Assembly: GCF_030268085.1 (NCBI RefSeq)
Contig: NZ_BSDE01000002.1
Span: 434,001-498,000, forward strand
Length of the DNA stretch: 64,000 nt
Direction of reading: 5' to 3'
Origin: Geothrix limicola
GTDB taxonomy: Bacteria > Acidobacteriota > Holophagae > Holophagales > Holophagaceae
Shown here: in pieces, positions 1 through 64,000 of the stretch
Position numbering within the stretch: the first letter of the stretch is position 1
Layout of the letters: every line of letters starts with the position of its first letter
The notes under the pieces: model-generated
Databases searched by the model: none
The model's input: only the letters and a program-made list of their open reading frames with translations
What the model was told of the DNA's origin: nothing
Program-made: the position numbers and the translations under genes

Positions 1-607
1 CGTTCACTTCCTTGAATTCGTCCAGATCGAGGAAGAGCACCGCAAACCGGGTGCCTCTCCGCTTGGCCTGGAGCAGGGCCTGCTGGAGCCGGTCGTTGAA
101 CAAGAATCGGTTGGGCAGTCCCGTGAGCTGATCGTGACGAGCCAGGTGCTCCAATTGGCCCTGGAGGCGCTTGATCTCGGTGATGTCCTCCTTGATCCCC
201 ACGAAGTGCGTGATGACCCCGTTGTCGTCGCGGATGGGTGAAATCGAGGCCACCTCCCACACCAGGTCGCCTGATTTGGTGCGGTTGTTAAAAACACCGT
301 GCCACTCGTTGCCCGCGAGAATGGTTTTCCACATTTCCTGGTAGAACTCCCGGGACAGGAATTCCCCCTTGATGATCCGCGGCGTCTTTCCGATGGCCTC
401 TTCGGCCGTGTAGCCCATCAGCTGGGTGAATTTGGGATTCACGTACTGGATGACGCCCCGGGTGTCGGTGATGATCACGGAAACCGGGCTCTGCTCCACC
501 GCCTTGACGAGGATCCTCAGGAACCCGAGGACACCCTGGGCCTCCTCAGCCCCCGGAAACAGGGCCGAAAACGTCGGCGTGATGGGAGCGGTTTTGCGGA
601 GAACCAT
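1..607 (-). CDS. PAS domain-containing diguanylate cyclase (partial, 3' end off window)
   Basis: This is a signalling protein predicted to make cyclic di-GMP. Reading the minus strand from an ATG at 607 gives about 202 residues. A PAS sensor domain lies at roughly residues 35-150, with VIITDTRGVIQYVN, the typical GYTAEE(A)IGK and FVGIKEDITE at its end. A short helix (IKRLQGQLEHLA) leads into RHDQLTGLPNR and FAVLFLDLDEFKEVN, which open a GGDEF domain. The GGDEF motif itself lies beyond the left edge, so I cannot judge catalytic competence, nor whether an EAL domain follows. The start was chosen because an AACAGG ribosome site precedes it. The upstream 608-759 is clearly more AT-rich than its surroundings and probably carries the promoter. 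No membrane segment is seen in the visible part. Confidence 0.88.
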   Translation of the reverse strand, partial: MVLRKTAPITPTFSALFPGAEEAQGVLGFLRILVKAVEQSPVSVIITDTRGVIQYVNPKFTQLMGYTAEEAIGKTPRIIKGEFLSREFYQEMWKTILAGNEWHGVFNNRTKSGDLVWEVASISPIRDDNGVITHFVGIKEDITEIKRLQGQLEHLARHDQLTGLPNRFLFNDRLQQALLQAKRRGTRFAVLFLDLDEFKEVN

Positions 608-759
608 CGGTGGCCTGTTAGGGTGTGAGGACAGTTTGAACCAATCAGAAACGAAATAATCAAACGAAATGCCCATGTTTTGACGCTTATTCAATTGTAA
701 ATAAACGCCACAATTCTGCTCTGCCGTGAAACTGCAATTCAGTTCGGCTTCACCCAACC

Positions 760-1197
760 TCAGTCCAGACGGTTTGCAGGGAGCCCCTTGGCCCTTCGCG
801 CTTCCAGCAGCTCCCCAAGGATCACCGCCGCCGCCGCCGCATCCAGCATGGCCTTCCGCTTCTCGGGCTTCACGCCCCGCTCCCGCAACAGGCGTTCAGC
901 CTCGGCGCTGCTGAGGTGCTCGTTCACCAGGCGCAGGGGCAGGCCCGTGCGCGCGGCCAGGTCCTCGCCGAAGGCCCGCGCGGCGGGCGCCGTGGCGCTT
1001 TCGACGCCGTCCTTGTGGCGGGGCAGGCCCACGGCCAAGGCCTGCACACCCTCTTCCCTGCAAAGCTTCACGAGACGCACGAGGGTGCGTTCCTCCTCCT
1101 GAGGCCACACCTCGAAGGGCGAGGCGAGAATCTCCAGCTCGTCCGAAAAGGCGAGGCCGATCTTCTTCGTTCCGTGGTCGATGGCGAGCCAGCGCAT
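760..1197 (-). CDS. ruvX: Holliday junction resolvase-like RuvX/YqgF
   Basis: RNase H-fold protein of the YqgF/RuvX family. The family has been linked both to resolving recombination intermediates and to processing the 5' end of pre-16S rRNA. The 145 residues match the usual length. The N-terminus LAIDHGTKKIGLAFSD carries the first catalytic Asp and the glycine turn. ALAVGLPRHKDG corresponds to the conserved VGLP-x-x-x-G strand. NEHLSSAEAE holds the conserved Glu, and LDAAAAAVIL holds the final Asp of the active site. The start lies only 17 bp from the divergent ogt start, so both promoters must overlap or sit inside the opposite gene. The function is well supported as a family; the precise cellular role is debated. 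Confidence 0.93.
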   Translation of the reverse strand: MRWLAIDHGTKKIGLAFSDELEILASPFEVWPQEEERTLVRLVKLCREEGVQALAVGLPRHKDGVESATAPAARAFGEDLAARTGLPLRLVNEHLSSAEAERLLRERGVKPEKRKAMLDAAAAAVILGELLEARRAKGLPANRLD

Positions 1198-1214
1198 GCT
1201 GCCATCCTAGCGGG

Positions 1215-1694
1215 ATGAAGGCCCGTACCCTCAGCTTCGCCACGGATCTCGGACGGATCCAGCTGACCTGGACGACCGGGGGGATCTGCGCCCTGCGTTT
1301 TGTCGAGGACCTGGATCGCGATGACGCCAAGGAGGCGCCGATCTGGGTGCTGGACGCGGTGCGGCAGCTCATGGCGCACCTCGCGGGCCATCCCCAGACA
1401 CTCAGCAACATCCCCCTCGACCTCTCCGGGCTGACGCCCTTCCAGCGCCGCGTGGCCGAGGTGCTTCGTGCCACTCGGCCCGGGCAGACCATCAGCTACG
1501 GCGAGGTGGCCCTGCTGGCGGGGAGACCCGGCGCGGCGCGGGCCGTGGGGCAGGCCGTGAAGGCCAACCCGATCCTCATTCTCGTGCCCTGCCATCGCGT
1601 CGTCGCCGCCGCTGGGCCGGGTGGCTGGAGCGCCTTCGGCACGCCCGAGCGCAAGGCGCGCCTGCTGGAACTCGAAGCCCTCACAAGCGGTTGA
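1215..1694 (+). CDS. ogt: Methylated-DNA--protein-cysteine S-methyltransferase
   Basis: A suicide repair protein that removes O6-alkyl groups from guanine onto its own cysteine. At 159 residues it is a normal Ogt/MGMT without an AdaA half. The DNA-binding helix-turn-helix region TPFQRRVAEVLRATRPGQTISYGEVA is followed by ARAVGQAVKANPI, which contains the arginine finger and recognition-helix region, and by the active-site PCHRVV with the acceptor Cys. GGWSAFGTPERKARLLELE is the usual C-terminal closing element. The last 14 bp overlap the convergent NAD(P)-binding gene. It is transcribed divergently from ruvX. Confidence 0.94.
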   Translation: MKARTLSFATDLGRIQLTWTTGGICALRFVEDLDRDDAKEAPIWVLDAVRQLMAHLAGHPQTLSNIPLDLSGLTPFQRRVAEVLRATRPGQTISYGEVALLAGRPGAARAVGQAVKANPILILVPCHRVVAAAGPGGWSAFGTPERKARLLELEALTSG

Positions 1695-2340
1695 TGTCGC
1701 GCATCTCCAGCACGGCCTGGGGCGCGCCGTTCCGGGCCGCGTGGATCATGGCCCGGCCCAGCTGTTCGGTGGTGGTGAGGCTGTCGGGTGAAAGGGCCTT
1801 CAGCAACGGGAGGAAGGGGCCCAACGCCCGATAGAGCAGGCGGTAGAGCGGTGTGCGCGACCTGATGCCATGCAGGGGCCGGATGGCGCCCGGACGGAAC
1901 AGGTGGACGGCCCTGAAGGGCAGGCGCAGGAGCGCGTTTTCCGTCTGGCCCTTCACCCGCGCCCACATGATGCGGCCCTTTTCGGAGCTGTCGGCACCGG
2001 CTCCGGAGATGTAGCCGAAGCTCATGCGCGGGTTGAGCCCGCAGAGCGTCGTCGCGACTGCCAGCGTCAGATCGAAGGTGATGCGGTGGTACTCCGCTTC
2101 GCCGAGGCCCGCGGAGGAGACGCCCAGGCAGAAGAAGCAGGAATCCAGGTCCCCGAGCTGGTCGGCGATGGGCGACAGGTCGAAGCAGTCCGCATGAAGG
2201 ATCTCCTTCAGCTTCGGATGCGCCTTCCCCGTGAGGCTGCGCCCCACGGAGACCACCTGGGTCACCTCGGGATCGAGCAGGCACTCGCGCAGCACGCCCT
2301 GGCCGATCATGCCCGTGGCGCCGAAGAGTAGGACCTTCAC
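1681..2340 (-). CDS. NAD(P)-binding atypical short-chain dehydrogenase-like protein
   Basis: A Rossmann-fold protein of the NAD(P)-dependent epimerase/atypical SDR type, 219 residues. The first 12 residues include the dinucleotide-binding GATGMIGQG. A later YISGAGADSSEKG followed by MWARVKGQTE resembles the strand and the Lys-bearing helix of atypical SDRs. The canonical YxxxK pair is not intact: there is no Tyr four residues before that Lys. The substrate cannot be told. Close homologues are often annotated as epimerase or NmrA-like proteins. The gene starts 4 bp inside the end of the metallo-beta-lactamase-fold gene on the same strand, so the two are probably co-transcribed and translationally coupled. 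Confidence 0.8.
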   Translation of the reverse strand: MKVLLFGATGMIGQGVLRECLLDPEVTQVVSVGRSLTGKAHPKLKEILHADCFDLSPIADQLGDLDSCFFCLGVSSAGLGEAEYHRITFDLTLAVATTLCGLNPRMSFGYISGAGADSSEKGRIMWARVKGQTENALLRLPFRAVHLFRPGAIRPLHGIRSRTPLYRLLYRALGPFLPLLKALSPDSLTTTEQLGRAMIHAARNGAPQAVLEMRDINRL

Positions 2341-3395
2341 GCCGCACCTCCGGGAACAGTCTGGGGCCTGAGGCCATCCGGCGTGGCGCGGATCGGCCGC
2401 TCAGCCTCCGTCTTCCAGGGGAGGGCGGGCCACCAGCGCACCAGGTCCGGAGGTGTGCCGGGCTCCAGGCTTTCGCCGGGACGGGGCACCACCACGATCG
2501 CCCCCGCGGCCCGTGCGGCCACCAGCACCCGCTCGATGGGCTCGGTCCAGCCGTGGGCGGCCAGGTCGAAGAGGCCCCAGTGCACGGGCATCAGCACGCG
2601 GCCGCGCACCATGGCGTGGGCCCGCACGGCCTGCTCGGGGCCCAGATGCCAATCCGGCCAGGCCTGGCCGTAGGCGCCCGCCTCGATCATCGTCAGGTCG
2701 AAGGGGCCCAGACGCTCACCGATCTCGGCCAGGCCCGGGAACATCCCCGTGTCGCCGGAGTAATAGACGCGATGGTGCGCGCCCCGGAAGGCAAAGCCGC
2801 CCCACAGCGTCTTGTCCTTGTCCAGCAGCGTCCGCCCCGAGGCATGGCGGGCCGGCGTGAGAGTGATCTCCAGGGTTCCGACGCGCGTCGATTCCCACCA
2901 GTCCAGTTCGGTGATGCGCGCGGCGGGCACGCCCCAGCGGATCAGCCGCGCACCCACGCCCAGGGGCACGACGAAGCGCGTGTCCCAGTCCCGGATGCGC
3001 AGGATGGTGGCGCGATCCAGGTGGTCGTAGTGGTCGTGGGAGATGGCCACCACCTGGGGGACGGGGAGCGCCTCCACCTCGATCAGCGGCGCGTAGAAGC
3101 GCTTGGGACCGGCCCACCCGAACGGGGAGGCCCGCTCGCCCCAGACGGGGTCCGTCAGGATCCGCGTGCCGTCTATCTCGAGGTACACCGTGGAATGCCC
3201 GAGCCACGTGGCGCGCAGGCCCGAGGCCGAATCGGCGGCCAGGCCCTCGCGGGTGGGATGCAGCACCGGCAGCTCCAGGTCGGGCGTCGAATGGCGATCG
3301 CGGTTCAGGATGCTCCAAAGCCCGCCCAGGTAGTCGTTCCAGAGGGGTTGGGCATTGCGGAACCGGCCCTGGTGCCAGTGCGGGGATCGCTGCAT
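2337..3395 (-). CDS. MBL-fold metallo-hydrolase (RomA / NAPE-PLD-like)
   Basis: A zinc-dependent hydrolase of 352 residues related to the RomA and NAPE-phospholipase D branch of the metallo-beta-lactamase fold. ATWLGHSTVYLEIDG and ILTDPVW are the typical entry strands of this branch. The metal site HDHYDH (HxHxDH) lies at about residue 120. Further ligands are likely in PARHASGR, YYSGDTG and the late VHWGLFDLA. An ATG at 3467 would lengthen the protein by 24 residues. I prefer the ATG at 3395 because GAAGGAG sits nine bases upstream and the extension would cover the operator region. It is divergent from a TetR gene across two palindromes, so repression by that TetR is likely. The substrate is unknown. 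Confidence 0.88.
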   Translation of the reverse strand: MQRSPHWHQGRFRNAQPLWNDYLGGLWSILNRDRHSTPDLELPVLHPTREGLAADSASGLRATWLGHSTVYLEIDGTRILTDPVWGERASPFGWAGPKRFYAPLIEVEALPVPQVVAISHDHYDHLDRATILRIRDWDTRFVVPLGVGARLIRWGVPAARITELDWWESTRVGTLEITLTPARHASGRTLLDKDKTLWGGFAFRGAHHRVYYSGDTGMFPGLAEIGERLGPFDLTMIEAGAYGQAWPDWHLGPEQAVRAHAMVRGRVLMPVHWGLFDLAAHGWTEPIERVLVAARAAGAIVVVPRPGESLEPGTPPDLVRWWPALPWKTEAERPIRATPDGLRPQTVPGGAA

Positions 3396-3416
3396 GGGGT
3401 GGGTCTCCTTCAGATT

Positions 3417-3439
3417 TGACATATGGACGAAAAATGTCA
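3417..3439. promoter_or_regulatory. TetR operator candidate 1 (imperfect palindrome)
   Basis: TGACA at 3417-3421 and TGTCA at 3435-3439 form inverted half-sites with a 13-base spacer. Extending outwards, ATTTGACA and TGTCAGAT match at 7 of 8 positions. The left half-site doubles as a TTGACA hexamer. The site lies just upstream of the minus-strand hydrolase start (3395). Confidence 0.55.
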
Positions 3440-3446
3440 GATAGCC

Positions 3447-3479
3447 AATCTTGACAATCAGACACAATTTGTCAAGATT
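3447..3479. promoter_or_regulatory. TetR operator candidate 2 (perfect 10-bp inverted repeat)
   Basis: AATCTTGACA at 3447-3456 and TGTCAAGATT at 3470-3479 are perfect reverse complements separated by 13 bases. This is the same spacing and the same TGACA/TGTCA core as candidate 1. The centres of the two sites are 35 bp apart. The right arm ends six bases before the TetR ATG at 3485, so binding would also block the regulator's own start region, a classic autoregulatory layout. Confidence 0.65.
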
Positions 3480-3484
3480 CCCTC

Positions 3485-4075
3485 ATGCGGGAAGCCAAAA
3501 AGACCAAGGTCCTCGAGGCCGCCGAAGCCGCCTTCCTTCGGTATGGCTACCGGCGGGTGACCATGGGCGACATCGCCTCTGCGGCGGGCATCTCCCGGCC
3601 CGCCCTGTACATCCACTTCTGCAACAAGGAAACGATCTTCCAGGGCGTCCTCCGGGCCTTCATGGCCAGGACCCTCGAGGAGCTCCGGGCCGGGCTGGCC
3701 GCCCAGCCCACGGCGGAGGCCAAGCTCCGCTTCGCGTTCGAGGTCTGGGCCGTGCGCCCCTTCGGCCTGCTCAGTGCCACGCCGGACGCCAAGGAGCTCG
3801 TCGACTGCGGCTTCGCCTTCGCCCGCGGGGCCATCGACGAAGGCGCCCAGGCCTTCGAGGCGGAGCTCGCCGCCATCCTGGCGCCCCTGGGCGAGGGGGC
3901 CGCCCTGCCCGACCCGGCCCAGATGGCCCGGATCCTCAGTCGGGCCGTCCAGGGCTTCAAGCAGACCGCCGCCTCCACCGAGGAGCTGGGGGCCCTGATC
4001 GAAGGGCTGCTGGGCATGGTGCTGCCCTCGCTTGGGCCGGGCCATACTGAAGCCGATGCCGAAGCCCTTCCCTGA
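3485..4075 (+). CDS. TetR/AcrR family transcriptional regulator
   Basis: A one-component repressor of 196 residues. The N-terminal helix-turn-helix is evident: KVLEAAEAAFLRYGYRRVTMGDIASAAGIS followed by ALYIHFCNKETIF, the standard TetR_N signature. Residues 60-196 are an all-helical ligand and dimerisation region with no recognisable ligand class. The gene is divergent from the metallo-hydrolase, and the intergenic region holds two palindromes of identical spacing, making that hydrolase gene and the regulator itself the likely targets. The 3' end overlaps murB by 20 bp in another frame, so read-through into the cell-division cluster is possible. Confidence 0.93.
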   Translation: MREAKKTKVLEAAEAAFLRYGYRRVTMGDIASAAGISRPALYIHFCNKETIFQGVLRAFMARTLEELRAGLAAQPTAEAKLRFAFEVWAVRPFGLLSATPDAKELVDCGFAFARGAIDEGAQAFEAELAAILAPLGEGAALPDPAQMARILSRAVQGFKQTAASTEELGALIEGLLGMVLPSLGPGHTEADAEALP

Positions 4076-4943
4076 CGACCTGCTGAAGGTCCCGCACCGT
4101 CGGGACGTGCCCTTCTCCAAGCTCACCACCCTGGGTGTGGGGGGGCTCTGCCACTGGCTCTTCGAGCCCATCACCGAGCTTGAAGCCCAGGCCTTCGTCC
4201 GCGCCTGCGCCCGGGAGGGCCTGCCCTGGCGGGTGCTGGGCGGGGGCTCCAACCTGGTCGTCCTGGGCGATCTGTCCATGCCCGTGCTGCGCCTGGCCCT
4301 GCCGAAGACCATCCAGCGCGAGGGGACCCGCATCTGCGCCCCCGCCAGCCACGGCCACATCGCCCTGGCCGAGGCCGCCGCCGCCGCGGGGCTGTCGGGC
4401 CTGGAATTCGCCAGCGGCATCCCCGGCTCCCTGGGCGGCGCCATCCGCATGAACGCCGGGGCCTACGGCCGCGAATGGGTCGACGTGCTCACGCGCTACC
4501 GCTTCCTCAGCCCCGAGGGCGATCTGGTGGACAAGGCCCCCGATCCCGGCGAATTCAGCTACCGCTGGAGCTTCCTTACCGGAGGCCGGGTGGTGCTCTC
4601 GGCCACGGCGCAACTGGCCGAGGGCGACCCCTCCGCCATCCGCGCCCAGGTGGCGGAGTACCGCGGGAAGCGCGGCACCAGCCAGCCCCTCTCCAAGCGC
4701 AATGCCGGCTGCATCTTCAAGAACCCGCCGGGCCAAAGCGCCGGCCGGCTCATCGATCAGGCGGGCCTCAAGGGCCTGCGCATCGGCGACGCCGAGGTGA
4801 GCCCGGAGCACGCCAACTTCCTCGTGAACCACGGACACGCCACCGCCGCCGAATTCGCCGAGCTGATGGATCAGGTCCGCGCCCGGGTCCTCGAGGCCTC
4901 CGGCGTGGCACTGGAACCCGAGGTCGAGATCTGGCGCGGATAG
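4056..4943 (+). CDS. murB: UDP-N-acetylmuramate dehydrogenase MurB
   Basis: FAD enzyme that reduces UDP-GlcNAc-enolpyruvate to UDP-MurNAc in cytoplasmic peptidoglycan synthesis. The 295 residues fit the shorter type II family. FAD-binding segments include WRVLGGGSNLVV and SGIPGSLGGAIRMNAGAYG. The substrate and catalytic region reads RNAGCIFKNPPG, with Cys where the E. coli enzyme has the proton-donating Ser. The closing EVEIWRG carries the conserved Glu. An upstream ATG at 4032 would add eight residues inside the TetR gene. ATG 4056 gives the conventional N-terminus. Ten bases separate the gene from ftsQ. Confidence 0.93.
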   Translation: MPKPFPDDLLKVPHRRDVPFSKLTTLGVGGLCHWLFEPITELEAQAFVRACAREGLPWRVLGGGSNLVVLGDLSMPVLRLALPKTIQREGTRICAPASHGHIALAEAAAAAGLSGLEFASGIPGSLGGAIRMNAGAYGREWVDVLTRYRFLSPEGDLVDKAPDPGEFSYRWSFLTGGRVVLSATAQLAEGDPSAIRAQVAEYRGKRGTSQPLSKRNAGCIFKNPPGQSAGRLIDQAGLKGLRIGDAEVSPEHANFLVNHGHATAAEFAELMDQVRARVLEASGVALEPEVEIWRG

Positions 4944-4953
4944 ACTGGTCGAT

Positions 4954-5742
4954 ATGTCCATGCTCCCCCGCACCCGCCCGAAACGGCCCTGGCTACCCTG
5001 GGCCCGGGCCGGCATCACCCTCGTGGTCATCGGCGCCGCGGGCTGGGGCCTGATGGAGCTGGGCACGCGGTACCTGGGCCTTCAGAAGCTCATCATCGAG
5101 CAGGTGAACGTGAGCGGCTGCCGGGGCGAGCGGCAGGCCGAGATCCAGAAGCTGGCCGAGCAGCTGGTGCTGGGCAAGCCCCTCTTCTGGGTGGACGCCG
5201 AGGAGCTACGGTCCCGCATCGAAGCCAAGCGCTGGGTGCGCGGCCTGCAGATCCGCAAGGATCCCCCGGACCGCCTCAGCCTGGCCATTGAGGAGCGACG
5301 GCCCGTGCTCTGGCTGGTCCGCGCCAATGGCGTGTTCCTCGTGTCGGACGACGGAGTCCTGCTCGATCGGGTCAACCAGGCCAACTTAAATCCCATTCCC
5401 GTCGTGGTGGATCCATCCAGCCAAACGGATCATGGACTCGCCCACTTGGTCAGTGCTGCACGCATTCTGCGCGAAAAACAGCAGGGCTTTTATGATCGCA
5501 TCACCGAACTGCGGGATAGCCCCAAGGGGCCTGTGGCCTACATCGAGGGGCTTCCGGCACCAATCTACCTTTCTCGCCAAGATGTGACGAAAAACGTGCC
5601 CAATTTCCAGGGCCTCTTCGTGGACCGCCTCTCCCAGCGGCCGGATCTGGCCCGGCTCCGCTACGTGGATCTGAGATGGGACGACGAGGTCGCCGTGGGC
5701 GAACCCGAGGACGTCCCCTCCTCCACAAAGCCGCCGCGCTGA
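4954..5742 (+). CDS. ftsQ: Cell division protein FtsQ
   Basis: Divisome membrane protein that connects early and late division proteins. It is 262 residues with the standard FtsQ plan: a basic cytoplasmic tail (RTRPKRPW), one membrane span at about residues 18-38, then a POTRA domain (IIEQVNVSGCRG ... LGKPLFWVDAEELRSRIE ... WVRGLQIRKDPPDRLSLAIEERRPV). The beta domain follows, with FLVSDDGVLLDR. The last 20 residues are rich in Pro, Glu and Ser and probably disordered. It lies in the expected place between murB and ftsA. Confidence 0.9.
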   Translation: MSMLPRTRPKRPWLPWARAGITLVVIGAAGWGLMELGTRYLGLQKLIIEQVNVSGCRGERQAEIQKLAEQLVLGKPLFWVDAEELRSRIEAKRWVRGLQIRKDPPDRLSLAIEERRPVLWLVRANGVFLVSDDGVLLDRVNQANLNPIPVVVDPSSQTDHGLAHLVSAARILREKQQGFYDRITELRDSPKGPVAYIEGLPAPIYLSRQDVTKNVPNFQGLFVDRLSQRPDLARLRYVDLRWDDEVAVGEPEDVPSSTKPPR

Positions 5743-5835
5743 ACCGCGAGGTTAGAAAACGGCGTTTTTCCTGCCACGATTTCTCGATTTCGCGAGGGAA
5801 ACTGGTATAAACCTAGAGCAAGGAAAAGGACTTTC

Positions 5836-7050
5836 ATGACGCAGCGCGCCGTACTTCTGGGACTCGACCTGGGTGCAAGTAAAGTTGTGGCGGTGGTCGC
5901 CGTCCAGGAAGAAGACGGCACCCTGAACGTGACGGGCACCGGCCAGGCCTCGCCCCAGGGCGGACTCACCCAGGGCCAGGTCACCGACATGGACCTCAGC
6001 ACCCGCGCCATCGTGCGCGCGGTGGAAGAGGCCATGAACACCGCGGGCCAGGCCAAGGTCGACGGCATCCGCGTCGCCGTGGACGGCATCCAGTTCAAGG
6101 GCGAGAACCTCCGCGATTCGATCACCATCAGCAGCGGCGACAAGATCATCACCGCCGCCGACCGCGACCGCGTGCTGGAACAGGCCACCAACAGCTGCAA
6201 GCTGGCCAAGGAAGAGCTCGTCCTGCACCGCATCCCGCAGATCTTCCACATCAAGGGCCAGCGCGACATCCGCAATCCCGTGGGCATGTTCGGCGAAACG
6301 CTCGAGGCCGAAGTCCGCATCACCGTCGCACCCAGCCCCGTGATCATGAACATCCAGCTGGCGCTGAAGAATGCCGGCCTGCACGGCGCCGAGCTGATGT
6401 ACTCGCCGCTGGCCAGCGCCGAGGCCGTGCTCAGCCGCGAGGACCGCGAGAACGGCGCCGTCGTGGTCGACATCGGCGAGCAGCTCACCCACCTGGGCAT
6501 CTTCCTGCACGGCACCTTGTTCCACTCCGCCGTCATCCCAATCGGCGGCGCCCACTTCACCCGTGACCTCGAGATCACCAAACACCTGGGCGGCATCGCG
6601 GCCTCGGAACGCATCAAGATGCGCTTCGGCACCGTGCTTCCCAGCCACGTGCCCGCCGAAGAATCCGTCGAACTCGAAGAGGAGGGACGCCTCGTTTCAC
6701 GCCGCGAGATCGCCGAAGTGCTCCAGGCCCGCGCCGCGGAACTGCTGAACCTCGTGCTCGCCGAAATGGGCCGCACGGGCCTCATGCACGAGATCCACGG
6801 CGGCGTGCACCTGGTGGGCGGCGGCGCGCTGCTCACCCACCTGCCCATCCTCGCCCAGACCCTGCTGGGCCGGCCCCGCGTGGTGCTGGGCCGCATCCAG
6901 GGCGTCGGCGGCCTGCCCCAGGCCACCGGCAATCCCTTCTTCGTGAACGCGCTGGGCGCCGTGAAGGCCCTTTCGCGCGACATGAACGAAACCCGCGGCA
7001 AGCAGGATCGCGGCGACGGCCTCCTCGGCCGCTTCAAGAAACTCTTTTAA
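5836..7050 (+). CDS. ftsA: Cell division protein FtsA
   Basis: Actin-like ATPase of 404 residues that anchors FtsZ to the membrane. LLGLDLGASKVVAVVA is the phosphate-1 loop and VVVDIGEQLTHLGIF is the phosphate-2 loop. The latter has GEQ where most FtsA proteins have GGG. VHLVGGGALLTHLP is the adenosine motif, followed by the GLPQATGNPFFVNALGA segment. The C-terminal GLLGRFKKLF is the amphipathic membrane-targeting helix. A 93-bp gap precedes it, containing TATAAA at 5806-5811, which could serve as a -10 box, but I see no matching -35. ftsZ normally follows at once; here a GxxExxY element intervenes. Confidence 0.95.
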   Translation: MTQRAVLLGLDLGASKVVAVVAVQEEDGTLNVTGTGQASPQGGLTQGQVTDMDLSTRAIVRAVEEAMNTAGQAKVDGIRVAVDGIQFKGENLRDSITISSGDKIITAADRDRVLEQATNSCKLAKEELVLHRIPQIFHIKGQRDIRNPVGMFGETLEAEVRITVAPSPVIMNIQLALKNAGLHGAELMYSPLASAEAVLSREDRENGAVVVDIGEQLTHLGIFLHGTLFHSAVIPIGGAHFTRDLEITKHLGGIAASERIKMRFGTVLPSHVPAEESVELEEEGRLVSRREIAEVLQARAAELLNLVLAEMGRTGLMHEIHGGVHLVGGGALLTHLPILAQTLLGRPRVVLGRIQGVGGLPQATGNPFFVNALGAVKALSRDMNETRGKQDRGDGLLGRFKKLF

Positions 7051-7052
7051 GA

Positions 7053-7515
7053 GATTCACCACGGAGACACGGAGTGCACGGAGAACTGATTCACGGAGAG
7101 ATCACGGAGAAGGTGCTTGGGGCTGCCGTCGAGGTCCACGAGCATCTGGGACCTGGCCTACTCGAATCAGCCTATGAAGCCTGCCTCTGCCATGAGTTCG
7201 AAATCCGCGGGCTTTCCTTTCAGCGGCAAGTGCGCCTCCCCCTCGAATACAAAGGCCTCCGCGTGGATGCCGCCTTCCGTCTGGATCTTGTGGTGGAAGG
7301 CAAGGTTATCGTCGAGCTGAAGAGCCAGGAAGGGATCCTTCCCGTCCACGAAGCGCAGCTCATGACCTACCTGAAATTGACGGGTATGCGAGTGGGCCTG
7401 TTGATGAATTTCAATGTTCCAATCATGAATGATGGCATCGTCCGTCGCGTCCTCTAGTCTTCCCTGTTTTTCTCCGTGCCTTTCCTCAGTGTTCTCCGTG
7501 TCTCCGTGGTGAATC
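7053..7515. mobile_element. GxxExxY element bounded by perfect 22-bp inverted repeats
   Basis: The left end 7053-7074 begins GATTCACCACGGAG and the right end 7494-7515 is its exact reverse complement over all 22 bases. Both arms are built from the unit CACGGAGA. Further copies of CACGGAG follow the left end (inside the start of the enclosed gene) and, inverted, occur at 7471-7477. The element is 463 bp, begins three bases after the ftsA stop and ends 36 bases before the ftsZ ATG. It holds one gene and no transposase. No target-site duplication is obvious. The inserted or mobile nature is inferred from the repeats and the position. Confidence 0.7.
7074..7457 (+). CDS. GxxExxY protein (PD-(D/E)XK nuclease-like)
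   Basis: A 127-residue protein of the GxxExxY family (Pfam PDDEXK_3 type). The defining motif is GPGLLESAYE at about residue 25. RLDLVVEGKVIVELKS carries the D...ExK triad of the PD-(D/E)XK nuclease fold. The end, LLMNFNVPIMNDGIVRRV, matches the family. The start is GTG at 7074, whose first base is the last base of the left inverted repeat, so the repeat is part of the gene's translation start region. The repeat supplies GGAG just before the GTG. The role is unknown; related genes are scattered through many genomes, commonly beside short palindromic repeats. It sits alone between ftsA and ftsZ. Confidence 0.88.
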   Translation: MHGELIHGEITEKVLGAAVEVHEHLGPGLLESAYEACLCHEFEIRGLSFQRQVRLPLEYKGLRVDAAFRLDLVVEGKVIVELKSQEGILPVHEAQLMTYLKLTGMRVGLLMNFNVPIMNDGIVRRVL

Positions 7516-7551
7516 CTGTCTTTTGAATTGTCCCCACTCCCGGGAGCCCCG

Positions 7552-8811
7552 ATGTCCGAGACCCCCTTCCTGCCCTGCCCCCACAGCCTGCCCGGCGCCA
7601 ACATCAAGGTGCTCGGCGTGGGCGGCGCGGGCTGCAACGCCATCAACCGCATGATCGAAGGCGGCGTCACCGGCGTGCAGTTCATCGCCATGAACACCGA
7701 CCAGCAGAGCCTCGCCCTGAGCAAGGCCCACCTGAAGCTGCCCCTGGGACCCCAGAGCAGCCGCGGCCTGGGCGCCGGCGGCAGCGCCGAGCGCGGCGCC
7801 GTGGCGGCCGAGGAGAGCCGCGACGAAGTGCTGGCGGCCCTGCAGGGCGCCGACATGATCTTCATCACCGCGGGCATGGGCGGCGGCACGGGCACGGGCG
7901 CAGCTCCCGTGCTGGCCAGCTACGCCCGCGAACTGGGCGCCCTCACGGTAGCCGTCGTCATCACGCCCTTCGCCTGGGAAGGCCGCAAGAAGGGTGATCT
8001 GGCGCTGGCGGGCCTCTCCAACCTGCGCGACACCGCCGACACCGTCATCGTCGTCAGCAATGAGCGCCTGAAGAACGTCTGCGACGCCCGCGTCACGATG
8101 AAGGAGGCCTTCCGCGTGGCGGACGGCGTGCTCATCCAGGGCGTGCGCGGCATCGCCGACCTCATCCTCAAGCCGGGCATCATCAACGGCGATTTCGCCG
8201 ACGTGGAAGCCGTGCTGCGCAACGGCGGCGAGGCCCTCATCGGCACCGGCGCGGGCCGCGGCGAAGAGGCCGTCATGGATGCCCTGCGCAAGGCCCTGGC
8301 CTGCCCCCTGCTCGAGCGCGCCCAGTCAGGCGCCGCCTCCAACGTGATGGTGTCCATCACCGCCGACTGGGAAGTCATGGAGGCCTCGGCCATCGAGACC
8401 GCCATGAATTACCTGCAGGATCACTACAGCGGACGGCCCGACATCAAGGCCTGCACCGTGGAAGGCGAAGGCATGGAGGACCGCGTGCTGGTCACCGTGC
8501 TGGCCAGCGGCTTCGATCAGGAAGAGCGCCTGCTGGAAGAGCGCCGCATCAGCCTGCACCTGGGCGCGCCCGCCGACACGGGCCCCATCCAGGGCTACAC
8601 CGCCGCCATGCCCATCCAGTCCCAGCCGCTGCCGCCCAACGTGGTGAGCGGCCGGGTCTACGGCGAGGTGCCGGCCGGCGAGCAGGGCCCCACGCCCACG
8701 CGCCTCCTGCCCCAGGCGCCCACGCCCAGTGGCGAACTGGCCGGCGCGGCCGATGATCTTCATGTGCCCGCCATCATGCGGCTGGGCCAGGGACGCCTGC
8801 CCATCGAGTAG
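7552..8811 (+). CDS. ftsZ: Cell division protein FtsZ
   Basis: Tubulin-like GTPase forming the division ring; 419 residues. IKVLGVGGAGCNAINRM is the T1 loop. The GTP-binding glycine loop is AGMGGGTGTGAAPV. TPFAWEGRKK and VSNERL are canonical. NGDFADVEAVL is the T7 loop with the Asp that completes the neighbour's active site. After about residue 340 comes a linker rich in Pro, Gln and Gly, then a C-terminal peptide (DDLHVPAIMRLGQG) that would bind FtsA. An upstream in-frame start at 7528 exists, but ATG 7552 follows GGGAG and gives the usual N-terminus. It is separated from ftsA by the GxxExxY element, whose effect on co-transcription is unknown. Confidence 0.96.
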   Translation: MSETPFLPCPHSLPGANIKVLGVGGAGCNAINRMIEGGVTGVQFIAMNTDQQSLALSKAHLKLPLGPQSSRGLGAGGSAERGAVAAEESRDEVLAALQGADMIFITAGMGGGTGTGAAPVLASYARELGALTVAVVITPFAWEGRKKGDLALAGLSNLRDTADTVIVVSNERLKNVCDARVTMKEAFRVADGVLIQGVRGIADLILKPGIINGDFADVEAVLRNGGEALIGTGAGRGEEAVMDALRKALACPLLERAQSGAASNVMVSITADWEVMEASAIETAMNYLQDHYSGRPDIKACTVEGEGMEDRVLVTVLASGFDQEERLLEERRISLHLGAPADTGPIQGYTAAMPIQSQPLPPNVVSGRVYGEVPAGEQGPTPTRLLPQAPTPSGELAGAADDLHVPAIMRLGQGRLPIE

Positions 8812-8848
8812 GCCCCCGCTCCGCCCTTTCGGCGTTGGAAGGGTCCTC

Positions 8849-11800
8849 ATGTCCGTGCTTTCGATGGCCCCGCCCCCCGGCACCCAGCTGCTCCGCTTCG
8901 TGGGCGACCGGGTGGTCTTCAGCCTCGGCCGTCCCCCATCAGACGGTTCGGCGGAATGGCGGGCCTTCCTGCGCACGAATCTCACCCGCGGCGCGCGGGC
9001 GCGCGAGGAGACGCTGGCCCTGGTGGGAAGCTCCCCCAGCCATTCGGCAGGGTCCTCCTGGCGGGACATCCCCCTGCGCGAAACCGCGGAAGGCTGGTGC
9101 CTGGACCTGGTCCTGACCGAGCCCGGATCCTTCCGCGCCAAGGCCTATGCGGTGGACGCCGACGGCTTCCAGCACTGGCCCGAGGGCGAGGACGTCAGCA
9201 TCTCGATCCATCCCGACCGCCTGCGCACGGCCAACACGATCTACTGCGCCTTTCCCCGCATGTTCGGCGGTGCCGCCGCGCGCCAGCGACCAGATCTGGC
9301 CGAGGCCGTGAAGGCCCTCGACGCCTCGGGCTATTCGGTGATCCCGCCTTCGGGCCGCCTGCGGGATCTCACGGCCGCCGTGCCCCACATCCTGGGTCGA
9401 CTGGGCTGCCGGATCCTCCACCTGCTGCCCGTGGGCCCCGTGCCCACCACGTACGCCCGCATGGGCCGCTTCGGCAGCCCCTACGCCCAGCTGGATCTCA
9501 CGGCCATCGACCCGGCCCTGGCGGATTTCGACCGGCGCACCACCGCCGAGGAGCAGTTCCAGGAATTGACAACGACTGTCCATCAGTGGGGCGGGCAGGT
9601 CATCCTCGACATCCTCGTGAACCACACGGGCTGGGGCTCCCGCCTGCTGGAGCACCGGCCCGAATGGTTCTGCCGGAATCCCGACGGCACCTTCCACAGC
9701 CCCGGCGCCTGGGGCACCACCTGGGAGGACCTGGTGGAACTGGACCACGGCAGCCCGGCCCTGTGGGACACGGTGGCCCGCGCCCTGCTCGTCTGGTGCC
9801 GGCGCGGCGTGGACGGCTTCCGCTGCGACGCGGGCTACATGGTGCCCCTGCCCGCTTGGCAGTACATCACCGCCAAGGTGCATCAGGCCTACCCGGATAC
9901 GGTCTTCCTGCTGGAGGGACTCGGTGGAGCCTGGGAGGCCACCGAGGCGCTGCTAACCCAGGGCGGCATGCAGTGGGCCTATTCGGAGCTCTTCCAGAAC
10001 CACCACCCCATCGAGGTGGCCCATTACGTGGACCACTGCCTGCGCCAGGGCGGGCGGAGCGGCCTGCTCGTCCACTACAGCGAAACCCACGACAACCTGC
10101 GCCTCGCCGGACGCGGCGCGGCCTGGTCCCTGCTGCGCAACCGGCTCTGCGCCCTCGCGAGCCAGAACGGCGGCTTCGGATTCACCTCCGGCGTGGAGTG
10201 GCTGGCCACGGACAAGGTGGACGTCCACGAAGCCCGCGACCTGGCCTGGGGCGCGGAGCCGAACCTCGTGGAGGAACTCGCCCGGCTCAATCGCCTCATC
10301 GCGGAGCATCCCTGCTTTTTCGATGGGGCCGAGGTGCGCCGCCTCAGCCGCGACGACGCCTCCGTGCTGGCCCTCCTGCGGGTTTCATCCGAAGGTCTGG
10401 ACCGCGTGCTCGTGCTGGTCAACCTCGACACGGAAAAGGCCCAGCCCTGCCCGCTCAGCCTCGCGGACTGGGCCGATCTCGGCGAGGCGCCGCGGGATCT
10501 GCTGGGACAACCCCTGCCCAACTGCGCCATCTTCCCCGCCGGGGGACGCGGCTTTCTCGTCCCCGCCGGCGGAAGCTACTGCCTCTCCACCCACGCCACG
10601 CCCCGGGGTCTCTCGGGTGAGGCCTACCGGCAGGCCCGGGCCCAGGCCGCCTGGGCGCTCCAGACCCTGGCGACGGTGCATCCGGCGGAAATGCTCGGCC
10701 CCTGCCCCTGGCGCAGCCTCGCCGAGCGCGCCGCGCGGAATCCCGAAGCCTTCCTCGCCGCCCTGCCCCGCCTGGATCCGGCTCGCCTTCAAGAGGACCT
10801 TCTGGAGGCTCTGGACGCGGCCCTCGCGGTGCCGGCCTTCCCACGCGTCACCACCTGGCGGGTGGAGGATGTCCGGCGCGTGAGCCCCGTGGCACCGCAG
10901 CACTGGCTGCTGGTGAGGGACGCCGCGCCCTTCGAGATCCGGCTCCAGCAGGCCCAGCAGCCGGACCTGCACCTTCGGAGCGTGCCGGTGGAGGACGGCC
11001 ACGTGGCGGCCATTCCCCCGCTGCCCTCGCGCAGTGGCGAGGCGAGCCTCCGCTTCCAGCGCCACGCCGCAGGCGCCACCCCCCTGAAAGCCGGACTCCT
11101 CTTCCTGCCGGAAGCCCCCGAAGCGCCGCTCCCCGGACGCGAAGGTGTGGCCCTGCTCACCAACGGACGCGGCGGCATGGTGCGGATGCAGGCCGACCTC
11201 GGCGCCATCGCCTCCAAGTACGACTGCCTGCTGGGCGCGAACCTCCATCCCAGCGCGCCTTCGGACCGGCACGTGCTGGCCAAGCGCCTTCGCGCCTGGG
11301 TGAACGCGGACGGTTTCATCTCGGCGCTCGACGGCCGGAACCTGCAGCGTTTCGAAGCGGACTCCACCGCCCGCTGGGTGTTCTGCGCCAGCGCCGGGGA
11401 TGGACGCCGGGTGGAGATCCACCTTGAGGCCGAGATGCCCGCGGATCAGAACGCCGTCCTGCTGCGCTGGTCGCGCCCGGCCAACGCGGGCGAGGACTCC
11501 GACCTGCCGCCGGACCATGCGGTGCGGCTCACCGTGCGCTTCGATCTGGAGGATCGCTCCTTCCACGGCGAGACCCGCCTCGATGCGGCTCTGGAAGGGC
11601 ATTTCCAAGCCTCCACGGCCACGCTGGCGGACCGCGCGGGCTTCCGCTTCACGCCGGCCTCGGACCGGCACCTGGAGGCCTGGACCGAGGCGGGCACGTA
11701 CCATCCGCAGCCCGAAGCCTGCCGCGGCATCCCCCATCCCGTGGAAGCCTCCCGGGGTCTGGCGAGTACGGGCGATGCCTGGAGCCCGGGCTGGTTCGAC

Positions 11801-13093
11801 CTGCCCCTGCCGCCGGGCGCGGACCTCCGCCTGGTACTCCACGCCGAGGCGGAAGCCCCGCTGATCTTCGCGCCCCTTGAACCCGCCGCAGCCCCTGACA
11901 TTCCCGGCCGGCTCCGCCAGTCCCTGCAGGCCTTCCTCGCCCGGCGCGACGACGGCCTCACGGTCATCGCGGGCTATCCCTGGTTCCTGGACTGGGGCCG
12001 CGACACGCTCATCGTCTGCCGGGGCCTGCTGCGGGCAGGTCGGGCCGAAGACGTGGCACTGATCCTGCGCACCTTCGCGGCCCTGGAGGAGGGTGGCACC
12101 CTGCCCAACATGCTCGGCGCCGAACACACGGGCGATCGCGATACCTCGGACGCGCCCCTCTGGCTGGCCGTGGCCTGCGAGGAGGCCGCGGAACACCTGG
12201 GAACGACCTTCTTCCAGAGTGAGGCTGGATCGCGCAGCGTCCTCGAGGTGCTCACCTCCATCGGCGAACACCTGCGCCTCGGCGCTCCCAACGGCGTGCG
12301 TATGGATGCGGCCTCGGGGCTGCTGTGGAGCCCGGCCCACTTCACCTGGATGGACACGCGCTACCCCATGGGCACGCCCCGGGAAGGCTACCCCGTGGAG
12401 ATCCAGGCCCTGTGGATTCGCCTGCTGCGGCTGCTGGAGCGGCTCTGCGCGCCCAGCGACGGCGAACCCTGGGCAGACACCGCGCGGCGCGCCGAGGCCT
12501 CGCTCGAAGCCTTCTGGCTGGAGGACCGCGGCTGGTTCGCGGATGTCCTCCTGGCCGGTGACGGCGTGTCCGCCACCCGCGCCCGGCCCGCTGACCACCT
12601 CCGGCCCAACCAGCTCTTCCTCATCGCCCTGGGGCTCGTCTCGGGGACCCGGGCCCAGCGCGCCGCGGCCGCCTGCGCGCGGCACCTGCTCGTGCCCGGT
12701 GGCCTGCGCAGCCTCGCGCCCCTGCCCGTGTCCGTGCCCCTGCCCATTCCCGCGCCCTGGGGCGGCACCCTCAACGATCCCGCAAATCCCTACCAGGGGC
12801 GCTACGAAGGCGACGAGGACACGCGCCGCAAGCCCGCCTACCACAACGGCACGGCCTGGGTCTGGCAGTTGCCCCTCCTCTGCGAGGCGCTGGACCTGGC
12901 CTGGGACGGCGATCCCGCCGCCCGCGCCACCGCCCGGGCCTGGCTGGGCTCGGCCCTGCCCCTGCTCGACTCCGGCTGCCTCGGCCAGCTGCCCGAACTG
13001 CTGGACGGCGACGCCCCCCACGCGCCCCGCGGCTGCGATGCCCAGGCCTGGAGCCTGAGCGAAGTGCTGCGCGTCTGGGAATCGCTCGGCTAG
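8849..13093 (+). CDS. Bifunctional glycogen debranching enzyme (GH13 transferase + GH133 amylo-1,6-glucosidase)
   Basis: A 1414-residue fusion. The N-terminal half is an alpha-amylase-fold GH13 domain with all four conserved regions: ILDILVNHTG (about residue 252), GVDGFRCDAG with the nucleophile Asp (320), VFLLEGLGG with the acid Glu (352) and SETHDN (410). The C-terminal half, from about residue 1010, is a glucosidase of the GDE C-terminal family, with GYPWFLDWGRDT, TSDAPLW, FTWMDTRYPMGTPREGYPVEIQALW, RPNQLF and YHNGTAWVW. This pairing mirrors the animal and yeast debranching enzyme, which first moves a maltotriosyl unit and then frees the branch glucose. ATG 8849 follows GGAAGGG. glgB and glgP follow on the same strand. 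The bifunctional activity is inferred from the intact motifs. Confidence 0.88.
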   Translation: MSVLSMAPPPGTQLLRFVGDRVVFSLGRPPSDGSAEWRAFLRTNLTRGARAREETLALVGSSPSHSAGSSWRDIPLRETAEGWCLDLVLTEPGSFRAKAYAVDADGFQHWPEGEDVSISIHPDRLRTANTIYCAFPRMFGGAAARQRPDLAEAVKALDASGYSVIPPSGRLRDLTAAVPHILGRLGCRILHLLPVGPVPTTYARMGRFGSPYAQLDLTAIDPALADFDRRTTAEEQFQELTTTVHQWGGQVILDILVNHTGWGSRLLEHRPEWFCRNPDGTFHSPGAWGTTWEDLVELDHGSPALWDTVARALLVWCRRGVDGFRCDAGYMVPLPAWQYITAKVHQAYPDTVFLLEGLGGAWEATEALLTQGGMQWAYSELFQNHHPIEVAHYVDHCLRQGGRSGLLVHYSETHDNLRLAGRGAAWSLLRNRLCALASQNGGFGFTSGVEWLATDKVDVHEARDLAWGAEPNLVEELARLNRLIAEHPCFFDGAEVRRLSRDDASVLALLRVSSEGLDRVLVLVNLDTEKAQPCPLSLADWADLGEAPRDLLGQPLPNCAIFPAGGRGFLVPAGGSYCLSTHATPRGLSGEAYRQARAQAAWALQTLATVHPAEMLGPCPWRSLAERAARNPEAFLAALPRLDPARLQEDLLEALDAALAVPAFPRVTTWRVEDVRRVSPVAPQHWLLVRDAAPFEIRLQQAQQPDLHLRSVPVEDGHVAAIPPLPSRSGEASLRFQRHAAGATPLKAGLLFLPEAPEAPLPGREGVALLTNGRGGMVRMQADLGAIASKYDCLLGANLHPSAPSDRHVLAKRLRAWVNADGFISALDGRNLQRFEADSTARWVFCASAGDGRRVEIHLEAEMPADQNAVLLRWSRPANAGEDSDLPPDHAVRLTVRFDLEDRSFHGETRLDAALEGHFQASTATLADRAGFRFTPASDRHLEAWTEAGTYHPQPEACRGIPHPVEASRGLASTGDAWSPGWFDLPLPPGADLRLVLHAEAEAPLIFAPLEPAAAPDIPGRLRQSLQAFLARRDDGLTVIAGYPWFLDWGRDTLIVCRGLLRAGRAEDVALILRTFAALEEGGTLPNMLGAEHTGDRDTSDAPLWLAVACEEAAEHLGTTFFQSEAGSRSVLEVLTSIGEHLRLGAPNGVRMDAASGLLWSPAHFTWMDTRYPMGTPREGYPVEIQALWIRLLRLLERLCAPSDGEPWADTARRAEASLEAFWLEDRGWFADVLLAGDGVSATRARPADHLRPNQLFLIALGLVSGTRAQRAAAACARHLLVPGGLRSLAPLPVSVPLPIPAPWGGTLNDPANPYQGRYEGDEDTRRKPAYHNGTAWVWQLPLLCEALDLAWDGDPAARATARAWLGSALPLLDSGCLGQLPELLDGDAPHAPRGCDAQAWSLSEVLRVWESLG

Positions 13094-13193
13094 GCCCCCT
13101 TCTCCATCGAAATGGCCCCCGCCGCTGAAAGAGACCCGGCCGGAACCTGAAACCGGAGCTGGCCCGCCCACCCCCGGGGGCTAGAATGGCCGA

Positions 13194-15101
13194 ATGGCCC
13201 CCTCTCTTCATGGCTCGTCCTTGGGCGACCTGGACCTTCACCTGCTGGGCGAAGGGACCCATCTGCGGGCCTACGAAAAACTGGGGGCCCATCCGCGGAC
13301 CGTGGGGGACGTCGCGGGCGTGAGCTTCGCCGTCTGGGCGCCCAACGCGCGCACCGTGAGCGTCGTGGGCGACTTCAACGGCTGGGACGGCCGGGCTCAC
13401 CCCATGACGAGGGTCGGCCCCAACGGATTCTGGGAGACCTTCGTGCCGGGCCTCGTCCCCGGCCAGCTCTACAAGTTCGAACTGCACGGGCCGCGGGGCA
13501 ACCTGCTGCCCCTCAAGGCCGACCCCTACGCCTTCCGCTGCGAACGCGCCCCGGGCACGGCGTCCATCATCCACGGCCTGCAGCCCTACGCCTGGCAGGA
13601 CCAGGCCTGGATGGAGGCGCGACGGAAGACGCGGGCCCACGCCGCCCCGCTCAGCATCTACGAGCTGCACCTGGGCTCCTGGCGGCGGCGACCCGACGGC
13701 ACCTTCATGAGCTACCGCGAGCTCGCGGCGGACCTGGCGCCCTACGCGAGCTGGCTGGGCTTCACCCACGTGCAGCTGCTGCCCGTGATGGAGCATCCCT
13801 ACGATCCCTCCTGGGGCTACCAGCCCCTGGGCCTCTTCGCGCCCACGAGCCGCTTCGGCGGGCCGGAGGATTTCAAGGCCTTCGTGGATGCGCTGCATCA
13901 GGCGGGCCTCGGGGTCATCCTCGACTGGGTGCCCGCCCACTTCCCCGAGGACGCCCACGGCCTGGCCGCCTTCGATGGCACCCACCTCTACGAGCACGCG
14001 GATCCGCGCCAGGGGCGCCACATGGACTGGGGCACCCTGATCTACAACTACGGCCGCACGGAGGTGCAGAACTACCTCATCTCCAACGCGCTGTTCTGGC
14101 TGGACCAGTTCCACATCGACGGCCTGCGGGTGGATGCGGTGGCCTCGATGCTCTACCTGGACTACAGCCGCGAACCTGGCCAGTGGATCCCCAACCGCGA
14201 TGGGGGCCGCGAAAACCTCGAAGCCGTGGCCTTCCTGCGGCGGCTGAACGAAGTGGTCTACGCCCAGTTCCCCGATGCCTTCACCGTCGCCGAAGAGTCC
14301 ACCGCCTGGTCCGGCGTGTCGCGCCCCACGGACCAGGGAGGCCTGGGATTTGGCTTCAAGTGGGACATGGGCTGGATGCACGACACCCTGCGCTACCTGG
14401 GCGAGGGCATGATGGCCCGCCCCCACCACCACGACACCATCACCTTCTCCATGCTCTATCACGATGCGGAGAACTACGTGTTGCCGCTCTCCCACGACGA
14501 GGTGGTGCACGGCAAGCGCAGCCTCTACGGGCGCATGCCCGGCGAACCCTGGGAGCGCATGGCCAACCTGCGCCTGCTCTACGCCTGGCTCTTCGCCCAC
14601 GGCGGCAAGAAGCTGCTCTTCATGGGCGGCGAATTCGCGCAGAAGCGCGAGTGGAACCAGGACACGGCCCTCGACTGGGAGCTGCTCAATCAGCCCGATC
14701 ACAAAGGCATCCACGACCTCCTCCGCGACCTCAACCGGCTCCACCGCGCCCACCCGGCCCTGCATGAAGGGGACTGCCAGACGGGAGGCTTCACGTGGAT
14801 CGACTGCGGGGACCGCTTCAACAGCGTGCTCACCCTGCTGCGCCGGGCCGCGGACCCCGGCGACTTCATGGCCATCGCCTTCAACTTCACGGCCCTGCCC
14901 CGGCCCGGCTACCGCATCGGCGTGCCCACGCCCGGAACCTACCTCGAACGGCTCAACACCGATTCGGCCCACTACGGCGGCCGGAACACGGGCAACGCCG
15001 GAAGGATGACCACGGAACCCATTCCCGCCCACGGTCATCCCCAGTCCCTGAACCTCACCCTGCCCCCCCTCGCGGCCCTGTTCCTGAGCCCCGCCCCGTA
15101 G
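13194..15101 (+). CDS. glgB: 1,4-alpha-glucan branching enzyme GlgB
   Basis: Forms alpha-1,6 branches in glycogen; 635 residues, the shorter GlgB type without the extra N1 domain. A CBM48 domain at about 40-125 ([25 protein letters not shown]) precedes the GH13 barrel. Barrel motifs are [30 protein letters not shown] (nucleophile Asp), VAEESTAW (acid Glu) and [10 protein letters not shown] (stabilising Asp). [13 protein letters not shown] is typical. The all-beta C-terminal domain ends the chain. It follows the debranching enzyme by 100 bp and precedes glgP by 24 bp, so synthesis and breakdown functions share one cluster. Confidence 0.95.
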
Positions 15102-15125
15102 CCCCTCTTTCCCCGAGGATCCGCC

Positions 15126-17252
15126 ATGGACACGCTCCTTCCCAAGCTGCAGAAGCTCACGCAGAACCTGTGGTGGACCTGGAAGCCCGAGGTGCGGACC
15201 ATCTTCCGCGACCTCGATCTGGACCTGTACCACTTGGTCCACCAGAACCCCATGTCCGTGCTCAAGCAGATCACGCCGGAGCAGCTGGAATCGCGGGCGG
15301 CGGACGTGGACATCCCGGCCCGGGTGGACCGCGCCCTCCGGCAGCTGCAGGAATACCTCACCCCCGTCACCACCTGGGGCCTCATCCACGCCGGGGCCAT
15401 GCGCTCCCGTCCCGTCGCGTACTTCTGCATGGAATTCGGCATCCACGAATCCCTGCCCATCTATTCCGGCGGCCTCGGCATCCTGGCGGGCGACCACCTG
15501 AAGGCCGCCTCGGACCTGGGCATCCCGCTGGTGGGCGTGGGCCTGCTGTACCACGAGGGCTACACCTCCCAGGTGCTCAACGGCGAGTTCTGGCAGCAGG
15601 ACGTCGTCGAGCCCTTCGATATCGCGGACCTGCCCCTGGTGCCCGCGGTGGGCCGCCACGGCGAGCCCATCAAGGTCTCGGTGGAACTGCCCGGCCGCAT
15701 CGTCCAGGCCTCGGTGCTGGAGGTGCAGGTCGGGCGCATCCGCCTCATCCTCCTCGACACCCGCGTCAAGCAGAACGATCCGAAGGACGTGGCCCTCGCG
15801 GCGCGGCTCTACGGCGGCGACCAGCGCATGCGCATTGAGCAGGAGCTGCTGCTGGGCGTCGGCGGCGTCCGGGCCCTGCGCGCCCTGGGCATTTCGGCGA
15901 GCGTGTTCCACCTCAACGAGGGGCACTCGGCCTTTGCCCTGCTTGAGCGGGCGCGGCACCGCATCCAGTCCGACGGCATGGATCCGCACCTGGCCCTGCA
16001 GGAGGTCGCCTCGGCGACGGTCTTCACCACGCACACTCCCGTGGACGCGGGCCACGACCGCTTCCCCGCGGACCTGGCCGCCGAGCACCTGCGGCCCCTG
16101 GCCGAGGGCCTGAAGCTGCCGCTCGACGAGGTCATGGGCCTGGGCCGCGTGAATCCCCACGATCACGGGTCGCCCTTCCTGCCGACCGTGCTGGCCCTCA
16201 AGCTCTCCCGCCGCGCCAACGGGGTATCGGCGCTGCACGGCGTCGTCTCACGGAAGATGTGGAACCACCTCTACCCGGGCCTGCGGGAGGATGCGGTGCC
16301 CATCGGCCACGTCACCAACGGCGTCCACCTGCCCACCTGGCTGGCCACGGAGATGAACCACCTCTACGAATCCCACCTGGGCGTGCACTACCAGGACGCC
16401 CTCACACGCCCCGACACCTGGGCCAAGATCGTGAATGTATCCTCGGCGGAAATCTGGGAGACCAAGCAGGTGCTGAAGGCCCGCACCATCCGCTTCGTGC
16501 GCCAGCGCTGCGCCTCCATGCGCACGCGCCTGGTCCTGCCCGAGGTCGAGCCCGCGCCGCTGGATCCGGATGCCCTCACCATCGGCTTCGCGCGCCGCTT
16601 CGTGCCCTACAAGCGGCCCGACCTCCTCTTCAGCGACCTCGAACGGCTCGACCGTCTGGTGAACCATCCCGAACGGCCCGTGAACCTCATCTTCTCCGGC
16701 CGCGCCCATCCGGCGGACAGCACCGGCAAGGGGCTCATCCAGAAGGTGGCCAACATCCTGGAGGACCCCCGCTTCCGCTACCGCATCGTCTTCATCGAGA
16801 ACTACAACATCCACGTGGGCCGCATGCTCTACCAGGGCATCGACGCCTGGCTGAACAATCCCCAGCGTCCCCTCGAGGCCTGCGGCACCAGCGGCATGAA
16901 GGTGGTGCTCAACGGCGGCCTGCACATCTCGGTGCGGGATGGCTGGTGGGCCGAATCCTACGACGGCGAGAACGGCTTCGCCATCGGCACCGGGGAAACC
17001 CACGCCAACCAGGCCACCCAGGATGAACGGGACGCCGAGGAACTCTTCCGGGTGCTGGAGGAGGAGGTGGTGCCCCTCTACTACGAGAACCGCAACGCCG
17101 CCGGCGTCCCGCGCTGCTGGGTGGACCGCGTCAAGCATTCCATCCGCACCCTGGGCTGGCGCTTCAACGCCGACCGCATGGTGCAGGACTACGTCCACCA
17201 CCTCTACGTGCCCGCCAGCACCTCCAGCAGCTGCCAGATGCCGCCGGCCTGA
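15126..17252 (+). CDS. glgP: Alpha-glucan phosphorylase (GT35, short type)
   Basis: PLP-dependent phosphorylase releasing glucose-1-phosphate from glycogen. The 708 residues match the shorter bacterial/archaeal alpha-glucan phosphorylase branch rather than the roughly 800-residue MalP type. The N-terminus KLTQNLWWTWKPE is diagnostic of that branch. YFCMEFGIHESLPIYSGGLGILAGDH, FHLNEGHSAFA and TTHTPVDAGHDRF follow. The PLP-binding Lys is in EACGTSGMKVVLNG, and FARRFVPYKRPDL binds phosphate. It is the last gene of the debranching-branching-phosphorylase run. A GC-rich stem-loop (about 17270-17291) follows, without a T run. Confidence 0.94.
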   Translation: MDTLLPKLQKLTQNLWWTWKPEVRTIFRDLDLDLYHLVHQNPMSVLKQITPEQLESRAADVDIPARVDRALRQLQEYLTPVTTWGLIHAGAMRSRPVAYFCMEFGIHESLPIYSGGLGILAGDHLKAASDLGIPLVGVGLLYHEGYTSQVLNGEFWQQDVVEPFDIADLPLVPAVGRHGEPIKVSVELPGRIVQASVLEVQVGRIRLILLDTRVKQNDPKDVALAARLYGGDQRMRIEQELLLGVGGVRALRALGISASVFHLNEGHSAFALLERARHRIQSDGMDPHLALQEVASATVFTTHTPVDAGHDRFPADLAAEHLRPLAEGLKLPLDEVMGLGRVNPHDHGSPFLPTVLALKLSRRANGVSALHGVVSRKMWNHLYPGLREDAVPIGHVTNGVHLPTWLATEMNHLYESHLGVHYQDALTRPDTWAKIVNVSSAEIWETKQVLKARTIRFVRQRCASMRTRLVLPEVEPAPLDPDALTIGFARRFVPYKRPDLLFSDLERLDRLVNHPERPVNLIFSGRAHPADSTGKGLIQKVANILEDPRFRYRIVFIENYNIHVGRMLYQGIDAWLNNPQRPLEACGTSGMKVVLNGGLHISVRDGWWAESYDGENGFAIGTGETHANQATQDERDAEELFRVLEEEVVPLYYENRNAAGVPRCWVDRVKHSIRTLGWRFNADRMVQDYVHHLYVPASTSSSCQMPPA

Positions 17253-17387
17253 CCGACCGCCGGATGACGAAGGGCGCGCCAGTGGCGCGTCCGAAGTCAG
17301 GATCCGGTGAGGAGGTCATGCCACGCGACCGCCGGATCTCATCACCCTGCGCGCCGCTTCCGATAAGAAGGGCAAGGAGCGTCGGCC

Positions 17388-18011
17388 ATGGCCGCATCTG
17401 CCCGCGCACCGTCGAACGCCACACGCCTGCAGCTGGAGCGGAGGGCCTTCCTCGACCTGCTCCGGATGGCGAATACCATGGCCAGCCCCGAGGTCATCGC
17501 CCGCCAGCTCGTGGTCGTCGCCCGCTATTTGTCGGACTGCGAGGCCGTCGCCATCCGGCTGAGATCCGGGCCGGGCTACCGCTATGCCGGCAGCCTGGGC
17601 TTCCCCGAGCCCTTCGTGTCCCAGGAGGATGACCTGTGCGCCACGGATGAACAGGGCCGCCTGCTGCGCGACGAACACCGGCAGCCCGTGCTGGCCTGCC
17701 TTTGCGGGCGGGTGCTGTCGGGCCAGGTGGAGCGCGGCCACCCCAGCTTCACGGACCGGGGCAGCTTCGTCACGGCCTCCACCAGCCAGCTCCTGGCCTC
17801 GGATGCCGGGAACCTGGGCCCCACTCGCGACCGCTGCCACGCCGCGGGCTACGAGACCGTTGGGCTCTTCCCCATCCGGCGCGACAAGGTGACCTACGGC
17901 CTCATCCAGTGCAACGATCCGCGACCCGGCCGCCTCACGGCGGAAAGCATCGATCTGATGGAGAACCTGGCCGCCACCGCCGCGCATCTGTTCCAATTGG
18001 CCATGACCTGA
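17388..18011 (+). CDS. GAF domain-containing protein
   Basis: A 207-residue protein made largely of one GAF-type sensory domain. VIARQLVVVARYLSDCEAVAIRLR is the N-terminal helix and strand of a GAF. CHAAGYETVGLFPIRRDKVTYGLIQCND is the central sheet, and TAESIDLMENLAATAAHLFQLA is the closing helix. Between them LACLCGRVLSGQVERGHPSFTDRGSF holds a Cys-x-Cys pair that could bind a ligand. The same layout is found in GAF modules of histidine kinases, but no kinase or output domain is attached here. It precedes the HDOD gene by 74 bp and may share its transcript. Confidence 0.75.
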   Translation: MAASARAPSNATRLQLERRAFLDLLRMANTMASPEVIARQLVVVARYLSDCEAVAIRLRSGPGYRYAGSLGFPEPFVSQEDDLCATDEQGRLLRDEHRQPVLACLCGRVLSGQVERGHPSFTDRGSFVTASTSQLLASDAGNLGPTRDRCHAAGYETVGLFPIRRDKVTYGLIQCNDPRPGRLTAESIDLMENLAATAAHLFQLAMT

Positions 18012-18085
18012 GGGGACGACCACTCCAAACTCATGCCCTCCGGGACAGATGAAGATGAGTTCGCTTGTAGCCAAGGAATGCCGCC

Positions 18086-18937
18086 ATGTCCCTCACGCCC
18101 CAGGAACTGATCCAGAACCTCGGTGACCTGCCGCCCCTGCCCCAGGTGGCCACCCGGGTCATCCGCATCACGGCGGATTCGGACACCTCGTCGGAGGATC
18201 TGCAGAACCTCATCAAGACGGACCAGGCGCTCTCCGCGCAGCTGCTCAAGATCGCCAATTCGGCCATGTTCGGCATGGTCCGCGAGGTCACCACCCTCAC
18301 CCAGGCCATCATGACCCTGGGCTTCTCCACGGCCCGCAGCGTGGTGCTCGCCTCCAGCGTCAAGAACCTCTTCACCCGCGGCCCCGTCGGGCTGGAGGAG
18401 CGCCTCCTCTGGGAACATGCCCTCGTGACGGCCCTCACGGGAAGCGCCTTCAGCAAGGCCGTGGGATACACCGTGACCGAGGAAGTCTTCCTCGCCGGAC
18501 TGATGCACGACATCGGGAAGAGCGTCATGTCCCTGAAGTTCCCCGAGGGCTACCCGGCCCTGCTCCGGCGCATCCGCGCCGAGGAGATGGATGAGGGCCT
18601 CAGCCAGGAGCTCGGATCCTTCGGCTTCGACCACACCATGGTGGGCGAGGCCCTGCTCCGGTCCTGGAACATCGCGGAAGGCATCGAATCCGTGGTGCGC
18701 TGGCACCACGACCCGGCCCTGGCGCCCCGGGAACACGGGGATCTGGTCGCCCTCGTGGCCCTGGGCAACCAGGTGGCCGCCGACCTCCAGATGGGCCTGG
18801 GCATGCCCCACACCCTCGTCCGGGCCACCCGCGAGGCCCTGGACATCCTGAAGCTCGACGACGCCACCTACCAGACCCACCGCAGCGCCGCTCTGGCGGC
18901 CCTGGAGCGGGACAAGGCCCTGATCACAGATTTCTGA
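18086..18937 (+). CDS. HDOD domain-containing protein
   Basis: A signalling protein of 283 residues with a single HDOD domain, the HD-related domain found in bacterial regulators. LGDLPPLPQVATRVIRIT opens the domain. DTSSEDLQNLIKTDQALSAQLLKIANSA is the typical second motif, and AIMTLGFSTARSVVLASS the third. LAGLMHDIGK retains an HD pair and SVVRWHHDP a further HH, so metal binding is possible, though most HDOD proteins are not shown to be enzymes. It lacks a fused receiver or GGDEF domain. The neighbouring GAF protein suggests a small sensory pair. The gene ends at the large palindromic repeat. Confidence 0.88.
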   Translation: MSLTPQELIQNLGDLPPLPQVATRVIRITADSDTSSEDLQNLIKTDQALSAQLLKIANSAMFGMVREVTTLTQAIMTLGFSTARSVVLASSVKNLFTRGPVGLEERLLWEHALVTALTGSAFSKAVGYTVTEEVFLAGLMHDIGKSVMSLKFPEGYPALLRRIRAEEMDEGLSQELGSFGFDHTMVGEALLRSWNIAEGIESVVRWHHDPALAPREHGDLVALVALGNQVAADLQMGLGMPHTLVRATREALDILKLDDATYQTHRSAALAALERDKALITDF

Positions 18938-18948
18938 TCCGGCTCGAA

Positions 18949-19080
18949 CCACAAAAAACCTGGAACCGCGAATGACGCGAATCGCCCTTCGGGCGCGCGA
19001 ATGAAAGACAAACGGGATGGGTGCCCACCGTCTTCATTCGCGTTCATTCGCGTGATTCGCGGTTTCCTGCTTTTTGTTTG
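18949..19080. repeat. Large imperfect palindrome built of CGCGAATGA-like units
   Basis: The left half runs from CACAAAAAACC through AACCGCGAATGACGCGAAT, then a small CGCCCTTCGGGCG hairpin and GCGAATGAAAGAC. The right half reads as its inverse: GTCTTCATTCGCG, TTCATTCGCGTGATTCGCGG, TTTCC and a terminal CTTTTTG. The arms are close but not exact, and A and T runs sit at the outer ends. It lies between convergent genes (HDOD plus, pgi minus) and could act as a two-way terminator. Its repeated short units and A/T ends recall the palindrome around the GxxExxY gene, but it has no gene inside. Confidence 0.75.
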
Positions 19081-19094
19081 AAAGCCGAACGGCC

Positions 19095-20231
19095 CTAGGC
19101 CAGGCCCAGCCGCTTGAAAGTCCGCTTCTTGCCGTCCTCCACCTCGGGCTGATCGAAGGGATCCAGGTCGAGGCCCACGCCCACGAGGCCCACGATGGCC
19201 TGCCAGGCCATCATGAAGGCGCCCATATCGCGTTCGTTGAGGCGGGGCATGGACCAGCGCAGCACGGGCACGCCCGCCGCTTCGAGCGCATCGGCCGAAC
19301 CCTCGGCCTGGGCGCGGAGGATGTCCGAGCCCTGGAGGCCGGCCAGTCCCGGATAGGGCGAGCCCTGGGGCGGATCCAGCTTCTCGTGGGCCGCGGCGCC
19401 GTCCACGGTCATGAGGATCACGCCCAGGTTGCGGGGGCCCGCCATCCAGCGCTGCAGCTGGCTGTGCTGGTCCACGGGGCCCACGGCGCGGATGGGCGTG
19501 AAGCCCTTGCGGGTGCCGTCCTTGGCCACCTTGCCCAGGGATTCCGCGATGAGCTGGACCCACCAGGCGGAGAGACTGTCCAGGCGCATGGCGTAGGGGA
19601 AGAGCACCCACTCGCTGACGCCGCGCCGGTGGGCGTCCAGCAGCAGGTCCACAGTGGCGGCGATGCGGTCCCGCCAGGGCCCCTTGTCGGCTTCGATCTC
19701 GGCGATGACGTCGCGGCCGCCCTGGAGGAAGCCCGCGGCGTCGCGGCCCATCCAGGACAGCGGCAGGGTGCCGATGGGCGTGAAGGCCGAGAAGCGGCCG
19801 CCCACTTCCACGGGGATGGGCAGGATGCGGCAGCCGTTGGCGCGGCCCCAGGTGGCCAGCGGATTGGCGTCGTCCTGGGTGATGAGGATGGGCGCGGCCA
19901 GATCCTTGAAACCCGGCAGGGCGCGCAGGCGGGCGATCCAGGTCCAGAGTTCGAGGGTCTTGCCGCTCTTGGAGGCGAAGACCAGCTGATCGCCGGGCTG
20001 GATGCGGAAATCCGGCGCAGGCTCGGGCGAAGCCAGGGGCACCCAGTTGTGGAAGGCGCGCTCATCGCCGAAGGCGCGCACGAGGGTTTCCGAAGGCAGC
20101 AGGGAGCCGCCGATGCCGCACCAGAGCAGGCGCTTCGCGGGATCGAGGGCGGGGAGGGCCGGCTCAGACAGGGTGCGCCAGCCTCCCATGGGATGGGTCT
20201 CAATGGCGTGCCAGGGGGTGCGGATGTCCAT
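19095..20231 (-). CDS. pgi: Glucose-6-phosphate isomerase (short, divergent)
   Basis: Interconverts glucose-6-phosphate and fructose-6-phosphate. At 378 residues it is clearly shorter than usual (about 450-550) but retains the core SIS-fold motifs. LLWCGIGGSLLPSE is the phosphate loop region. FASKSGKTLE stands where most have SKSGTTxE. VGGRFSAFTPIG is the first signature. GPVDQHSQLQRWM matches the usual DQHSQ loop with its catalytic His. DPFDQPEVEDGKK is the second signature, with Glu in place of the usual Gly/Ala. It starts one base after the glgA stop, so it belongs to the glgC-glgA-pgi transcript and would link glycogen to central metabolism. Confidence 0.87.
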   Translation of the reverse strand: MDIRTPWHAIETHPMGGWRTLSEPALPALDPAKRLLWCGIGGSLLPSETLVRAFGDERAFHNWVPLASPEPAPDFRIQPGDQLVFASKSGKTLELWTWIARLRALPGFKDLAAPILITQDDANPLATWGRANGCRILPIPVEVGGRFSAFTPIGTLPLSWMGRDAAGFLQGGRDVIAEIEADKGPWRDRIAATVDLLLDAHRRGVSEWVLFPYAMRLDSLSAWWVQLIAESLGKVAKDGTRKGFTPIRAVGPVDQHSQLQRWMAGPRNLGVILMTVDGAAAHEKLDPPQGSPYPGLAGLQGSDILRAQAEGSADALEAAGVPVLRWSMPRLNERDMGAFMMAWQAIVGLVGVGLDLDPFDQPEVEDGKKRTFKRLGLA

Positions 20232-20232
20232 G

Positions 20233-21666
20233 TCAGTGGCCCTTTGCAGGAATGGTCGCGTAAAGGTCGAGGTAGGCCTTTGCCGGGCCTGCCCAACCGA
20301 ATTCAGTCATCATGCCGCGCCGCTGGACCTGCCGCCAAGCCGCGGGATGCTGGAAGAGGGCCAGGGCCTGGTTGATCGCTTCGCCCAGGGCCCAGCCGTT
20401 GGCCTTGTCGAACACGAAGCCCGTGGCCGTGTCGTCAGCCAGCGTGTGGGGCGTGGCCCCCACCACGGTGTCTGCCAGCCCGCCCGTGCGGCGCACCAGC
20501 GGGAGGGCGCCGTAGGCCTGGGCGTAGAGCTGGGTGAGGCCGCAGGGCTCCTGCCGCGAAGGCACGAGGATCACGTCGGCCGCGGCAAAGGCCCGGTGCG
20601 CCAGGATCTCGTCGTAGGCGGTGAACACGCCCACCCGGCCGGGATGCCGCTGGGCCGCCTGCCGGAAGGCGCCTTCGGCATGGGGATCCCCCGTGCCGAT
20701 GATGGCCAACTGGGCGCCGCGGGATACGAGGTGATCCACGTTGTCGAGCACCAGGTCCAGCCCCTTGAGCGGGTCCAGACGGCTGATGGCGGCGAAGAGC
20801 GGCGCGCCCGCGTCCTCATCGAGGTCCATGCGGATCTGGAAATCCCGCCGGTTCGGGCCGCGGCGGTCGAGGTTCGCCGCGTCGTAACGGCTGACGAGGC
20901 CCGGATCCGTGGCCGGGTTCCACACCGCGCGGTCCACGCCGTTGAGGATGCCCCGTAGCTCTCCGTTTCGGTGGGAGAGCAGGCCCTCCAGGCCGTACCC
21001 GTCGGCCACCTGGATTTCGCGCGCGTAGGTTGGGCTCACGGTGCTGATGCGGTCCGCGAGCCGCAGGCCGGCCTTGAGGAAGCCGATGTCGCCATGGAAC
21101 TCGACGCCCTCGGGCGTGAAGGCGTGGCGGGGCAGCTGGAGCTCAGGCAGCAGGGCGGCCGCGAAGCGGCCCTGGTAGGCGATGTTGTGGATGGTCATGA
21201 CCGTGGCGGGCCGTGGGCCCGCGCCATAGGCCACGTAGGCGGGCATCAGGCCCACGGGCCAGTCATGGCCGTGGAGCAGGTCGGGCCGCCAGCCTTCGGC
21301 ATCCCCCGCGCGCCCCAGGTGGGCCGCCGCCCAGGCCAGGGCGGCGAAGCGCTGGGGCAGGTCGTCGGGATGGCCGTAGGGGCTGCCCGTCTTGTCGAAG
21401 AAGGCCGGCTGATCCAGCAGGTACAGCGGCAGCCCCGGCGCCTCGGCCCGGTAAATCCGCGCGGGACCGCCGCCCATCAGGTTCGGGAAGGCCGCCGCCT
21501 GCCCTTGCAGATCCAGCGCCTCCCGCAGGGCCGGGTAGGCGGGCACCAGCATGCGCACGTCCGCACCCAGGGCGCGCAGGGCCCGCGGCAGGGCCGCCAT
21601 CACATCGCCCAGGCCACCGGTTTTGACATAGGGAAACAGTTCGGACGCGACGAAGAGAACTCTCAA
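20233..21666 (-). CDS. glgA: Glycogen synthase GlgA (GT5)
   Basis: ADP-glucose-dependent starch/glycogen synthase, 477 residues, the usual length. FVASELFPYVKTGGLGDVMAALP holds the KTGGL motif that contacts ADP-glucose. HDWPVGLMPAYVA, MTIHNIAYQGRF, STVSPTYAREI and ILNGVDRAVWNPATD are all family hallmarks. AISRLDPLKGLDLVL opens the second Rossmann domain, and VPSRQEPCGLTQLYAQAYGALPLVRRTGGL includes the catalytic Glu and the STGGL-like closing loop. Four bases separate it from glgC and one from pgi, indicating one operon. Confidence 0.96.
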   Translation of the reverse strand: MRVLFVASELFPYVKTGGLGDVMAALPRALRALGADVRMLVPAYPALREALDLQGQAAAFPNLMGGGPARIYRAEAPGLPLYLLDQPAFFDKTGSPYGHPDDLPQRFAALAWAAAHLGRAGDAEGWRPDLLHGHDWPVGLMPAYVAYGAGPRPATVMTIHNIAYQGRFAAALLPELQLPRHAFTPEGVEFHGDIGFLKAGLRLADRISTVSPTYAREIQVADGYGLEGLLSHRNGELRGILNGVDRAVWNPATDPGLVSRYDAANLDRRGPNRRDFQIRMDLDEDAGAPLFAAISRLDPLKGLDLVLDNVDHLVSRGAQLAIIGTGDPHAEGAFRQAAQRHPGRVGVFTAYDEILAHRAFAAADVILVPSRQEPCGLTQLYAQAYGALPLVRRTGGLADTVVGATPHTLADDTATGFVFDKANGWALGEAINQALALFQHPAAWRQVQRRGMMTEFGWAGPAKAYLDLYATIPAKGH

Positions 21667-21669
21667 ACG

Positions 21670-22935
21670 CTAGGGCTCCAGCTGGCTCAGCATGCGCTGG
21701 GAGATCAGGGTAACGCCTCCCGGCGTGCGATAGAACCGTCGGGCATCCTCTTCGGCGTCCTCGCCCACGACGAAGCCGTCGGGGATGTGGCAGTTCCGGG
21801 CGACGATGCAGCGGCGCAGCCGCACGTGGCGGCCGATGTCGCAGTCCGGCAGCACCACGGCGCCGTCGAGCCGGGCGTGGGAGTTGACATAGACCCGGCT
21901 GGAAAGCAGGGAGTGGTGCACGTGGGCGCCGGAGATGATGCACCCGCCAGAAACGAGGCTGGAGAGGGCCACGCCGTTGCGCATTTCGCCTGAGTGGACG
22001 AACTTCGCCGGGGCCAGCTGTTCCTGGTGCGTGGTGATGGGCCAGCTCTCGTCGTAGAGGTTGAGGGCGGGCAACACGCTGGTGAGGTCCATGTTGGCCT
22101 CCCAGTAAGAATCCACGCTGCCCACGTCCCGCCAATAGGGCTCGGGATGGCCCTCGTTGGGGATGCAGCTGCGCTCGAAGCGGTGCGCGAAGACGCGGGC
22201 CTCGCGCACGATCTTGGGGATGATGTCGTGGCCGAAATCATGGCCCGAATTCGGATCCTCCGCATCGCGGATGAGCGCCTGGTAAAGGAATTCCGCCTTG
22301 AACAGGTAGATGCCCATGGAGGCGAAGGCGTGATCGGGCTTGCCGGGAATGGCCGGGGGATCCGGCGGCTTCTCCACGAAATCCACGATGCGGTCGTCCG
22401 CATCCACGTGGCAGATGCCGAAGCCCCGCGCCGAATCGCGGGGCACCTCGAGACAGGCGATGGTCATGTCCGCCTGGTTCTCCAGGTGGTCCTGCAGAAA
22501 GATCTTGTAGTCCATGCGGTAGATGTGATCGCCTGCGAGGATGAGCACGTTCTTGGGATTCGCCGACTGGATGTTGCTGAGGTTCTGGTAGACGGCGTCC
22601 GCCGTGCCGCTGTACCAGGCGTTCTTGTCGAAGCTCTGCTGAGCCGGCAGCACGTGGACGTACTCGTTGAGCTTGCCCGCCAGGAAGGTCCACCCGAATT
22701 GCAGGTGCTCCAGCAGGCGGTGCGAGTTGTACTGGGTCAGCACCATGATGCGGCGGAAGCCCGAGTTCACGCAGTTCGACAGGGTGAAGTCGATGATGCG
22801 GTACTTGCCGCCGAAATCCAGGCCGGGCTTGGAGTAGTGGTCCGTCAGGTCCATCAGGCGCTTGCCGCGCCCGCCCGCCATGACGAGGGAGATGGTGTGC
22901 CGGGGGGAGAGTCGCGATTCCGAGATCGTCAGCAT
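21670..22935 (-). CDS. glgC: Glucose-1-phosphate adenylyltransferase GlgC
   Basis: Makes ADP-glucose from glucose-1-phosphate and ATP, the committed step of glycogen synthesis; 421 residues. The nucleotide loop reads VMAGGRGKRLMDLT. KPGLDFGGKYRIIDFTLSNCVNSG is the regulatory and ATP-binding region. WYSGTADAVYQNL, ILAGDHIYRMDY, FVEKP and SMGIYLF are canonical. DVGSVDSYWEANMDL precedes a C-terminal left-handed beta-helix of hexapeptide repeats (GCIISGAHVHHSLLSSRVYVNSHA). It follows aat by 54 bp and precedes glgA by four. Allosteric effectors cannot be read from the sequence. Confidence 0.96.
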   Translation of the reverse strand: MLTISESRLSPRHTISLVMAGGRGKRLMDLTDHYSKPGLDFGGKYRIIDFTLSNCVNSGFRRIMVLTQYNSHRLLEHLQFGWTFLAGKLNEYVHVLPAQQSFDKNAWYSGTADAVYQNLSNIQSANPKNVLILAGDHIYRMDYKIFLQDHLENQADMTIACLEVPRDSARGFGICHVDADDRIVDFVEKPPDPPAIPGKPDHAFASMGIYLFKAEFLYQALIRDAEDPNSGHDFGHDIIPKIVREARVFAHRFERSCIPNEGHPEPYWRDVGSVDSYWEANMDLTSVLPALNLYDESWPITTHQEQLAPAKFVHSGEMRNGVALSSLVSGGCIISGAHVHHSLLSSRVYVNSHARLDGAVVLPDCDIGRHVRLRRCIVARNCHIPDGFVVGEDAEEDARRFYRTPGGVTLISQRMLSQLEP

Positions 22936-22989
22936 GGAAGCCCTCGGTTTGTGCCTAGCTGCATGATAGCCACGCTGGGTCCGGAATCG

Positions 22990-23670
22990 TCAGCCTTCTG
23001 ACCAGCTCCCGATCCGACCCTCCAGGCGCAGGGCTTCGGCCAGCTCCTGCAGGAAGAAGGCCCGCGGCACCGCCTGGAAGCCGTAGCCCGCCAGCCCCTC
23101 GTGGGGCAGCTGACCGTCCAGCAGGGTGAACCCCCAGGCCTCCAGCCGCGCGTCCAGGGCCGCCAGGGCCGCGCGGCTGGCCTCGGGCTCCAGGCTGAAC
23201 ATGCTTTCGCCGAAGAAGGCGCCGCCCAGGGACACGCCGTAGAGCCCGCCCATCAGGTCGCCATCCCGCCAGGCTTCCACGCTGTGGGCGTGGCCCGCGC
23301 GATGCAGATCGGCATAGGCCCCGCGCATCTCCTCTGTGATCCAGGTGCCATCCTGGCCCGGCCGCGGCACCTTCGAGCAGTGGCCGATGACCGCTTCGAA
23401 GGCCGTGTCGAAGCGGATCTCGAAGGGGCGCTGGCGCAGGCTGCGCCGGGTGCGGGCGGACAGATGCAGGTGGCCCGGGCGCAGGAGGGCCCGCTCTGGC
23501 GGCGACCACCAGAGCAGCGGATCCTCCTCGCCGAACCAGGGGAAGATGCCGTTGCGGTAGGCCAACAGCAGCCGCGCCACACTGAGGTCGCCGCCGATGG
23601 CCAGGAGGCCGTCCTCGGCCAGTTCAGGATCCGGAAAGAGGAGCTTCTCGGTCAGCCGAAAGACAGGCAC
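22990..23670 (-). CDS. aat: Leucyl/phenylalanyl-tRNA--protein transferase Aat
   Basis: Transfers Leu or Phe from tRNA to proteins starting with Arg or Lys, creating a primary N-degron. The 226 residues are the normal length. FPDPELAEDGLLAIGGDLSVARLLLAYRNGIFPWF is the family signature opening. LWWSPPERALL, WITEEMRGAYADLHRAGHAHSVEAW and GGLYGVSLGGAFFGESMFS are the substrate-binding core, and DGQLPHEGLAGYG follows. Its start lies 19 bases inside the end of clpA, so translation is likely coupled. Together with clpS and clpA just upstream it makes a complete substrate-tagging, recognition and unfolding set. Confidence 0.95.
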   Translation of the reverse strand: MPVFRLTEKLLFPDPELAEDGLLAIGGDLSVARLLLAYRNGIFPWFGEEDPLLWWSPPERALLRPGHLHLSARTRRSLRQRPFEIRFDTAFEAVIGHCSKVPRPGQDGTWITEEMRGAYADLHRAGHAHSVEAWRDGDLMGGLYGVSLGGAFFGESMFSLEPEASRAALAALDARLEAWGFTLLDGQLPHEGLAGYGFQAVPRAFFLQELAEALRLEGRIGSWSEG

Positions 23671-25910
23671 AGGCGGCCATCCTTGAGATCCACCTTCGCC
23701 TTGCCGCCCTTGGCCAGGGGGCCGAAGAGCAGGGCTTCGGCCAGGGGACGACGCAGCTCTCGCTCGATGAGGCGCGCCATGGGACGGGCGCCGAAGGCCG
23801 GATCGTAGCCCTTCTCTGCGAGCCAGGCCCGGGCCTTGGGCGTGCAGGTCAGGCTCACGGCCTTCTCGGCCAGCTGGGCCTCCAGCTCGCGTAGGTGCTT
23901 GTCCGCCACGCGCTCCATGTCTGCGCGGCCCAGGGGCGCGAACTGCAGGATGGCGTCGAGGCGGTTGCGGAACTCGGGACTGAAGGCCTTCTCGATGGTG
24001 CCGCTGGCCGAGCGTCGGGCGCCCGCGTCGGCGAAGCCCACCTGCCGGGCCGACAATTCGCGCGCGCCCACATTGGTCGTCATCACGATCACGGTGTGGC
24101 GGAAGTCGGCGCTTCGGCCGTGGCTGTCCGTGAGCGCGGCGTGATCCATCACCTGCAGCAACACGCCGAAGAGATCGGGATGGGCCTTCTCCAGTTCGTC
24201 AAGCAGGAGCACGGCGTGGGGTGACTTCCGCACGGCGTCCGTCAGCAGGCCGCCCTCCTCATAGCCCACGTAGCCCGGCGGCGCGCCGATGAGGCGGGCC
24301 ACGGCGTGCTTCTCCTGGTACTCGCTCATATCGAAGCGCAGGAAGGCGATGCCCAGGGCCTTGGCGAGCTGCTTGGAGAGTTCGGTCTTGCCCACGCCCG
24401 TGGGCCCCGCGAAGAGGAAGCAGCCCATGGGCTTGAGCGGATCACGCAGGCCCGAGCGCGCGAGCTTGATGGCGCTGGCCACGGTTTCGCAGGCCGCGTC
24501 CTGGCCGAAAATCTGCGCCCGCAGCGAGGCTTCGAGGGTGGCCAGGGCCTCGCGGTCATCGGCGCTGACCGAGGCCACGGGCACGCGGGCCATGCGCGCG
24601 ACCACGGCTTCGATCTCGGCGGGACCGACCTGCTTCACCCGTTCTTTTTTCGGCAGCAGCTTCTGCGCCGCACCGGCTTCGTCCATCACGTCGAGGGCGC
24701 TGTCCGGCAGCCTGCGGTCAGGCAGGTGCTTGGAAGCCAGGCGCACGGCGGCTTCCAGGGCCTCCGCCGCATAGGCCACACCGTGATGCTTCTCGTAGGC
24801 GGCCTTCAGCCCCTGCAGCACGCCCAGAGCGTCCTCGGTGGAGGGCTCGCTCACTTCCACCACCTGGAAGCGGCGGGCGAGGGCGCGGTCGCGGTCCAGC
24901 GAGCCCTTGAGATCCTGGAAGGTGGTGGCGCCGATGCAGCGCAGCTCCCCCGAGGCCAGGGCGGGCTTCAGCAGGTTGGCGGCGTCCATGGCTCCGCCGC
25001 TGGTGGCCCCCGCGCCCACGAGGGTGTGCAGCTCATCCACGAAGAGGATGGCGCCGGGTGCTTCGGCCAGGGCCTTCAGCACGGCCTTGAGCCGCTCCTC
25101 GAAGTCGCCCCGGTAGCGGCTGCCCGCCAGCAGGGCGCCCAGGTCCAGCGCGAAGATCCGCGCGGCCCGCAGTGGCTCGGGCACGGCCTTTTCGTGGATG
25201 CGTCGGGCCAGGCCTTCGACGATGGCGGTCTTGCCCACACCTGGTTCTCCCACCAAGAGCGGATTGTTCTTGCGGCGCCGGCAGAGCACCTGGGCCATGC
25301 GCGTGATCTCGGCGTCGCGGCCCACCAGCGGATCCAGCCGTCCCGCCGCGGCGCGGGCCACGAGGTCCGTGGCGTAGGCCTCCAGGGGGTTCTCGGCGAC
25401 GGTGGCTTCCTCTTCGTCTTCCTCGGCGGCCTGCTGTTTCGCCGGGGCCTTGGACGCACCTTTGTCCGCAGCCGGGCCGTGGCTCAGCACCTTCAAGAGG
25501 GCCAGCCGCTTCACGCCGTGCTTTTCGAGCAGGGCGCGGGCGTGGCTGGAGTCTTCTTCCAGGAAGGCCGGCAACAGCTCGCCGCCCTGCACGCTCCGCT
25601 TGCCCGAGCTGAAGGCGTGGACGAGAGCGCGCTCCACCACGCGCACGAAACCTAGTGTGCTGTGGGGCTGGAAGGCTTCGCCGGCAGGCACCGCCTCGAA
25701 AGCCTTGGCAAGGACGGACTCCAGATCGGTGCGGAGGGCATCCAGCTTCACGCCGCAGCCCCGCAACGCCTTGGCGGCGTGGGCATCCTCCAGCAGGGCG
25801 AGCAGCAGGTGCTCCAGGGCCACATCCTCGTGGCGACGCGCCTTGGCCAGCTCGAAGGCCCGCTGGAAACCCTGGTTCAGTTCGGGACTCAGTTGGGGTG
25901 AATCAGGCAT
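23652..25910 (-). CDS. clpA: ATP-dependent Clp protease ATP-binding subunit ClpA
   Basis: Hexameric AAA+ unfoldase feeding ClpP; 752 residues. The N-terminal repeat domain ([28 protein letters not shown]) binds ClpS. A charged spacer (about residues 145-170) precedes module 1 with [32 protein letters not shown] and [22 protein letters not shown]. Module 2 has [31 protein letters not shown] and the arginine-finger segment [12 protein letters not shown]. It lacks the long ClpB middle coiled coil, which separates it from ClpB. An ATG at 26018 is open in frame, but ATG 25910, overlapping clpS by eight bases, gives the standard N-terminus. No clpP is in the window. Confidence 0.96.
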
Positions 25911-26220
25911 CTTCCGCCTCCACCGTGAGCAGCAGGGGGAAGCCTTCCCGCTCCGCCATCTGGCGGCCCCGTTCCGCGCGGGTCTCGGCCACATCCTTCG
26001 TGTAGACGCCCGCCACACCCACGCCCGCGCGATGCACGGAAAGCATGATGGCCGTGGCCTCGGGTTCGGCCTTTCGGAAGACCGTCTTCAGCAGGTAGAC
26101 GACGAATTCCTGCGTCGTGTAGTCGTCATTGTGCAGCAGCACCTTCCACATGCCCGGCTCCCGCAGCTTCGCGCGCTTGCGGGTGAGGACCTGGCCATCT
26201 TCCTTCACCTGCCTGGCCAT
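25903..26220 (-). CDS. clpS: ATP-dependent Clp protease adaptor ClpS
   Basis: Adaptor delivering N-degron substrates to ClpA; 105 residues. WKVLLHNDDYTTQEFVVYLL holds the Asn-Asp-Asp that contacts the alpha-amino group of the substrate. IMLSVHRAGVGVAGVYTKDVAET holds the conserved His and the hydrophobic pocket segment. The first 25 residues are the flexible tail that enters the ClpA pore. It precedes clpA with an eight-base overlap and follows the PqqD-like gene by 18 bases. Confidence 0.96.
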   Translation of the reverse strand: MARQVKEDGQVLTRKRAKLREPGMWKVLLHNDDYTTQEFVVYLLKTVFRKAEPEATAIMLSVHRAGVGVAGVYTKDVAETRAERGRQMAEREGFPLLLTVEAEDA

Positions 26221-26238
26221 GGAACATGCCTCCGGACC

Positions 26239-26589
26239 TCAGGATAGCCCGGGCCTCTGGAAGAGATTCAGGAACTTTCCCCGGGCCAATTCACGGATGA
26301 AGAGGGCGGTGCGCAGGGTGGTGTCGGGTTCCTCGGGGAAGCGCTCCGCGACCAGGGCCGCCACCTCGGCCACGGTTCGGACGCCGTCGCAGGCCTCCCA
26401 CACGGCGGTGCCACGGGCGTCGAGCCTCACGCGGTAGACGGGCTTCTTCATCAGCCTCAGCACCCAGGCCCAGCGCTTGGAGAGGACCTTGGGGCGCAGC
26501 AGGATGAGGTTGCCGCCTTCACCCGGTTCATGGGAAAGGGCCTGAACGGGCACGGCGGCGAGAAAGGCTTCATCGGGAAAAGCGGTCAT
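26239..26589 (-). CDS. PqqD-like (RiPP recognition element-type) protein
   Basis: A 116-residue protein resembling PqqD, the small winged-helix domain that binds leader peptides of ribosomally made peptides. YRVRLDARGTAVWEACDGVRTVAEVAALVAERFPEEP matches the usual pattern (x-L-x-x-x-G-x-x-I/V-W-x-x-x-D-G, then a helix that begins tv-e-i). LFIRELARGKFL is the final helix. No radical-SAM enzyme, precursor peptide or other pqq gene is in sight, so it is an orphan. It is the first gene of the minus-strand run leading into clpS. A link to protein degradation is only suggested by position. Confidence 0.7.
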   Translation of the reverse strand: MTAFPDEAFLAAVPVQALSHEPGEGGNLILLRPKVLSKRWAWVLRLMKKPVYRVRLDARGTAVWEACDGVRTVAEVAALVAERFPEEPDTTLRTALFIRELARGKFLNLFQRPGLS

Positions 26590-26617
26590 GGTTCGGGATT
26601 CCGAGGGTGTGGAGAAA

Positions 26618-26646
26618 GCGAAGGCCCGGCTTGGCCGGGCCTTCGC
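26618..26646 (-). terminator. Perfect 13-bp stem-loop downstream of OPT gene
   Basis: GCGAAGGCCCGGC at 26618-26630 and its exact complement at 26634-26646 enclose a TTG loop (CAA on the minus strand). It lies between the end of the OPT transporter gene and the start of the PqqD-like gene, both on the minus strand. No clear T run follows on the minus strand, so intrinsic termination is uncertain, but the structure is very stable. Confidence 0.5.
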
Positions 26647-26654
26647 GCGGGGGT

Positions 26655-26700
26655 CCGGGGGTTCCCCTCGCCACGCATGCTTGGCAAGGGGAACCCCCGG
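26655..26700 (-). terminator. Second 18-bp stem-loop downstream of OPT gene
   Basis: CCGGGGGTTCCCCTCGCC at 26655-26672 pairs with 26683-26700 at 17 of 18 positions around a ten-base loop. It starts seven bases after the OPT stop on the minus strand and is followed by the 26618-26646 hairpin. Such a double hairpin could terminate the transcript or protect its 3' end. Confidence 0.55.
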
Positions 26701-26706
26701 AGGACA

Positions 26707-28836
26707 TTAGAAATTGGCGCTGGGCGGCGCGGGCTCGTCGGCCTCGCCGGCGTTGGCCAGGGGCACCTTTACCAGATAGATGGCGATGCCGGCCAGGATG
26801 AGGAGGCTGATCCAGAACATGCCGGGGTTGGCGATGAGCTTGTACTTCACCTCGAAGAAGGCGAAGGACGCGAAGAGCAGGCCCACGAGCGCCTCGCCGG
26901 CGATGAGCCCCGCGGCCAGCAGCACGCCGTTGTTCTCCACGCGCACCTTCTGGGCTTCATTCAGACCCCGCTTGGCAGCGGTCATTTCCACGACGCCCTT
27001 GATGAGGCCGCCGAGGAAGATGGCGAAGGTCGTTTCCAGCGGCAGATACATGCCCACGGAGACGAGCATGGGGCTCTTCACCTGCATGAGGATGAAGGCG
27101 AAGCCCATCATCATGCCGACGATGATGAGCGGCCAGGCCATCTTACCTTCCACGATGCCGCGGCTGAGCAGGGCCATCAGGCCCGCCTGGGGCGCCGCCA
27201 GCTGCTTGGAGCCGAAGCCGGCATCCAGGGACAGCACGGCCTTCTTTTGATCGGCGGGCAGCTTCTTCACTTCATCGATGGTGTAGGTCTTGACCACACC
27301 ATTGGCATCGGGGGGCGCGGTCACGACCTGCACCTGCTGGGCGGTCAGTTCGGCGATGCGCTTGGTACCCTGGGCGGTGATGTCGCCTTCGTGCAGCACC
27401 ATGAGGGGGATGAACAGCACGATGGAGGCCAGGGCCACGCCGAGCAGGTCGCCCATTTCCATGCGCCATGGGGTGCCGCCCAGGATGTGGCCGGCCTTGA
27501 GGTCCTGCAGCATTTCGCCGGCGACGGCGGCGGAGACGCAGACGATGGCGGCCACGCCGAGCACGGCGGCGACGCCTTCGCGGCCCTTCACGCCGAGGAG
27601 CACCATGACGAGGGCGGTGAGCACCAGGGCGGTCAGCGTCAGGCCGGAGATTGGGTTGTTGCTGGATCCCATGATGCCGACGAGGTAGCCGCTGATGGCG
27701 GCGAAGAAGAATCCGAGGATGACCATGACGAGGGCGGCCACGAAGGCCGTGAGGCCGCTCACGTGGAAGATCTGCCAGGTGATGAGGAAGGTCACGGCGG
27801 CGGCGAAGCCGATGCCGCCGAGGACGTAGGTGAAGGGCAGGTCCTTGTTGACACGGTCCACCACGTGCTCACCGGTGGCGGCCTTCTTCACGTCGGTGAC
27901 GGAACGGGCCAGGCCCGCGACGAGGCTCTTGCGCATCTTGAAGAGGGTGAAGCCGGCGCCCACGAGCATGCCGCCGATGGCGATGGGGCGGACGATGAAC
28001 TTCCACACCGAGTAGGAGAGCGCAATCCAGTCACCCTGGGGGGCGCCGTCGGGCAGGACGCCGGGGGCAAGGAAGTAGGTGATGATCGGCACCAACAGGC
28101 CCCAGGCGATGATGCCGCCGGAGAAGTTCAGGGCGCCGAGCTTGGGCCCGATGATGTAGCCCACCCCCATGTAGGCCGGGCTGATGCCGGGGGAGCTGAG
28201 CAGCATGCCGCCCGCGACCTTGGCCTTCCAGGTGCCCACGAGGTTGATGGCCGAGGTCTTGAAGAAGACGAACTTCTCCCAGGCGCTGGCGAACAGCGAA
28301 AGCTGCACGAGCGCCTGTACGGCGGCGCCGATGCCCATGGCGCCGAAAAGGAACTTGGTGCCGCTGCCGCCCCGGGCGCCGGCCTTGTGGATCTCGGCGG
28401 CGGCCACGCTCTCGGGGTAGGGCAGTTCGGCGTCTTCCACCATCACGCGGCGGAGGAGGGCCACGAACATGATGCCGAGCACGCCGCCGGTGAACATGAT
28501 GAGCGAGCTGGTGATGTAGTTGCCGGCCGTGAAAAACTTGGGCCAGATGCCGCTGATGACGAAGGCGGGCACGGTGAAGATGGCGCCGGCGGCCACGGAC
28601 TCGCCGATGCTGCCCACGGTGCGGGCCATGTTCTCTTCGAGGATGGTGCCCTTCATCAGCTTGATGAGGGCCATGCCGATCACCGCGGCCGGATAGGTGG
28701 CGGCGATGGTCATGCCGGCCTTCAATCCCAGGTAGGCATTGGCGGAGCCGAGCACCACGGCCATGATCAGGCCGATGAGCACCGCCCGGAGGGAGAATTC
28801 CCTCAGGTTCTGGTCGGATGGGACAAAGGGTTGCAT
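26707..28836 (-). CDS. OPT family oligopeptide transporter
   Basis: A large inner-membrane carrier of 709 residues from the oligopeptide transporter (OPT/YSL) superfamily, whose members import peptides or metal chelates by proton symport. FSLRAVLIGLIMAVVLGSANAYLGLKAGMTIAATYPAAVIGMALIK is the typical first-span signature. About 14-16 hydrophobic segments follow, including PESVAAAEIHKAG and the ISGYLVGIMGSSNNPISGLT region with the conserved NPISG. ATG 28836 was chosen because AGGAG stands seven bases upstream; the longer open frame to 29556 runs through the opposite-strand trmH gene. The cargo cannot be predicted. Two strong hairpins follow the stop. Confidence 0.93.
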   Translation of the reverse strand: MQPFVPSDQNLREFSLRAVLIGLIMAVVLGSANAYLGLKAGMTIAATYPAAVIGMALIKLMKGTILEENMARTVGSIGESVAAGAIFTVPAFVISGIWPKFFTAGNYITSSLIMFTGGVLGIMFVALLRRVMVEDAELPYPESVAAAEIHKAGARGGSGTKFLFGAMGIGAAVQALVQLSLFASAWEKFVFFKTSAINLVGTWKAKVAGGMLLSSPGISPAYMGVGYIIGPKLGALNFSGGIIAWGLLVPIITYFLAPGVLPDGAPQGDWIALSYSVWKFIVRPIAIGGMLVGAGFTLFKMRKSLVAGLARSVTDVKKAATGEHVVDRVNKDLPFTYVLGGIGFAAAVTFLITWQIFHVSGLTAFVAALVMVILGFFFAAISGYLVGIMGSSNNPISGLTLTALVLTALVMVLLGVKGREGVAAVLGVAAIVCVSAAVAGEMLQDLKAGHILGGTPWRMEMGDLLGVALASIVLFIPLMVLHEGDITAQGTKRIAELTAQQVQVVTAPPDANGVVKTYTIDEVKKLPADQKKAVLSLDAGFGSKQLAAPQAGLMALLSRGIVEGKMAWPLIIVGMMMGFAFILMQVKSPMLVSVGMYLPLETTFAIFLGGLIKGVVEMTAAKRGLNEAQKVRVENNGVLLAAGLIAGEALVGLLFASFAFFEVKYKLIANPGMFWISLLILAGIAIYLVKVPLANAGEADEPAPPSANF

Positions 28837-28920
28837 CGGTGCTCCTGAAAAGGCGCGAAAGGGAAACGAGAGAACAGGATGGAGCGGATAGTCTAAACCA
28901 TTGTCGCCATCCAGGTCCCC

Positions 28921-29688
28921 ATGCCATCTCTCTTGACCAGCAAAGCCAACCCTCGCTTCAGGGCCCTCCTGGCGAGGCTGCGCCCCACCGGAACCAGGCG
29001 GGAGGCCACCCTTCTGCTGGGGCCCAAGCTCATCGAGGCCTGGGCGGCCGTCCAGCAGACCGCCGCCGGGAAGCGCCTGAAACCGGCCCTCTGGCTGCGT
29101 CTGGAACAGACCGATCCGCACCCTCTGGAGGCGGGCCTGGGCCTGGAGACCCAGATCCTGGGCGAGGCCCTCATGCGGGAGCTGGCCGATGCGGGCAGCC
29201 CCCCGGAGCACGCCCTGCTGATGGACCTGGGCCCTGAACCCGCGGGCCCCCTGCCCGCCCGCGTCATCGGCGCCTGGGGCATCCAGGATCCCGGCAACCT
29301 GGGCGCCATCCTCCGCAGCGCCGCCGCCTTCGGATTCCAGGAGGCCCTTCTCGGGCCCGGCTGCACCGATCCCTTCCACCCCAAGGCCCTGCGCGGCAGC
29401 ATGGGCGCCGCCTTCCTCATGCCCCTGCGGCGCATGGATCGTCTGGAACCCGACAAGGGCCACTGGTACGCCCTGGATGGCGGGCCCGGCGCCGTGCCCC
29501 TGGCCGAGGCCGACCTTTCCGGGCCCCTGCGCCTCCTCGTGGGCAACGAAGGCCACGGCTGGCAGGGCGTCGAGATTCCCGAAGGCGTCTCGCGCCTAGC
29601 CATCCCCATCCAGGGCGTGGAAAGCCTCAACGCCGCCGTGGCCGCGGGCATCGCATGCTACGAAGTAGCTCGGAGATCCATGTGCTGA
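28921..29688 (+). CDS. TrmH/SpoU family RNA 2'-O-methyltransferase
   Basis: SAM-dependent SPOUT methyltransferase acting on rRNA or tRNA ribose; 255 residues. After an N-terminal substrate-binding part (SKANPRFRALLARL ... LLLGPKLIEAW) come the three SPOUT motifs: IQDPGNLGAILRSAAAFGF, LLVGNEGHGW and IPIQGVESLNAAVAAGIACYE, which together form the knotted SAM site. The target nucleotide is not predictable. It is the first gene of a plus-strand run with lnt, a GNAT gene and maf, and is divergent from the OPT gene across 84 bp. Confidence 0.9.
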   Translation: MPSLLTSKANPRFRALLARLRPTGTRREATLLLGPKLIEAWAAVQQTAAGKRLKPALWLRLEQTDPHPLEAGLGLETQILGEALMRELADAGSPPEHALLMDLGPEPAGPLPARVIGAWGIQDPGNLGAILRSAAAFGFQEALLGPGCTDPFHPKALRGSMGAAFLMPLRRMDRLEPDKGHWYALDGGPGAVPLAEADLSGPLRLLVGNEGHGWQGVEIPEGVSRLAIPIQGVESLNAAVAAGIACYEVARRSMC

Positions 29689-31193
29689 AATCCGGTTGGC
29701 TGCTGAGCCTCCTGAGCGCCCTGTTCCTGGCCTTCGTGTTCGTGCTGGCCTTCCGTTTTCCCGGCGCCCTGGGGGGCTGCCTCGAACCCGCCATGGCGCT
29801 GATCTTTCCGCTGCTGCTGCTGGATGGGCTGTTCAAGGGGCGCCACGCCTTCTGGGTGTGGATCACGCTGGTGCTGGGCCTCCTCCTCCTCTACCAGTGG
29901 GTGCCCCAGACCCTCGCCAGCAAGGGTGGCCTGCCCTTCGGCCTCGCCCTGGTGGGCACGGTGCTCCTGGGTCTGTGGGAAGCCACGGGCCTGTGGGCGG
30001 TGGCCCTGGGATCGCGCTGGGCCTTCCGCCGGAGCGGCGCGGCAGGTGCGGCCTGCGCCGCAGCCCTGCTGCTGCTGCTCTGGGAAACCTGGGGCTTTCA
30101 TGTCTATCCCTGGACCTGGGGGGCCGCCTTCGGATCCCTGCCCTGGACCGCGCGCTCGGCGGCCTTCCTCGGCGCCTCGGGCCTGTCGGCCCTGGCCTGG
30201 GGCGCGGGCGCCTGGACCGCCGCGACCCTCGCCGAAGGCGGCTCCGCCCGCCGGGCCCTGGCGGGACCGGGGCTCGCCCTCGGCTTCTTTCTGGTGGCCG
30301 GAGGCGCCTGGTACCTCCTTCCCCGGGATCCCGTCCGTAGGCTCGACGTGGCCATGATCCAGCCCAACTTCCCCGCGGGCCATCAGTGGCCGGGCATGGA
30401 AACCGAGATGTGGCGGCGCAGCGATGCCCTGCTCAAGACCCAGGGCTGGCCGCGGAAGGAGCGCGCGACCCTGCTGCTCTGGCCCGAGAGTTCGGTGATG
30501 GGCCGGGACGACCGTCAGCCTAATCCCCGCCTGGCTTCGGAGGCCGCCTCCCGCGGAGTGGCCTGGCTCTACGGCACCGAAGGCGGTCTCTTCAACCTGG
30601 TGCGCGGCGAGGCGGCGGGCCGGCCCACCTTCCTCTTTGCCAAGGTCGACCCCATGCCCTTCGGCGAGCGCAATCCAGGGCCCCCGGCCTTTCGCCGCTG
30701 GCTGGACAAGCAGATGGATTTCACCTCCCAGGAGGCGGGAACCTTGTCGGAAGGCTGCGCCTTCGCCGTGCCCACGCCCCAGGGGGACATCCGTGTCCAT
30801 CCCCTGCTCTGCAGCGAGGCCCTCATGCCCGAGCGGACCCGCCGCGGATTCGCGCTGGGCCACGCCGACCTGCTGAGCAACCACACCAATGACGGCTGGT
30901 TCGACCAGAGCATCGCCACCGACCTGCACGCCGCCCAGATCCGCCTGCGGGCCCCCGAGCTGGGCGTGCCCCTGCTGCGGGCCACCCTCAGCGGAAAGTC
31001 GGGGATATTTAGGGAGGACGGCCGCTTCGAGCTCTGGGGCGAACCCCTCAGCGAGGGCACCTACGCCCTCGATCTCCAGTGGCGGCCGGTCCACACACCG
31101 GCCCGTTCCGCCTGGCTGGTGCCCTTCCTGATGAGCGTCCTAACAGCGGCTTTGCTCCTGCTAGGATGGAAGGCCCAACCCCGGAAACCCTGA
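29682..31193 (+). CDS. lnt: Apolipoprotein N-acyltransferase Lnt
   Basis: Adds the third acyl chain to the N-terminal Cys of lipoproteins in the inner membrane; 503 residues. About six N-terminal membrane spans (residues 5-210) precede a nitrilase-like periplasmic domain. LLLWPESS holds the catalytic Glu and FAKVDPMPFGE the catalytic Lys region. PLLCSEALMPER holds the nucleophile Cys, and SNHTNDGWF is the conserved lid segment. A final span (LVPFLMSVLTAALLLLG) closes the chain. I favour GTG 29682, preceded by CGGAG at six bases and overlapping the trmH stop. ATG 29655, nine codons upstream, lacks a clear ribosome site. Confidence 0.92.
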   Translation: MLKSGWLLSLLSALFLAFVFVLAFRFPGALGGCLEPAMALIFPLLLLDGLFKGRHAFWVWITLVLGLLLLYQWVPQTLASKGGLPFGLALVGTVLLGLWEATGLWAVALGSRWAFRRSGAAGAACAAALLLLLWETWGFHVYPWTWGAAFGSLPWTARSAAFLGASGLSALAWGAGAWTAATLAEGGSARRALAGPGLALGFFLVAGGAWYLLPRDPVRRLDVAMIQPNFPAGHQWPGMETEMWRRSDALLKTQGWPRKERATLLLWPESSVMGRDDRQPNPRLASEAASRGVAWLYGTEGGLFNLVRGEAAGRPTFLFAKVDPMPFGERNPGPPAFRRWLDKQMDFTSQEAGTLSEGCAFAVPTPQGDIRVHPLLCSEALMPERTRRGFALGHADLLSNHTNDGWFDQSIATDLHAAQIRLRAPELGVPLLRATLSGKSGIFREDGRFELWGEPLSEGTYALDLQWRPVHTPARSAWLVPFLMSVLTAALLLLGWKAQPRKP

Positions 31194-31693
31194 TGGATCG
31201 TGATTTTCTCGTACCCGAGCCGCTGGCGACACCGCACGGCACCGTGGCCTTCTTCGACGAGACCTGGAGCGTGGACCCCCGCGAACTCCAGATCTTCTTC
31301 CAGGCCGAAGAGGTCTACTGGACGGCCTACCGCACCATCGAACAGTGGCGGCGCCTCCTGGCCTGCTCCCGCATGCTCACGGCCCGCCTCGTTCCCGAGG
31401 GACACAAGGGCGGCCGTTTGGTGGGAGCCACGCGCCTCTGGTCGGATCACGCCTACGAAGCCAAGCTCTACGACGTGGTGGTGGCCCAGGACCTCATGGG
31501 CCAGGGCATCGCCTCCGAGCTGGTGAAGTGGGCCCTGCGCCACCCCTGGACCGGCGACGTGCACCGCTTCGTCCTGGAGACCCGCGACGCCTCCGAGTTC
31601 TATCCCCGCTTCGGTTTCCAGTTCGGACATGAAGTGGAAAGCATCCACATGCGCGTGAAAACCGCCGACCTCCAGGCACGAGGCCTTCGATGA
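31193..31693 (+). CDS. GNAT family N-acetyltransferase
   Basis: A 166-residue acetyltransferase. AKLYDVVVAQDLMGQGIASELVKWALRHP carries the acetyl-CoA loop (QxxGxG/A). VHRFVLETRDASEFYPRFGFQFG is the last strand and helix, with the common YxxxGF ending. The start TGATG shares a base with the lnt stop; in-frame ATGs at 31166 and 31079 lie inside lnt. The end overlaps maf by four bases, so trmH-lnt-GNAT-maf form a tight operon. The substrate is unknown. Confidence 0.85.
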   Translation: MDRDFLVPEPLATPHGTVAFFDETWSVDPRELQIFFQAEEVYWTAYRTIEQWRRLLACSRMLTARLVPEGHKGGRLVGATRLWSDHAYEAKLYDVVVAQDLMGQGIASELVKWALRHPWTGDVHRFVLETRDASEFYPRFGFQFGHEVESIHMRVKTADLQARGLR

Positions 31694-32319
31694 CGGACAC
31701 CCGACCCGGCCTTTCCGAAATGGCCCTTCAGCCCCTCATCCTGGCCAGCGGCAGCCCCCGCCGGCGCCACTGGCTCGAGGCCATGCGCATCCCCTTCGAA
31801 CTGCAGGTCCCGGACGTGGACGAGGCGCCCCTCCTCGACGAGGAGCCCTCCGACCTGGTACTCCGCCTGGCCGAACTCAAGGCCGAGGTCATCGCCCATC
31901 GCAACCCGGGCCGCTGGGTCATGGCCGCCGACACCACCGTGGCCGTGGACCACCACACCCTGAACAAGCCCGTGGACGTGGAGGACGCCGTCCGCATGCT
32001 CACCCTGATCCAGGGCCGGGCCCACCAGGTTCACACGGGCTTCTGCCTGCAGAAGAACGACACCGTCCACAGCTTCGTGGACACGGCCCAGGTCTTCTTC
32101 CGCCCGCTGACCGAGGCGCAGATCCGCTGGTACGTCGCCACCCGCGAGCCCATGGACAAGGCCGGGGCCTATGCCATCCAGGGCATCGGAGCCCTCTTCA
32201 TCGAGAACGTGGAGGGCAGCTTCTCCACCGTCATGGGCCTGCCCGTGGAAAAAATGGGCGCCCTCTTCGGGGTACTGGGCCTGCTCAAGCCCTGGATGGG
32301 ATTCCCACGGGGCGCGTGA
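31690..32319 (+). CDS. maf: Maf family nucleoside triphosphate pyrophosphatase
   Basis: Hydrolyses non-canonical or modified nucleoside triphosphates to monophosphates and is historically linked to septum formation. The 209 residues include the phosphate-binding LILASGSPRRRHWLE, the conserved LRLAELKAEVI, the active-site WVMAADTTVAVD and KAGAYAIQGIGALFIENVEGSFSTVMGLPV, all diagnostic of Maf. Which subfamily (YhdE-like or YceF-like) cannot be fixed by eye. It overlaps the GNAT gene by ATGA and ends the operon. Confidence 0.94.
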   Translation: MTDTRPGLSEMALQPLILASGSPRRRHWLEAMRIPFELQVPDVDEAPLLDEEPSDLVLRLAELKAEVIAHRNPGRWVMAADTTVAVDHHTLNKPVDVEDAVRMLTLIQGRAHQVHTGFCLQKNDTVHSFVDTAQVFFRPLTEAQIRWYVATREPMDKAGAYAIQGIGALFIENVEGSFSTVMGLPVEKMGALFGVLGLLKPWMGFPRGA

Positions 32320-32719
32320 CTTTCCCGTGGCAATTCGGGCGGTTTCCCTGGAGGAAATCGTCCTCGAAAAGAGCCCCAAAATAGATCACCCGAAAATCCT
32401 CTTAATTCCTTGGAAACGCCTCGGGAAAAATAGGTAAACATTCGCGTTCCCATGCTCTATCATCGTGATCTGCGACACAACTTGCCGCGTTGTCGCGATG
32501 GGGCCTGCAGGCCCCGGCCTAGGGATGGTGTCCGAGCCCTTCGGACCAGCACCCTCCCCAACCTAAGCCTGCGGTTGGGCATGTCGATAAGGGTTCACCC
32601 CCACCTTCATGCCTTGGCCATAACCCACGGTTATGGTTCCCCGCCCTGAGCACCTGTTCCACCGTTCCCTGAGGTCCCCGGCCTTCCCCGGGGGTCCGCG
32701 GTTTCCCAAGGGGTTGTGC
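32320..32719 (+). promoter_or_regulatory. 400-bp leader of the alternative complex III operon, rich in hairpins
   Basis: No gene is visible in this stretch. It begins AT-rich (about 32375-32445), which is a likely promoter zone: TTGGAA at 32410-32415 is followed by TAGGTAAACA at 32431-32440, though the spacing is not ideal. Downstream are GCGACA/TGTCGC arms at 32472-32477 and 32491-32496, the perfect palindrome GGGGCCTGCAGGCCCC at 32500-32515, and a perfect 8-bp hairpin CCATAACC-CAC-GGTTATGG at 32618-32636. The actA start at 32720 has AAGGGG seven bases upstream. These structures may control expression of the respiratory operon. Confidence 0.5.
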
Positions 32720-33283
32720 ATGCACCGATTTGACCGAGCGTTCCGCTTCGTCCTGCCGGCCGCGGCCGTGGCGATCCTCGCCACCGTCCTGAGCGTAGGC
32801 TGGTTCACCCAACCGGACCGCTTCGCCAAAGGCTACGCCCCCGAACAGCCCATTCCCTTCTCCCACGAGTTGCACGCCGGCACCCTCCGCATGCAGTGCC
32901 AGTACTGCCACTCGGGGGTGACCAAGTCCCGCTCGGCGGGCATCCCCAGCCCCGACCTCTGCATGGGCTGCCACAAGGTCACCCGGACCGAGCGCCCGGC
33001 CATCCAGAAACTGGCCCAGATCGCCGCCTCCGGTGAGCCCCTGCCCTGGCAGCGCGTGCACACCCTGCCCGACCACGTCTTCTTCGACCACCGGCCCCAC
33101 GTGAACGCAGGCATCGCCTGTCAGAGCTGCCACGGCGAGGTGCAGACCATGAAGGTCATCACCCGCGAGATGGGCATGCGCATGGGCAACTGCCTCGCCT
33201 GCCACCGCGATCCCCACGCCGTGCTGCCGCCGGGTTCGAAAATCACCAAGGGCGCCGAGCATTGCTCCGCCTGCCATCGCTAG
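32720..33283 (+). CDS. actA: Alternative complex III pentaheme cytochrome c subunit ActA
   Basis: Membrane-anchored multiheme cytochrome of the quinol-oxidising alternative complex III. The 187 residues begin with one uncleaved-looking span (VLPAAAVAILATVLSVGWF) and then carry five CxxCH heme sites at about residues 60, 81, 134, 158 and 182 (CQYCH, CMGCH, CQSCH, CLACH, CSACH). This matches the pentaheme ActA described in Rhodothermus. FSHELHAG and FDHRPHVNAG are likely to supply distal His ligands. An upstream in-frame ATG at 32633 is rejected because it would put 29 Pro/Arg-rich residues before the span. First gene of the act-cta run. Confidence 0.92.
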   Translation: MHRFDRAFRFVLPAAAVAILATVLSVGWFTQPDRFAKGYAPEQPIPFSHELHAGTLRMQCQYCHSGVTKSRSAGIPSPDLCMGCHKVTRTERPAIQKLAQIAASGEPLPWQRVHTLPDHVFFDHRPHVNAGIACQSCHGEVQTMKVITREMGMRMGNCLACHRDPHAVLPPGSKITKGAEHCSACHR

Positions 33284-33294
33284 GAGCACCGACG

Positions 33295-33498
33295 ATGGCC
33301 GATGTGACCCGCAAGCCGATCCGCCAACCGATCGTGGATCGCGCCACCGCCCTTCTGGCGGGCCCCTTCCTCCTGGGGCAGCGCGCGCTGGGCCTGGTCT
33401 TCCAGCCGGACAAGTCGCCGGGCGACCCGCCGCCCGAGCCAGCCGCCCTTCGAATCTCCATCAAGCCCCCTGAACACGCCATCAAGCGCCGCGGATGA
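33295..33498 (+). CDS. Small hypothetical protein between actA and actB
   Basis: A 67-residue protein that I do not recognise. ATG 33295 follows TAGGAG at eight bases. The gene ends four bases before actB, so translation within the operon is well supported. The N-terminal half has a mildly hydrophobic helix (ATALLAGPFLLGQRALGLVF, residues 18-37) and the C-terminal half is rich in Pro and basic residues. It has no heme or iron-sulphur motif. Its place suggests a small accessory or structural piece of alternative complex III, but this is only inferred from position. Confidence 0.7.
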   Translation: MADVTRKPIRQPIVDRATALLAGPFLLGQRALGLVFQPDKSPGDPPPEPAALRISIKPPEHAIKRRG

Positions 33499-33502
33499 CC
33501 CG

Positions 33503-36475
33503 ATGAAGACACGACTCCCAGATCACGGCCCCCTCGAAACCCCGAAGTTCTGGCGGACGCTCGAAGAGCGCGTCGAAACGCTGGACGCCCAGGAAGCCGC
33601 CCATCACGAATTCCTGCCGAGCGCCGGCCCCGGCGCCTTCGACGACGTCCACGGCCTGCCCGTCCAGGACGGCTTCTCCCGCCGCGACTTCTTCGGCCTC
33701 GTTGGCGCCGCCGCGGCCGTGGCGGCCACCGTCGCCTGCGACCGCAAGGGCCAGGGCACCGTGGTGCCCTACACCAAGCGCCCCGTGGAAGTGACGCCCG
33801 GCGTGGCCAACTACTACGCCAGCGCCACGAACGAAGGCCGCCGCGTCTACCCCGTGCTCGTGAAGACCCGCGAGGGCCGCCCCATCCACATCACGGGCAA
33901 CGACGAGCACCCCGGCGTGAAGGGCAAGACCAGCCCCCGTACCCTGGCCGACGTGCTGCGCCTCTACGATCCCGATCGCCTGCGCGCCCCCAAGGCCAAC
34001 GGTCGCACCCTCGGCTGGACCGAGGCCGAGGGCCAGCTCCAGGCCGCCCTGAAGTCCGCCAAGGCCTCGGGCAAGGCCGTGCTGCTCGTCTCGGGCGCCG
34101 TGGTCTCACCTTCGCGCAAGGCCCTGCTGGCGGATCTCAAGGCCGCCCTGCCCACGCTGGAACACCTGGCCTACGAGCCCGTCGCCGGTGATGGCGCCGA
34201 GGAGGCCGCCAAGGCCAGCTTCGGGCAGTCCGTCGACGTCCAGCCGCGCCTGGACAAGGCCAAGGTCATCCTCTCCCTCGGCGCCGATTTCCTCAGCGGC
34301 GAGGATCCGGAATCCCTCGGCGCCTGGGGCGCCCAGCGCCGCCTGAAGAGCGCCAAGGACAACATCAACCGCCTCTGGGTGCTGGAAGGCCCCCTCACGC
34401 TGACCGGCACCAACGCCGATCAGCGCGTGCCTGTGGTGCCCTCCCGCCTGGCCGCCGTGGCCTTCGCCCTGGCGAAGGAGCTGGCCGCCAAGGGCGTCTC
34501 CCTACCCGCGGGCACGGATCTCTCCGCCATCCCGGCACAGAGCGAAGTCCCCGCCAAGGCCTGGTCGAACCTCGTGAAGGATCTCCAGCACGCCGGCCGC
34601 AACGCCGTGGTGCTCTGCGGCGCCCAGATGCCCGCCGAGGCCCATCAGGCCGCCCACCTGCTGAACGCCATGCTGGGTTCCGAGGCCGTGTCCGTGCGCG
34701 CCGCCGAGCCCCTGGCCACCGTCAAGGATCTCGAAACCGCCACCAAGGGCATGGGCGAAGGCCGCTACGCCGCCGCCATCTTCTGGGACGTGAACCCCGC
34801 CTACACCTTCCCCAAGGCTTCGGCCTGGAAGGAAGCCCTGGCCAAGGTGCCCTTCCGCGCCTGGATTGGTCAGGTCGAAGACGAGACCGCCGCCCAGTGC
34901 CAGCTGCTCCTCCCCGAGAACCACTGGCTGGAAAGCTGGGGCGACTTCAGCACCGCGAGCGCCGCCGTCCTGCAGCAGCCCACCATCGGCACGCTTTACG
35001 ACACCAAGCAGGGCGAGGACGTGCTCCTGGATGCCGCCAAGGCCCTGGGTGCCGCCACCGCCGACAACTACCACGCCTACCTGCAGGCCCGCTGGCAGAA
35101 GAGCCTGCCCCTCGGCACCAGCTTCGCGCAGGCCCTCCATGACGGCCTCGTGAAGGGCGAGGACAAGGCCGCCTCGCCCGCCTTCAAGGGCGCGTCCGTG
35201 GCCGCCGCCGCGAAGAAGGCCGCCGATTCCAAGCCCCAGGGCCTGGAGCTGGTGCTCTTCCCCGGCTTCGCCACCCACGACGGCCGCCACGCCAACAACA
35301 GCTGGCTGCAGGAGACGCCCGATCCCATCAGCAAGATGACCTGGGACAACCCCGTGGCCGTTTCCGTGCAGGACGCGCAGGCCATGGGCATCCAGGAAGG
35401 CGACTACGTCAGCCTGTCGCTGGACGGCACGACCCTGCGCCTGCCCGCCATCCTCCAGCCCGGCCAGGCCAAGGGCGTCATCGCCCTGGCGCTGGGTTAC
35501 GGCCGCACCACAGGCGGCGTGGCCAAGGGCGTGGGCGTCGACGCCTTCCCCCTGCTCGGCCTCGATCCCGCCAGCGCCCACGTGCGCAAGGGCGCGAAGC
35601 TGGCCAAGGCCGGCGGTAAGAAGGAGCTCTCCCGCACCCAGAGCCACCACCGCATGGAAGGCCGCGACATCGTCCGCTCCCTCACCATGGACGAGTTCGA
35701 GCATCACCCCCAGGGCCATCATCATGCCCCCGAGATCGTGAGCCTCTACGAGGACCAGAAGTTCCCCGACCACAAGTGGGGCATGGTCATCGATCTGGCA
35801 GCCTGCACGGGCTGCTCGGCCTGCGTGGTCGCCTGCCAGTCCGAGAACAACGTGCCGGTGGTGGGTCCCGAGCAGGTGGCCCGCGGCCGCGAGATGCACT
35901 GGATCCGCATCGACCGCTACTACGAGGGCGAGCTGGAGAACCCCAAGGTGGTCCACCAGCCCATGCTCTGCCAGCACTGCGACAACGCGCCCTGCGAAAA
36001 CGTGTGCCCGGTCAACGCCACCAACCACAGCCCCGAAGGCCTGAACCAGATGGCCTACAACCGCTGCGTGGGCACCCGCTACTGCGGAAACAACTGCCCC
36101 TACAAGGTGCGCCGCTTCAACTTCCTCGAATACACCGCCTACAAGACCGAGCCCGAGACCCTCGCGAACAACCCCGAGGTCACGGTCCGTCCCCGCGGCG
36201 TCATGGAGAAGTGCTCCTTCTGCGTGCAGCGCATCAATGACGTGAAGATCCGCGCCAAGGGCGATGGCCGCGCCATCCTCGACGGCGAGATCACCACGGC
36301 CTGCATGGCCGGCTGCCCCTCGGACGCCATCGTCTTCGGCGATCTGAAGGATCCCAAGAGCAAGGTCTCCCAGCTGGTGACCGCCAGCCGCGCCTACCGC
36401 GTGCTGGAAGAGCTGGGCGCCAAGCCCGCCATCACCTACCTCGCTGATCTCAAAAACCCTGCGGCAGGAGAATAA
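33503..36475 (+). CDS. actB: Alternative complex III iron-sulphur subunit ActB (TAT-exported, molybdopterin-oxidoreductase-like)
   Basis: The 990-residue periplasmic subunit joining a molybdoenzyme-like N-terminal part to a ferredoxin-like C-terminal part. SRRDFFGLVGAAAAV at about residue 58 is a twin-arginine signal. The N-terminal 700 residues keep the fold of the molybdopterin oxidoreductases (for example ITGNDEHPGVKG, LLPENHWLESWGDF) but lack an obvious N-terminal Fe-S Cys set. The C-terminal part has ferredoxin-like Cys groups: ACTGCSACVVACQ, CQHCDNAPCENVCP, CVGTRYCGNNCP and CSFCVQ with CMAGCP. These match the three 4Fe-4S and one 3Fe-4S clusters of known ActB. It is followed by a very short frame and actC. 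Confidence 0.94.
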   Translation: MKTRLPDHGPLETPKFWRTLEERVETLDAQEAAHHEFLPSAGPGAFDDVHGLPVQDGFSRRDFFGLVGAAAAVAATVACDRKGQGTVVPYTKRPVEVTPGVANYYASATNEGRRVYPVLVKTREGRPIHITGNDEHPGVKGKTSPRTLADVLRLYDPDRLRAPKANGRTLGWTEAEGQLQAALKSAKASGKAVLLVSGAVVSPSRKALLADLKAALPTLEHLAYEPVAGDGAEEAAKASFGQSVDVQPRLDKAKVILSLGADFLSGEDPESLGAWGAQRRLKSAKDNINRLWVLEGPLTLTGTNADQRVPVVPSRLAAVAFALAKELAAKGVSLPAGTDLSAIPAQSEVPAKAWSNLVKDLQHAGRNAVVLCGAQMPAEAHQAAHLLNAMLGSEAVSVRAAEPLATVKDLETATKGMGEGRYAAAIFWDVNPAYTFPKASAWKEALAKVPFRAWIGQVEDETAAQCQLLLPENHWLESWGDFSTASAAVLQQPTIGTLYDTKQGEDVLLDAAKALGAATADNYHAYLQARWQKSLPLGTSFAQALHDGLVKGEDKAASPAFKGASVAAAAKKAADSKPQGLELVLFPGFATHDGRHANNSWLQETPDPISKMTWDNPVAVSVQDAQAMGIQEGDYVSLSLDGTTLRLPAILQPGQAKGVIALALGYGRTTGGVAKGVGVDAFPLLGLDPASAHVRKGAKLAKAGGKKELSRTQSHHRMEGRDIVRSLTMDEFEHHPQGHHHAPEIVSLYEDQKFPDHKWGMVIDLAACTGCSACVVACQSENNVPVVGPEQVARGREMHWIRIDRYYEGELENPKVVHQPMLCQHCDNAPCENVCPVNATNHSPEGLNQMAYNRCVGTRYCGNNCPYKVRRFNFLEYTAYKTEPETLANNPEVTVRPRGVMEKCSFCVQRINDVKIRAKGDGRAILDGEITTACMAGCPSDAIVFGDLKDPKSKVSQLVTASRAYRVLEELGAKPAITYLADLKNPAAGE

Positions 36476-36477
36476 CC

Positions 36478-36561
36478 ATGAGCACGAAGCAGGAGCGAAG
36501 TGCCACCGTGCGTAGCGCGGCCCCCCAGGGTGCCGCACAGGAGGTGCGGCATGAAGCTTGA
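36478..36561 (+). CDS. 27-residue leader ORF overlapping the actC start
   Basis: ATG 36478 is preceded by GGAG at eight bases, a good ribosome site located at the very end of actB. The frame encodes 27 mostly polar residues (beginning MSTKQERSATVRSA) and stops with TGA at 36559-36561, overlapping the actC ATG at 36551 by 11 bases in a different frame. It may serve translational coupling between actB and actC, or be a remnant of an older start. No hydrophobic segment or known motif is present, so a coding role for the peptide is not proven. Confidence 0.4.
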   Translation: MSTKQERSATVRSAAPQGAAQEVRHEA

Positions 36562-37957
36562 TGCCGCCACGTCCGCCGGCGACATCCCGGAGGGCCTGCT
36601 GGAACCTGCGCTCACCGTGGGCCGGGTCACCCCCGGCAGCCTCGATGATCAGGTGCTGGCCTTCCCCGAGACCAAGCCGCCCAAGCAGTGGTACTTCGCC
36701 CTGGCCATCACCCTGACCGCGGCCCTCATCGGGGTCATCTCCATCGGCTACACCTTCATCACAGGCATCGGCGCCTGGGGCAACAGCAGCCCGGTGTTCT
36801 GGGCCTTCGACATCATCAACTTCGTGTTCTGGGTGGGCATCGGCCACGCCGGCACGCTGATCTCCGCCATCCTCTTCCTCTTCCGCAAGCGCTGGCGCAA
36901 CGCCATCGCGCGCTTCGCCGAGGCGATGACGATCTTCGCGGTGATCTGCGCCGTGATCTTCCCGCTCATCCACGTGGGTCGTCCCTGGCTGGCCTACTGG
37001 CTCTTCCCCTACCCGAACCAGCGCGCCCTCTGGACCAACTTCCGGTCCCCGCTGCTCTGGGACGTCTTCGCGGTGAACACCTACTTCTCCGTGTCCCTGA
37101 TGTTCTGGTACCTGGGCCTGATCCCCGACATCGCCTCCATGCGCGACCGGACGACCAGCAAGCTCCGCAAGGTCATCTACACCATCCTGGCCGTGGGCTG
37201 GCGCGGCGCCGCCACCCACTGGCAGCACTACGAGAAGGCCTACCTGCTGCTGGCGGGCCTGGCCACCGGCCTGGTGCTCTCCGTGCACTCGGTGGTGAGC
37301 TTCGACTTCGCCACCTCCGTCGTGCCCGGCTGGCACATGACCATCTTCCCGCCCTACTTCGTGGCGGGCGCCATCTTCGCCGGCTTCGCCATGGTGGTGA
37401 TGGTGCTGGTGGTCGTGCGCGAGACCATGGAGCTGAAGAACCTCATCACCATGCGCCACCTGGACGTGATGAACAAGGTCATCCTCTCCATGAGCTGCAT
37501 CATGGGCTACAGCTACATGATGGAAGGCTTCACGGCCTGGTACTCGATGAACGAGTTCCTCCACCACGGCTTCATGAACATCGTCACCGGCACCTACGGA
37601 TGGGCCGGCTGGGTCACCATCAGCTGCAACATCCTCATCCCCCAGATCCTCTGGTTCAAGAAGGCCCGGGCCAGCTACTTCTGGATGATCCTCGTGGCCG
37701 TGGGCGTGACCATCGGCATGTGGTTCGAGCGCTTCGTGATCATCGTGATCTCGCTGCACCAGGACTTCCTGCCCTCCGCCTGGCGCATCTACAAGCCCAC
37801 CATGGTCGACTTCGGCGTCCTCCTGGGCACCTTCGGGATCTTCTTCACCCTGGTGCTGCTCTTCGCCCGCGTGCTGCCGGTCATCGCCACCACCGAGGTG
37901 AAGGCCATCCTGCCGGACGCGCAGCCTTCTCACCATGGAGACGAGCACCATGCCTGA
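36551..37957 (+). CDS. actC: Alternative complex III membrane subunit ActC (NrfD family)
   Basis: Integral membrane quinol-binding subunit of 468 residues with about ten spans, of the NrfD/PsrC family. Typical segments are FWVGIGHAGTLISAILFLFRKRWRNAI, HVGRPWLAYWLFPYPNQRALWTNFRSPLLWDVFAVNTYFSVS and VHSVVSFDFATSVVPGWH. The latter two carry the residues proposed to form the quinol site and proton path in ActC. ATG 36551 has AGGAGG seven bases upstream. The end overlaps the next gene by eight bases. The His-rich tail (HHGDEHHA) may be incidental. Confidence 0.94.
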   Translation: MKLDAATSAGDIPEGLLEPALTVGRVTPGSLDDQVLAFPETKPPKQWYFALAITLTAALIGVISIGYTFITGIGAWGNSSPVFWAFDIINFVFWVGIGHAGTLISAILFLFRKRWRNAIARFAEAMTIFAVICAVIFPLIHVGRPWLAYWLFPYPNQRALWTNFRSPLLWDVFAVNTYFSVSLMFWYLGLIPDIASMRDRTTSKLRKVIYTILAVGWRGAATHWQHYEKAYLLLAGLATGLVLSVHSVVSFDFATSVVPGWHMTIFPPYFVAGAIFAGFAMVVMVLVVVRETMELKNLITMRHLDVMNKVILSMSCIMGYSYMMEGFTAWYSMNEFLHHGFMNIVTGTYGWAGWVTISCNILIPQILWFKKARASYFWMILVAVGVTIGMWFERFVIIVISLHQDFLPSAWRIYKPTMVDFGVLLGTFGIFFTLVLLFARVLPVIATTEVKAILPDAQPSHHGDEHHA

Positions 37958-39092
37958 GACCTCCTACTCCGTTCTGGGCATCTTCGAGACGCCTGACGCC
38001 CTGATGAAGGCCATCCCCAAGGCCCGGGCCGCCAAGCTCGGCGAAGTCGAAGCCTACACGCCCTACCCCATCCACGGCATCGATGACGCGCTGGGCCACC
38101 GCAAGTCGCCCCTGGGCGGCATGGTGCTGGTCATGGGCATCCTGGGCGCGATCACCGCCTTCGGGTTCCAGTACTGGATCAGCGCCATCGACTACCCGAT
38201 CATCACCGGCGGCAAGGCCGCCAACTCGTGGGAAGCCTTCATTCCCATCATGTTCGAAGTGACGGTGCTCTTCGCCACCTTCACTGCCGGGCTCGGCATG
38301 CTGTTCCTCCTGAACAAGCTGCCCTTCTTCGGCCACCCGGTGCTGTCCTCCAAGTCGATCACGGGCATCACCCGCGATCGCTACGCCCTCGCCATCGAGG
38401 CCGAGGACGAGAGTTTCGACAGCGCCGCCGCCGCCCAGACCCTGAAGGACGCGGGCGCCATCGAGGTCGAGATCCTGCCGGCTCCGGACCGCAGCCCCTT
38501 CCTCACCAGCAACTTCATCCTGCGCGCCCTCGGCGGCATCTTCACGGCCTGCGTCGTCGCCGGCCTGGCGATGTTCTTCCTCACCAAGTGGTTCCCCCTG
38601 CTGGCGCCCATGAAATACATGCAGGACCAGCCCCGCCTGAACGCCCAGAAGGCCTCCACTTTCTTCAAGGACGGTCACGGCATGCAGCAGCCCGTCGCCG
38701 GCACGGTGGCCCGCGGCTTCCTGCCCACGGCCACGGGCACCCAGGAGGAGGCGGCCTCGCTCGTCAATCCCCTGCCCCGCACCAAGGAGGTCTTCGCCGA
38801 AGGCCGCAAGGTCTACGTGAACCGCTGCGAAGTCTGCCACGGTTCCCTCGGCAACGGCGTCGGCAGCCTCACGGCGGCCTACGGCGGCAAGCCCGCGAAC
38901 CTCCAGTCGCAGATGTTCCGCGAATACCCCGATGGCAAGATCTACTGGGCCATCGTCAACGGGAAGAACGCCATGCCCTCCCACGCCCCCTACCTGTCTG
39001 AGAACGAGCGCTGGGCCGTGGTGCACTACGTGCGCGCCCTCCAGCGCGCCCAGAACGCCAAGGACGAGGACCTGAAGGTGGTCGCACCATGA
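37950..39092 (+). CDS. actDE: ActD-ActE fusion: DUF3341 membrane protein with C-terminal monoheme cytochrome c
   Basis: One chain of 380 residues that covers two subunits separate in many other species. Residues 1-195 are ActD (DUF3341): SVLGIFETPDALMKAIPKARAAKL, YTPYPIHGIDDALG and two membrane spans, then TGITRDRYALAIEAED. A further span at about 190-213 leads to the ActE part, with a cytochrome c domain holding one CxxCH (CEVCHG, about residue 290) and a likely Met ligand in AMPSHAPYLS. The fusion keeps the electron-transfer cytochrome tied to the membrane part. It overlaps actC and actF, so it is coupled in the operon. Confidence 0.9.
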   Translation: MPETSYSVLGIFETPDALMKAIPKARAAKLGEVEAYTPYPIHGIDDALGHRKSPLGGMVLVMGILGAITAFGFQYWISAIDYPIITGGKAANSWEAFIPIMFEVTVLFATFTAGLGMLFLLNKLPFFGHPVLSSKSITGITRDRYALAIEAEDESFDSAAAAQTLKDAGAIEVEILPAPDRSPFLTSNFILRALGGIFTACVVAGLAMFFLTKWFPLLAPMKYMQDQPRLNAQKASTFFKDGHGMQQPVAGTVARGFLPTATGTQEEAASLVNPLPRTKEVFAEGRKVYVNRCEVCHGSLGNGVGSLTAAYGGKPANLQSQMFREYPDGKIYWAIVNGKNAMPSHAPYLSENERWAVVHYVRALQRAQNAKDEDLKVVAP

Positions 39093-40237
39093 GCCAGAAC
39101 AAGAACGCTTCTCCCCTGATCTGGGGCGCCACGGCGCTCGGCGCCCTCGGCGTCCTCGGCAGCTACGTCGCCGCCGGACACGAGCGCTTCTGGGCGAACT
39201 GGGTGCTCTGGTTCGTCCTTCTCTTCACCCTGGGCCTCGGATCGCTCTTCATCGTGGCCCTGGAGCACCTCGTCAGCGCCAAGTGGAGCGTGCCCGTGCG
39301 CCGCATCCCCGAGCGCCTGGCCACCCTCCTGCTGCCCGCCGTCCCCGTGGGTCTCATCGCCCTGGGCGCCCTGCCCGTGCTCTACCCGGGCACCCGGCCC
39401 GAGGCGGCCCACCACCCGATCCTCGCGGGCAAGGCCTTCTGGCTCAGCATCCCCTTCTTCTCCGTGCGCACCCTCGTCGCCTTCGCCCTTTGCATGCTCG
39501 GCCTGGCGGTGCTCGTGGGCGGCTCGCTGAAGCAGGACGCCACCAAGGATCCCGCCTTCAACTTCCGCGCCCGCAAGTTCGCCCCGGCCTTCATGGCGAT
39601 CTTCGCCCTGGTGATCACCCTGATCGCCTTCGACTGGATCTCCGGCCTCACGCCCGAGTGGTACAGCGACATCTTCGGCGTCTACGTCTTTGCCGGCGCC
39701 TTCCTCAGCGGCCTGGCGGCCACGGCGCTCTGCGTCCTCTACCTGCAGGATCAGAACCGCCTCGAGGGCGTCCGCGGCGACCACCTCTACAACCTGGGCG
39801 GCTTCCTCTTCGCCTTCACCGTGTTCTGGTCCTACATCGGCTTCGCCCAGTACATGCTGATGTGGTACGCCAACCTGCCCGACGAAGTCATCTACTACAA
39901 GGTCCGCCTCGCCGGTTCCTGGCGCGCCATCACCATTTGCCTGGCCACCCTGCACTTCGTCATCCCCTTCTTCGCCCTCGTCACCCGCGATGCCAAGAAG
40001 GATCCGAAGCGCCTGCGCCGTGTCGCCTTCCTCATGCTCGGCGCCCACGTGCTGGACATGTACTGGCTCATCTTCCCCGTGCTCGGCACCAAGCCCCACT
40101 TCTCCTGGCCCGAGCTCAGCTTCGCCCTCTTCTTCATCGGCGGCATCCTCCTCTGGATCCGCGGCGCCATGCAGAAGGGTGAGGACATGCCCGTCGGCGA
40201 TCCCTTCCTCCGCGAGGGTCTGGAGTTCCGGCTATGA
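39089..40237 (+). CDS. actF: Alternative complex III membrane subunit ActF
   Basis: Integral membrane subunit of 382 residues with about ten spans, related to the C-terminal half of the NrfD-like fold and partner of ActC. FWANWVLWFVLLFTLGLGSLFIVALEHLVSAKWSVPVRRIPE, DWISGLTPEWYSDIFGVYVFAGAFLSG and FTVFWSYIGFAQYMLMWYANLPDE are characteristic of ActF. The gene overlaps both neighbours by ATGA. Confidence 0.93.
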   Translation: MSQNKNASPLIWGATALGALGVLGSYVAAGHERFWANWVLWFVLLFTLGLGSLFIVALEHLVSAKWSVPVRRIPERLATLLLPAVPVGLIALGALPVLYPGTRPEAAHHPILAGKAFWLSIPFFSVRTLVAFALCMLGLAVLVGGSLKQDATKDPAFNFRARKFAPAFMAIFALVITLIAFDWISGLTPEWYSDIFGVYVFAGAFLSGLAATALCVLYLQDQNRLEGVRGDHLYNLGGFLFAFTVFWSYIGFAQYMLMWYANLPDEVIYYKVRLAGSWRAITICLATLHFVIPFFALVTRDAKKDPKRLRRVAFLMLGAHVLDMYWLIFPVLGTKPHFSWPELSFALFFIGGILLWIRGAMQKGEDMPVGDPFLREGLEFRL

Positions 40238-40935
40238 AGATTAACGACTACCTCTCCCACGAAGAGCTCAAGCGCCTCATCTCGGCCCTGCTCGTGGTGC
40301 TCGGCTTCATCAGCATCGCGGCCTTCTTCGGCTTCACCGTCGTGCCCGGCCTACGCTACCAGGCCTACACCACGGGCGAATCCCAGGTGCAGGCCGTGCA
40401 GGGCGAGACCGGCTGGCTGGATCCCACGGAATACCCGGTCATGGCCAAGGAGGTCATCCCGCCCATCGATCCCAAGACCGTGATGACGCCCAACCCGGCG
40501 CTCATGGCCCGCGGCAAGGCCCTCTTCGCCCAGAACTGCGCCACCTGCCACGGCCCCGAAGGCCTAGGCGACGGCGCCGCCGGCAAGGGGCTCACCCCGC
40601 ACCCCCGCAACTTCACCGCCAATGCCGGGTGGAAGAACGGAACGAAGCTCGAAGACATCTACAAGACGCTCGACGAGGGCATCAAGGGCAGTTCGATGGT
40701 GTCCTACAACTACCTGCCCAAGAAGGACCGCATGGCCCTGGCCCACGTGGTGCAGTCGCTCGGCGCCTTCGATCACGGCGCCAGCGATCCCAAGGCCCTC
40801 GCCAACCTGGAGAAGCTCTTCGCCAGCGCCGGGGAAGTCATTCCCAACCGCATCCCCGTGAGCCGCGCGGTGACGGTGCTCTGCCGCGAGTACGCGGAAG
40901 CCCATCCCCAGCCAACCGCCACGACCCTCCGCTGA
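40234..40935 (+). CDS. Membrane-anchored monoheme cytochrome c
   Basis: A 233-residue cytochrome with an N-terminal span (ISALLVVLGFISIAAFFGFTVVPG) followed by a periplasmic class I cytochrome c domain. ARGKALFAQNCATCHGPEGLGDG contains the single CxxCH, and MVSYNYLPKKDRMALAHVVQSLG is the C-terminal helix with a probable Met ligand. Located between actF and the SCO gene, it is a good candidate for the electron carrier between alternative complex III and the caa3 oxidase. The tail after about residue 190 is unusual for the family and looks like a separate helix pair. Confidence 0.88.
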   Translation: MKINDYLSHEELKRLISALLVVLGFISIAAFFGFTVVPGLRYQAYTTGESQVQAVQGETGWLDPTEYPVMAKEVIPPIDPKTVMTPNPALMARGKALFAQNCATCHGPEGLGDGAAGKGLTPHPRNFTANAGWKNGTKLEDIYKTLDEGIKGSSMVSYNYLPKKDRMALAHVVQSLGAFDHGASDPKALANLEKLFASAGEVIPNRIPVSRAVTVLCREYAEAHPQPTATTLR

Positions 40936-40941
40936 GCTCCC

Positions 40942-41790
40942 ATGACCACGCTCACGCTCCGTCGCGCCCTCCTTTCCGCCAGCTTCGCGGCCCTTCTGGG
41001 CCTGCCCGCCGGGCTGAGGGCCCAGGCGCCGGCTTCTACGCCCACACCTACGCCAGCACCCGCAGCCACGCCTTCGTTCACGCCTGAGGAAGTGGGCATC
41101 AACGAGAAGCTCGGTGCCACCATCCCGCTCGACCTGGAGCTGAAGGCCGAGGACGGCAAGCCCGTCACGTTGCGCCAGCTCATCGACAAACCCACCATCC
41201 TCACCCTGAACTACTTCCGCTGCGCGGGCATCTGCACGCCCCAGCTCAGCGGCGTGGCCGAGGTGCTGAACCGCACCAAGGCCGAGCCCGGGAAGGACTT
41301 CCAGGTAATCACCGTGAGCTTCGACGAGCGTGACGAGCCCGAGGTCGCCTCCCAGAAGCGCATCAACTACCTCGGCGAAATCACCCGCCCCTTCCCGCCC
41401 GCCGCCTGGCGGTTCCTCACGGGACCCGGCGCCACCACCAAGGCCCTGGCGGATGCGGTGGGTTTCAAGTTCAAGCGCGTGAACGACGACTTCGTCCACG
41501 CCGCCGCCATCATCTTCATCAGCCCCAAGGGCCAGATCACGCGCTACATGTACGGCGTCACCTACCTGCCCGCGGACCTGCAGCTGGCCGCCCAGGAAGC
41601 CGCCCGCGGCGAGGCCCAGCCCACCATCAACAAGTTCCTGAAGTTCTGTTTCAGCTATGACCCCGCCGGACGTAAGTACGTCCTGAACACCACCAGCCTC
41701 GGCGCCACCTTCATCATCCTGGCGGCGCTCGTCTTCGTGTTCTTCCTCGTCCGCCGGGGACGCCAGACCAAGTCTGAGGAGGGCCAATGA
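40942..41790 (+). CDS. SCO1/SenC family copper chaperone
   Basis: Copper-delivery protein for the CuA centre of cytochrome oxidase, 282 residues. A cleavable signal (ALLSASFAALLGLPAGLRAQA) is followed by a Pro/Thr/Ala linker, then a thioredoxin-like domain with the copper site CAGIC (CxxxC, here in LNYFRCAGICTPQLSG) and the distal His in DDFVHAAAIIF. A C-terminal span (SLGATFIILAALVFVFFLVRRGR) anchors it, unlike SCO proteins with only an N-terminal anchor. It overlaps the subunit I gene by ATGA, which supports an assembly role for that oxidase. Confidence 0.92.
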   Translation: MTTLTLRRALLSASFAALLGLPAGLRAQAPASTPTPTPAPAATPSFTPEEVGINEKLGATIPLDLELKAEDGKPVTLRQLIDKPTILTLNYFRCAGICTPQLSGVAEVLNRTKAEPGKDFQVITVSFDERDEPEVASQKRINYLGEITRPFPPAAWRFLTGPGATTKALADAVGFKFKRVNDDFVHAAAIIFISPKGQITRYMYGVTYLPADLQLAAQEAARGEAQPTINKFLKFCFSYDPAGRKYVLNTTSLGATFIILAALVFVFFLVRRGRQTKSEEGQ

Positions 41791-43409
41791 GCACGCATGC
41801 TTCCACGGCGCAGCCGAGCTACCTGGTGGATACCGGGGAGCGCAAGGGCCTGATGGCCTGGCTGACCACCACAGACCACAAGCGCATCGGGCTGCTGTAC
41901 CTGTACTCGATGGTCACGTTCTTCTTCGTGGGTGTGGGCATCGGCTTCGTCATGCGCCTCGTCCAGCTCACCACCTTCCAGAAGCTGATCACCGCGCAGA
42001 CCTACAACGCCCTGTTCACGGTCCACGGCGTGATCATGATCTTCCTGTTCGTGGTGCCGGGCCTGCCCGCCATCTTCGGGAACTTCTTCCTGCCCATCCT
42101 GATCGGCGCGAAGGACGTGTCCTTCCCGCGCCTGAACCTGGCCTCCTGGTATTTCTTCATCGTCGGCGCCATCCTCGCCGTGCTCTCGCTCTTCACGGGC
42201 GGCGGCGCGCCGGACACGGGCTGGACCTTCTACGCGCCCTTCAGCCTGAAGACCGGCACCAACGTGAGCCTCGCCGTCTTCGCCGCCTTCGTGCTGGGCT
42301 TCTCGTCCATGCTCACGGGCATCAACTTCATCACGACCATCCACCGCCTGCGGGCGCCGGGCATGAAGTGGTTCCGCATGCCGCTGATGTGCTGGGCCCT
42401 CTACTCCACGGCCTGGATCCAGTTGCTGGCCACCCCCATCGTCGCCATCACGCTGGTGCTCGTGATCCTCGAGCGCTTCTTCGGCATCGGCATCTTCGAT
42501 CCCGCCAAGGGCGGCGATCCGCTGCTCTACCAGCACCTCTTCTGGATCTATTCCCACCCGGCCGTCTACATCATGATCCTGCCGGCCATGGGCGCCATCA
42601 CCGAGATCATCCCCACCTTCGCCAAGCGCCCCGTCTTCGGCTACAAGGCGATCGCCTTCAGCTCCATGTCCATCGCGGCCGTGGGCAGCCTCGTGTGGGC
42701 CCACCACATGTTCACCTCGGGCATGAGCAACGTCGCCCAGATGGTCTTCTCGCTCCTGACGATGGTCGTGGCCGTGCCCAGCGCCATCAAAGTCTTCAAC
42801 TGGGTGAGCACGCTCTACAAAGGCAGCATCGACTTCCAGCCACCTCTCCTCTTCGCGCTGACCTTCATCTTCCTGTTCTGCATCGGCGGCCTCACGGGCG
42901 TGATGCAGGGCGCCCTGGCCGTGAACGTGCACATCCACGACACCTACTTCATCGTGGGCCACTTCCACTACGTGATGTTCGGCGGCACGGGCATGGCGCT
43001 CTTCGCGGCGCTGCTCTACTGGTTCCCCAAGATGTGGGGAAAGATGTACTCCAAGAAGATGATCTACGCCGCCTGGTTCCCCATGTTCATCGGCTTCAAC
43101 ATGCTCTACTTCGGCATGATGATCCTCGGCGTGATGGGCATGCCCCGCCGCTACTACGTCCACCTGCCCCAGTTCCACACCATGCACGTGGTGGCCACCG
43201 TGGGCAGCTGGTTCCTCGTCCTGGGCCTGCTGATGTTCTTCGGCACCCTGCTCTACGCGATCTTCAAGGGCAAGAAGGCCGAGGACAATCCCTGGGGCGG
43301 CGTGACCCTGGAATGGACCATCCCCAGCCCACCCCCGCTTGAGAACTTCGAAGAGATCCCCACCGTGACGCACGGCCCCTACCACTTCGAGCAGAAGGAG
43401 GCGAAATGA
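41787..43409 (+). CDS. ctaD: Cytochrome c oxidase subunit I, A2-type
   Basis: Catalytic heme-copper subunit, 540 residues and 12 predicted spans. HGVIMIFLFVVPGLPAIFGNFF holds the low-spin heme His. LFWIYSHPAVYIMILPAMG holds a CuB His and the Tyr. The run YSHPAV, with Tyr-Ser and no Glu before the HPxVY, is the mark of A2-type enzymes such as the Thermus and Rhodothermus caa3 oxidases. VWAHHMFTSGM gives the other two CuB His ligands. HIHDTYFIVGHFHYVMFGG gives the heme a3 and low-spin heme His ligands. The gene follows the SCO gene and precedes subunits III, IV and II. Confidence 0.96.
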   Translation: MSTHASTAQPSYLVDTGERKGLMAWLTTTDHKRIGLLYLYSMVTFFFVGVGIGFVMRLVQLTTFQKLITAQTYNALFTVHGVIMIFLFVVPGLPAIFGNFFLPILIGAKDVSFPRLNLASWYFFIVGAILAVLSLFTGGGAPDTGWTFYAPFSLKTGTNVSLAVFAAFVLGFSSMLTGINFITTIHRLRAPGMKWFRMPLMCWALYSTAWIQLLATPIVAITLVLVILERFFGIGIFDPAKGGDPLLYQHLFWIYSHPAVYIMILPAMGAITEIIPTFAKRPVFGYKAIAFSSMSIAAVGSLVWAHHMFTSGMSNVAQMVFSLLTMVVAVPSAIKVFNWVSTLYKGSIDFQPPLLFALTFIFLFCIGGLTGVMQGALAVNVHIHDTYFIVGHFHYVMFGGTGMALFAALLYWFPKMWGKMYSKKMIYAAWFPMFIGFNMLYFGMMILGVMGMPRRYYVHLPQFHTMHVVATVGSWFLVLGLLMFFGTLLYAIFKGKKAEDNPWGGVTLEWTIPSPPPLENFEEIPTVTHGPYHFEQKEAK

Positions 43410-44008
43410 GCGGGCACGTTCACCGCGACGATTTCGGTTCGCGCCTGGGCATGTGGCTGTTCCTGGTGACGGAGATGGTGCTCTTCGGGGGCCTCTTCAT
43501 CGGCTACTCCTACATGCGCTTCAAATACCCCGCGGAATTCCACCACGGCGGTTCCGAGCTCAACGCCACGCTGGGCGTGATCAACACGCTGGTGCTCCTC
43601 ACCAGCAGCCTCACAGTGGTGCTCGCCATCGTGGCCATCCAGCGCGCCCAGAAGAAGCTGGCCATGGCTTTCCTGAGCAGCACGCTCGTCCTCGGCGTCA
43701 CCTTCCTCGTGATCAAGTCCTTCGAATGGGCCGCCAAGTTCCACCACGGCCTCTACCCGAATTCGGCCCACCTGGCCACGCTGCCCCCGGGCGAGCAGGT
43801 CTTCTTCGGCCTCTACTTCACCATGACCGGCCTGCATGGGCTGCACGTCATCGCCGGACTGTCGGTGCTGGGCGTCATGCTCTGGTGGGTGGCGACCGAT
43901 CGCATCCGCCAGGACCGCTACATCCACCTGGAGAACGGCGGCCTCTACTGGCACCTGGTGGACGTGATCTGGATCTTCCTCCTCCCGCTGTTCTACCTGG
44001 CCGCGTAA
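43406..44008 (+). CDS. ctaE: Cytochrome c oxidase subunit III
   Basis: Membrane subunit of 200 residues with five spans, the short form found with caa3 oxidases. FGSRLGMWLFLVTEMVLFGGLFIGYSYMRFKYP is the family entry. VLVIKSFEWAAKFHHGLYPNS and YFTMTGLHGLHVIAGLSVLG are diagnostic, and ENGGLYWHLVDVIWIFLLPLFYLA closes the chain. It overlaps the subunit I gene by ATGA. Confidence 0.94.
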   Translation: MSGHVHRDDFGSRLGMWLFLVTEMVLFGGLFIGYSYMRFKYPAEFHHGGSELNATLGVINTLVLLTSSLTVVLAIVAIQRAQKKLAMAFLSSTLVLGVTFLVIKSFEWAAKFHHGLYPNSAHLATLPPGEQVFFGLYFTMTGLHGLHVIAGLSVLGVMLWWVATDRIRQDRYIHLENGGLYWHLVDVIWIFLLPLFYLAA

Positions 44009-44017
44009 GGACTTCCC

Positions 44018-44332
44018 ATGAGCGAATACGTCGAACATTCCGCCGACAACCAGGGCGAACATCATGACGAGCACCCGGGCTACGGCACCTTCATCAGGGT
44101 GTGGGTCGCCTTGCTGATCCTCACGGGCTGCCTCGTGGGCGCCAGCCACCTGGGCCAGACTTACGCCGTGTGGGGCCTGCTCACGCTGACCCCCCTGAAG
44201 GCCGGCTTGGTCTTCTACTACTTCATGCACCTGCGGTACGAGGGGCCCCTGTTCAAGGTCGTCGTGCTCGTGACCCTGGGCACGCTGCTGATCTTCTTCG
44301 CCCTGCTGTTCTCTGACGTCGCTTTCCGCTGA
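44018..44332 (+). CDS. ctaF: Cytochrome c oxidase subunit IV family protein
   Basis: A small membrane subunit of 104 residues. After a His/Glu/Asp-rich cytoplasmic start (HSADNQGEHHDEHPGYGTF) come three spans, including WVALLILTGCLVGASHLG and KAGLVFYYFMHLRYEGPLFKVVVLVTLGTLLIFFALLFSDV. The FMHLRYE segment is typical of bacterial subunit IV (COX4_pro type). Nine bases separate it from subunit III and seven from subunit II. Confidence 0.88.
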   Translation: MSEYVEHSADNQGEHHDEHPGYGTFIRVWVALLILTGCLVGASHLGQTYAVWGLLTLTPLKAGLVFYYFMHLRYEGPLFKVVVLVTLGTLLIFFALLFSDVAFR

Positions 44333-44339
44333 GGCTCCC

Positions 44340-45293
44340 ATGGATTGGATGAACCAAGCCGCCATTTCGGCCCAGAAGTCCGACGCGGTCTTCTTCTACG
44401 TGTTCGGGCTGTCGGTGGCCTTCCTGATCTTCATCACGGCGCTGATGATCTACTTCGTCGTGCGCTACAGCAAGAAGCGCCACCCCGTCGCTGCGCAGAT
44501 CGAGGGCCACGTGGGCCTGGAGATCGTGTGGACCACCATCCCCCTCGTGCTGTTCCTGTCGATCTTCTACTACGGCTGGACCAACTACGAGTACATGCGC
44601 CAGGCCCCCCGCGACGCCATGGCCATCAAGGTCACCGCCCGCCAGTGGAACTGGTCCTTCGAATACCCCAACGGCAAGCAGAGCAAGGTGCTCTTCGCGC
44701 CCCTGGGCAAGCCCATGAAGATGGAGGTCCGCAGCTCGGACGTGGTGCACGGCTTCTTCGTGCCCTCCTTCCGCATCAAGATCGACGCCGTGCCCAGCCG
44801 TACCAACACCACCTGGTTCCAGGCCACCAAGGTCGGATCCTACGATGTGGAATGCACCGTCATCTGCGGCGTGGACCACAGCCTCATGCTGAGCAAGATC
44901 ATCGTGGTGCCCGAGGATGAGTTCAAGGCCTGGTACTTCGGCGGCGAAGACGCCCCCGAGCCCGGCAAGGCCTTCCGCGCCGCCGAGGCGCACCCCGACC
45001 TCAAGGACCTGCCGAAGGGCCTCGCCGTGCTGACCAGCAAGGGCTGCCTCGCCTGCCACTCCGTGGATGGCAAGCCCAAGGTCGGCCCCACCCTCAAGGC
45101 CCTCTACGGCCGCGAGGAGCAGATCCTCCAGGCCGGCGCCATGAAGATCGTCCGGGTCGATGACGCCTACCTGCGCCACGCCATCACGAACCCCGCCGAC
45201 CAGGTGGTGCGCGGCTATCCGCCCGCCATGCCCCAGACCCCGCTCACCGAGCAGGAACTGAACGAGGTCGTGAACTACATCAAGAGCCTATGA
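44340..45293 (+). CDS. ctaC: Cytochrome c oxidase subunit II with C-terminal cytochrome c domain
   Basis: The electron-accepting subunit, 317 residues. Two N-terminal spans (VFFYVFGLSVAFLIFITALMIYFVV and LEIVWTTIPLVLFLSIFYYGW) precede the cupredoxin domain. The CuA site is ECTVICGVDHSLM, giving the Cys-x3-Cys-x3-His-x2-Met pattern with the upstream His in SSDVVHGFFVPSF. From about residue 220 a cytochrome c domain follows, with CLACHS and a likely Met ligand in PPAMPQTPL. The fused cytochrome makes this a caa3-type oxidase. It is the last of the oxidase subunits; in many operons subunit II comes first. Confidence 0.95.
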   Translation: MDWMNQAAISAQKSDAVFFYVFGLSVAFLIFITALMIYFVVRYSKKRHPVAAQIEGHVGLEIVWTTIPLVLFLSIFYYGWTNYEYMRQAPRDAMAIKVTARQWNWSFEYPNGKQSKVLFAPLGKPMKMEVRSSDVVHGFFVPSFRIKIDAVPSRTNTTWFQATKVGSYDVECTVICGVDHSLMLSKIIVVPEDEFKAWYFGGEDAPEPGKAFRAAEAHPDLKDLPKGLAVLTSKGCLACHSVDGKPKVGPTLKALYGREEQILQAGAMKIVRVDDAYLRHAITNPADQVVRGYPPAMPQTPLTEQELNEVVNYIKSL

Positions 45294-45294
45294 T

Positions 45295-45429
45295 CTCCGG
45301 GGGACCGGGCTGCGCCCTGCACCCCCGGACCCTCGCGCCATCGCCCAGCCAAGCTGAGCTCTGGCTTTAGAACTCCGGGGGACCAGACGCACCCCATCCC
45401 GCACAATCGCCCAGCCTCGCTGGGCGATT
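45295..45429 (+). promoter_or_regulatory. Tandem imperfect duplication with hairpins before ctaB
   Basis: CTCCGGGGGACC occurs at 45295-45306 and again at 45373-45384, and ATCGCCCAGCC at 45340-45350 and 45406-45416, so the region looks like two diverged copies of a 65-80 base unit. The first unit contains TCCGGGGG/CCCCCGGA arms (45296-45303 and 45322-45329) and an AGCCA/TGGCT hairpin. The second ends in the perfect stem AATCGCCCAGC-CTC-GCTGGGCGATT at 45405-45429. The last hairpin ends nine bases before the ctaB ribosome site (AGGAG). It may terminate the oxidase transcript or attenuate ctaB. Confidence 0.5.
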
Positions 45430-45449
45430 GCTTCAACAGGAGTCATGAT

Positions 45450-46343
45450 TTGAGCGTGGCCGCCCTCTCTGCCCCGAAATCCCATCCAGTCTCGACCTTT
45501 CTCGAGCTGACCAAGCTTCGGATATCAGGCGCCTCCACCTTCACGGCGGCGGCGGGCTACATCGCCTACCTCCGGGGTGCGAACGCGGGGTTGATCACCA
45601 CGCTGCTCGGCATCCTCCTGCTGGCCATGGGCAGCAGCGCCTTCAACGAGGTGCAGGAGCACAAGTTCGACGCCCAGATGCCCCGCACGGCGAACCGACC
45701 CATCCCCCGGGGAGACCTCTCCCCGGCCCAGGCTGCGCTCATCGCCGGCGTGATGGCCGTCTCCGGCTTCCTCGTCCTGTGGCTGGCCCACAACCTCACG
45801 TCGGCCCTGCTCGGAGCCTTGGCCCTCGTCTGGTACAACGGCTTCTACACACCCCTCAAGCGCGTGAGCGCCTTCGCCGTCGTGCCGGGATCGCTCATCG
45901 GCGCCCTGCCCCCTGCCATCGGCTGGACGGCAGCTGGCGGACACGCGGCGGATCCTTCGGTGCTCGCCCTCGCCTTCGTCTTCTTCATCTGGCAGGTGCC
46001 CCACTTCTGGCTGCTGGTGGGCCTCCACGCCGAGGGCTACGAGGAGGCCGGCTATCCCACGCTGGTGGGCCTCTTCGGCCGTCCCCGCCTGTCGCGCCTC
46101 ACCTTCACCTGGACCTGCGGCACGGCGGCCGCGTGCGGCCTGCTGCCGCTCTTCCACGTGCTGGTCTCGAAGCCCGCGGAGATCATGCTCGGCCTCGGTG
46201 CCGTCTGGCTCATCCTCGGCTCCCTGCCCCTGTTGAAGCCCGGCCAGGATGCCCCGCTCTACCGGCGCGTCTTCATGAACATCAACCTGTTCGCCCTCGT
46301 GCTCACTGCCGCGGTGATCCTGGATCCCTTTTTCAGCCGCTAG
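45450..46343 (+). CDS. ctaB: Protoheme IX farnesyltransferase (heme O synthase) CtaB
   Basis: Converts heme B to heme O, the first step to the heme A used by the oxidase upstream; 297 residues and about eight or nine spans. LTKLRISGASTFTAAAGYI is the family N-terminus. NEVQEHKFDAQMPRTANRPIPRG is the first Asp-rich prenyl-binding loop with the NxxD-like and R-T-x-x-R-P signature. WYNGFYTPLKRVSAFAVVPGSLIGALPPAIGW is the second hallmark. I take TTG at 45450 as the start: AGGAG lies seven bases upstream, and the ATG at 45445 stops after two codons. No ctaA (heme A synthase) is in the window. Confidence 0.93.
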   Translation: MSVAALSAPKSHPVSTFLELTKLRISGASTFTAAAGYIAYLRGANAGLITTLLGILLLAMGSSAFNEVQEHKFDAQMPRTANRPIPRGDLSPAQAALIAGVMAVSGFLVLWLAHNLTSALLGALALVWYNGFYTPLKRVSAFAVVPGSLIGALPPAIGWTAAGGHAADPSVLALAFVFFIWQVPHFWLLVGLHAEGYEEAGYPTLVGLFGRPRLSRLTFTWTCGTAAACGLLPLFHVLVSKPAEIMLGLGAVWLILGSLPLLKPGQDAPLYRRVFMNINLFALVLTAAVILDPFFSR

Positions 46344-46472
46344 CCCGCGCCAAACACGCACCAGGCTTCAACCTTCGGCCTGGCTTCGGAGTCCGTGGTG
46401 GCGTCAGGATGGGTCTATCCACACAGGGCGCTCCACCGGCTGAATCCCTAGGGGATCTCATGTCCTACGATC

Positions 46473-49400
46473 ATGCTGGATTCCGGAAGCGCCATGCCCT
46501 CACCCCATTCCCTTCACCTACGGCCCACTTGGGCGGCCCTGGCCGCCTTCGCGTTGGCTGCGCAGGCGCACCTGGGAGAGGACGACCTTCAGCTTGAAAC
46601 GCAGGCTGGAGGCCAGGTTCGACACATTTCGATCGACCCTTCAACCTTCGGATCCGCCGCGGAACTCGCGCAGATCCTCGGCGAAAGCCTAGACCCGGCA
46701 ACCCTAAATTTCGAGATCCGAGGCTGGGCCGCATCGGGCGGAGCGGTGCTATCGGGGCGCCTCGATATCTCGGATCTCCGCGCCGAACGGAGCCTCACTC
46801 CGGGATCCAGCCTCTGGATCTCCCGCCACGTCCAGCGCCTCTTCGAGGCTCTCACCCAGTCACCCGAGACTCCCTGCGAAGACTTGTCCATGCTGGATTC
46901 CGAAGAGCGGGCCCTGCTTCTGGGGGCCTTTTCAGGACCGGCCCACGATCCCGGCCTCACACGCGCAGAGACCCTGCCCCGGATCTTCGAGGAAACGGCG
47001 CGCCTCCGCCCCGACCTTGCGGCCCTCGAGGTGGATGGCCGCACGCAAACCTATGCGGAGCTGGAAGCCGAAGCCGAGCGGATCGGCCGCCAGCTTCAAG
47101 CCTTGGGTCTAGGCCGCGGGTCGCTCGTCGGGCACTGGTTCCCCCGCGGTGGCGGCGCCCACGCGGCCCTGCTCGGCATCCTGAAGGCGGGCGCCGCCTA
47201 CGTGCCCCTGGACCCGGACCTGCCGCCGGCCCGCCTGCGCCAGGTGGTCGTGGAATGCCGCATGGACCTGCTGCTGACGCCACGTTCCCAGGGCGCCAGC
47301 CTCGATCTGCCCTGCCCGCGCCTCGACCAGGCCGTGGACGTCGAGGAGGCACGCGTCACCCTTCTGCCCGTCGACCCCAGTCCAGATGGCCCCAGTCCCG
47401 ACGATCTCGCCTACGTCATCTTCACGTCGGGTTCCACGGGCACGCCCAAGGGCGTGCCCATCACGCACCGCTCGGCCTGCACCCTCGTGCGCGCCGAGCA
47501 GCGCCTCTTCGCCGTCACGCCCGGGGATCGCGTGTTCCAGGGATTCTCTCTGGCCTTCGACGCCTCCGTGGAGGAGCTGTGGCTGGCCTGGGCCAATGGG
47601 GCCTGCCTGGTGGTGGGCACCAAGGCCCTGATGCAGTCCGGGCCGGACCTGGGCAGGCGGCTGGGCGAGTTGGGCATCACCGTCTGGTCCACCGTGCCCA
47701 CCCTCCTCGGCCTCCTGAACGACCCCGTTCCGACCCTGCGCCTGCTCATCCTCGGCGGCGAGGCCTGCCCGCCGGATCTGGTCGCACGCTGGTGGCGGCC
47801 CGACCTGCGCATGGTGAACACCTACGGCCCCACGGAAGCCACCGTCATCTCCACCTGGACGGACCTGCATCCCGACCGCCCCGTCAGCATCGGCAAGGCC
47901 GTGCCCAACGACCGCGTGTACGTGCTGGATGCCCGCGGCCGCCTCTGCCCCATCGGCGTGCCCGGTGAGCTGCACCTGTCCGGCGTCGGCCTGTCCCAGG
48001 GCTACCTGGGCCGCCCGGAGTTGACGGCGGAACGCTTCATCCCGAATCCCTACGCCGACGGCCCCTTCACCGAGCGGCTCTACCGCACGGGGGATCGCGT
48101 CCGCTTCAACGACGACGGCGATCTGGAATTCCTCGGCCGCATCGATACGCAGGTGAAACTGCGGGGCTTCCGCATCGAGCTGGAGGAGATCGAAGCTTCG
48201 CTGCGCCTGGATCCCGCCGTGCAGGCCGCCGCGGTGACACTCTGGAAGGAGGCGGGCCCCGAGCGGTTGGTGGCCTACGCGGTGCCCAGCCCCGGCGCCT
48301 CCTTCGATGAGGAGGGCCTCCTGCGGGGCTTGAGGGAACGCCTGCCCAGCTACATGGTTCCCAGCGCCGTCGAGGCACTGGACAGCCTGCCCACGCTCGC
48401 CAGCGGCAAACTGGATCGCAAGCGGCTTCCCGCGCCCCGCCACCGCGAGCCCATCGCGGCTCCCGCGGAGGATCTGACGCCCTGTCAGCAGCGCCTGAGG
48501 GCCACCTGGACCCGGCTCTTCTCGGGCCGCGCGCCGGGTCTCGACGAGAACTTCTTCAAGGATCTGGGCGGTCACTCCCTCCTGGCGGCGGCCATGGTCT
48601 CGGAACTCCGGCGGGAGCCCGATTTCGAAGGGCTCGCCGTCTCGGATGTCTACGCCTTCCCCACCCTCCGCGCCCTCGCCGCCGAATGCGAGGCCCGGAT
48701 CTCCCATCGCAGCGCCGCACCCGCGCTCGCACAAGAACCCGCGCCGAAGGCCGCACCCTGGCGGTTCCGCGCCTGCGCCCTGGCCCAGGCCCTGTCGCTC
48801 TACCCGCTGCTCGGCTTCTACGCCCTGCAGTGGCTCAGCCCCTACCTGGTCTACAGCTGGAGCCAGGATCACGATTTCTCGCGGCGCACCGGCATGCTGG
48901 CGGCCCTCGCCTCGCTGATCCTCGTCTACCCGGCGATGTACGGGCTGTCCATCCTCGCCAAGTGGGCGCTGCTGGGCCGCATGCGGCCGGGCCGCCATCC
49001 CATCTGGGGCTTCTACTACTGGCGCTGGTGGCTCGTGCAGCGGATCGTCGCCGCCACGCCCCTGGACTACCTCGTCGAATCGCCCTGGCTGCCTCTCTAC
49101 TACCGCCTCATGGGCGCCCGCATGGGCCGGAACGTGCACCTGGGCACCACCTCGCTGGCGGCCTTCGACCTCGTGGAGATCGGCGACGATGCAAGCATCG
49201 GCCAGGACGCGCGCCTGAGCGGCTACACGCTGGAGGACGGCTTCCTCCAGATCGGTCCCATCCACATCGGGCGCCGCTGCTACGTCGGCAACCGCTCCAT
49301 CCTCTGCCCGGGAACCGTGCTGGAGGACGGCGCCATGCTGGAGGACCTGAGCCTTCTGCCGGCCGGTGCGCGCATCGCCTCGGGCCAGCATTGGACGGGA

Positions 49401-51485
49401 TCTCCGGCCCAGCCCCTGCCGCCCACCGATTCTGACCAGCAGCGCCTGTCGGTGGATCTGCCCCGGCCCGCGCCCCTGCGGCGTATGGGATATGCCGCGG
49501 CCCAGGCCCTGGGCGCCTTCCTCATCCCCGTCGCCTTCCTCGCGGCCATCTTCCCGGGCCTGATCCTCATCAACGAGCTCTACGCGAACACCTCCGGCTA
49601 CTTCGCCTACCTGGTGGTGGCGCCCGCCGTGGGCCTCTCCTTCGTCGTGCTGCTGGCCCTGGAGATCGCGGCCGCCAAGTGGCTGCTGCTGGGGCGCGTG
49701 CGGCCCGGCACCTACGACCGGCAGGGCCCCTTCATCCTGCGCAAGTGGTTCGTGGATCGCCTCATGAGCCTGGGTCTGGACCTGCTCGCGCCGCTCTACG
49801 CGACCCTCTACCTGGCGCCCTGGTTCCGCCTCCTCGGCGCGCGGCTCGGCGCCTGGGCCGAGGTGTCCACGGCGGGTTCGGGATGTCCCGACCTGCTCGA
49901 TATCGGCGAAGAGAGCTTCATCGCCGATTGCGTCTCCTTCGGCCCGCCGCGGGTGGACCTGGGTCGCGTCACCCTCGCGCCCACGCGCGTGGGGCGCCGC
50001 GCCTTCGTGGGCAACAGCGCCCTCATCCCCTCAGGCACCACGCTGGGCGAAAGCGTGCTCGTGGGCGTGATGTCGGTGCCGCCCGTCGATCCGCTCGAAG
50101 CCGCCCGCGTGGACAGCTCCTGGCTCGGGTCCCCGGCCATCTACCTGCCACGCCGACAGGAGAGCTCCGCCTTCGGCGAGGAAACCACCTTCCGTCCGCC
50201 GCGCCGGATGATCCTGCTCCGCGCCTTCATCGAGCAGTTCCGCGTCATCGCCCCCGTCACGGGTTTCGTCGTCATCACCAGCCTGCTGCTCACGGCCATG
50301 ACCGAGATTGAAGAGGCCTTCTCCCTGAAGGTCGCGGCCCTCTCCCTGCCGGCCCTGTACTTCCTCGGCGGCCTGCTCGCCTGCTTCTTCGTGGTGGCCG
50401 TGAAGTGGCTGGTGATCGGCTTCTACCGCCCCAGCGAAAAGCCCCTCTGGTGCAGCTTCGTGTGGCGCACCGAACTGGTGAGCGGGCTCCATGAGAACCT
50501 GGCGGACTCCTGGCTGCTGCGCCTGCTGGTGGGCACGCCCTTCGTCCCCATCTACTTCCGGCTGCTGGGCTCGCACATCGGGCGCCGGGTGTGCATGGAA
50601 AGCACCTGGCTGACGGAGTTCGACCTCGTGAGGATCGGCGATGGGGCCCAGCTCAACGCGGATTGCACGGTCCAGACCCACCTCTTCGAAGATCGCGTGA
50701 TGAAGATGGACCGCATCGAGATCGGCCCGGGATGTTCGCTGGGGACGGATTCGGTGGTGCTCTACGGATCGCGCATGGAGGCGGGCTCCGTGCTGGGCGA
50801 CCTGTCCCTGCTCATGAAGGGGGAGTCGCTGCCGGCCGGCACCCGCTGGGAAGGCTCACCCGCGCGGCCCTCTAGCCGTCCGACGCCTCCCGCCCCGGCG
50901 CTGCCGGCGGCTCGCGAAGGCGCCGGGGGCGGGATCCACGTCTTCATCCAATCAGACACGCAACCTCATGCGCTGCCCGCCGAACTCGCCGATCAAGTGA
51001 TCCTGCTGAATCCGGATCCGCAGGGGCGGCCCCGGGCCATGGATGGCGAAGGCCGCCCCCTGACCATCAGCCGTTCCCGGGCCCTCGGCGTGCAGGTGCT
51101 CGCCCTGGCCGAAGGGGGCCGCCTCGGCGTGGATCTGGAACGGCTCCGCCCCTCCGAGGCCCTCCAGGCCGCCTCGAAGGCCTTCCTGCCCGCCGAACGG
51201 GACTGGGCCGATCGACAGCCTGAACCCCGATGGAAGGCCCTGCTCCGCCTCTGGACGGCCAAGGAAGCGATCCTCAAGGCCCTCGGCCACGGCTTCGCCA
51301 CGGGCCTGGATCAGGTGGAACTCGGCCCGGATGGGCGGGGCGGCCTCAAGCTCCTGCGGCTCTTCGGCCGGGAAGCGCTGGCCGAGGGCTGGCACCTCGA
51401 ATGCCGGGAACACGAGGTGGAAGGGCGGACCTACCTGCTGGCCCTGGCCAGGGCGACACCCTCCGTGGCCTCAACGGGTTCTTGA
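46473..51485 (+). CDS. Pls-like membrane non-ribosomal peptide synthetase with fused C-terminal phosphopantetheinyl transferase
   Basis: A 1670-residue single-module synthetase. Residues 1-155 are a poorly recognised lead-in whose end (SMLDSEERALLLGAF) resembles the tail of a condensation domain. The adenylation domain spans about 160-655 (YVIFTSGSTGTPKG near 313; YGPTEAT; LYRTGDRVRF; GKLDRKRL). A carrier domain follows with FFKDLGGHSLL, its Ser near residue 701. Then three repeats of two membrane spans plus a left-handed beta-helix-like domain occupy about 760-980, 1005-1225 and 1250-1465, the six-span, three-domain plan of Streptomyces epsilon-poly-lysine synthetase. The last 185 residues are an Sfp-type transferase: LGVDLERLRP (1550) and WTAKEAILKALGHG (1594). 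The eye-read pocket code resembles lysine. ATG 46494 is an alternative start. Product unproven. Confidence 0.88.
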   Translation: MLDSGSAMPSPHSLHLRPTWAALAAFALAAQAHLGEDDLQLETQAGGQVRHISIDPSTFGSAAELAQILGESLDPATLNFEIRGWAASGGAVLSGRLDISDLRAERSLTPGSSLWISRHVQRLFEALTQSPETPCEDLSMLDSEERALLLGAFSGPAHDPGLTRAETLPRIFEETARLRPDLAALEVDGRTQTYAELEAEAERIGRQLQALGLGRGSLVGHWFPRGGGAHAALLGILKAGAAYVPLDPDLPPARLRQVVVECRMDLLLTPRSQGASLDLPCPRLDQAVDVEEARVTLLPVDPSPDGPSPDDLAYVIFTSGSTGTPKGVPITHRSACTLVRAEQRLFAVTPGDRVFQGFSLAFDASVEELWLAWANGACLVVGTKALMQSGPDLGRRLGELGITVWSTVPTLLGLLNDPVPTLRLLILGGEACPPDLVARWWRPDLRMVNTYGPTEATVISTWTDLHPDRPVSIGKAVPNDRVYVLDARGRLCPIGVPGELHLSGVGLSQGYLGRPELTAERFIPNPYADGPFTERLYRTGDRVRFNDDGDLEFLGRIDTQVKLRGFRIELEEIEASLRLDPAVQAAAVTLWKEAGPERLVAYAVPSPGASFDEEGLLRGLRERLPSYMVPSAVEALDSLPTLASGKLDRKRLPAPRHREPIAAPAEDLTPCQQRLRATWTRLFSGRAPGLDENFFKDLGGHSLLAAAMVSELRREPDFEGLAVSDVYAFPTLRALAAECEARISHRSAAPALAQEPAPKAAPWRFRACALAQALSLYPLLGFYALQWLSPYLVYSWSQDHDFSRRTGMLAALASLILVYPAMYGLSILAKWALLGRMRPGRHPIWGFYYWRWWLVQRIVAATPLDYLVESPWLPLYYRLMGARMGRNVHLGTTSLAAFDLVEIGDDASIGQDARLSGYTLEDGFLQIGPIHIGRRCYVGNRSILCPGTVLEDGAMLEDLSLLPAGARIASGQHWTGSPAQPLPPTDSDQQRLSVDLPRPAPLRRMGYAAAQALGAFLIPVAFLAAIFPGLILINELYANTSGYFAYLVVAPAVGLSFVVLLALEIAAAKWLLLGRVRPGTYDRQGPFILRKWFVDRLMSLGLDLLAPLYATLYLAPWFRLLGARLGAWAEVSTAGSGCPDLLDIGEESFIADCVSFGPPRVDLGRVTLAPTRVGRRAFVGNSALIPSGTTLGESVLVGVMSVPPVDPLEAARVDSSWLGSPAIYLPRRQESSAFGEETTFRPPRRMILLRAFIEQFRVIAPVTGFVVITSLLLTAMTEIEEAFSLKVAALSLPALYFLGGLLACFFVVAVKWLVIGFYRPSEKPLWCSFVWRTELVSGLHENLADSWLLRLLVGTPFVPIYFRLLGSHIGRRVCMESTWLTEFDLVRIGDGAQLNADCTVQTHLFEDRVMKMDRIEIGPGCSLGTDSVVLYGSRMEAGSVLGDLSLLMKGESLPAGTRWEGSPARPSSRPTPPAPALPAAREGAGGGIHVFIQSDTQPHALPAELADQVILLNPDPQGRPRAMDGEGRPLTISRSRALGVQVLALAEGGRLGVDLERLRPSEALQAASKAFLPAERDWADRQPEPRWKALLRLWTAKEAILKALGHGFATGLDQVELGPDGRGGLKLLRLFGREALAEGWHLECREHEVEGRTYLLALARATPSVASTGS

Positions 51486-51501
51486 ACTCGAACCTGGACC
51501 C

Positions 51502-51834
51502 TCAGGCCTTCAGATCCACCAGGGCCCCTGGACCAGAGGCCGTGCCCAGACCGGCCGGGTTGCTGGATCGTGGCGCCGTCGCCGGGGCGGTTGCATCCGG
51601 CAGGAAGGCGCGGGGTTCCAGGGCGGGGTTCTGATTCCTGTCCTGCAGATCCTGGAGGCGCGAGGCCGCCGGACGGGCAGGCGCTGGCTGGCTGGGCTGA
51701 GCCTCCGCGGCCGTGAATTCCACCATGGGCTTCCCGAACAGCTGGGCGTTGTTCACGCCGAACCGCTGCAGACGGGCATCCGGGATCGGCTGAACCCGGT
51801 AGAGCGGAATGAGGGGGGTGGCGCCAATGGCCAT
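51502..51834 (-). CDS. Hypothetical protein
   Basis: A 110-residue protein that I do not recognise. The first 45 residues (IPLYRVQPIPDARLQRFGVNNAQLFGKPM) look folded; from residue 45 on it is rich in Pro, Ala and Ser and probably disordered. There is no signal peptide or membrane span. It is convergent with the NRPS-like gene (16 bases between ends), and the two genes on its right share its strand. Coding is supported mainly by the open frame and its position filling a gap, so moderate confidence. Confidence 0.55.
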   Translation of the reverse strand: MAIGATPLIPLYRVQPIPDARLQRFGVNNAQLFGKPMVEFTAAEAQPSQPAPARPAASRLQDLQDRNQNPALEPRAFLPDATAPATAPRSSNPAGLGTASGPGALVDLKA

Positions 51835-51924
51835 AAAACAGTCCTAGACCTGTCCCAAAGTCGGTTCATGCCGGGGTTTCGTCAATGATCACCGGCCTGT
51901 TCGAGCGAGCCTCCACCAAAGACC

Positions 51925-52467
51925 CTAGCCCAACAAGTCCAGCATGCTTTGAAGCATCGCAGACTGGCCCGACTGGATGGCCGTCTGAGGCGAACCCCCG
52001 GCCGAGGCCGCCGCAGCCGCGGCGGCGGTGCCATTCGGAATTCCCTGTTGCCGATCGGCGTAGGAAGCCAAGGCCAAAGCAGTGTTCATGCCCAGGGCGG
52101 CGGCAGACCACCCATGTTTCGCGTTGGAGGAATCACCTGAGAACAGGATGGAAGCGGCCGTGGTGTCCCATCCGCCCATGGTGGCCACGGAAGCCTGGAG
52201 GTCTGCCAAGGTGGAAGGGTTGCTCCCATTGGCTTTGGCGATCGAGTACATGCCTCCGATCAGGTCCGGCAGGGCGCCACTGCCCGCCAGCGCAGAAAGC
52301 CCATCGGCCTGCATGAGGCCCGTGGTCCGGTTCGTCAGGCCGGCGTAGGTCGAGGCAAAGGCCTGGAGAATGGCAGACCCCGAAGTGTTGCCCGGGGTCT
52401 GCGCGTAGGGTTGCCACATCGTCCACGTGTTGGGAACGCCCAGAGCACCAGCAGCTCCAACGGTCAT
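51925..52467 (-). CDS. Hypothetical Ala/Gly/Ser-rich protein
   Basis: 180 residues, unrecognised. Composition is dominated by Ala, Gly, Ser, Thr and Leu, with few charged residues; an Ala run (AAAAAAASAGG) lies near the C-terminus and the chain ends SMLDLLG. No signal peptide or clear membrane span is present. ATG 52467 has AGGTGG five bases upstream; a GTG three codons earlier is also open. It lies just downstream of the next Ala/Ser/Gly-rich gene (52561-53070), which ends similarly in SLLG. The pair may be related or work together. Confidence 0.6.
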   Translation of the reverse strand: MTVGAAGALGVPNTWTMWQPYAQTPGNTSGSAILQAFASTYAGLTNRTTGLMQADGLSALAGSGALPDLIGGMYSIAKANGSNPSTLADLQASVATMGGWDTTAASILFSGDSSNAKHGWSAAALGMNTALALASYADRQQGIPNGTAAAAAAASAGGSPQTAIQSGQSAMLQSMLDLLG

Positions 52468-52560
52468 GGAAGCCACCTCTGCTTCAAGTATCGGCCGGAT
52501 CTGCTCCGTTTAAAGGGCCCTGCCGCAGACCGGGCGGACCCGATGCCGCTGGCTTGGCGA

Positions 52561-53070
52561 TCAGCCGAGAAGCGATACGGCGCTGCCATCGGACCCGCTG
52601 CCTGAATCCCCCAGCAGCGAGAACAGGGAATCCTGGGTCGTGTTCCCGTTGAGCAGGGCCAGAAGCGAGGCCGGATTCGAGTTGTTGCTCTGGTGGTTCA
52701 TCAGGCTGGTCAGCAGGGCCGCGGTGGAGGTCTGCCCGCCCGGGGCGCCGTAGGTCGCGTTCGCCTGCAGACTGCCAAGCACGCTGGCCAGGCTCTGGGG
52801 ATGTTTCTGGAAGAAGGCCTTCAATTGGCTGAGGTCACCAGACACGTCTTTTTGCCCAGACAGAAGATCCGACAGGGCCTGGGTGACGGCGCTTGGAGCC
52901 TGCGTGAGCTGTTGGGCCGTGGGCGAAAGCGTCAGCAGATCCCCGAGGGCGCCCGTGAGTCCACTGGTGTCCTGGCCCTGGGTGGTGCCCGACGAGGCGG
53001 CGTTCAGCTGCTGGAGGAGCAGGCTGCCGAGGCTTTGAGAACTGTCGGAACTCACGGGTGAAAGGCTCAT
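52561..53070 (-). CDS. Hypothetical Ser/Leu/Gln/Gly-rich protein
   Basis: 169 residues, unrecognised. It is predicted to be mostly helical and low in charge: SLGSLLLQQLNAASSG, LTGALGDLLTLSPTAQQL, SAVTQALSDLLSGQ, LKAFFQKHPQSLASVLGSLQAN, LTSLMNHQSNNSNPASLLALLNG. The tail GDSGSGSDGSAVSLLG is Gly/Ser-rich. No signal peptide is present. ATG 53070 follows AGGAG at six bases; the longer open frame to 53247 is rejected for lack of a ribosome site and for Arg/Cys-rich composition. It is divergent from the STAND-like TPR gene and on the same strand as the two hypothetical genes to its left. Confidence 0.65.
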   Translation of the reverse strand: MSLSPVSSDSSQSLGSLLLQQLNAASSGTTQGQDTSGLTGALGDLLTLSPTAQQLTQAPSAVTQALSDLLSGQKDVSGDLSQLKAFFQKHPQSLASVLGSLQANATYGAPGGQTSTAALLTSLMNHQSNNSNPASLLALLNGNTTQDSLFSLLGDSGSGSDGSAVSLLG

Positions 53071-53249
53071 TCGAACTCCTAGGCAGCCCCTGCAGGCATG
53101 AATCCCGGAGAGCAAAAGGCTCGCCAAAATGCCGAAACATGGCCGGAGAGCGGCCCGGGTTCCGGCTGCCCCCTTGGTCCGAGCCAGGGCTGGGTTACAC
53201 TTTCGGCCATGCCCACCCAGTCCAACCTTGAAGCCGCGAAAGCCCATCT

Positions 53250-56200
53250 GTGGACGTGACGCGCTTTCTCGGCACCCACCGGTACACCTGGCTCATGGAC
53301 CTGGGCCGGGAAGAAGGCTGCAGCTGGCACCTCATGCGGCGGGAACTGGACGGCACCCGCTTCCTCGCCCAGATCTGGTCGCCCCTGCCCACGGATCGCG
53401 ACCTCGACCTCATCCGCGACACCTTCCTGGCGCGCTTCCTCGACGCCACCTCCCTGGATCCCGTCACCTGCCACGTGGGGTTCGACGGGGACCAGGCCTG
53501 GTACATCCAGGCGCTCCAGGGCACGCCGCTTTCCCGCCTCTGGGCCGGCTGGGGAGAACCCCAGCGCGCGGCCCTGATGGAGCACCTCGCGGCCTGTCTT
53601 GGGCAGGATCCGCATCCACGTTTCCTGCATCCCGAGGTCATCACCCTCCGGCCGGGCCTCTCCCAGATTCCCCGGGTCATCGGGGATTCCCCCTGGGGAC
53701 TGGAAGCCATTCCCGGATTCCTGCCCCAGACGGCGCCCGTGCCGGCCCTGTCCGAGGACCTGCCCTGGCATCAGACCCGGGACCTGTCCGAACCCCTCTC
53801 GCACCCTTTGCGCGGCCGCGGCCAGGAACTGCCCTACCTCAAGTCCCTCATGCTGGGCTTCAGCGCCCCCATCCCCATGGAGCGGATCGTCCTCCTGCAG
53901 GGCGAGGAAGGCGTGGGCAAGGAGCAACTGGCTACCTGGGCCTGCGCCGTGGCGGAGGGCGAGGGCATCTGGGTCCACCACCTGGCGGCCTCCGCCGATG
54001 AATCGCCGGGCCGCTTCCTGGGCCGCCTGCTCGAAGCCCTCCTCATGGGCAGCGAGGTGGATTTCTACGCCGAGCGCCCCCAGGCCGCCAAGGTGCTGTC
54101 CCTCCGTGTGCAGGCTTTCGCCTTCCTCACGGGGGGCCGCCACGTGAACGGGCAGGAGGCCCTGCCGGAACCCGAGGAAGTGCGGGCGGCGATGGAGGCT
54201 CTGGATTTCGCGGGCCTCCTGCACCACCGCCTCATCCATCTGTCCGGCCTGGACCGCGCCACACCCGGCGTCCTCGCGCTGATCCGGGAGCTGGTCCACG
54301 CCTCGTCCATCCCCTGGTTGCTATCTCTCACCACCGGCGCCCAGGGGGCCGGCCTGAAGCCCTTCATCGCCCAGTTGCGCGGCGAGGCCTCCGCCGCCGT
54401 CGTGGGCGTGAACCGCCTGGCGGACGAGGACCTTCGCATGGTCCTCAACGATCTGCTCGACCGCCACGATCTGCCTGAATCCTTCCAATCCGATCTGATC
54501 GCCCAAAGCCTGGGCAACCCGGGCCTGCTGCGGAATTTCCTGGAGCTGGCCCATCAATCCGGAACCCTGGCCTGGGATCGGGACCGCTGGATCCTCGCCC
54601 CGGGCCAGCCCGTGGCCCTGAAGGCCGAAGATGACCTCATGCGCCAGATCTTCCTGGGGCGGCTGCAGCGGCTGACTCCCGCTTCCGCGACCCTCGTGCG
54701 CCTGGTGGCGCTGGCGGAGCAGCCCCTGCCGACCTCCACGCTGGGACGCCTGCTCGGACTGGAAGGCGATGCGCTGGAGGATGCCCTCCATGTCGCTGCC
54801 GGGTCCCAGCTGGCGCAGCTGCATCGGGGCCAGGTCCAGATCCCCGATCCCCGCTGGCGCGAGCTGGTGCTTTCGCACACGCCCCAGCCCGAGCTCAAGC
54901 GCCTCGCACGGGCGCTGTCGGCGGTCTTCCAGGAGCAGGGCTGGAGCTGTTCCGTCCCCCTCCAATCGCTCGCTTCGGACGAGGCCACCGCCCTTGCCGC
55001 CGTGCTGGAATCGCTGGAGCACGCCCATCCCGGCCACCCGGCGGAAACGCGCCGCATCGTGGGCCAGGCGCTTCAATTGAAACCGTCGCCCAAGGACGAG
55101 GCGCGGCTGCACGAGCACCTGGCGGACGCCTGGACCTTCGGAGTCCCCGCCCCCGGCGAAACGGCCGGGCACAGTTCCTCTGAAGAGGCCCTCCTGTCGC
55201 TGGGGCGCGCCCTCGAGGCCCTGTCCCGCGCCCCCCATGACGAGGGGATCCGCCTCAAGGAGGCCCGCCTCTACCGCAAGCGAGCCATGCTGCATCTTCA
55301 TCTGCGCCACCCCGCCGAGGCCCAGGAAGCCCTTCATGCCGTGGCCGAACGCCTGGTGGGCCACCCGCATCACGCCGAACAGCCCCGCCTGCGCCTGGCC
55401 CTCGGCCGGCTGCACCTGCTCCAGGGGCACCTCGCCAAGGGGATCGCCGCACTGGAAGAGGGGCTCCACCCCGCCCAGGGCGGATTCAAGCCGCTGCCCG
55501 AGGACCAGGCCGACCTCATGCTGGCGCTGGGCCAGGCGCTGGGCGGGCAGTCTCGGTTCCTGCGCGCGGCCTCCATGCTCGAATCCGCCCAGCGGATGCT
55601 GGAGCACCGGCAGGGATTCCGGAGCCTGGTCCCCGTGCAGATCGCCCTGGCCAACGTGCGCCTGGCCCAGGGCCAATCGGAATCCAGCGTCCTCCTGCTG
55701 CGCGAGGCCCTGCAGACCGCCCGCATGCAGGGCGACACCGCCCTCCAGGCCCAGGGCCACCTCGCGCTCGGCCGCCTGCGCAGCCTGCAGCAGTTCCTCG
55801 GCCCCGCGCTCTCCCACCTCGATCGCGCCCTCAGCCGCGCCCAGCAACTGGGCGATACGGCCCAGGTGGCCCTCATCCAGATCTGGCGGGCCCGCAGCTA
55901 CGCCGCCCTGGGCGATACCGTGGCCGCCGACCACGCCCAGTTCCAGGCCCTGGCCGCCAAACCCGCCCTGATGTCGCCCGAGGAACAGGGGGATCACCTC
56001 TTCCTGCAGGGTGAAGTCGCGCGCTTCCGGAGCGCCTGGCGGGATGCGGGGCGGCTCTTCAAGGCCGCCGCCGACCACTACGAATCCACGGGCCTGGTCT
56101 GGCGCCAGAGGCTGGCCCTGCTCCGCTTCAGCCAGGCCCTGGCCCGCGAGGCCCGCCAGGCGCATCAGGCGGCCCCCGAACAGGGCTGGGCGATCCTGGA

Positions 56201-56657
56201 AAACCTGAAGGGGCTGGTCGAAGGTTCGGGATCGCGCTGGCTCGATCTGGAATGGCACCGCGCCCACGCCCTGCTGCTTTCCATCGTGCCCGCCACCGAG
56301 GCGGTGGTTCAGGAGGCCCTGGAAGCCTGGAGCGAGGTCCAGGCCGCGGCCCGGGACATGCAATTCCCCGCCCAGATCCTGGAGGCCAGCGCCGAGGGGG
56401 CCCAGCTGCTGCTGCAGCGGGGCGAGAAGCTGGGCGCCCGTGCCCGCATGCAGGACGCCTTCCCCAGCTTCCAGCAGCTCTGGACGCGGCTGCCCGCGGA
56501 ACAGGAAACGACCTTCCTCGGCCGGGAGGACATGCACCGCTTCCGGCAGACCGTGGAGGCCGTCGGCCTCAAGTTCATCCAGCCCGAACGCGCCGATCCC
56601 CTCGTGGACTGGACCCCCACCCAGATGAACCTGCCGGCCTTCCCCGATCCCGAATGA
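53250..56657 (+). CDS. STAND-like ATPase/TPR protein with degenerate P-loop
   Basis: A 1135-residue protein. Residues 1-150 have the flavour of a degenerate Ser/Thr kinase domain (WYIQALQGTPLSRLW ... LMEHLAACL) without catalytic motifs. Residues 190-480 resemble an AAA/STAND ATPase: HPLRGRGQELPYLKSLM, then VLLQGEEGVGKEQLATWA, where the P-loop Ser/Thr is replaced by Glu, and HRLIHLSGLD in place of a clean Walker B. Helical TPR-like repeats fill about 640-1080 (ALGRLHLLQGHLAKGIAALEEGL; ALANVRLAQGQSESSVLLLREAL). The only starts open in this frame are GTG 53250 and GTG 53256, with a stop at 53229-53231. A 16-codon frame from ATG 53209 ends inside the start region, so the true N-terminus may be frameshifted. 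Role unknown. Confidence 0.75.
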   Translation: MDVTRFLGTHRYTWLMDLGREEGCSWHLMRRELDGTRFLAQIWSPLPTDRDLDLIRDTFLARFLDATSLDPVTCHVGFDGDQAWYIQALQGTPLSRLWAGWGEPQRAALMEHLAACLGQDPHPRFLHPEVITLRPGLSQIPRVIGDSPWGLEAIPGFLPQTAPVPALSEDLPWHQTRDLSEPLSHPLRGRGQELPYLKSLMLGFSAPIPMERIVLLQGEEGVGKEQLATWACAVAEGEGIWVHHLAASADESPGRFLGRLLEALLMGSEVDFYAERPQAAKVLSLRVQAFAFLTGGRHVNGQEALPEPEEVRAAMEALDFAGLLHHRLIHLSGLDRATPGVLALIRELVHASSIPWLLSLTTGAQGAGLKPFIAQLRGEASAAVVGVNRLADEDLRMVLNDLLDRHDLPESFQSDLIAQSLGNPGLLRNFLELAHQSGTLAWDRDRWILAPGQPVALKAEDDLMRQIFLGRLQRLTPASATLVRLVALAEQPLPTSTLGRLLGLEGDALEDALHVAAGSQLAQLHRGQVQIPDPRWRELVLSHTPQPELKRLARALSAVFQEQGWSCSVPLQSLASDEATALAAVLESLEHAHPGHPAETRRIVGQALQLKPSPKDEARLHEHLADAWTFGVPAPGETAGHSSSEEALLSLGRALEALSRAPHDEGIRLKEARLYRKRAMLHLHLRHPAEAQEALHAVAERLVGHPHHAEQPRLRLALGRLHLLQGHLAKGIAALEEGLHPAQGGFKPLPEDQADLMLALGQALGGQSRFLRAASMLESAQRMLEHRQGFRSLVPVQIALANVRLAQGQSESSVLLLREALQTARMQGDTALQAQGHLALGRLRSLQQFLGPALSHLDRALSRAQQLGDTAQVALIQIWRARSYAALGDTVAADHAQFQALAAKPALMSPEEQGDHLFLQGEVARFRSAWRDAGRLFKAAADHYESTGLVWRQRLALLRFSQALAREARQAHQAAPEQGWAILENLKGLVEGSGSRWLDLEWHRAHALLLSIVPATEAVVQEALEAWSEVQAAARDMQFPAQILEASAEGAQLLLQRGEKLGARARMQDAFPSFQQLWTRLPAEQETTFLGREDMHRFRQTVEAVGLKFIQPERADPLVDWTPTQMNLPAFPDPE

Positions 56658-56718
56658 CGGGCTGAGCAATCGGTGGTCTCATGGAAACCCACGGCTTCGA
56701 CCTTCCAGCGGAGACCCC

Positions 56719-57582
56719 ATGAGCCACCTGCCCGCCGAATCCCGCACCCACGTCACCCTGCCCCAGCTGAACGCCTGGTACCACGCGGGACGCAAACTGG
56801 TGATGACCACCGCCTACGATGCCGTGACGGCACGCATCGCGGACGCCGCGGGGGTGGACCTCATCCTCGTGGGCGACAGCGTGGGGAACGTGTGCCTGGG
56901 CTTCGAGAACACCCTGCCCGTCAGCATGGCCATGATGAACCACCATCTGGAGGCCGTGGCCCGCACCCATCCCACGGCCATGCTGCTGGCCGACATGCCC
57001 TACCTGAGCTTCCACCTCAGCGTGGAGGACACCCTGCGCAACGCTGGGGGATTCCTCCAGCGCGGGGCCCAGGGGGTCAAGCTCGAGGGGGGCGCCAAGC
57101 GCCTGCCCATGATCCACGCCCTCATCGATGCCGAAATCCCCGTCATGGGCCACCTGGGGCTCACACCCCAGAGCGTGAACCCCATGGGCGGCTTCAAGGT
57201 GCAGGGCAAGCACAAGGGCGACGCCCTCCGCCTGCTGGAGGACGCCCAGAAGCTGCAGGACGCGGGCTGCTTCGGCCTGGTGCTCGAAGGCATTCCCGCG
57301 GACCTGGCGGCCAAGGTCACCGAAACCGTCGAGATCCCCACGATCGGAATCGGAGCCGGCCCCCAGTGTTCGGGACAGGTGCTCGTCTTCCACGACATCC
57401 TGGGCCTGCTGCCCGGCAGCTCCCCCAAATTCGTCCGGCGATATGCCGAGGGATTCGAAGACCTACGCACGGCGCTCGCCGCCTGGGCCGAGGATGTCCG
57501 GGGGGGAGGGTTCCCGGATGGCCGCGAATCCTATACCCTTCCAGAAGCCGTTCGTCCGGCTTTGACCCAGTGGCGCCCCTGA
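56719..57582 (+). CDS. panB: 3-methyl-2-oxobutanoate hydroxymethyltransferase PanB
   Basis: First committed step to pantoate, using methylene-tetrahydrofolate; 287 residues. MTTAYDAVTARIADAAGVDLILVGDSVGNV includes the Mg-binding Asp and the substrate loop. ADMPYLSFHLS, GAQGVKLEGG and PVMGHLGLTPQSVNPMGGFKVQGK are signatures, and FGLVLEGIPADLA holds the catalytic Glu. GIGAGPQCSGQVLVFHDILGL closes the barrel. It heads panB-panC-panD, with 46 bases before panC. Confidence 0.96.
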   Translation: MSHLPAESRTHVTLPQLNAWYHAGRKLVMTTAYDAVTARIADAAGVDLILVGDSVGNVCLGFENTLPVSMAMMNHHLEAVARTHPTAMLLADMPYLSFHLSVEDTLRNAGGFLQRGAQGVKLEGGAKRLPMIHALIDAEIPVMGHLGLTPQSVNPMGGFKVQGKHKGDALRLLEDAQKLQDAGCFGLVLEGIPADLAAKVTETVEIPTIGIGAGPQCSGQVLVFHDILGLLPGSSPKFVRRYAEGFEDLRTALAAWAEDVRGGGFPDGRESYTLPEAVRPALTQWRP

Positions 57583-57628
57583 AGCAGCCCTTGGTAAGCT
57601 GGCAGGCACCTTCGGAAGGATCCCGCTT

Positions 57629-58525
57629 TTGTCCATGCGAGTTGTACGTACCATCGCTGATCTTCGCGCCCTCCTCCGTCCCTTGAGGGAGGAGGGCAAG
57701 CGCATCGGCTTCGTCCCCACCATGGGATTCCTGCACGAGGGCCACGGGGCCCTGATCCGCCAGAGCGCCGCCCGCTGCGATGCGACGGTGGTTTCAATCT
57801 TCGTGAACCCCACCCAATTCGGCCCCAACGAAGACCTGGCCAGCTACCCCCGCGACCTGGAACGAGACCAGAACCTCTGCCTGGAGGCCGAGGCCACGGT
57901 GCTCTTCCTGCCCGAAGTCGCCGAAATCTACCCCACGGGCTTCCAGACCCACATCGAGCCCGGCCGCCTTGCCGAGCCCCTCTGCGGCCGCTTCCGCCCG
58001 GGCCATTTCCGGGGCGTGGCCACCGTGGTCGCCAAGCTCTTCAACATGGTGCAGCCAGACCTGGCCTTCTTCGGCCAGAAGGATTTCCAGCAGACCGTCG
58101 TCATCCGGCGCATGGCCCGGGATCTGAACCTGCCCGTGGACGTGGTGGTGGTGCCCACCATCCGCGAGGCCGACGGCCTCGCCCTCAGCAGCCGCAACAC
58201 CTACCTGGACGAGGAGGCCCGCCGCCGGGCCCTTTCCCTGAGCGAGGGTCTGATGGCCGCCAAGGCTGCCTTCGAGGCCGGGGAGCGCGATGCCCAGGCC
58301 CTCCTGGACAAGGCCCGCGGCCCCCTCAGCGCCGTGGATTCCGTGCAGTACCTGGAGCTGGTGGACACCCAGAACCTGGAGCCCATCCAGGGCCAGGTGG
58401 ATCGCACGGCCGCCCTCTGTGTTGCGGCCTATGTCGGCACCACCCGACTCATCGATAACGTCATCCTGGCCCTCACCCCCGCCGACGCCGGCCTTAGCGT
58501 AACCAGAAGCACCCAAAGCCTTTAA
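57629..58525 (+). CDS. panC: Pantothenate synthetase PanC
   Basis: Joins pantoate and beta-alanine with ATP; 298 residues. FVPTMGFLHEGHGALIR holds the HxGH nucleotide site. FVNPTQFGPNEDLASYPRDLERD binds pantoate. FFGQKDFQQTVVIRRM and LALSSRNTYLDEEAR (the KMSKS-like loop) follow. TTG 57629 has GGAAGGA eight bases upstream, whereas ATG 57635 two codons later is spaced less well; either gives essentially the same protein. Confidence 0.95.
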   Translation: MSMRVVRTIADLRALLRPLREEGKRIGFVPTMGFLHEGHGALIRQSAARCDATVVSIFVNPTQFGPNEDLASYPRDLERDQNLCLEAEATVLFLPEVAEIYPTGFQTHIEPGRLAEPLCGRFRPGHFRGVATVVAKLFNMVQPDLAFFGQKDFQQTVVIRRMARDLNLPVDVVVVPTIREADGLALSSRNTYLDEEARRRALSLSEGLMAAKAAFEAGERDAQALLDKARGPLSAVDSVQYLELVDTQNLEPIQGQVDRTAALCVAAYVGTTRLIDNVILALTPADAGLSVTRSTQSL

Positions 58526-58642
58526 TCATTCAACCAGAAGATCCGTTCCCTGAGAAAAAAACGAGGCTGGACCCAAGGTAATCCTGAGTCCATGCTTATG
58601 CGTTGGCCGGGACTCCCGTACGGAGCCTGGACCGGAGGATGC

Positions 58643-59041
58643 ATGCTACGTCACTTCCTGCTCGGAAAGATCCATCGCGCCACCGTGACGAGGGCCGACC
58701 TGGACTACGTGGGATCGATCACCCTGGATCCGCTGCTCATCGAAGCCGCCGGGTTCATGGAGAACGAGAAAATCGATATCTACGACGTCACCAACGGCTC
58801 CCGCCTATCCACCTACGTGATCCCCGGCGTGCCCGGTTCCGGTGAAGTCGGCATCAACGGCGCCGCCGCCCACCTGGTGAACGCGGGTGATCTGGTGATC
58901 ATCGCCGCCTACGGCTGGATGACCGCCGAAGAGGCCGAGACCGTGGCCCCCAAGGTGGTCTTCGTGGACGAGCGCAACCGCATCACCGAGCGCCGCACCC
59001 AGGAGCGCACGCCCCTCTGCGTCGCCGCCTTCACCGACTGA
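58643..59041 (+). CDS. panD: Aspartate 1-decarboxylase PanD
   Basis: Pyruvoyl enzyme making beta-alanine from aspartate; 132 residues. The precursor self-cleaves at Gly-Ser in [16 protein letters not shown], generating the pyruvoyl group from the Ser. [12 protein letters not shown] and [25 protein letters not shown] are family hallmarks. ATG 58643 follows GGAGG at four bases; an upstream in-frame ATG (58592) would give an atypical extension. It completes the panB-panC-panD set; the pathway supplies CoA and hence carrier-protein arms. Confidence 0.94.
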
Positions 59042-59127
59042 GGGCGAAGGACTGCGGGCTTCAGCATGGCCTCCGGGGCCTTGGACTCGCCCCATCTGAA
59101 ATTATAAAAACCGATTTCGGAACCTTT

Positions 59128-59153
59128 GACCGTTGGCGCGGCATCCAACGGTC
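59128..59153. promoter_or_regulatory. Inverted repeat upstream of the RNase E/G gene
   Basis: GACCGTTG (59128-59135) and CAACGGTC (59146-59153) are perfect complements ten bases apart. They sit in the 206-bp gap between panD and the RNase E/G gene, 95 bases before its start and just after an AT-rich patch (59099-59110). It could be a regulator site or a hairpin in the 5' leader; RNase E family messages are often autoregulated through their leader, but that is not shown here. Confidence 0.35.
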
Positions 59154-59247
59154 ATGGTAGAAATGAATCACCCCACGGTCTGGTACGACCCCGGGGCCCG
59201 CAGTGGGGGCAAGGCGCCTTCCTGCAAAGTTCTGAAAGGTTGGTTCC

Positions 59248-60777
59248 ATGGAAGTCCGCAAGTCCCTGGTGGTCAATTCGACCCCCCTGGAGACGCGCAT
59301 CGCCCTGCTTGAGAACGGCCAGCTCTGCGAGCTGTTCCTCGAGCGGACGATGAACAAGAGCCAGGTGGGGGATGTCTACAAAGGCCGGGTGGCCAAGCTG
59401 CTCCCCGGCATGCAAAGCGCCTTCGTCAACATCGGCGGCGTGAAGGATGGGTTCCTCTACCTGGACGATCCCGTCGTCCAGCGCCTGGGATCCGACCTGT
59501 CTGCCGAAGAGGAGGGTGAAGAAGCCTCCACCGAGGAGCTGCCGCCGCCACCCCCGCCCCTGCCGCCCTTGAAAGAAGGTGAGGAAACCCTCGTCCAGGT
59601 CGTGAAGGATCCCATCGGCTCCAAGGGACCCCGGCTCTCGCGGCACCTCAGCTTCCCGGGCCGTTTCCTCGTCTTCATGCCGGGCATCGAGCACATCGGC
59701 ATCTCCCGCAAGATCACCGATCCCGCCGAACGGGAGCGCCTGCGCGAACTGATCCGCAGCCATGTCCAGCCAGGCGAGGGATTCATCGTCCGCACGGCCG
59801 CCATCGGCGAGAAGGACGAGGATCTGGTGGGCGACGTGATCTTCCTGCGCCAGCTCTGGCAGGGCATCCAGGCCAAGGCCGACACCGTGCCCGCCCCCGG
59901 GCTGGTCTGGCAGGACCTCCGCCTGCTTCAGAAGGTCATGCGCGACATCTTCCGCGAGGAGGTATCCACCTTCTGGGTGGACGACGACGCCGCCCACCGG
60001 GAAGTGGTCTCCTTCGTGGAAAACCTCCACCCCGAATGGTCCAACCGCGTGAAGCGCTTCACGTCGGACCTGCCCATCTTCGAGGCCTTCGGCATCGAAT
60101 CCGAGATCGATTCCGCCCGGCAGCCGAAGGTCTTCCTCAAGCACGGTGGCTCCATCGTGCTGAACCAGACCGAGGCCCTCGTCAGTGTCGACGTGAACAC
60201 GGGCAAATTCGTCGGAAAGAAGGATCTGGAAGAGACCGTCTTCCTCACCAACCTCGAGGCCATTCCCGAGATCGTGCGGCAGCTTCGGCTGCGCAACCTG
60301 GGCGGCATCGTCGTCATCGATTTCATCGACATGGTGGACCCCCTTCACCGCGAGGAGGTGCTGGCCCGCTTCCACGAAGAGCTCAAGCGCGACCGCAACC
60401 ACGCCCGGGCCGGGGGCATCTCCGAGTTCGGCCTGGTGGAGCTCACCCGCAAGCGCACGGGCCCCTCACTGGAGCGGCAGCTCACCCAGCCCTGCCCCAT
60501 CTGCAGCGGCGCCGGCCGCACCCAGAGCCCCGAAACCTCGCTGCTGAAGGCCTACCGCGAGCTGGTGCGCCTGGGCGAACGCCTGCGCGGCGCCGATGTG
60601 CGCCTCACCCTGCACCCCGAACTGTCAGCCGCCATCCATCACGAGGCCCGCGAAGGTCTCATGCAGCTGGCCCGCCTGATGGGCGCCCGCGTCTCTTGGA
60701 TCGAGCGCGCCGACACCCCGCGACACGCGGTGGTCATGGACCTTCAGATTCCCGGCCAGGGCAGCGCGACCGCCTGA
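59248..60777 (+). CDS. rng: Ribonuclease E/G
   Basis: Endoribonuclease for RNA decay and rRNA processing; 509 residues, close to RNase G in length and without the long RNase E tail. The S1 domain (VGDVYKGRVAKLLPGMQSAFVNIGGVKDGFLY) is interrupted by an acidic and polyproline insert (about 88-120, EEEGEEASTEELPPPPPP). Catalytic Asp residues are in VSVDVNTGKF and VVIDFIDM. The zinc-link CPICSGAGR needed for tetramer formation is present. ATG 59248 starts MEVRKSLVVNSTPLETRIALLENG, the usual N-terminus. Confidence 0.93.
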   Translation: MEVRKSLVVNSTPLETRIALLENGQLCELFLERTMNKSQVGDVYKGRVAKLLPGMQSAFVNIGGVKDGFLYLDDPVVQRLGSDLSAEEEGEEASTEELPPPPPPLPPLKEGEETLVQVVKDPIGSKGPRLSRHLSFPGRFLVFMPGIEHIGISRKITDPAERERLRELIRSHVQPGEGFIVRTAAIGEKDEDLVGDVIFLRQLWQGIQAKADTVPAPGLVWQDLRLLQKVMRDIFREEVSTFWVDDDAAHREVVSFVENLHPEWSNRVKRFTSDLPIFEAFGIESEIDSARQPKVFLKHGGSIVLNQTEALVSVDVNTGKFVGKKDLEETVFLTNLEAIPEIVRQLRLRNLGGIVVIDFIDMVDPLHREEVLARFHEELKRDRNHARAGGISEFGLVELTRKRTGPSLERQLTQPCPICSGAGRTQSPETSLLKAYRELVRLGERLRGADVRLTLHPELSAAIHHEAREGLMQLARLMGARVSWIERADTPRHAVVMDLQIPGQGSATA

Positions 60778-60799
60778 TCGGCTACCGAATTCCATTCAG

Positions 60800-60832
60800 A
60801 CGTGGTGGCCGGGCTTGGCCCGGACACCACGT
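60800..60832 (+). terminator. Strong stem-loop after the RNase E/G gene
   Basis: ACGTGGTGGCCGGGC at 60800-60814 pairs with 60818-60832 at 14 of 15 positions around a TTG loop. It begins 23 bases after the stop. No T run follows, so it may need Rho or act with the next hairpin. Confidence 0.5.
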
Positions 60833-60845
60833 GGGGGTGCACGAG

Positions 60846-60884
60846 GGGGGACGCAGAGGACGCAAAGCGTCCGGGCGGTCCCCC
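60846..60884. terminator. Nested hairpin between convergent genes
   Basis: An outer stem GGGGGAC (60846-60852) / GTCCCCC (60878-60884) encloses an inner GGACGC-AAA-GCGTCC hairpin (60858-60872). It lies between the RNase E/G gene (plus) and the HAD gene (minus), ending ten bases from the HAD stop, so it can serve both. Its left side is made of ACGCAGAGG-like units, reminiscent of the other tandem-unit palindromes in this window. Confidence 0.5.
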
Positions 60885-60894
60885 TTCGTTCATG

Positions 60895-61575
60895 TCAGCC
60901 GAGGCAGGTCGGGCAGCGCATGCCTTCCTGCAGACTTTGGATGAGCTCGGGCACCCGGTCGAGGCTTCGCACCTCGTAGACGGGGGCCTCGGGATCGTGA
61001 TCGGGACGGGGCCTCGCTTCGCGGTTCACCCAGATGGCCGTCCAGCCCGCCGCCAGGGCGCCCTCCACGTCATCGTTCCAGTTGTCGCCCACCATGGCGA
61101 GGTTGCCCGGGAAGAGGCCCAGCTTGCGCTGCACGGCCTCATAGGCATCGGCCTCGGGCTTCAGGGTGCCGATCTCCGCGCTAAGAATCCGGGTGCGGAT
61201 GCGCTCGGAGATGCCAAGACGGTCGAGCATCTCCAATCCAAAGGTCTGGGTGTTGGAAAGCAGGGCCACCCGCGCCAGATCCCGCACCGCGCCCAAGGCC
61301 TCGGGCGATTCGCGGAAACACTGGGCCTGCGCGCCAGCCTCCAGGAAGGCTTCCGCCATGGCCTCCATCTGGGCGTCGTCCAGGCTGGCCTGTCCCTGCC
61401 AGGCCTCCAGGAAGGCACGCACCGAGGGGTAGGGCCGGACCATTCCATCCCGCATGAGGGCCGGAAACAGGTGCGCCTGTTCGGGACGCAGCAGTTCCCG
61501 CATCCGCTGGAAGGGACTGCCCGCCGGACTGAAGACGAGCGTGTTCCATAGATCGAAGACGACCGCTCGAATCAT
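60895..61575 (-). CDS. HAD family hydrolase
   Basis: Haloacid dehalogenase-like protein of 226 residues. Motif I is VVFDLWNTLV: the nucleophile Asp is present, but the second Asp of the usual DxD is Trp. That is seen in dehalogenase-type and some other HAD members and makes simple phosphatase activity less certain. Motif II is ALLSNTQT, motif III the Lys in GTLKPEADAYE and motif IV MVGDNWNDDVEGA. A helical cap fills about 15-100. The C-terminus ends CPTCLG, a Cys-x-x-Cys pair that could hold metal. ATG 61575 is 13 bases after the upstream lipoprotein gene. Confidence 0.88.
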   Translation of the reverse strand: MIRAVVFDLWNTLVFSPAGSPFQRMRELLRPEQAHLFPALMRDGMVRPYPSVRAFLEAWQGQASLDDAQMEAMAEAFLEAGAQAQCFRESPEALGAVRDLARVALLSNTQTFGLEMLDRLGISERIRTRILSAEIGTLKPEADAYEAVQRKLGLFPGNLAMVGDNWNDDVEGALAAGWTAIWVNREARPRPDHDPEAPVYEVRSLDRVPELIQSLQEGMRCPTCLG

Positions 61576-61588
61576 GCGAACTCGCCCC

Positions 61589-62089
61589 TCATCGACCGCT
61601 CTCCTTGCGCGTGCTGAAGGGCACCCCGAACTCGATGCCCAGCACCTCGAAGCGGGCCACGCCGGACAGGCCCCAGGTGGCGGGGGCGTGGCGCAGCACC
61701 GCGCCGGACAAAGGGCCCCAGGCATTCTTCAAATCGCCGTAGCCGAATCCGACATCGACGAGAAGGGTGCTTCGACCCCGGGGCGCGATGTCGGCCCCTT
61801 CAGGAAAGCTGACCGAGCCCAGGGCATGGTCCACGCCCTGCGCGTTCAGGCGCAGATCCCCGGTCACGCGCCGCGTGCGCAGGCGCTGGTCCGAGGGGTT
61901 CTCCACACCCACTTCGAGGCGCAACCGCAACCGCGACTGCTCAAGGGGGAAGGCCAGGTCGATCTGGGGCTCCACCCGATCCAGTGAGAAGCGCAGCTGC
62001 CGCGCGGCTTCCTCGTAGCGCAGGGCCGGGTTGACGGCTTCGCAGCCGATCAGCAGGACCAGCGCTGTCATTGCCCAGGGGCGCCGCAT
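61589..62089 (-). CDS. LEA type 2 family lipoprotein
   Basis: A 166-residue predicted lipoprotein. MRRPWAMTALVLLIGC is a lipoprotein signal with the lipobox ending at Cys16. The mature part resembles the water-stress/LEA type 2 fold: LRLRLEVGVENPSDQRLRTRRVTGDLRLNAQG followed by IAPRGRSTLLVDVGFGYGDL and a last strand FEVLGIEFGVPFS. The role in envelope or stress is not predictable. Lnt, encoded elsewhere in the window, would acylate it. It starts one base before the queD stop codon on the same strand. Confidence 0.8.
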   Translation of the reverse strand: MRRPWAMTALVLLIGCEAVNPALRYEEAARQLRFSLDRVEPQIDLAFPLEQSRLRLRLEVGVENPSDQRLRTRRVTGDLRLNAQGVDHALGSVSFPEGADIAPRGRSTLLVDVGFGYGDLKNAWGPLSGAVLRHAPATWGLSGVARFEVLGIEFGVPFSTRKESGR

Positions 62090-62090
62090 C

Positions 62091-62438
62091 TCAGGCTCCG
62101 CGGTAGATCACGCAGTTGTCCGTCGTTTCGTAGACCTCGATCTGACACAGCTGGGGCAGCGAGGGCTTGAGCTGCTCCCAGATCCAGACCGAGATGTTTT
62201 CCGCCGTGGACAGGGGGATCAGGTCATTGAGGAAGCGGTGGTCAAGCTTGGAAATCACCTGCTCCACCACCACCTTGGAGAGATCATCAAAGTCGATGAT
62301 CATGCCGGTTTCGGGATTCACCTGCCCTTCCAGCAGCACGAAGAGCTTGTAGCTGTGGCCATGCAGATTGCGGCACTTGCCCGGGTGGTTGTAGATGAAG
62401 TGGGCGGCTTCGAACCAGTACTCTTTGCGCAGGATCAT
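62091..62438 (-). CDS. queD: 6-carboxy-5,6,7,8-tetrahydropterin synthase QueD
   Basis: Makes 6-carboxytetrahydropterin in the queuosine/7-deazaguanine pathway; 115 residues. KEYWFEAAHFIYNHPGKCRNLHGHSYKLFV holds the first zinc His, the catalytic Cys and the HGH pair. GMIIDFDDL, LDHRFLNDL and VYETTDNCVIY complete the active site with the conserved Asp, His and Glu. ATG 62438 gives the usual start; GTG 62447 three codons upstream is possible. No other que genes are in the window. A terminator separates it from the exporter gene upstream. Confidence 0.93.
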   Translation of the reverse strand: MILRKEYWFEAAHFIYNHPGKCRNLHGHSYKLFVLLEGQVNPETGMIIDFDDLSKVVVEQVISKLDHRFLNDLIPLSTAENISVWIWEQLKPSLPQLCQIEVYETTDNCVIYRGA

Positions 62439-62455
62439 GGCACTCACGATGAAAA

Positions 62456-62475
62456 GGCCCCGCAGAGGCGGGGCC
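62456..62475 (-). terminator. Rho-independent terminator of the SLBB exporter gene
   Basis: On the minus strand GGCCCCGC-CTCT-GCGGGGCC is followed directly by TTTTC. The perfect eight-base GC stem with a T run lies between the exporter stop (62517) and the queD start, so it ends the exporter transcript. Confidence 0.8.
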
Positions 62476-62516
62476 CTTCAGTTTAACGCAGACGGCCAAG
62501 ATTCGAGTTTCGGCGC

Positions 62517-64000
62517 TTAGAGCTTGAGCGTGTTCAGCAGAATCGCGATGGGCGTCAGGGCCTGCAGGTTCTCCTGCCAGTTGGTGTCGCGGCGGAAGCG
62601 CTGGGGCACCAGCACCGTGTCGCCGGGTTCCACGATCTTGCCTTCCACCCAGCTGTCCACGATGCTTCCATTCGCCTTGAGCAGGCGGATGTTGGACGTA
62701 TCCGCATTCCGGGTGGTGCCACCCGCCAGCTTGAGCAGATCGGACACCTTCATGCCCTGCCGCACCTTGTAGGTCGCAAAGGGACTCGCGGTCTCACCCA
62801 CCACGTAGGCCACGGCCGAGGCACGCGGGATGATGATTTCATCCCCGTCCTGAAGGTCCACATCCGCCATGGCATCGCCCTTCAGCGCCCCCTGGAAGTC
62901 CACCACCATGCGATTCAGGCTGCCCACCAGAAGGCCGTGGAGCACCGGGTTCTTGAGCAACTGACCCGTCGTGGTTTGCCGCTTCGTTTCGTTCAACCGC
63001 TCCAGAATCTCGTTGATGCCCTTGGCCGTGGGATCTTTGCCGGCCAGTCCGGATTCCTCCGCGGCACGCTGAAGCGAGGCGTCCTGGGTGCTCATCCGGC
63101 GGAGAAAAACGCCCGACTGGGGCATGGCTTCGGGCGTCAGCCCGCCTGCCCGCTTCACGAGCTCACTCAGGCGGGCATGGTCCGAATCCAGGGTGTACGA
63201 ACCCGGACGAGCGACCTGGCCTCCGATTCGAACCGTGCGGTGGACCTTGAAATCGGGCTTTTCGAAGAGACTCAGCTGATCGTCCGCCTGGAGGCGGGGA
63301 TTCTGAGCGTCATCGAGCAGGGCGATGGGGCTTCCCTCCTGGGTGGACATCAGTTTCGTCAGATCGAGGCGGAAAATTTCACTGGGCTTCCCCTGACCGC
63401 TCCGCGCCAGCTCGGCAACCATCCGGTCCGCAGACTGGGTGGGGATGCCGGCGCGGAAGAGCAGGTCGGAAGCCCGCATGCCGTCGTGGAATTCGAAGGT
63501 TCCCGGGCGCGCCACCGGCCCCAACACGGTCACGAATTTCGGCATGCGCAGGGCCTCCATCCGAAACAGCTCGATGCGATCCCGATCTTCAAGAAGCAGG
63601 TTCTGGCTGGCGTCCCCGGCGAGGGCACGGTCCAGATCGAAGGCCACGAAGCGAGTCGTGCCGTCCACCGCCGTGCGCACCACCTCACCCCTGGCGCGGT
63701 AGGTATCCGGAAGGATCTGGCCATCCCGCTTCAAAAGGTCTCCGACCCGCAGCCCCTCCGTCCGCGCGAACACACCGGGCGTCCGCGCCCAGCCCGCGAC
63801 TTCGACAACGGGTCCCGTCCATTCCCGACGAGGAAGCGCCGACAGGATGTCCCCACGTTGGAGGGGCATGCGTTCCGCCGTCGCAACGGATACGTCCTGT
63901 CCCACCAGGGAGCCGGTGGCTTCGCGGCGGCGCAGCGACAGGGCACCGGGGCCCGCCTCCGGTGCGAAACCTCCCGCGAACTTGAGGGCATCCGCCACGG
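62517..64000 (-). CDS. SLBB-domain polysaccharide export protein (Wza-like, partial, 5' end off window)
   Basis: The C-terminal 494 or so residues of an outer-membrane polysaccharide export protein. At least four SLBB (beta-grasp) domains repeat the pattern G-x-V-x-x-P-G-x-x-x ... L-x-x-L-L-x-x-A-G: VAGWARTPGVF...VGDLLKRDG, VLGPVARPGTF...ASDLLFRAG, IGGQVARPGSY...LSELVKRAGG and VVGETASPFATY...VSDLLKLAGG. The right-edge fragment (MADALKFAGGF) looks like the end of another, so the ATG at 63998 is probably internal and the true start is beyond the window. The chain ends with a hydrophobic segment (LTPIAILLNTLKL). Confidence 0.9.
   Translation of the reverse strand, partial: VADALKFAGGFAPEAGPGALSLRRREATGSLVGQDVSVATAERMPLQRGDILSALPRREWTGPVVEVAGWARTPGVFARTEGLRVGDLLKRDGQILPDTYRARGEVVRTAVDGTTRFVAFDLDRALAGDASQNLLLEDRDRIELFRMEALRMPKFVTVLGPVARPGTFEFHDGMRASDLLFRAGIPTQSADRMVAELARSGQGKPSEIFRLDLTKLMSTQEGSPIALLDDAQNPRLQADDQLSLFEKPDFKVHRTVRIGGQVARPGSYTLDSDHARLSELVKRAGGLTPEAMPQSGVFLRRMSTQDASLQRAAEESGLAGKDPTAKGINEILERLNETKRQTTTGQLLKNPVLHGLLVGSLNRMVVDFQGALKGDAMADVDLQDGDEIIIPRASAVAYVVGETASPFATYKVRQGMKVSDLLKLAGGTTRNADTSNIRLLKANGSIVDSWVEGKIVEPGDTVLVPQRFRRDTNWQENLQALTPIAILLNTLKL

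Follow-up and report, generated by a model that had tools for sequence, protein, structure and literature searches.

The locus described here lies in a 64,000-nucleotide stretch of the Geothrix limicola genome (the window), on the forward strand of which positions 46473 to 51485 form a single unbroken reading frame of 1670 amino acids. The encoded enzyme is a non-ribosomal peptide synthetase (NRPS) of the Pls/PosA family. In a profile search, TIGR02353, the "Pls/PosA family NRPS" profile, matched residues 771-1464 over its full length with 683.9 bits, far above its cut-off of 423.1, and TIGR01733 matched the same protein with 421 against a cut-off of 317. Pfam matches, all above their cut-offs, were obtained for AMP-binding (172-512), AMP-binding_C (572-646), PP-binding (688-737) and ACPS (PF01648, 1551-1643), and no condensation (C) or thioesterase (TE) domain was reported by the Pfam and TIGR profiles. 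The initial annotation, made from the letters alone, had described one frame with an adenylation domain, a carrier domain bearing GGHSLL, and a terminal phosphopantetheinyl transferase (PPTase) recognized by GVDLE and WTAKEA; all of these were located in the frame, with the motifs at residues 699-704, 1552-1556 and 1594-1599, respectively. Scanning the surroundings of the gene for promoters and terminators gave no match. The features of the gene are as follows.

46473..51485, + strand: Pls-type NRPS with a C-terminal PPTase, whole gene, 1670 aa (open reading frame, profile matches, orthologs)
46473..46952, + strand: N-terminal extension, aa 1-160, with no Pfam match and missing from several orthologs
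46986..48437, + strand: adenylation (A) domain, aa 172-655, pocket code DAESIGTVIK (Pfam and TIGR matches, ortholog alignment)
48465..48707, + strand: carrier (T/PCP) domain, aa 665-745, with GGHS and the attachment residue Ser702 at 48576-48578 (Pfam, model)
48756..48971, + strand: membrane helices 1 and 2, aa 762-799 and 804-833 (model; hydropathy, strong for helix 2 and weaker for helix 1)
49113..49421, + strand: left-handed beta-helix unit 1, aa ~881-983 (Pfam Hexapep match, model)
49473..49688, + strand: membrane helices 3 and 4, aa 1001-1039 and 1045-1072 (model, hydropathy)
49839..50144, + strand: left-handed beta-helix unit 2, aa ~1123-1224 (model, structure comparison)
50202..50414, + strand: membrane helices 5 and 6, aa 1244-1282 and 1285-1314 (model, hydropathy)
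50568..50870, + strand: left-handed beta-helix unit 3, aa ~1366-1466, which holds QTHLFEDR at 50673-50696 (model, alignment)
50871..50942, + strand: linker, aa ~1467-1490, of low confidence in the model and fast-evolving (model, dN/dS)
50934..51458, + strand: fused PPTase domain, aa ~1488-1662 (Pfam, alignments, model, fold comparison)

Residues 660-1670 were modelled with 50 natural homologs (mean pLDDT 90.7, pTM 0.79); the model begins with the T domain, continues with three repeats of two long helices and a left-handed beta-helix, and ends with the linker and the PPTase. The family's hallmarks, an A-T module upstream of three soluble domains and six membrane helices, are present by profile, model and hydropathy, and the earlier assignment to a Pls-type enzyme with six spans alternating with three beta-helix domains was upheld by these data and by the TIGR02353 score of 684 bits. 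The beta-helix units are similar in structure to hexapeptide acyltransferases and to gamma-carbonic anhydrases. The QTHLFEDR motif of the third unit is invariant in 50 of 50 Pls proteins, which makes His1403 a candidate catalytic residue. No solved structure of a Pls membrane domain surfaced in a search of the PDB, the top matches being only PPTases and hexapeptide beta-helix proteins. At the other end of the protein, the extension of about 150 residues aligns only at its end, with the NRPS sequence that precedes A domains. It is present in orthologous loci L004, L005 and L007-L009, absent from L006, L010-L013 and L015, and under weaker constraint than the remainder of the protein as judged by dN/dS. 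A condensation domain was considered for this segment and rejected, since no Pfam match was obtained even at E 10.

The C-terminal domain matches PF01648 with 56.9 bits, against a cut-off of 25. By sequence alone its similarity to PPTases of the PDB is weak (E 0.004-0.006), and therefore a fold comparison was needed. A model of the domain, for which 27 fused and free homologs were used, reached pLDDT 87.1 and pTM 0.83, and its top Foldseek matches were all PPTases. The comparison with Sfp that the initial annotation had proposed as a check came out in its favor: the best PDB match was Sfp-CoA-PCP (Bacillus Sfp, 4mrt; Z 14.8, rmsd 3.3 over 165 residues in VIA-align), and human AASDHPPT (2cg5) aligned almost as well (Z 14.7, rmsd 3.1 over 173 residues, also in VIA-align). 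The predicted structure thereby confirms a genuine PPTase fold. A chance motif match was also considered, and was rejected on the PF01648 profile and the fold comparison. Moreover, D1554, E1556, W1594, E1598 and K1602 are invariant across 27 Pls-linked PPTases, both fused and free. The two-lobed (pseudo-dimer) fold of Sfp-type enzymes is present in the model, with a reduced N-lobe. The long N-terminal helical segment of Sfp is missing, the FN.SH motif of the Sfp type was not found, and the position of the SHS motif reads S-R/Q/V/K/T, the His being lost. Over residues 92-181, the Bacillus Sfp reference used in these alignments is consistent with the PDB alignment. In Sfp, the N-terminal helical segment and the SHS His help bind CoA. 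The description of the domain as an Sfp-type transferase therefore stands for the fold and the catalytic residues but not for the N-terminal helical segment and the SHS His. The free Pls-linked PPTases of the Sphingomonas loci L084, L093, L094 and L100 are also without the N-terminal segment and SHS, possibly through independent loss.

The fused form was found in 13 genomes of one Holophagaceae genus, this genome included (in G035 it is in fragments). In the tree of the shared part, the sole unfused genus member with this Pls, G020, falls among the fused forms, one of which is its sister (100/100), and its Pls and PPTase genes overlap by ATGA; this nesting points either to a secondary split or to a one-base assembly error. 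The separate genes of G020 might suggest that the single frame is itself a sequencing or assembly error that joined two genes. However, 12 further genomes have the fused frame, at 64-75% identity, all 13 were assembled separately, and for G020 a real split and a one-base homopolymer error are equally likely. We consider such an error hardly credible for the frame studied here, and reject it for the fusion in general. Between orthologs, dN/dS ranged from 0.14 to 0.42 in the PPTase core and from 0.18 to 0.32 in the A domain; it was 0.08-0.18 in the membrane domain and mostly higher in the linker. The PPTase core is under purifying selection and is constrained like the A domain. A second Pls paralog, 38-39% identical and without a fused PPTase, occurs in the same genus (G003:C248, G004:C16, G027:C199, G036:C212 and G031:C493).

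We surveyed 80 Pls loci from GTDB genomes, five from Holophagaceae and 75 from other lineages. A long C-terminal tail was seen only in the five Holophagaceae loci, and none of the 75 others carries a Pls-PPTase fusion; nor was a fusion found outside this genus among the full-length TIGR02353 matches of a 396-genome sample of the phylum. In 33 of the 75, a separate PPTase reading frame lies directly downstream of Pls on the same strand, with its start between about 60 nt before and 11 nt after the Pls stop. Twelve of these 33 overlap Pls by 4 nt, and PF01648 scored above its cut-off in all 10 downstream PPTases tested. By record title, the paired loci include members of Verrucomicrobia, Bacteroidetes, Sphingomonadales, Caulobacterales, Sulfuriferula (a Betaproteobacterium), Eisenbacteria and two archaea-labelled MAGs, but the 33 pairs do not represent 33 independent cases, as about 24 of them are from Alphaproteobacteria. 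The fusion had been singled out as the unusual part of this enzyme; as a single frame it is indeed confined to one Holophagaceae genus, whereas the pairing of Pls with a separate PPTase is common. Closer relatives show the same arrangement. In G059, from another genus of the family, Pls and PPTase are two genes with a GTGA overlap, and in G113, of the same genus as G059, a PPTase adjoins a Pls; the distant Acidobacteriota Pls genes of G406 and G431 also have a neighboring PPTase. Since the two-gene unit is so widespread, the fusion looks like a joining of that unit, and thus like a derived form of the Pls-PPTase gene pair.

The only PPTases found in the genome are the fused domain and an AcpS on contig C5, with no second Sfp-like enzyme. 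Of its four carrier domains, the three outside this gene are in frames of about 90 aa, none of them NRPS-sized. Throughout the genus, the 14 genomes with this Pls all have both a linked PPTase and AcpS, and in the other 33 genomes only one PF01648 protein was found, except in G007, where a second one lies near another A-T gene. Relatives without the gene keep only AcpS; the PPTase therefore comes and goes with Pls. The fused gene sits between ctaB and the gene for a TPR protein, and complete relatives without Pls have an empty site, with the TPR gene directly after ctaB (in G033, at about 75 nt). The fused gene of G016 is at a different site. The gene behaves as an accessory insert, and hosts without an Sfp-type PPTase would be expected to favor a synthetase that brings its own. 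The TPR-like protein is large (53250-56657) and by eye has an ATP-binding-like region; its gene adjoins ctaB in relatives. The panB, panC and panD genes are found at 56719-59041, about 5 kb downstream of Pls. Their pathway supplies pantothenate, a precursor of CoA and phosphopantetheine. The panBC genes are also near the Pls gene in L035, as are panB and panC in L038. The proximity here may be coincidence, as relatives without Pls keep ctaB beside the TPR gene that precedes panB in this genome.

Lacking the N-terminal helical segment and the SHS His, the fused PPTase could be weak or inactive. At the extreme, it would have lost catalysis and be a structural or carrier-docking module, while the AcpS of contig C5 activates the T domain. 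Pls paralogs without an adjacent PPTase do occur in G031 and G049, where only one PF01648 protein was found per genome, and so a dedicated PPTase is not universally needed and AcpS may serve. However, none of the catalytic residues, the metal-binding Asp and Glu among them, varies in the 27 proteins, the core evolves under the same constraint as the A domain, and pure docking would not require D, E, KE and K together; loss of catalysis is, in our judgment, unlikely. We give even less weight to a role mainly in trans, in which the fused domain would serve other carriers as the general Sfp-type enzyme of the cell. That no other Sfp-like PPTase was found in the genome would fit such a role, but there are just the three other, small-frame carriers, and relatives without Pls manage with AcpS alone.

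What the enzyme polymerizes can be approached through its pocket code. DAESIGTVIK, read by hand alignment to the GrsA positions, is identical in 11 orthologs. In PosA, pocket positions 1 and 3 are an Asp and a Glu that bind the substrate's two amines, Ala replaces PosA Met218 in lysine-activating members of the family, and the M218A change increases the use of lysine by PosA nearly tenfold (PMC10522769). DAESIGTVIK has both the family's Asp/Glu pair and the Ala typical of lysine-activating members, and the substrate suggested by this code is probably lysine, a best guess rather than a certainty. The code is identical to none of those that PMC10522769 gives in its main text, with no exact match to a characterized lysine enzyme, and pocket codes are degenerate within the Pls/PosA family. 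The same enzyme might therefore make a different polymer, from ornithine, diaminobutyrate, beta-lysine or another amine-bearing residue. We regard this as possible but less likely, given the lysine-type Ala and the effect of the corresponding change in PosA.

Taken together, we think it likely that the gene encodes a Pls/PosA-family synthetase that makes a cationic homo-poly(amino acid), most likely epsilon-poly-lysine or a close relative, and that comes with its own PPTase. We infer PPTase activity, priming in cis, substrate and product, and would picture the enzyme working as follows. The C-terminal PPTase would load the 4'-phosphopantetheine arm from CoA onto Ser702, either of the same chain or of a neighboring copy, and the A domain would activate lysine with ATP and then load it on that arm. 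The three membrane-anchored beta-helix units, arranged like a pseudo-trimer of hexapeptide acyltransferases, would form the side-chain isopeptide bonds and pass the polymer out at the membrane. In its fused form the gene probably arose from two overlapping genes, Pls followed by PPTase. Because the gene brings its own activator, it could function as an accessory insert where AcpS is otherwise the host's only PPTase, and the synthetase can probably work in a host with no other helper PPTase of this kind. More speculatively, and with slightly less than even confidence, we suggest that a co-inherited line of PPTases is dedicated to the Pls synthetases of several phyla and has repeatedly lost the CoA-binding N-half of Sfp, because each such PPTase acts only on a single carrier, tethered or co-translated. 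The fusion in Holophagaceae would then be the extreme case, a portable self-activating cassette.

Poly-lysine is an antimicrobial polymer, and in studies of synthetases of the poly-lysine type, PPTases such as Sfp have so far been added from outside. With its activator built in, a synthetase could be expressed in ordinary hosts without a helper enzyme, and such a version could explain the movement of these genes into bacteria that have no Sfp-type PPTase. The fused domain could also be used to test how little of Sfp suffices when the substrate is tethered, and the conserved Pls-PPTase pair offers a simple rule for locating the activating enzyme of uncharacterized homopolymer synthetases. Pls-type enzymes were already known, as were integrated PPTases in fungal fatty acid synthases (FASs) and bacterial polyketide synthases (PKSs). 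New here are the fusion as a derived gene pair, its status as the sole Sfp-like PPTase in the genome, the reduced Sfp features, and the accessory insert with its empty site. Our literature search, with most subscription journals outside its reach, found no paper on a Pls with a fused PPTase or on the conserved gene pair.

Pls of Streptomyces albulus and PosA of Acinetobacter baumannii (TIGR02353) have the same A-T module, six spans and three soluble domains without a thioesterase, and the conserved Asp and Glu of their A-domain pocket are also seen here. However, in the described Pls/PosA enzymes the membrane domain is the last one and the PPTase has to come from outside, whereas in the present enzyme it is fused; PosA was treated with Sfp in vitro and is reported to be a single-gene operon (PMC10522769). 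The free PPTases downstream of Pls in Verrucomicrobia, Sphingomonadales, Bacteroidetes and others follow the same gene order as the fused domains, and several, mainly from Sphingomonadales, are likewise N-terminally reduced and without SHS, but they are encoded by separate, often overlapping genes rather than in one frame. With the Sfp-type PPTases (Bacillus Sfp, 4mrt; human AASDHPPT, 2cg5), the fused domain shares the fold (Z 14.7-14.8) and the catalytic residues, whereas it lacks their N-terminal helical segment and SHS His and spans about 175 aa rather than about 225. Integrated PPTases that activate their carrier in cis are known from fungal FASs and bacterial PKSs (PMC3909215). In fungal type I FAS (2was/2wat) and bacterial PKSs, as here, the PPTase is C-terminal on the enzyme that it serves. 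The fungal FAS domain is AcpS-like in size, whereas here both pseudo-halves are present, the first being reduced; and while those PPTases sit in fatty acid or polyketide synthases, the partner in this gene is a membrane poly(amino acid) synthetase.

Follow-up and report, generated by a model that had tools for sequence, protein, structure and literature searches.

The window analysed here is a stretch of 64,000 nucleotides from Geothrix limicola (contig NZ_BSDE01000002.1, positions 434,001 to 498,000), and all coordinates given without further label are positions within it. On its forward strand lies a synthetase gene (46473..51485, +) encoding 1670 amino acids from the first ATG; the start codon is uncertain and the stop-to-stop frame spans 1677 amino acids. 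A Pfam scan places an adenylation (A) domain, a carrier domain and a C-terminal PF01648 domain in that order, with no Condensation and no thioesterase match in the protein. The A domain (residues 172-646; 46986..48410, +) is matched by Pfam AMP-binding and AMP-binding_C and by TIGR01733. It is followed by the carrier (PCP) domain (residues 688-737; 48534..48683, +; Pfam PP-binding), whose attachment serine, S702 (48576-48578, +), is present in 84 of 84 aligned rows. Beyond the carrier come a Pls/PosA polymerising membrane domain (residues 771-1464; 48783..50864, +), recognised from TIGR02353, hydropathy and an AlphaFold2 model, and a fused Sfp-type 4′-phosphopantetheinyl transferase at about residues 1485-1665 (50925..51467, +), recognised from Pfam PF01648, motifs and fold. 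The N-terminal ~150 amino acids (46473..46922, +) are without a Pfam match and their length differs among relatives: some of the fused relatives have the extension, as do L075 and L115, and in others it is shorter. When four N-terminal stretches were scanned with the Condensation profile, those of L075 (E 0.023) and L115 (E 0.049) gave weak matches at the Condensation end and those of the window and L120 gave none. The extension may possibly be a remnant of the end of a condensation domain.

Upstream of the synthetase are genes for SCO1, cytochrome oxidase subunits and a UbiA-family prenyltransferase. Downstream lie, in order, two opposite-strand frames without a Pfam match, a 1135-aa protein (53250-56657) likewise without one at E 0.01, in which a P-loop-like stretch can be made out by eye, and the two pantothenate genes panB and panC (56719-58525, about 5 kb downstream), whose products supply pantothenate for CoA, the transferase's donor substrate. 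Among the 11 same-genus loci compared, this setting is kept partly or wholly in 5 (L033, L036, L039, L042 and L052), with panB and panC near the synthetase in 4 and the 1135-aa protein in 3; the other six have none of these neighbours in the compared stretch, which for L037 is 8 kb. In Streptomyces and Corynebacterium, pls is described as forming an operon with an epsilon-PL-degrading peptidase, as PMC8117764 describes; the association is not essential to the family. No peptidase was found among the seven neighbour proteins scanned here, and three further flanking proteins are without a Pfam match. A promoter scan gave 0 matches against 0.5 in shuffles and a terminator scan 1 against 3.6, and these were not used as evidence.

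The initial annotation had read the A domain pocket by eye as D-A-E-S-I-G-T-V-I-K, and this reading stands. The four motifs on which it was based, FDASVEELW (residue 362), ITVWSTVPT (402), LLILGGEA (424) and NTYGPTEATVI (449), are all in frame in the ORF at 46473-51485 (+). In PheA numbering the pocket is D235, A236, E239, S278, I299, G301, T322, V330, I331 and K517, giving DAESIGTVIK, where we take PheA Lys517 to be the tenth code letter. A misaligned pocket was rejected: PheA residues 235-337, as used for the numbering, are identical to residues 235-337 of PDB 1amu, and an independent alignment to solved structures, 7wew and PosA among them, yields identical columns. The interval assigned to the pocket, 47530-47860, was right for nine of the ten codons (D363, A364, E367, S406, I426, G428, T450, V458 and I459; 47559..47849, +). 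The tenth code residue, K646 in GKLDRK, falls outside it at 48408-48410 (+).

If the last two letters of the bacitracin lysine code (BacB-M1-Lys) are C and K, as we presume, the window code matches it at 8 of 10 positions, as had been counted earlier. The first eight letters are printed as DAESIGSV (PMC3207962, table), and 7 of these agree. Pls (7wew) is the closer fit: 8 of 9 visible positions agree, or 9 of 10 if the tenth Pls letter, which is outside the alignment, is Lys; the aligned Pls letters are DAESIGTVV, so that the sole difference is Ile for Val at code position 9, and the aligned PosA letters are DMEHNGTVS. We took PDB 8g95-8g98 as the PosA A domain because their aligned letters agree with the published PosA code (PMC10522769).

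A search of solved structures with the whole A domain was of little use, since Pls scored level with unrelated domains. Linear gramicidin synthetase came top (505 bits, summed over two domains), the single-domain scores were 328.3 bits for McyB, 324.4 for 5u89 and 324.3 for 7wew, and in the family-profile version Pls and PosA ranked lower still. The pocket stretch (residues 340-465) was therefore searched alone, and here 7wew scored 117.7 bits, 8g97/8g95 105.3 and the next protein 58.8. Judged by shared letters, A-domain codes are degenerate: ApnA A1, presumably an Arg/Tyr enzyme, has 5 of 9 pocket letters in common with the window (read off the pocket alignment), and the ornithine enzyme PosA 6 of 10. 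Single common letters such as Glu are thus no proof of lysine. PheA matches at 4 of 10 positions and the Bdellovibrionales code at 5 of 10. Code position 2 has been described as the size position, with Ala linked to lysine, Met to ornithine and Phe to diaminopropionate or diaminobutyrate (PMC10522769), and Pls enzymes are reported to have a pocket conserved with that of the bacitracin synthetase 2 lysine domain (PMC7179176), a comparison that the initial annotation also drew on. Lysine or a close diamino acid is supported as the likely substrate by the pocket letters, the solved structures that best match the pocket region (7wew ahead of PosA) and the architecture, including TIGR02353, three lines that are partly interdependent. 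The poly-lysine-like or other diamino-acid product suggested by the initial annotation is thereby supported at the level of sequence.

We then compared relatives at 78 loci, drawn from the best 80 of 353, together with same-genus genomes. Because the patterns used to retrieve the loci came from the window protein, the set favours that protein's own branch and is not a fair sample of the family. Codes were counted over 84 distinct proteins of at least 900 aa, the window included, after ten duplicates and frames below 900 aa had been excluded. In this set (relatives from the best 80 of 353, plus the same genus) a complete pocket code was present in 82 of 84 rows, and it was DAESIGTVIK in 55 (window included), DAESIGTVVK in 11, DSECYGGVTK in 5, DFECIGTVTK in 4 and DFEYIGTVTK in 2, with five singletons. 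Going by record titles, the two commonest codes occur in Acidobacteriota, Verrucomicrobiota, Planctomycetota, Bacteroidota, Pseudomonadota and others; a lysine code by itself is ordinary for the Pls/PosA family. In a FastTree phylogeny, which has long branches and uneven composition, the Phe-type codes DFEC and DFEY sit on a separate branch. DSECYGGVTK is the code of a second same-genus paralogue of the Pls/PosA type (L043 (5225), L044 (6664), L045 (441), L046 (470) and L049 (2447)), and a search of these five loci with the transferase profile gave no match. The same code in a Bdellovibrionales enzyme is reported with modest arginine activity (PMC10522769).

The same machine might have an A domain that prefers ornithine, beta-lysine or 2,4-diaminobutyrate and so make a different cationic homopolymer, which we consider possible but unlikely. 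PosA also has Glu at code position 3 and G-T-V at positions 6-8, and its A domain binds lysine too, with lysine efficiency rising nearly tenfold in the M218A variant (PMC10522769), so that such pockets overlap. However, four code positions separate PosA from the window, the size-setting Met among them, the beta-lysine code DGESISVVNK (PMC10522769) matches at 6 of 10 positions and its pocket is not the one found here, and the Phe-type codes belong to another branch of the tree. Lysine is the substrate that we favour.

The second half of the protein places it in the Pls/PosA family. Residues 771-1464 match TIGR02353 with 683.9 bits against a curated cut-off of 423.1, covering model positions 2-695 of 695, and five segments of the polymerising region have a hydropathy of at least 1.6. 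In an AlphaFold2 model covering residues 758-1670 (26 sequences, mean pLDDT 87.2, pTM 0.75), a unit of two long helices and then a left-handed beta-helix occurs three times, giving six helices and three beta-helices, after which come a low-confidence stretch and a separate domain. The six-helix region is predicted to be membrane-inserted, and the three-fold arrangement of the model agrees with the description of the PosA model (PMC10522769). Across residues 660-1479 the window protein departs from none of the near-invariant columns listed for the 84 rows. Sequence matches between the polymerising domain and solved chains were limited to short hexapeptide-repeat stretches (42 chains, E up to 1), and in the fold search of the model the list was filled by transferase matches, with the other parts barely covered.

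The finding of the initial annotation did not include the fused transferase. This C-terminal domain matches PF01648 with 61.8 bits (Pfam), and its predicted model superimposes on Sfp (4mrt_A) over 165 residues and both lobes, with Z 15.6 and rmsd 3.1. AcpS chains align over only 104-114 residues, and the domain is therefore called Sfp-type. Its motifs are GVDLE at 1552 and WTAKEAILK at 1594. The Sfp-type signature is given as (V/I)G(I/V)D, 40-45 residues and (F/W)(S/C/T)xKE(S/A)xxK (PMC3849588). Compared with it, WTAKEAILK fits the second half, the first half is LGVD, with Leu for Val/Ile, and the spacing of 39 is one short; most fused relatives have IGVD or VGVD at the first half. There are two PF01648 matches in the window's own genome, the fused domain and a 150-aa frame, and the fused domain is the sole Sfp-type transferase detected. 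The genome also has three further carrier matches, in frames of 89-96 aa that are ACP-sized, and no condensation-domain match was found in it. In other bacteria, ACP-sized carriers are served by AcpS.

Among the 78 relative loci (best 80 of 353), 11 (10 distinct proteins) carry the transferase as a fusion and 17 have it as the adjacent gene on the same strand, downstream in 12 and upstream in 5, where adjacent means within 106 bases or overlapping, with distances taken between stop-to-stop frames. At 50 of the 78 no transferase was present in flanks of up to 8 kb, several contigs ending nearby, and within those flanks no locus had a non-adjacent transferase farther off; the transferase profile had been built from the fused domains, and distant members may escape it. 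A transferase in cis is thus not needed by the family. The 12 fused rows, including the split-frame G020, form one clade with support 100 in the Acidobacteriota (FastTree), and direct adjacency is distributed over several branches, with 8 changes for downstream and 2 for upstream positions. The side on which the transferase lies goes with pocket type in this set (best 80 of 353): all 5 upstream loci (L107, L109, L119, L121 and L123) have Phe-type pockets (DFEC.GTVTK) and all 12 downstream loci have Ala-type pockets. Three more Phe-Glu-type loci (L122, L125 and L128) and L127 (DFDC) show no transferase in the flanks. In G020, a single-contig genome, the transferase is in a different frame that overlaps the end of the synthetase frame (L036, 5938-10985), and it may therefore be a separate polypeptide there.

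PF01648 matches of at least 50 bits occur in 14 of 41 genomes of the genus. Eleven of these 14 have a synthetase over the TIGR02353 cut-off (the TIGR02353 search of the 41 excluded G060, G062 and G063), G035 has synthetase end fragments, G061 has a 70% identical copy, and in G007 the transferase stands alone, close to another A-T gene. At this last locus (L135, 5130-8594) an A-T protein (652 aa), a 224-aa protein resembling a beta-helix acyltransferase and the stand-alone 243-aa transferase stand in a row. In the drafts G027 and G031, which have the second paralogue type alone (in pieces in G031), no Sfp-type match was found, which argues against a general need for the transferase.

It could be held that the fusion is a chance product of gene order and that the transferase works chiefly on other carriers in trans, while the synthetase is primed in the ordinary way. 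As the sole detected Sfp-type transferase in a genome with three further carriers it could serve any of them, and the 50 of 78 relatives (best 80 of 353) noted above manage without one nearby. Yet those other carriers are of ACP size and the genome is without a condensation-domain match. Moreover, within the genus Sfp-type matches go together with NRPS-type genes, G027 and G031 being the exceptions, and adjacency appears on several branches of the tree, and we regard this explanation as rather improbable. That the A domain belongs to an ordinary NRPS pathway for a mixed peptide, with lysine one of several residues, is hardly credible: nearly the same code is found for bacitracin (PMC3207962), which is a product of that sort, but the genome has no condensation-domain match, the C-terminal half is the Pls/PosA domain (TIGR02353), and the scan of neighbouring genes gave SCO1, cytochrome oxidase subunits, a UbiA-family prenyltransferase and the pantothenate pair panB and panC.

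Our preferred reading is that the gene probably encodes a membrane-bound, single-module, self-priming poly-lysine synthetase of the Pls/PosA kind. In the first step, the fused Sfp-type transferase would put 4′-phosphopantetheine from CoA on Ser702 of the carrier, presumably in cis. The A domain would then activate L-lysine, with the alpha-amine bound by Asp363 and the side-chain amine by Glu367, by analogy with the crystal work on PosA (PMC10522769). Lastly, the aminoacyl-carrier would meet a free amino acid or the growing chain in the six-helix, three-beta-helix domain, where the carboxyl would be joined to the epsilon-amine, iteratively and, as relatives are described to do, with neither a condensation nor a thioesterase domain; the product would be a homopolymer. 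We give roughly even chances to the fuller proposal that a single polypeptide makes its own carrier holo in cis and then forms the lysine polymer. On this view, cationic-homopolymer synthetases of several phyla would repeatedly have become linked to a dedicated phosphopantetheinyl transferase, and the fusion would be the last stage of that linkage.

Epsilon-poly-lysine is described as an approved food preservative that is produced mainly with Streptomyces. Should this reading of the enzyme prove right, the capacity to form poly-lysine-like polymers extends to Holophagaceae and further uncultured Gram-negative lineages. A synthetase that brings its activating domain along might then be produced in standard laboratory hosts with no helper transferase added. 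Moreover, the near-invariant pocket across phyla offers a set of sequences on which to test the proposal that substrate chain length is determined by code position 2.

The proposed poly-lysine synthetase with its fused transferase is, in our reading, a variation on an established type of enzyme. Bacitracin synthetase BacB is a modular NRPS with condensation domains; its module 1, for lysine, is alike in 7 of the first eight code letters but is not a homopolymer synthetase. Epsilon-poly-L-lysine synthetase (Pls, 7wew) has the same A-T-membrane domain order (PMC8117764) and agrees at 8 of 9 visible pocket positions, whereas the window protein has Ile for Val at code letter nine, the fused transferase and the N-terminal extension, comes from a different phylum and has no peptidase among its scanned neighbours. 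The delta-poly-L-ornithine synthetase PosA of Acinetobacter baumannii shares the family, the architecture and the Asp/Glu pair of the pocket, but its pocket is DMEHNGTVSK against DAESIGTVIK in the window (PMC10522769). Purified PosA was treated with added Sfp (PMC10522769), whereas the window protein carries its own transferase. That transferase is like Sfp (PDB 4mrt) in fold, PF01648 match and the second half of the signature; it differs in having 18% identity and in being the C-terminal domain of its presumed target protein.

Built-in transferases are known from fatty-acid and polyketide synthases, and in open-access searches, with subscription papers outside their scope, we did not find one described as fused or linked to a Pls/PosA-type synthetase. 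A NAPAA (Pls/PosA-type) gene beside a PUFA-hybrid cluster and a PPTase domain in pfaBC have been described, which is not the present fusion (PMC13291983). Transferases are built into yeast type I fatty-acid synthase, bacterial polyketide synthases and the fused pfaBC, and the domain of the yeast enzyme is reported to act in cis (PMC3909215, PMC13291983). In contrast to these integrated transferases of fatty-acid and polyketide enzymes, the partner here is a Pls/PosA-type (NAPAA) synthetase.
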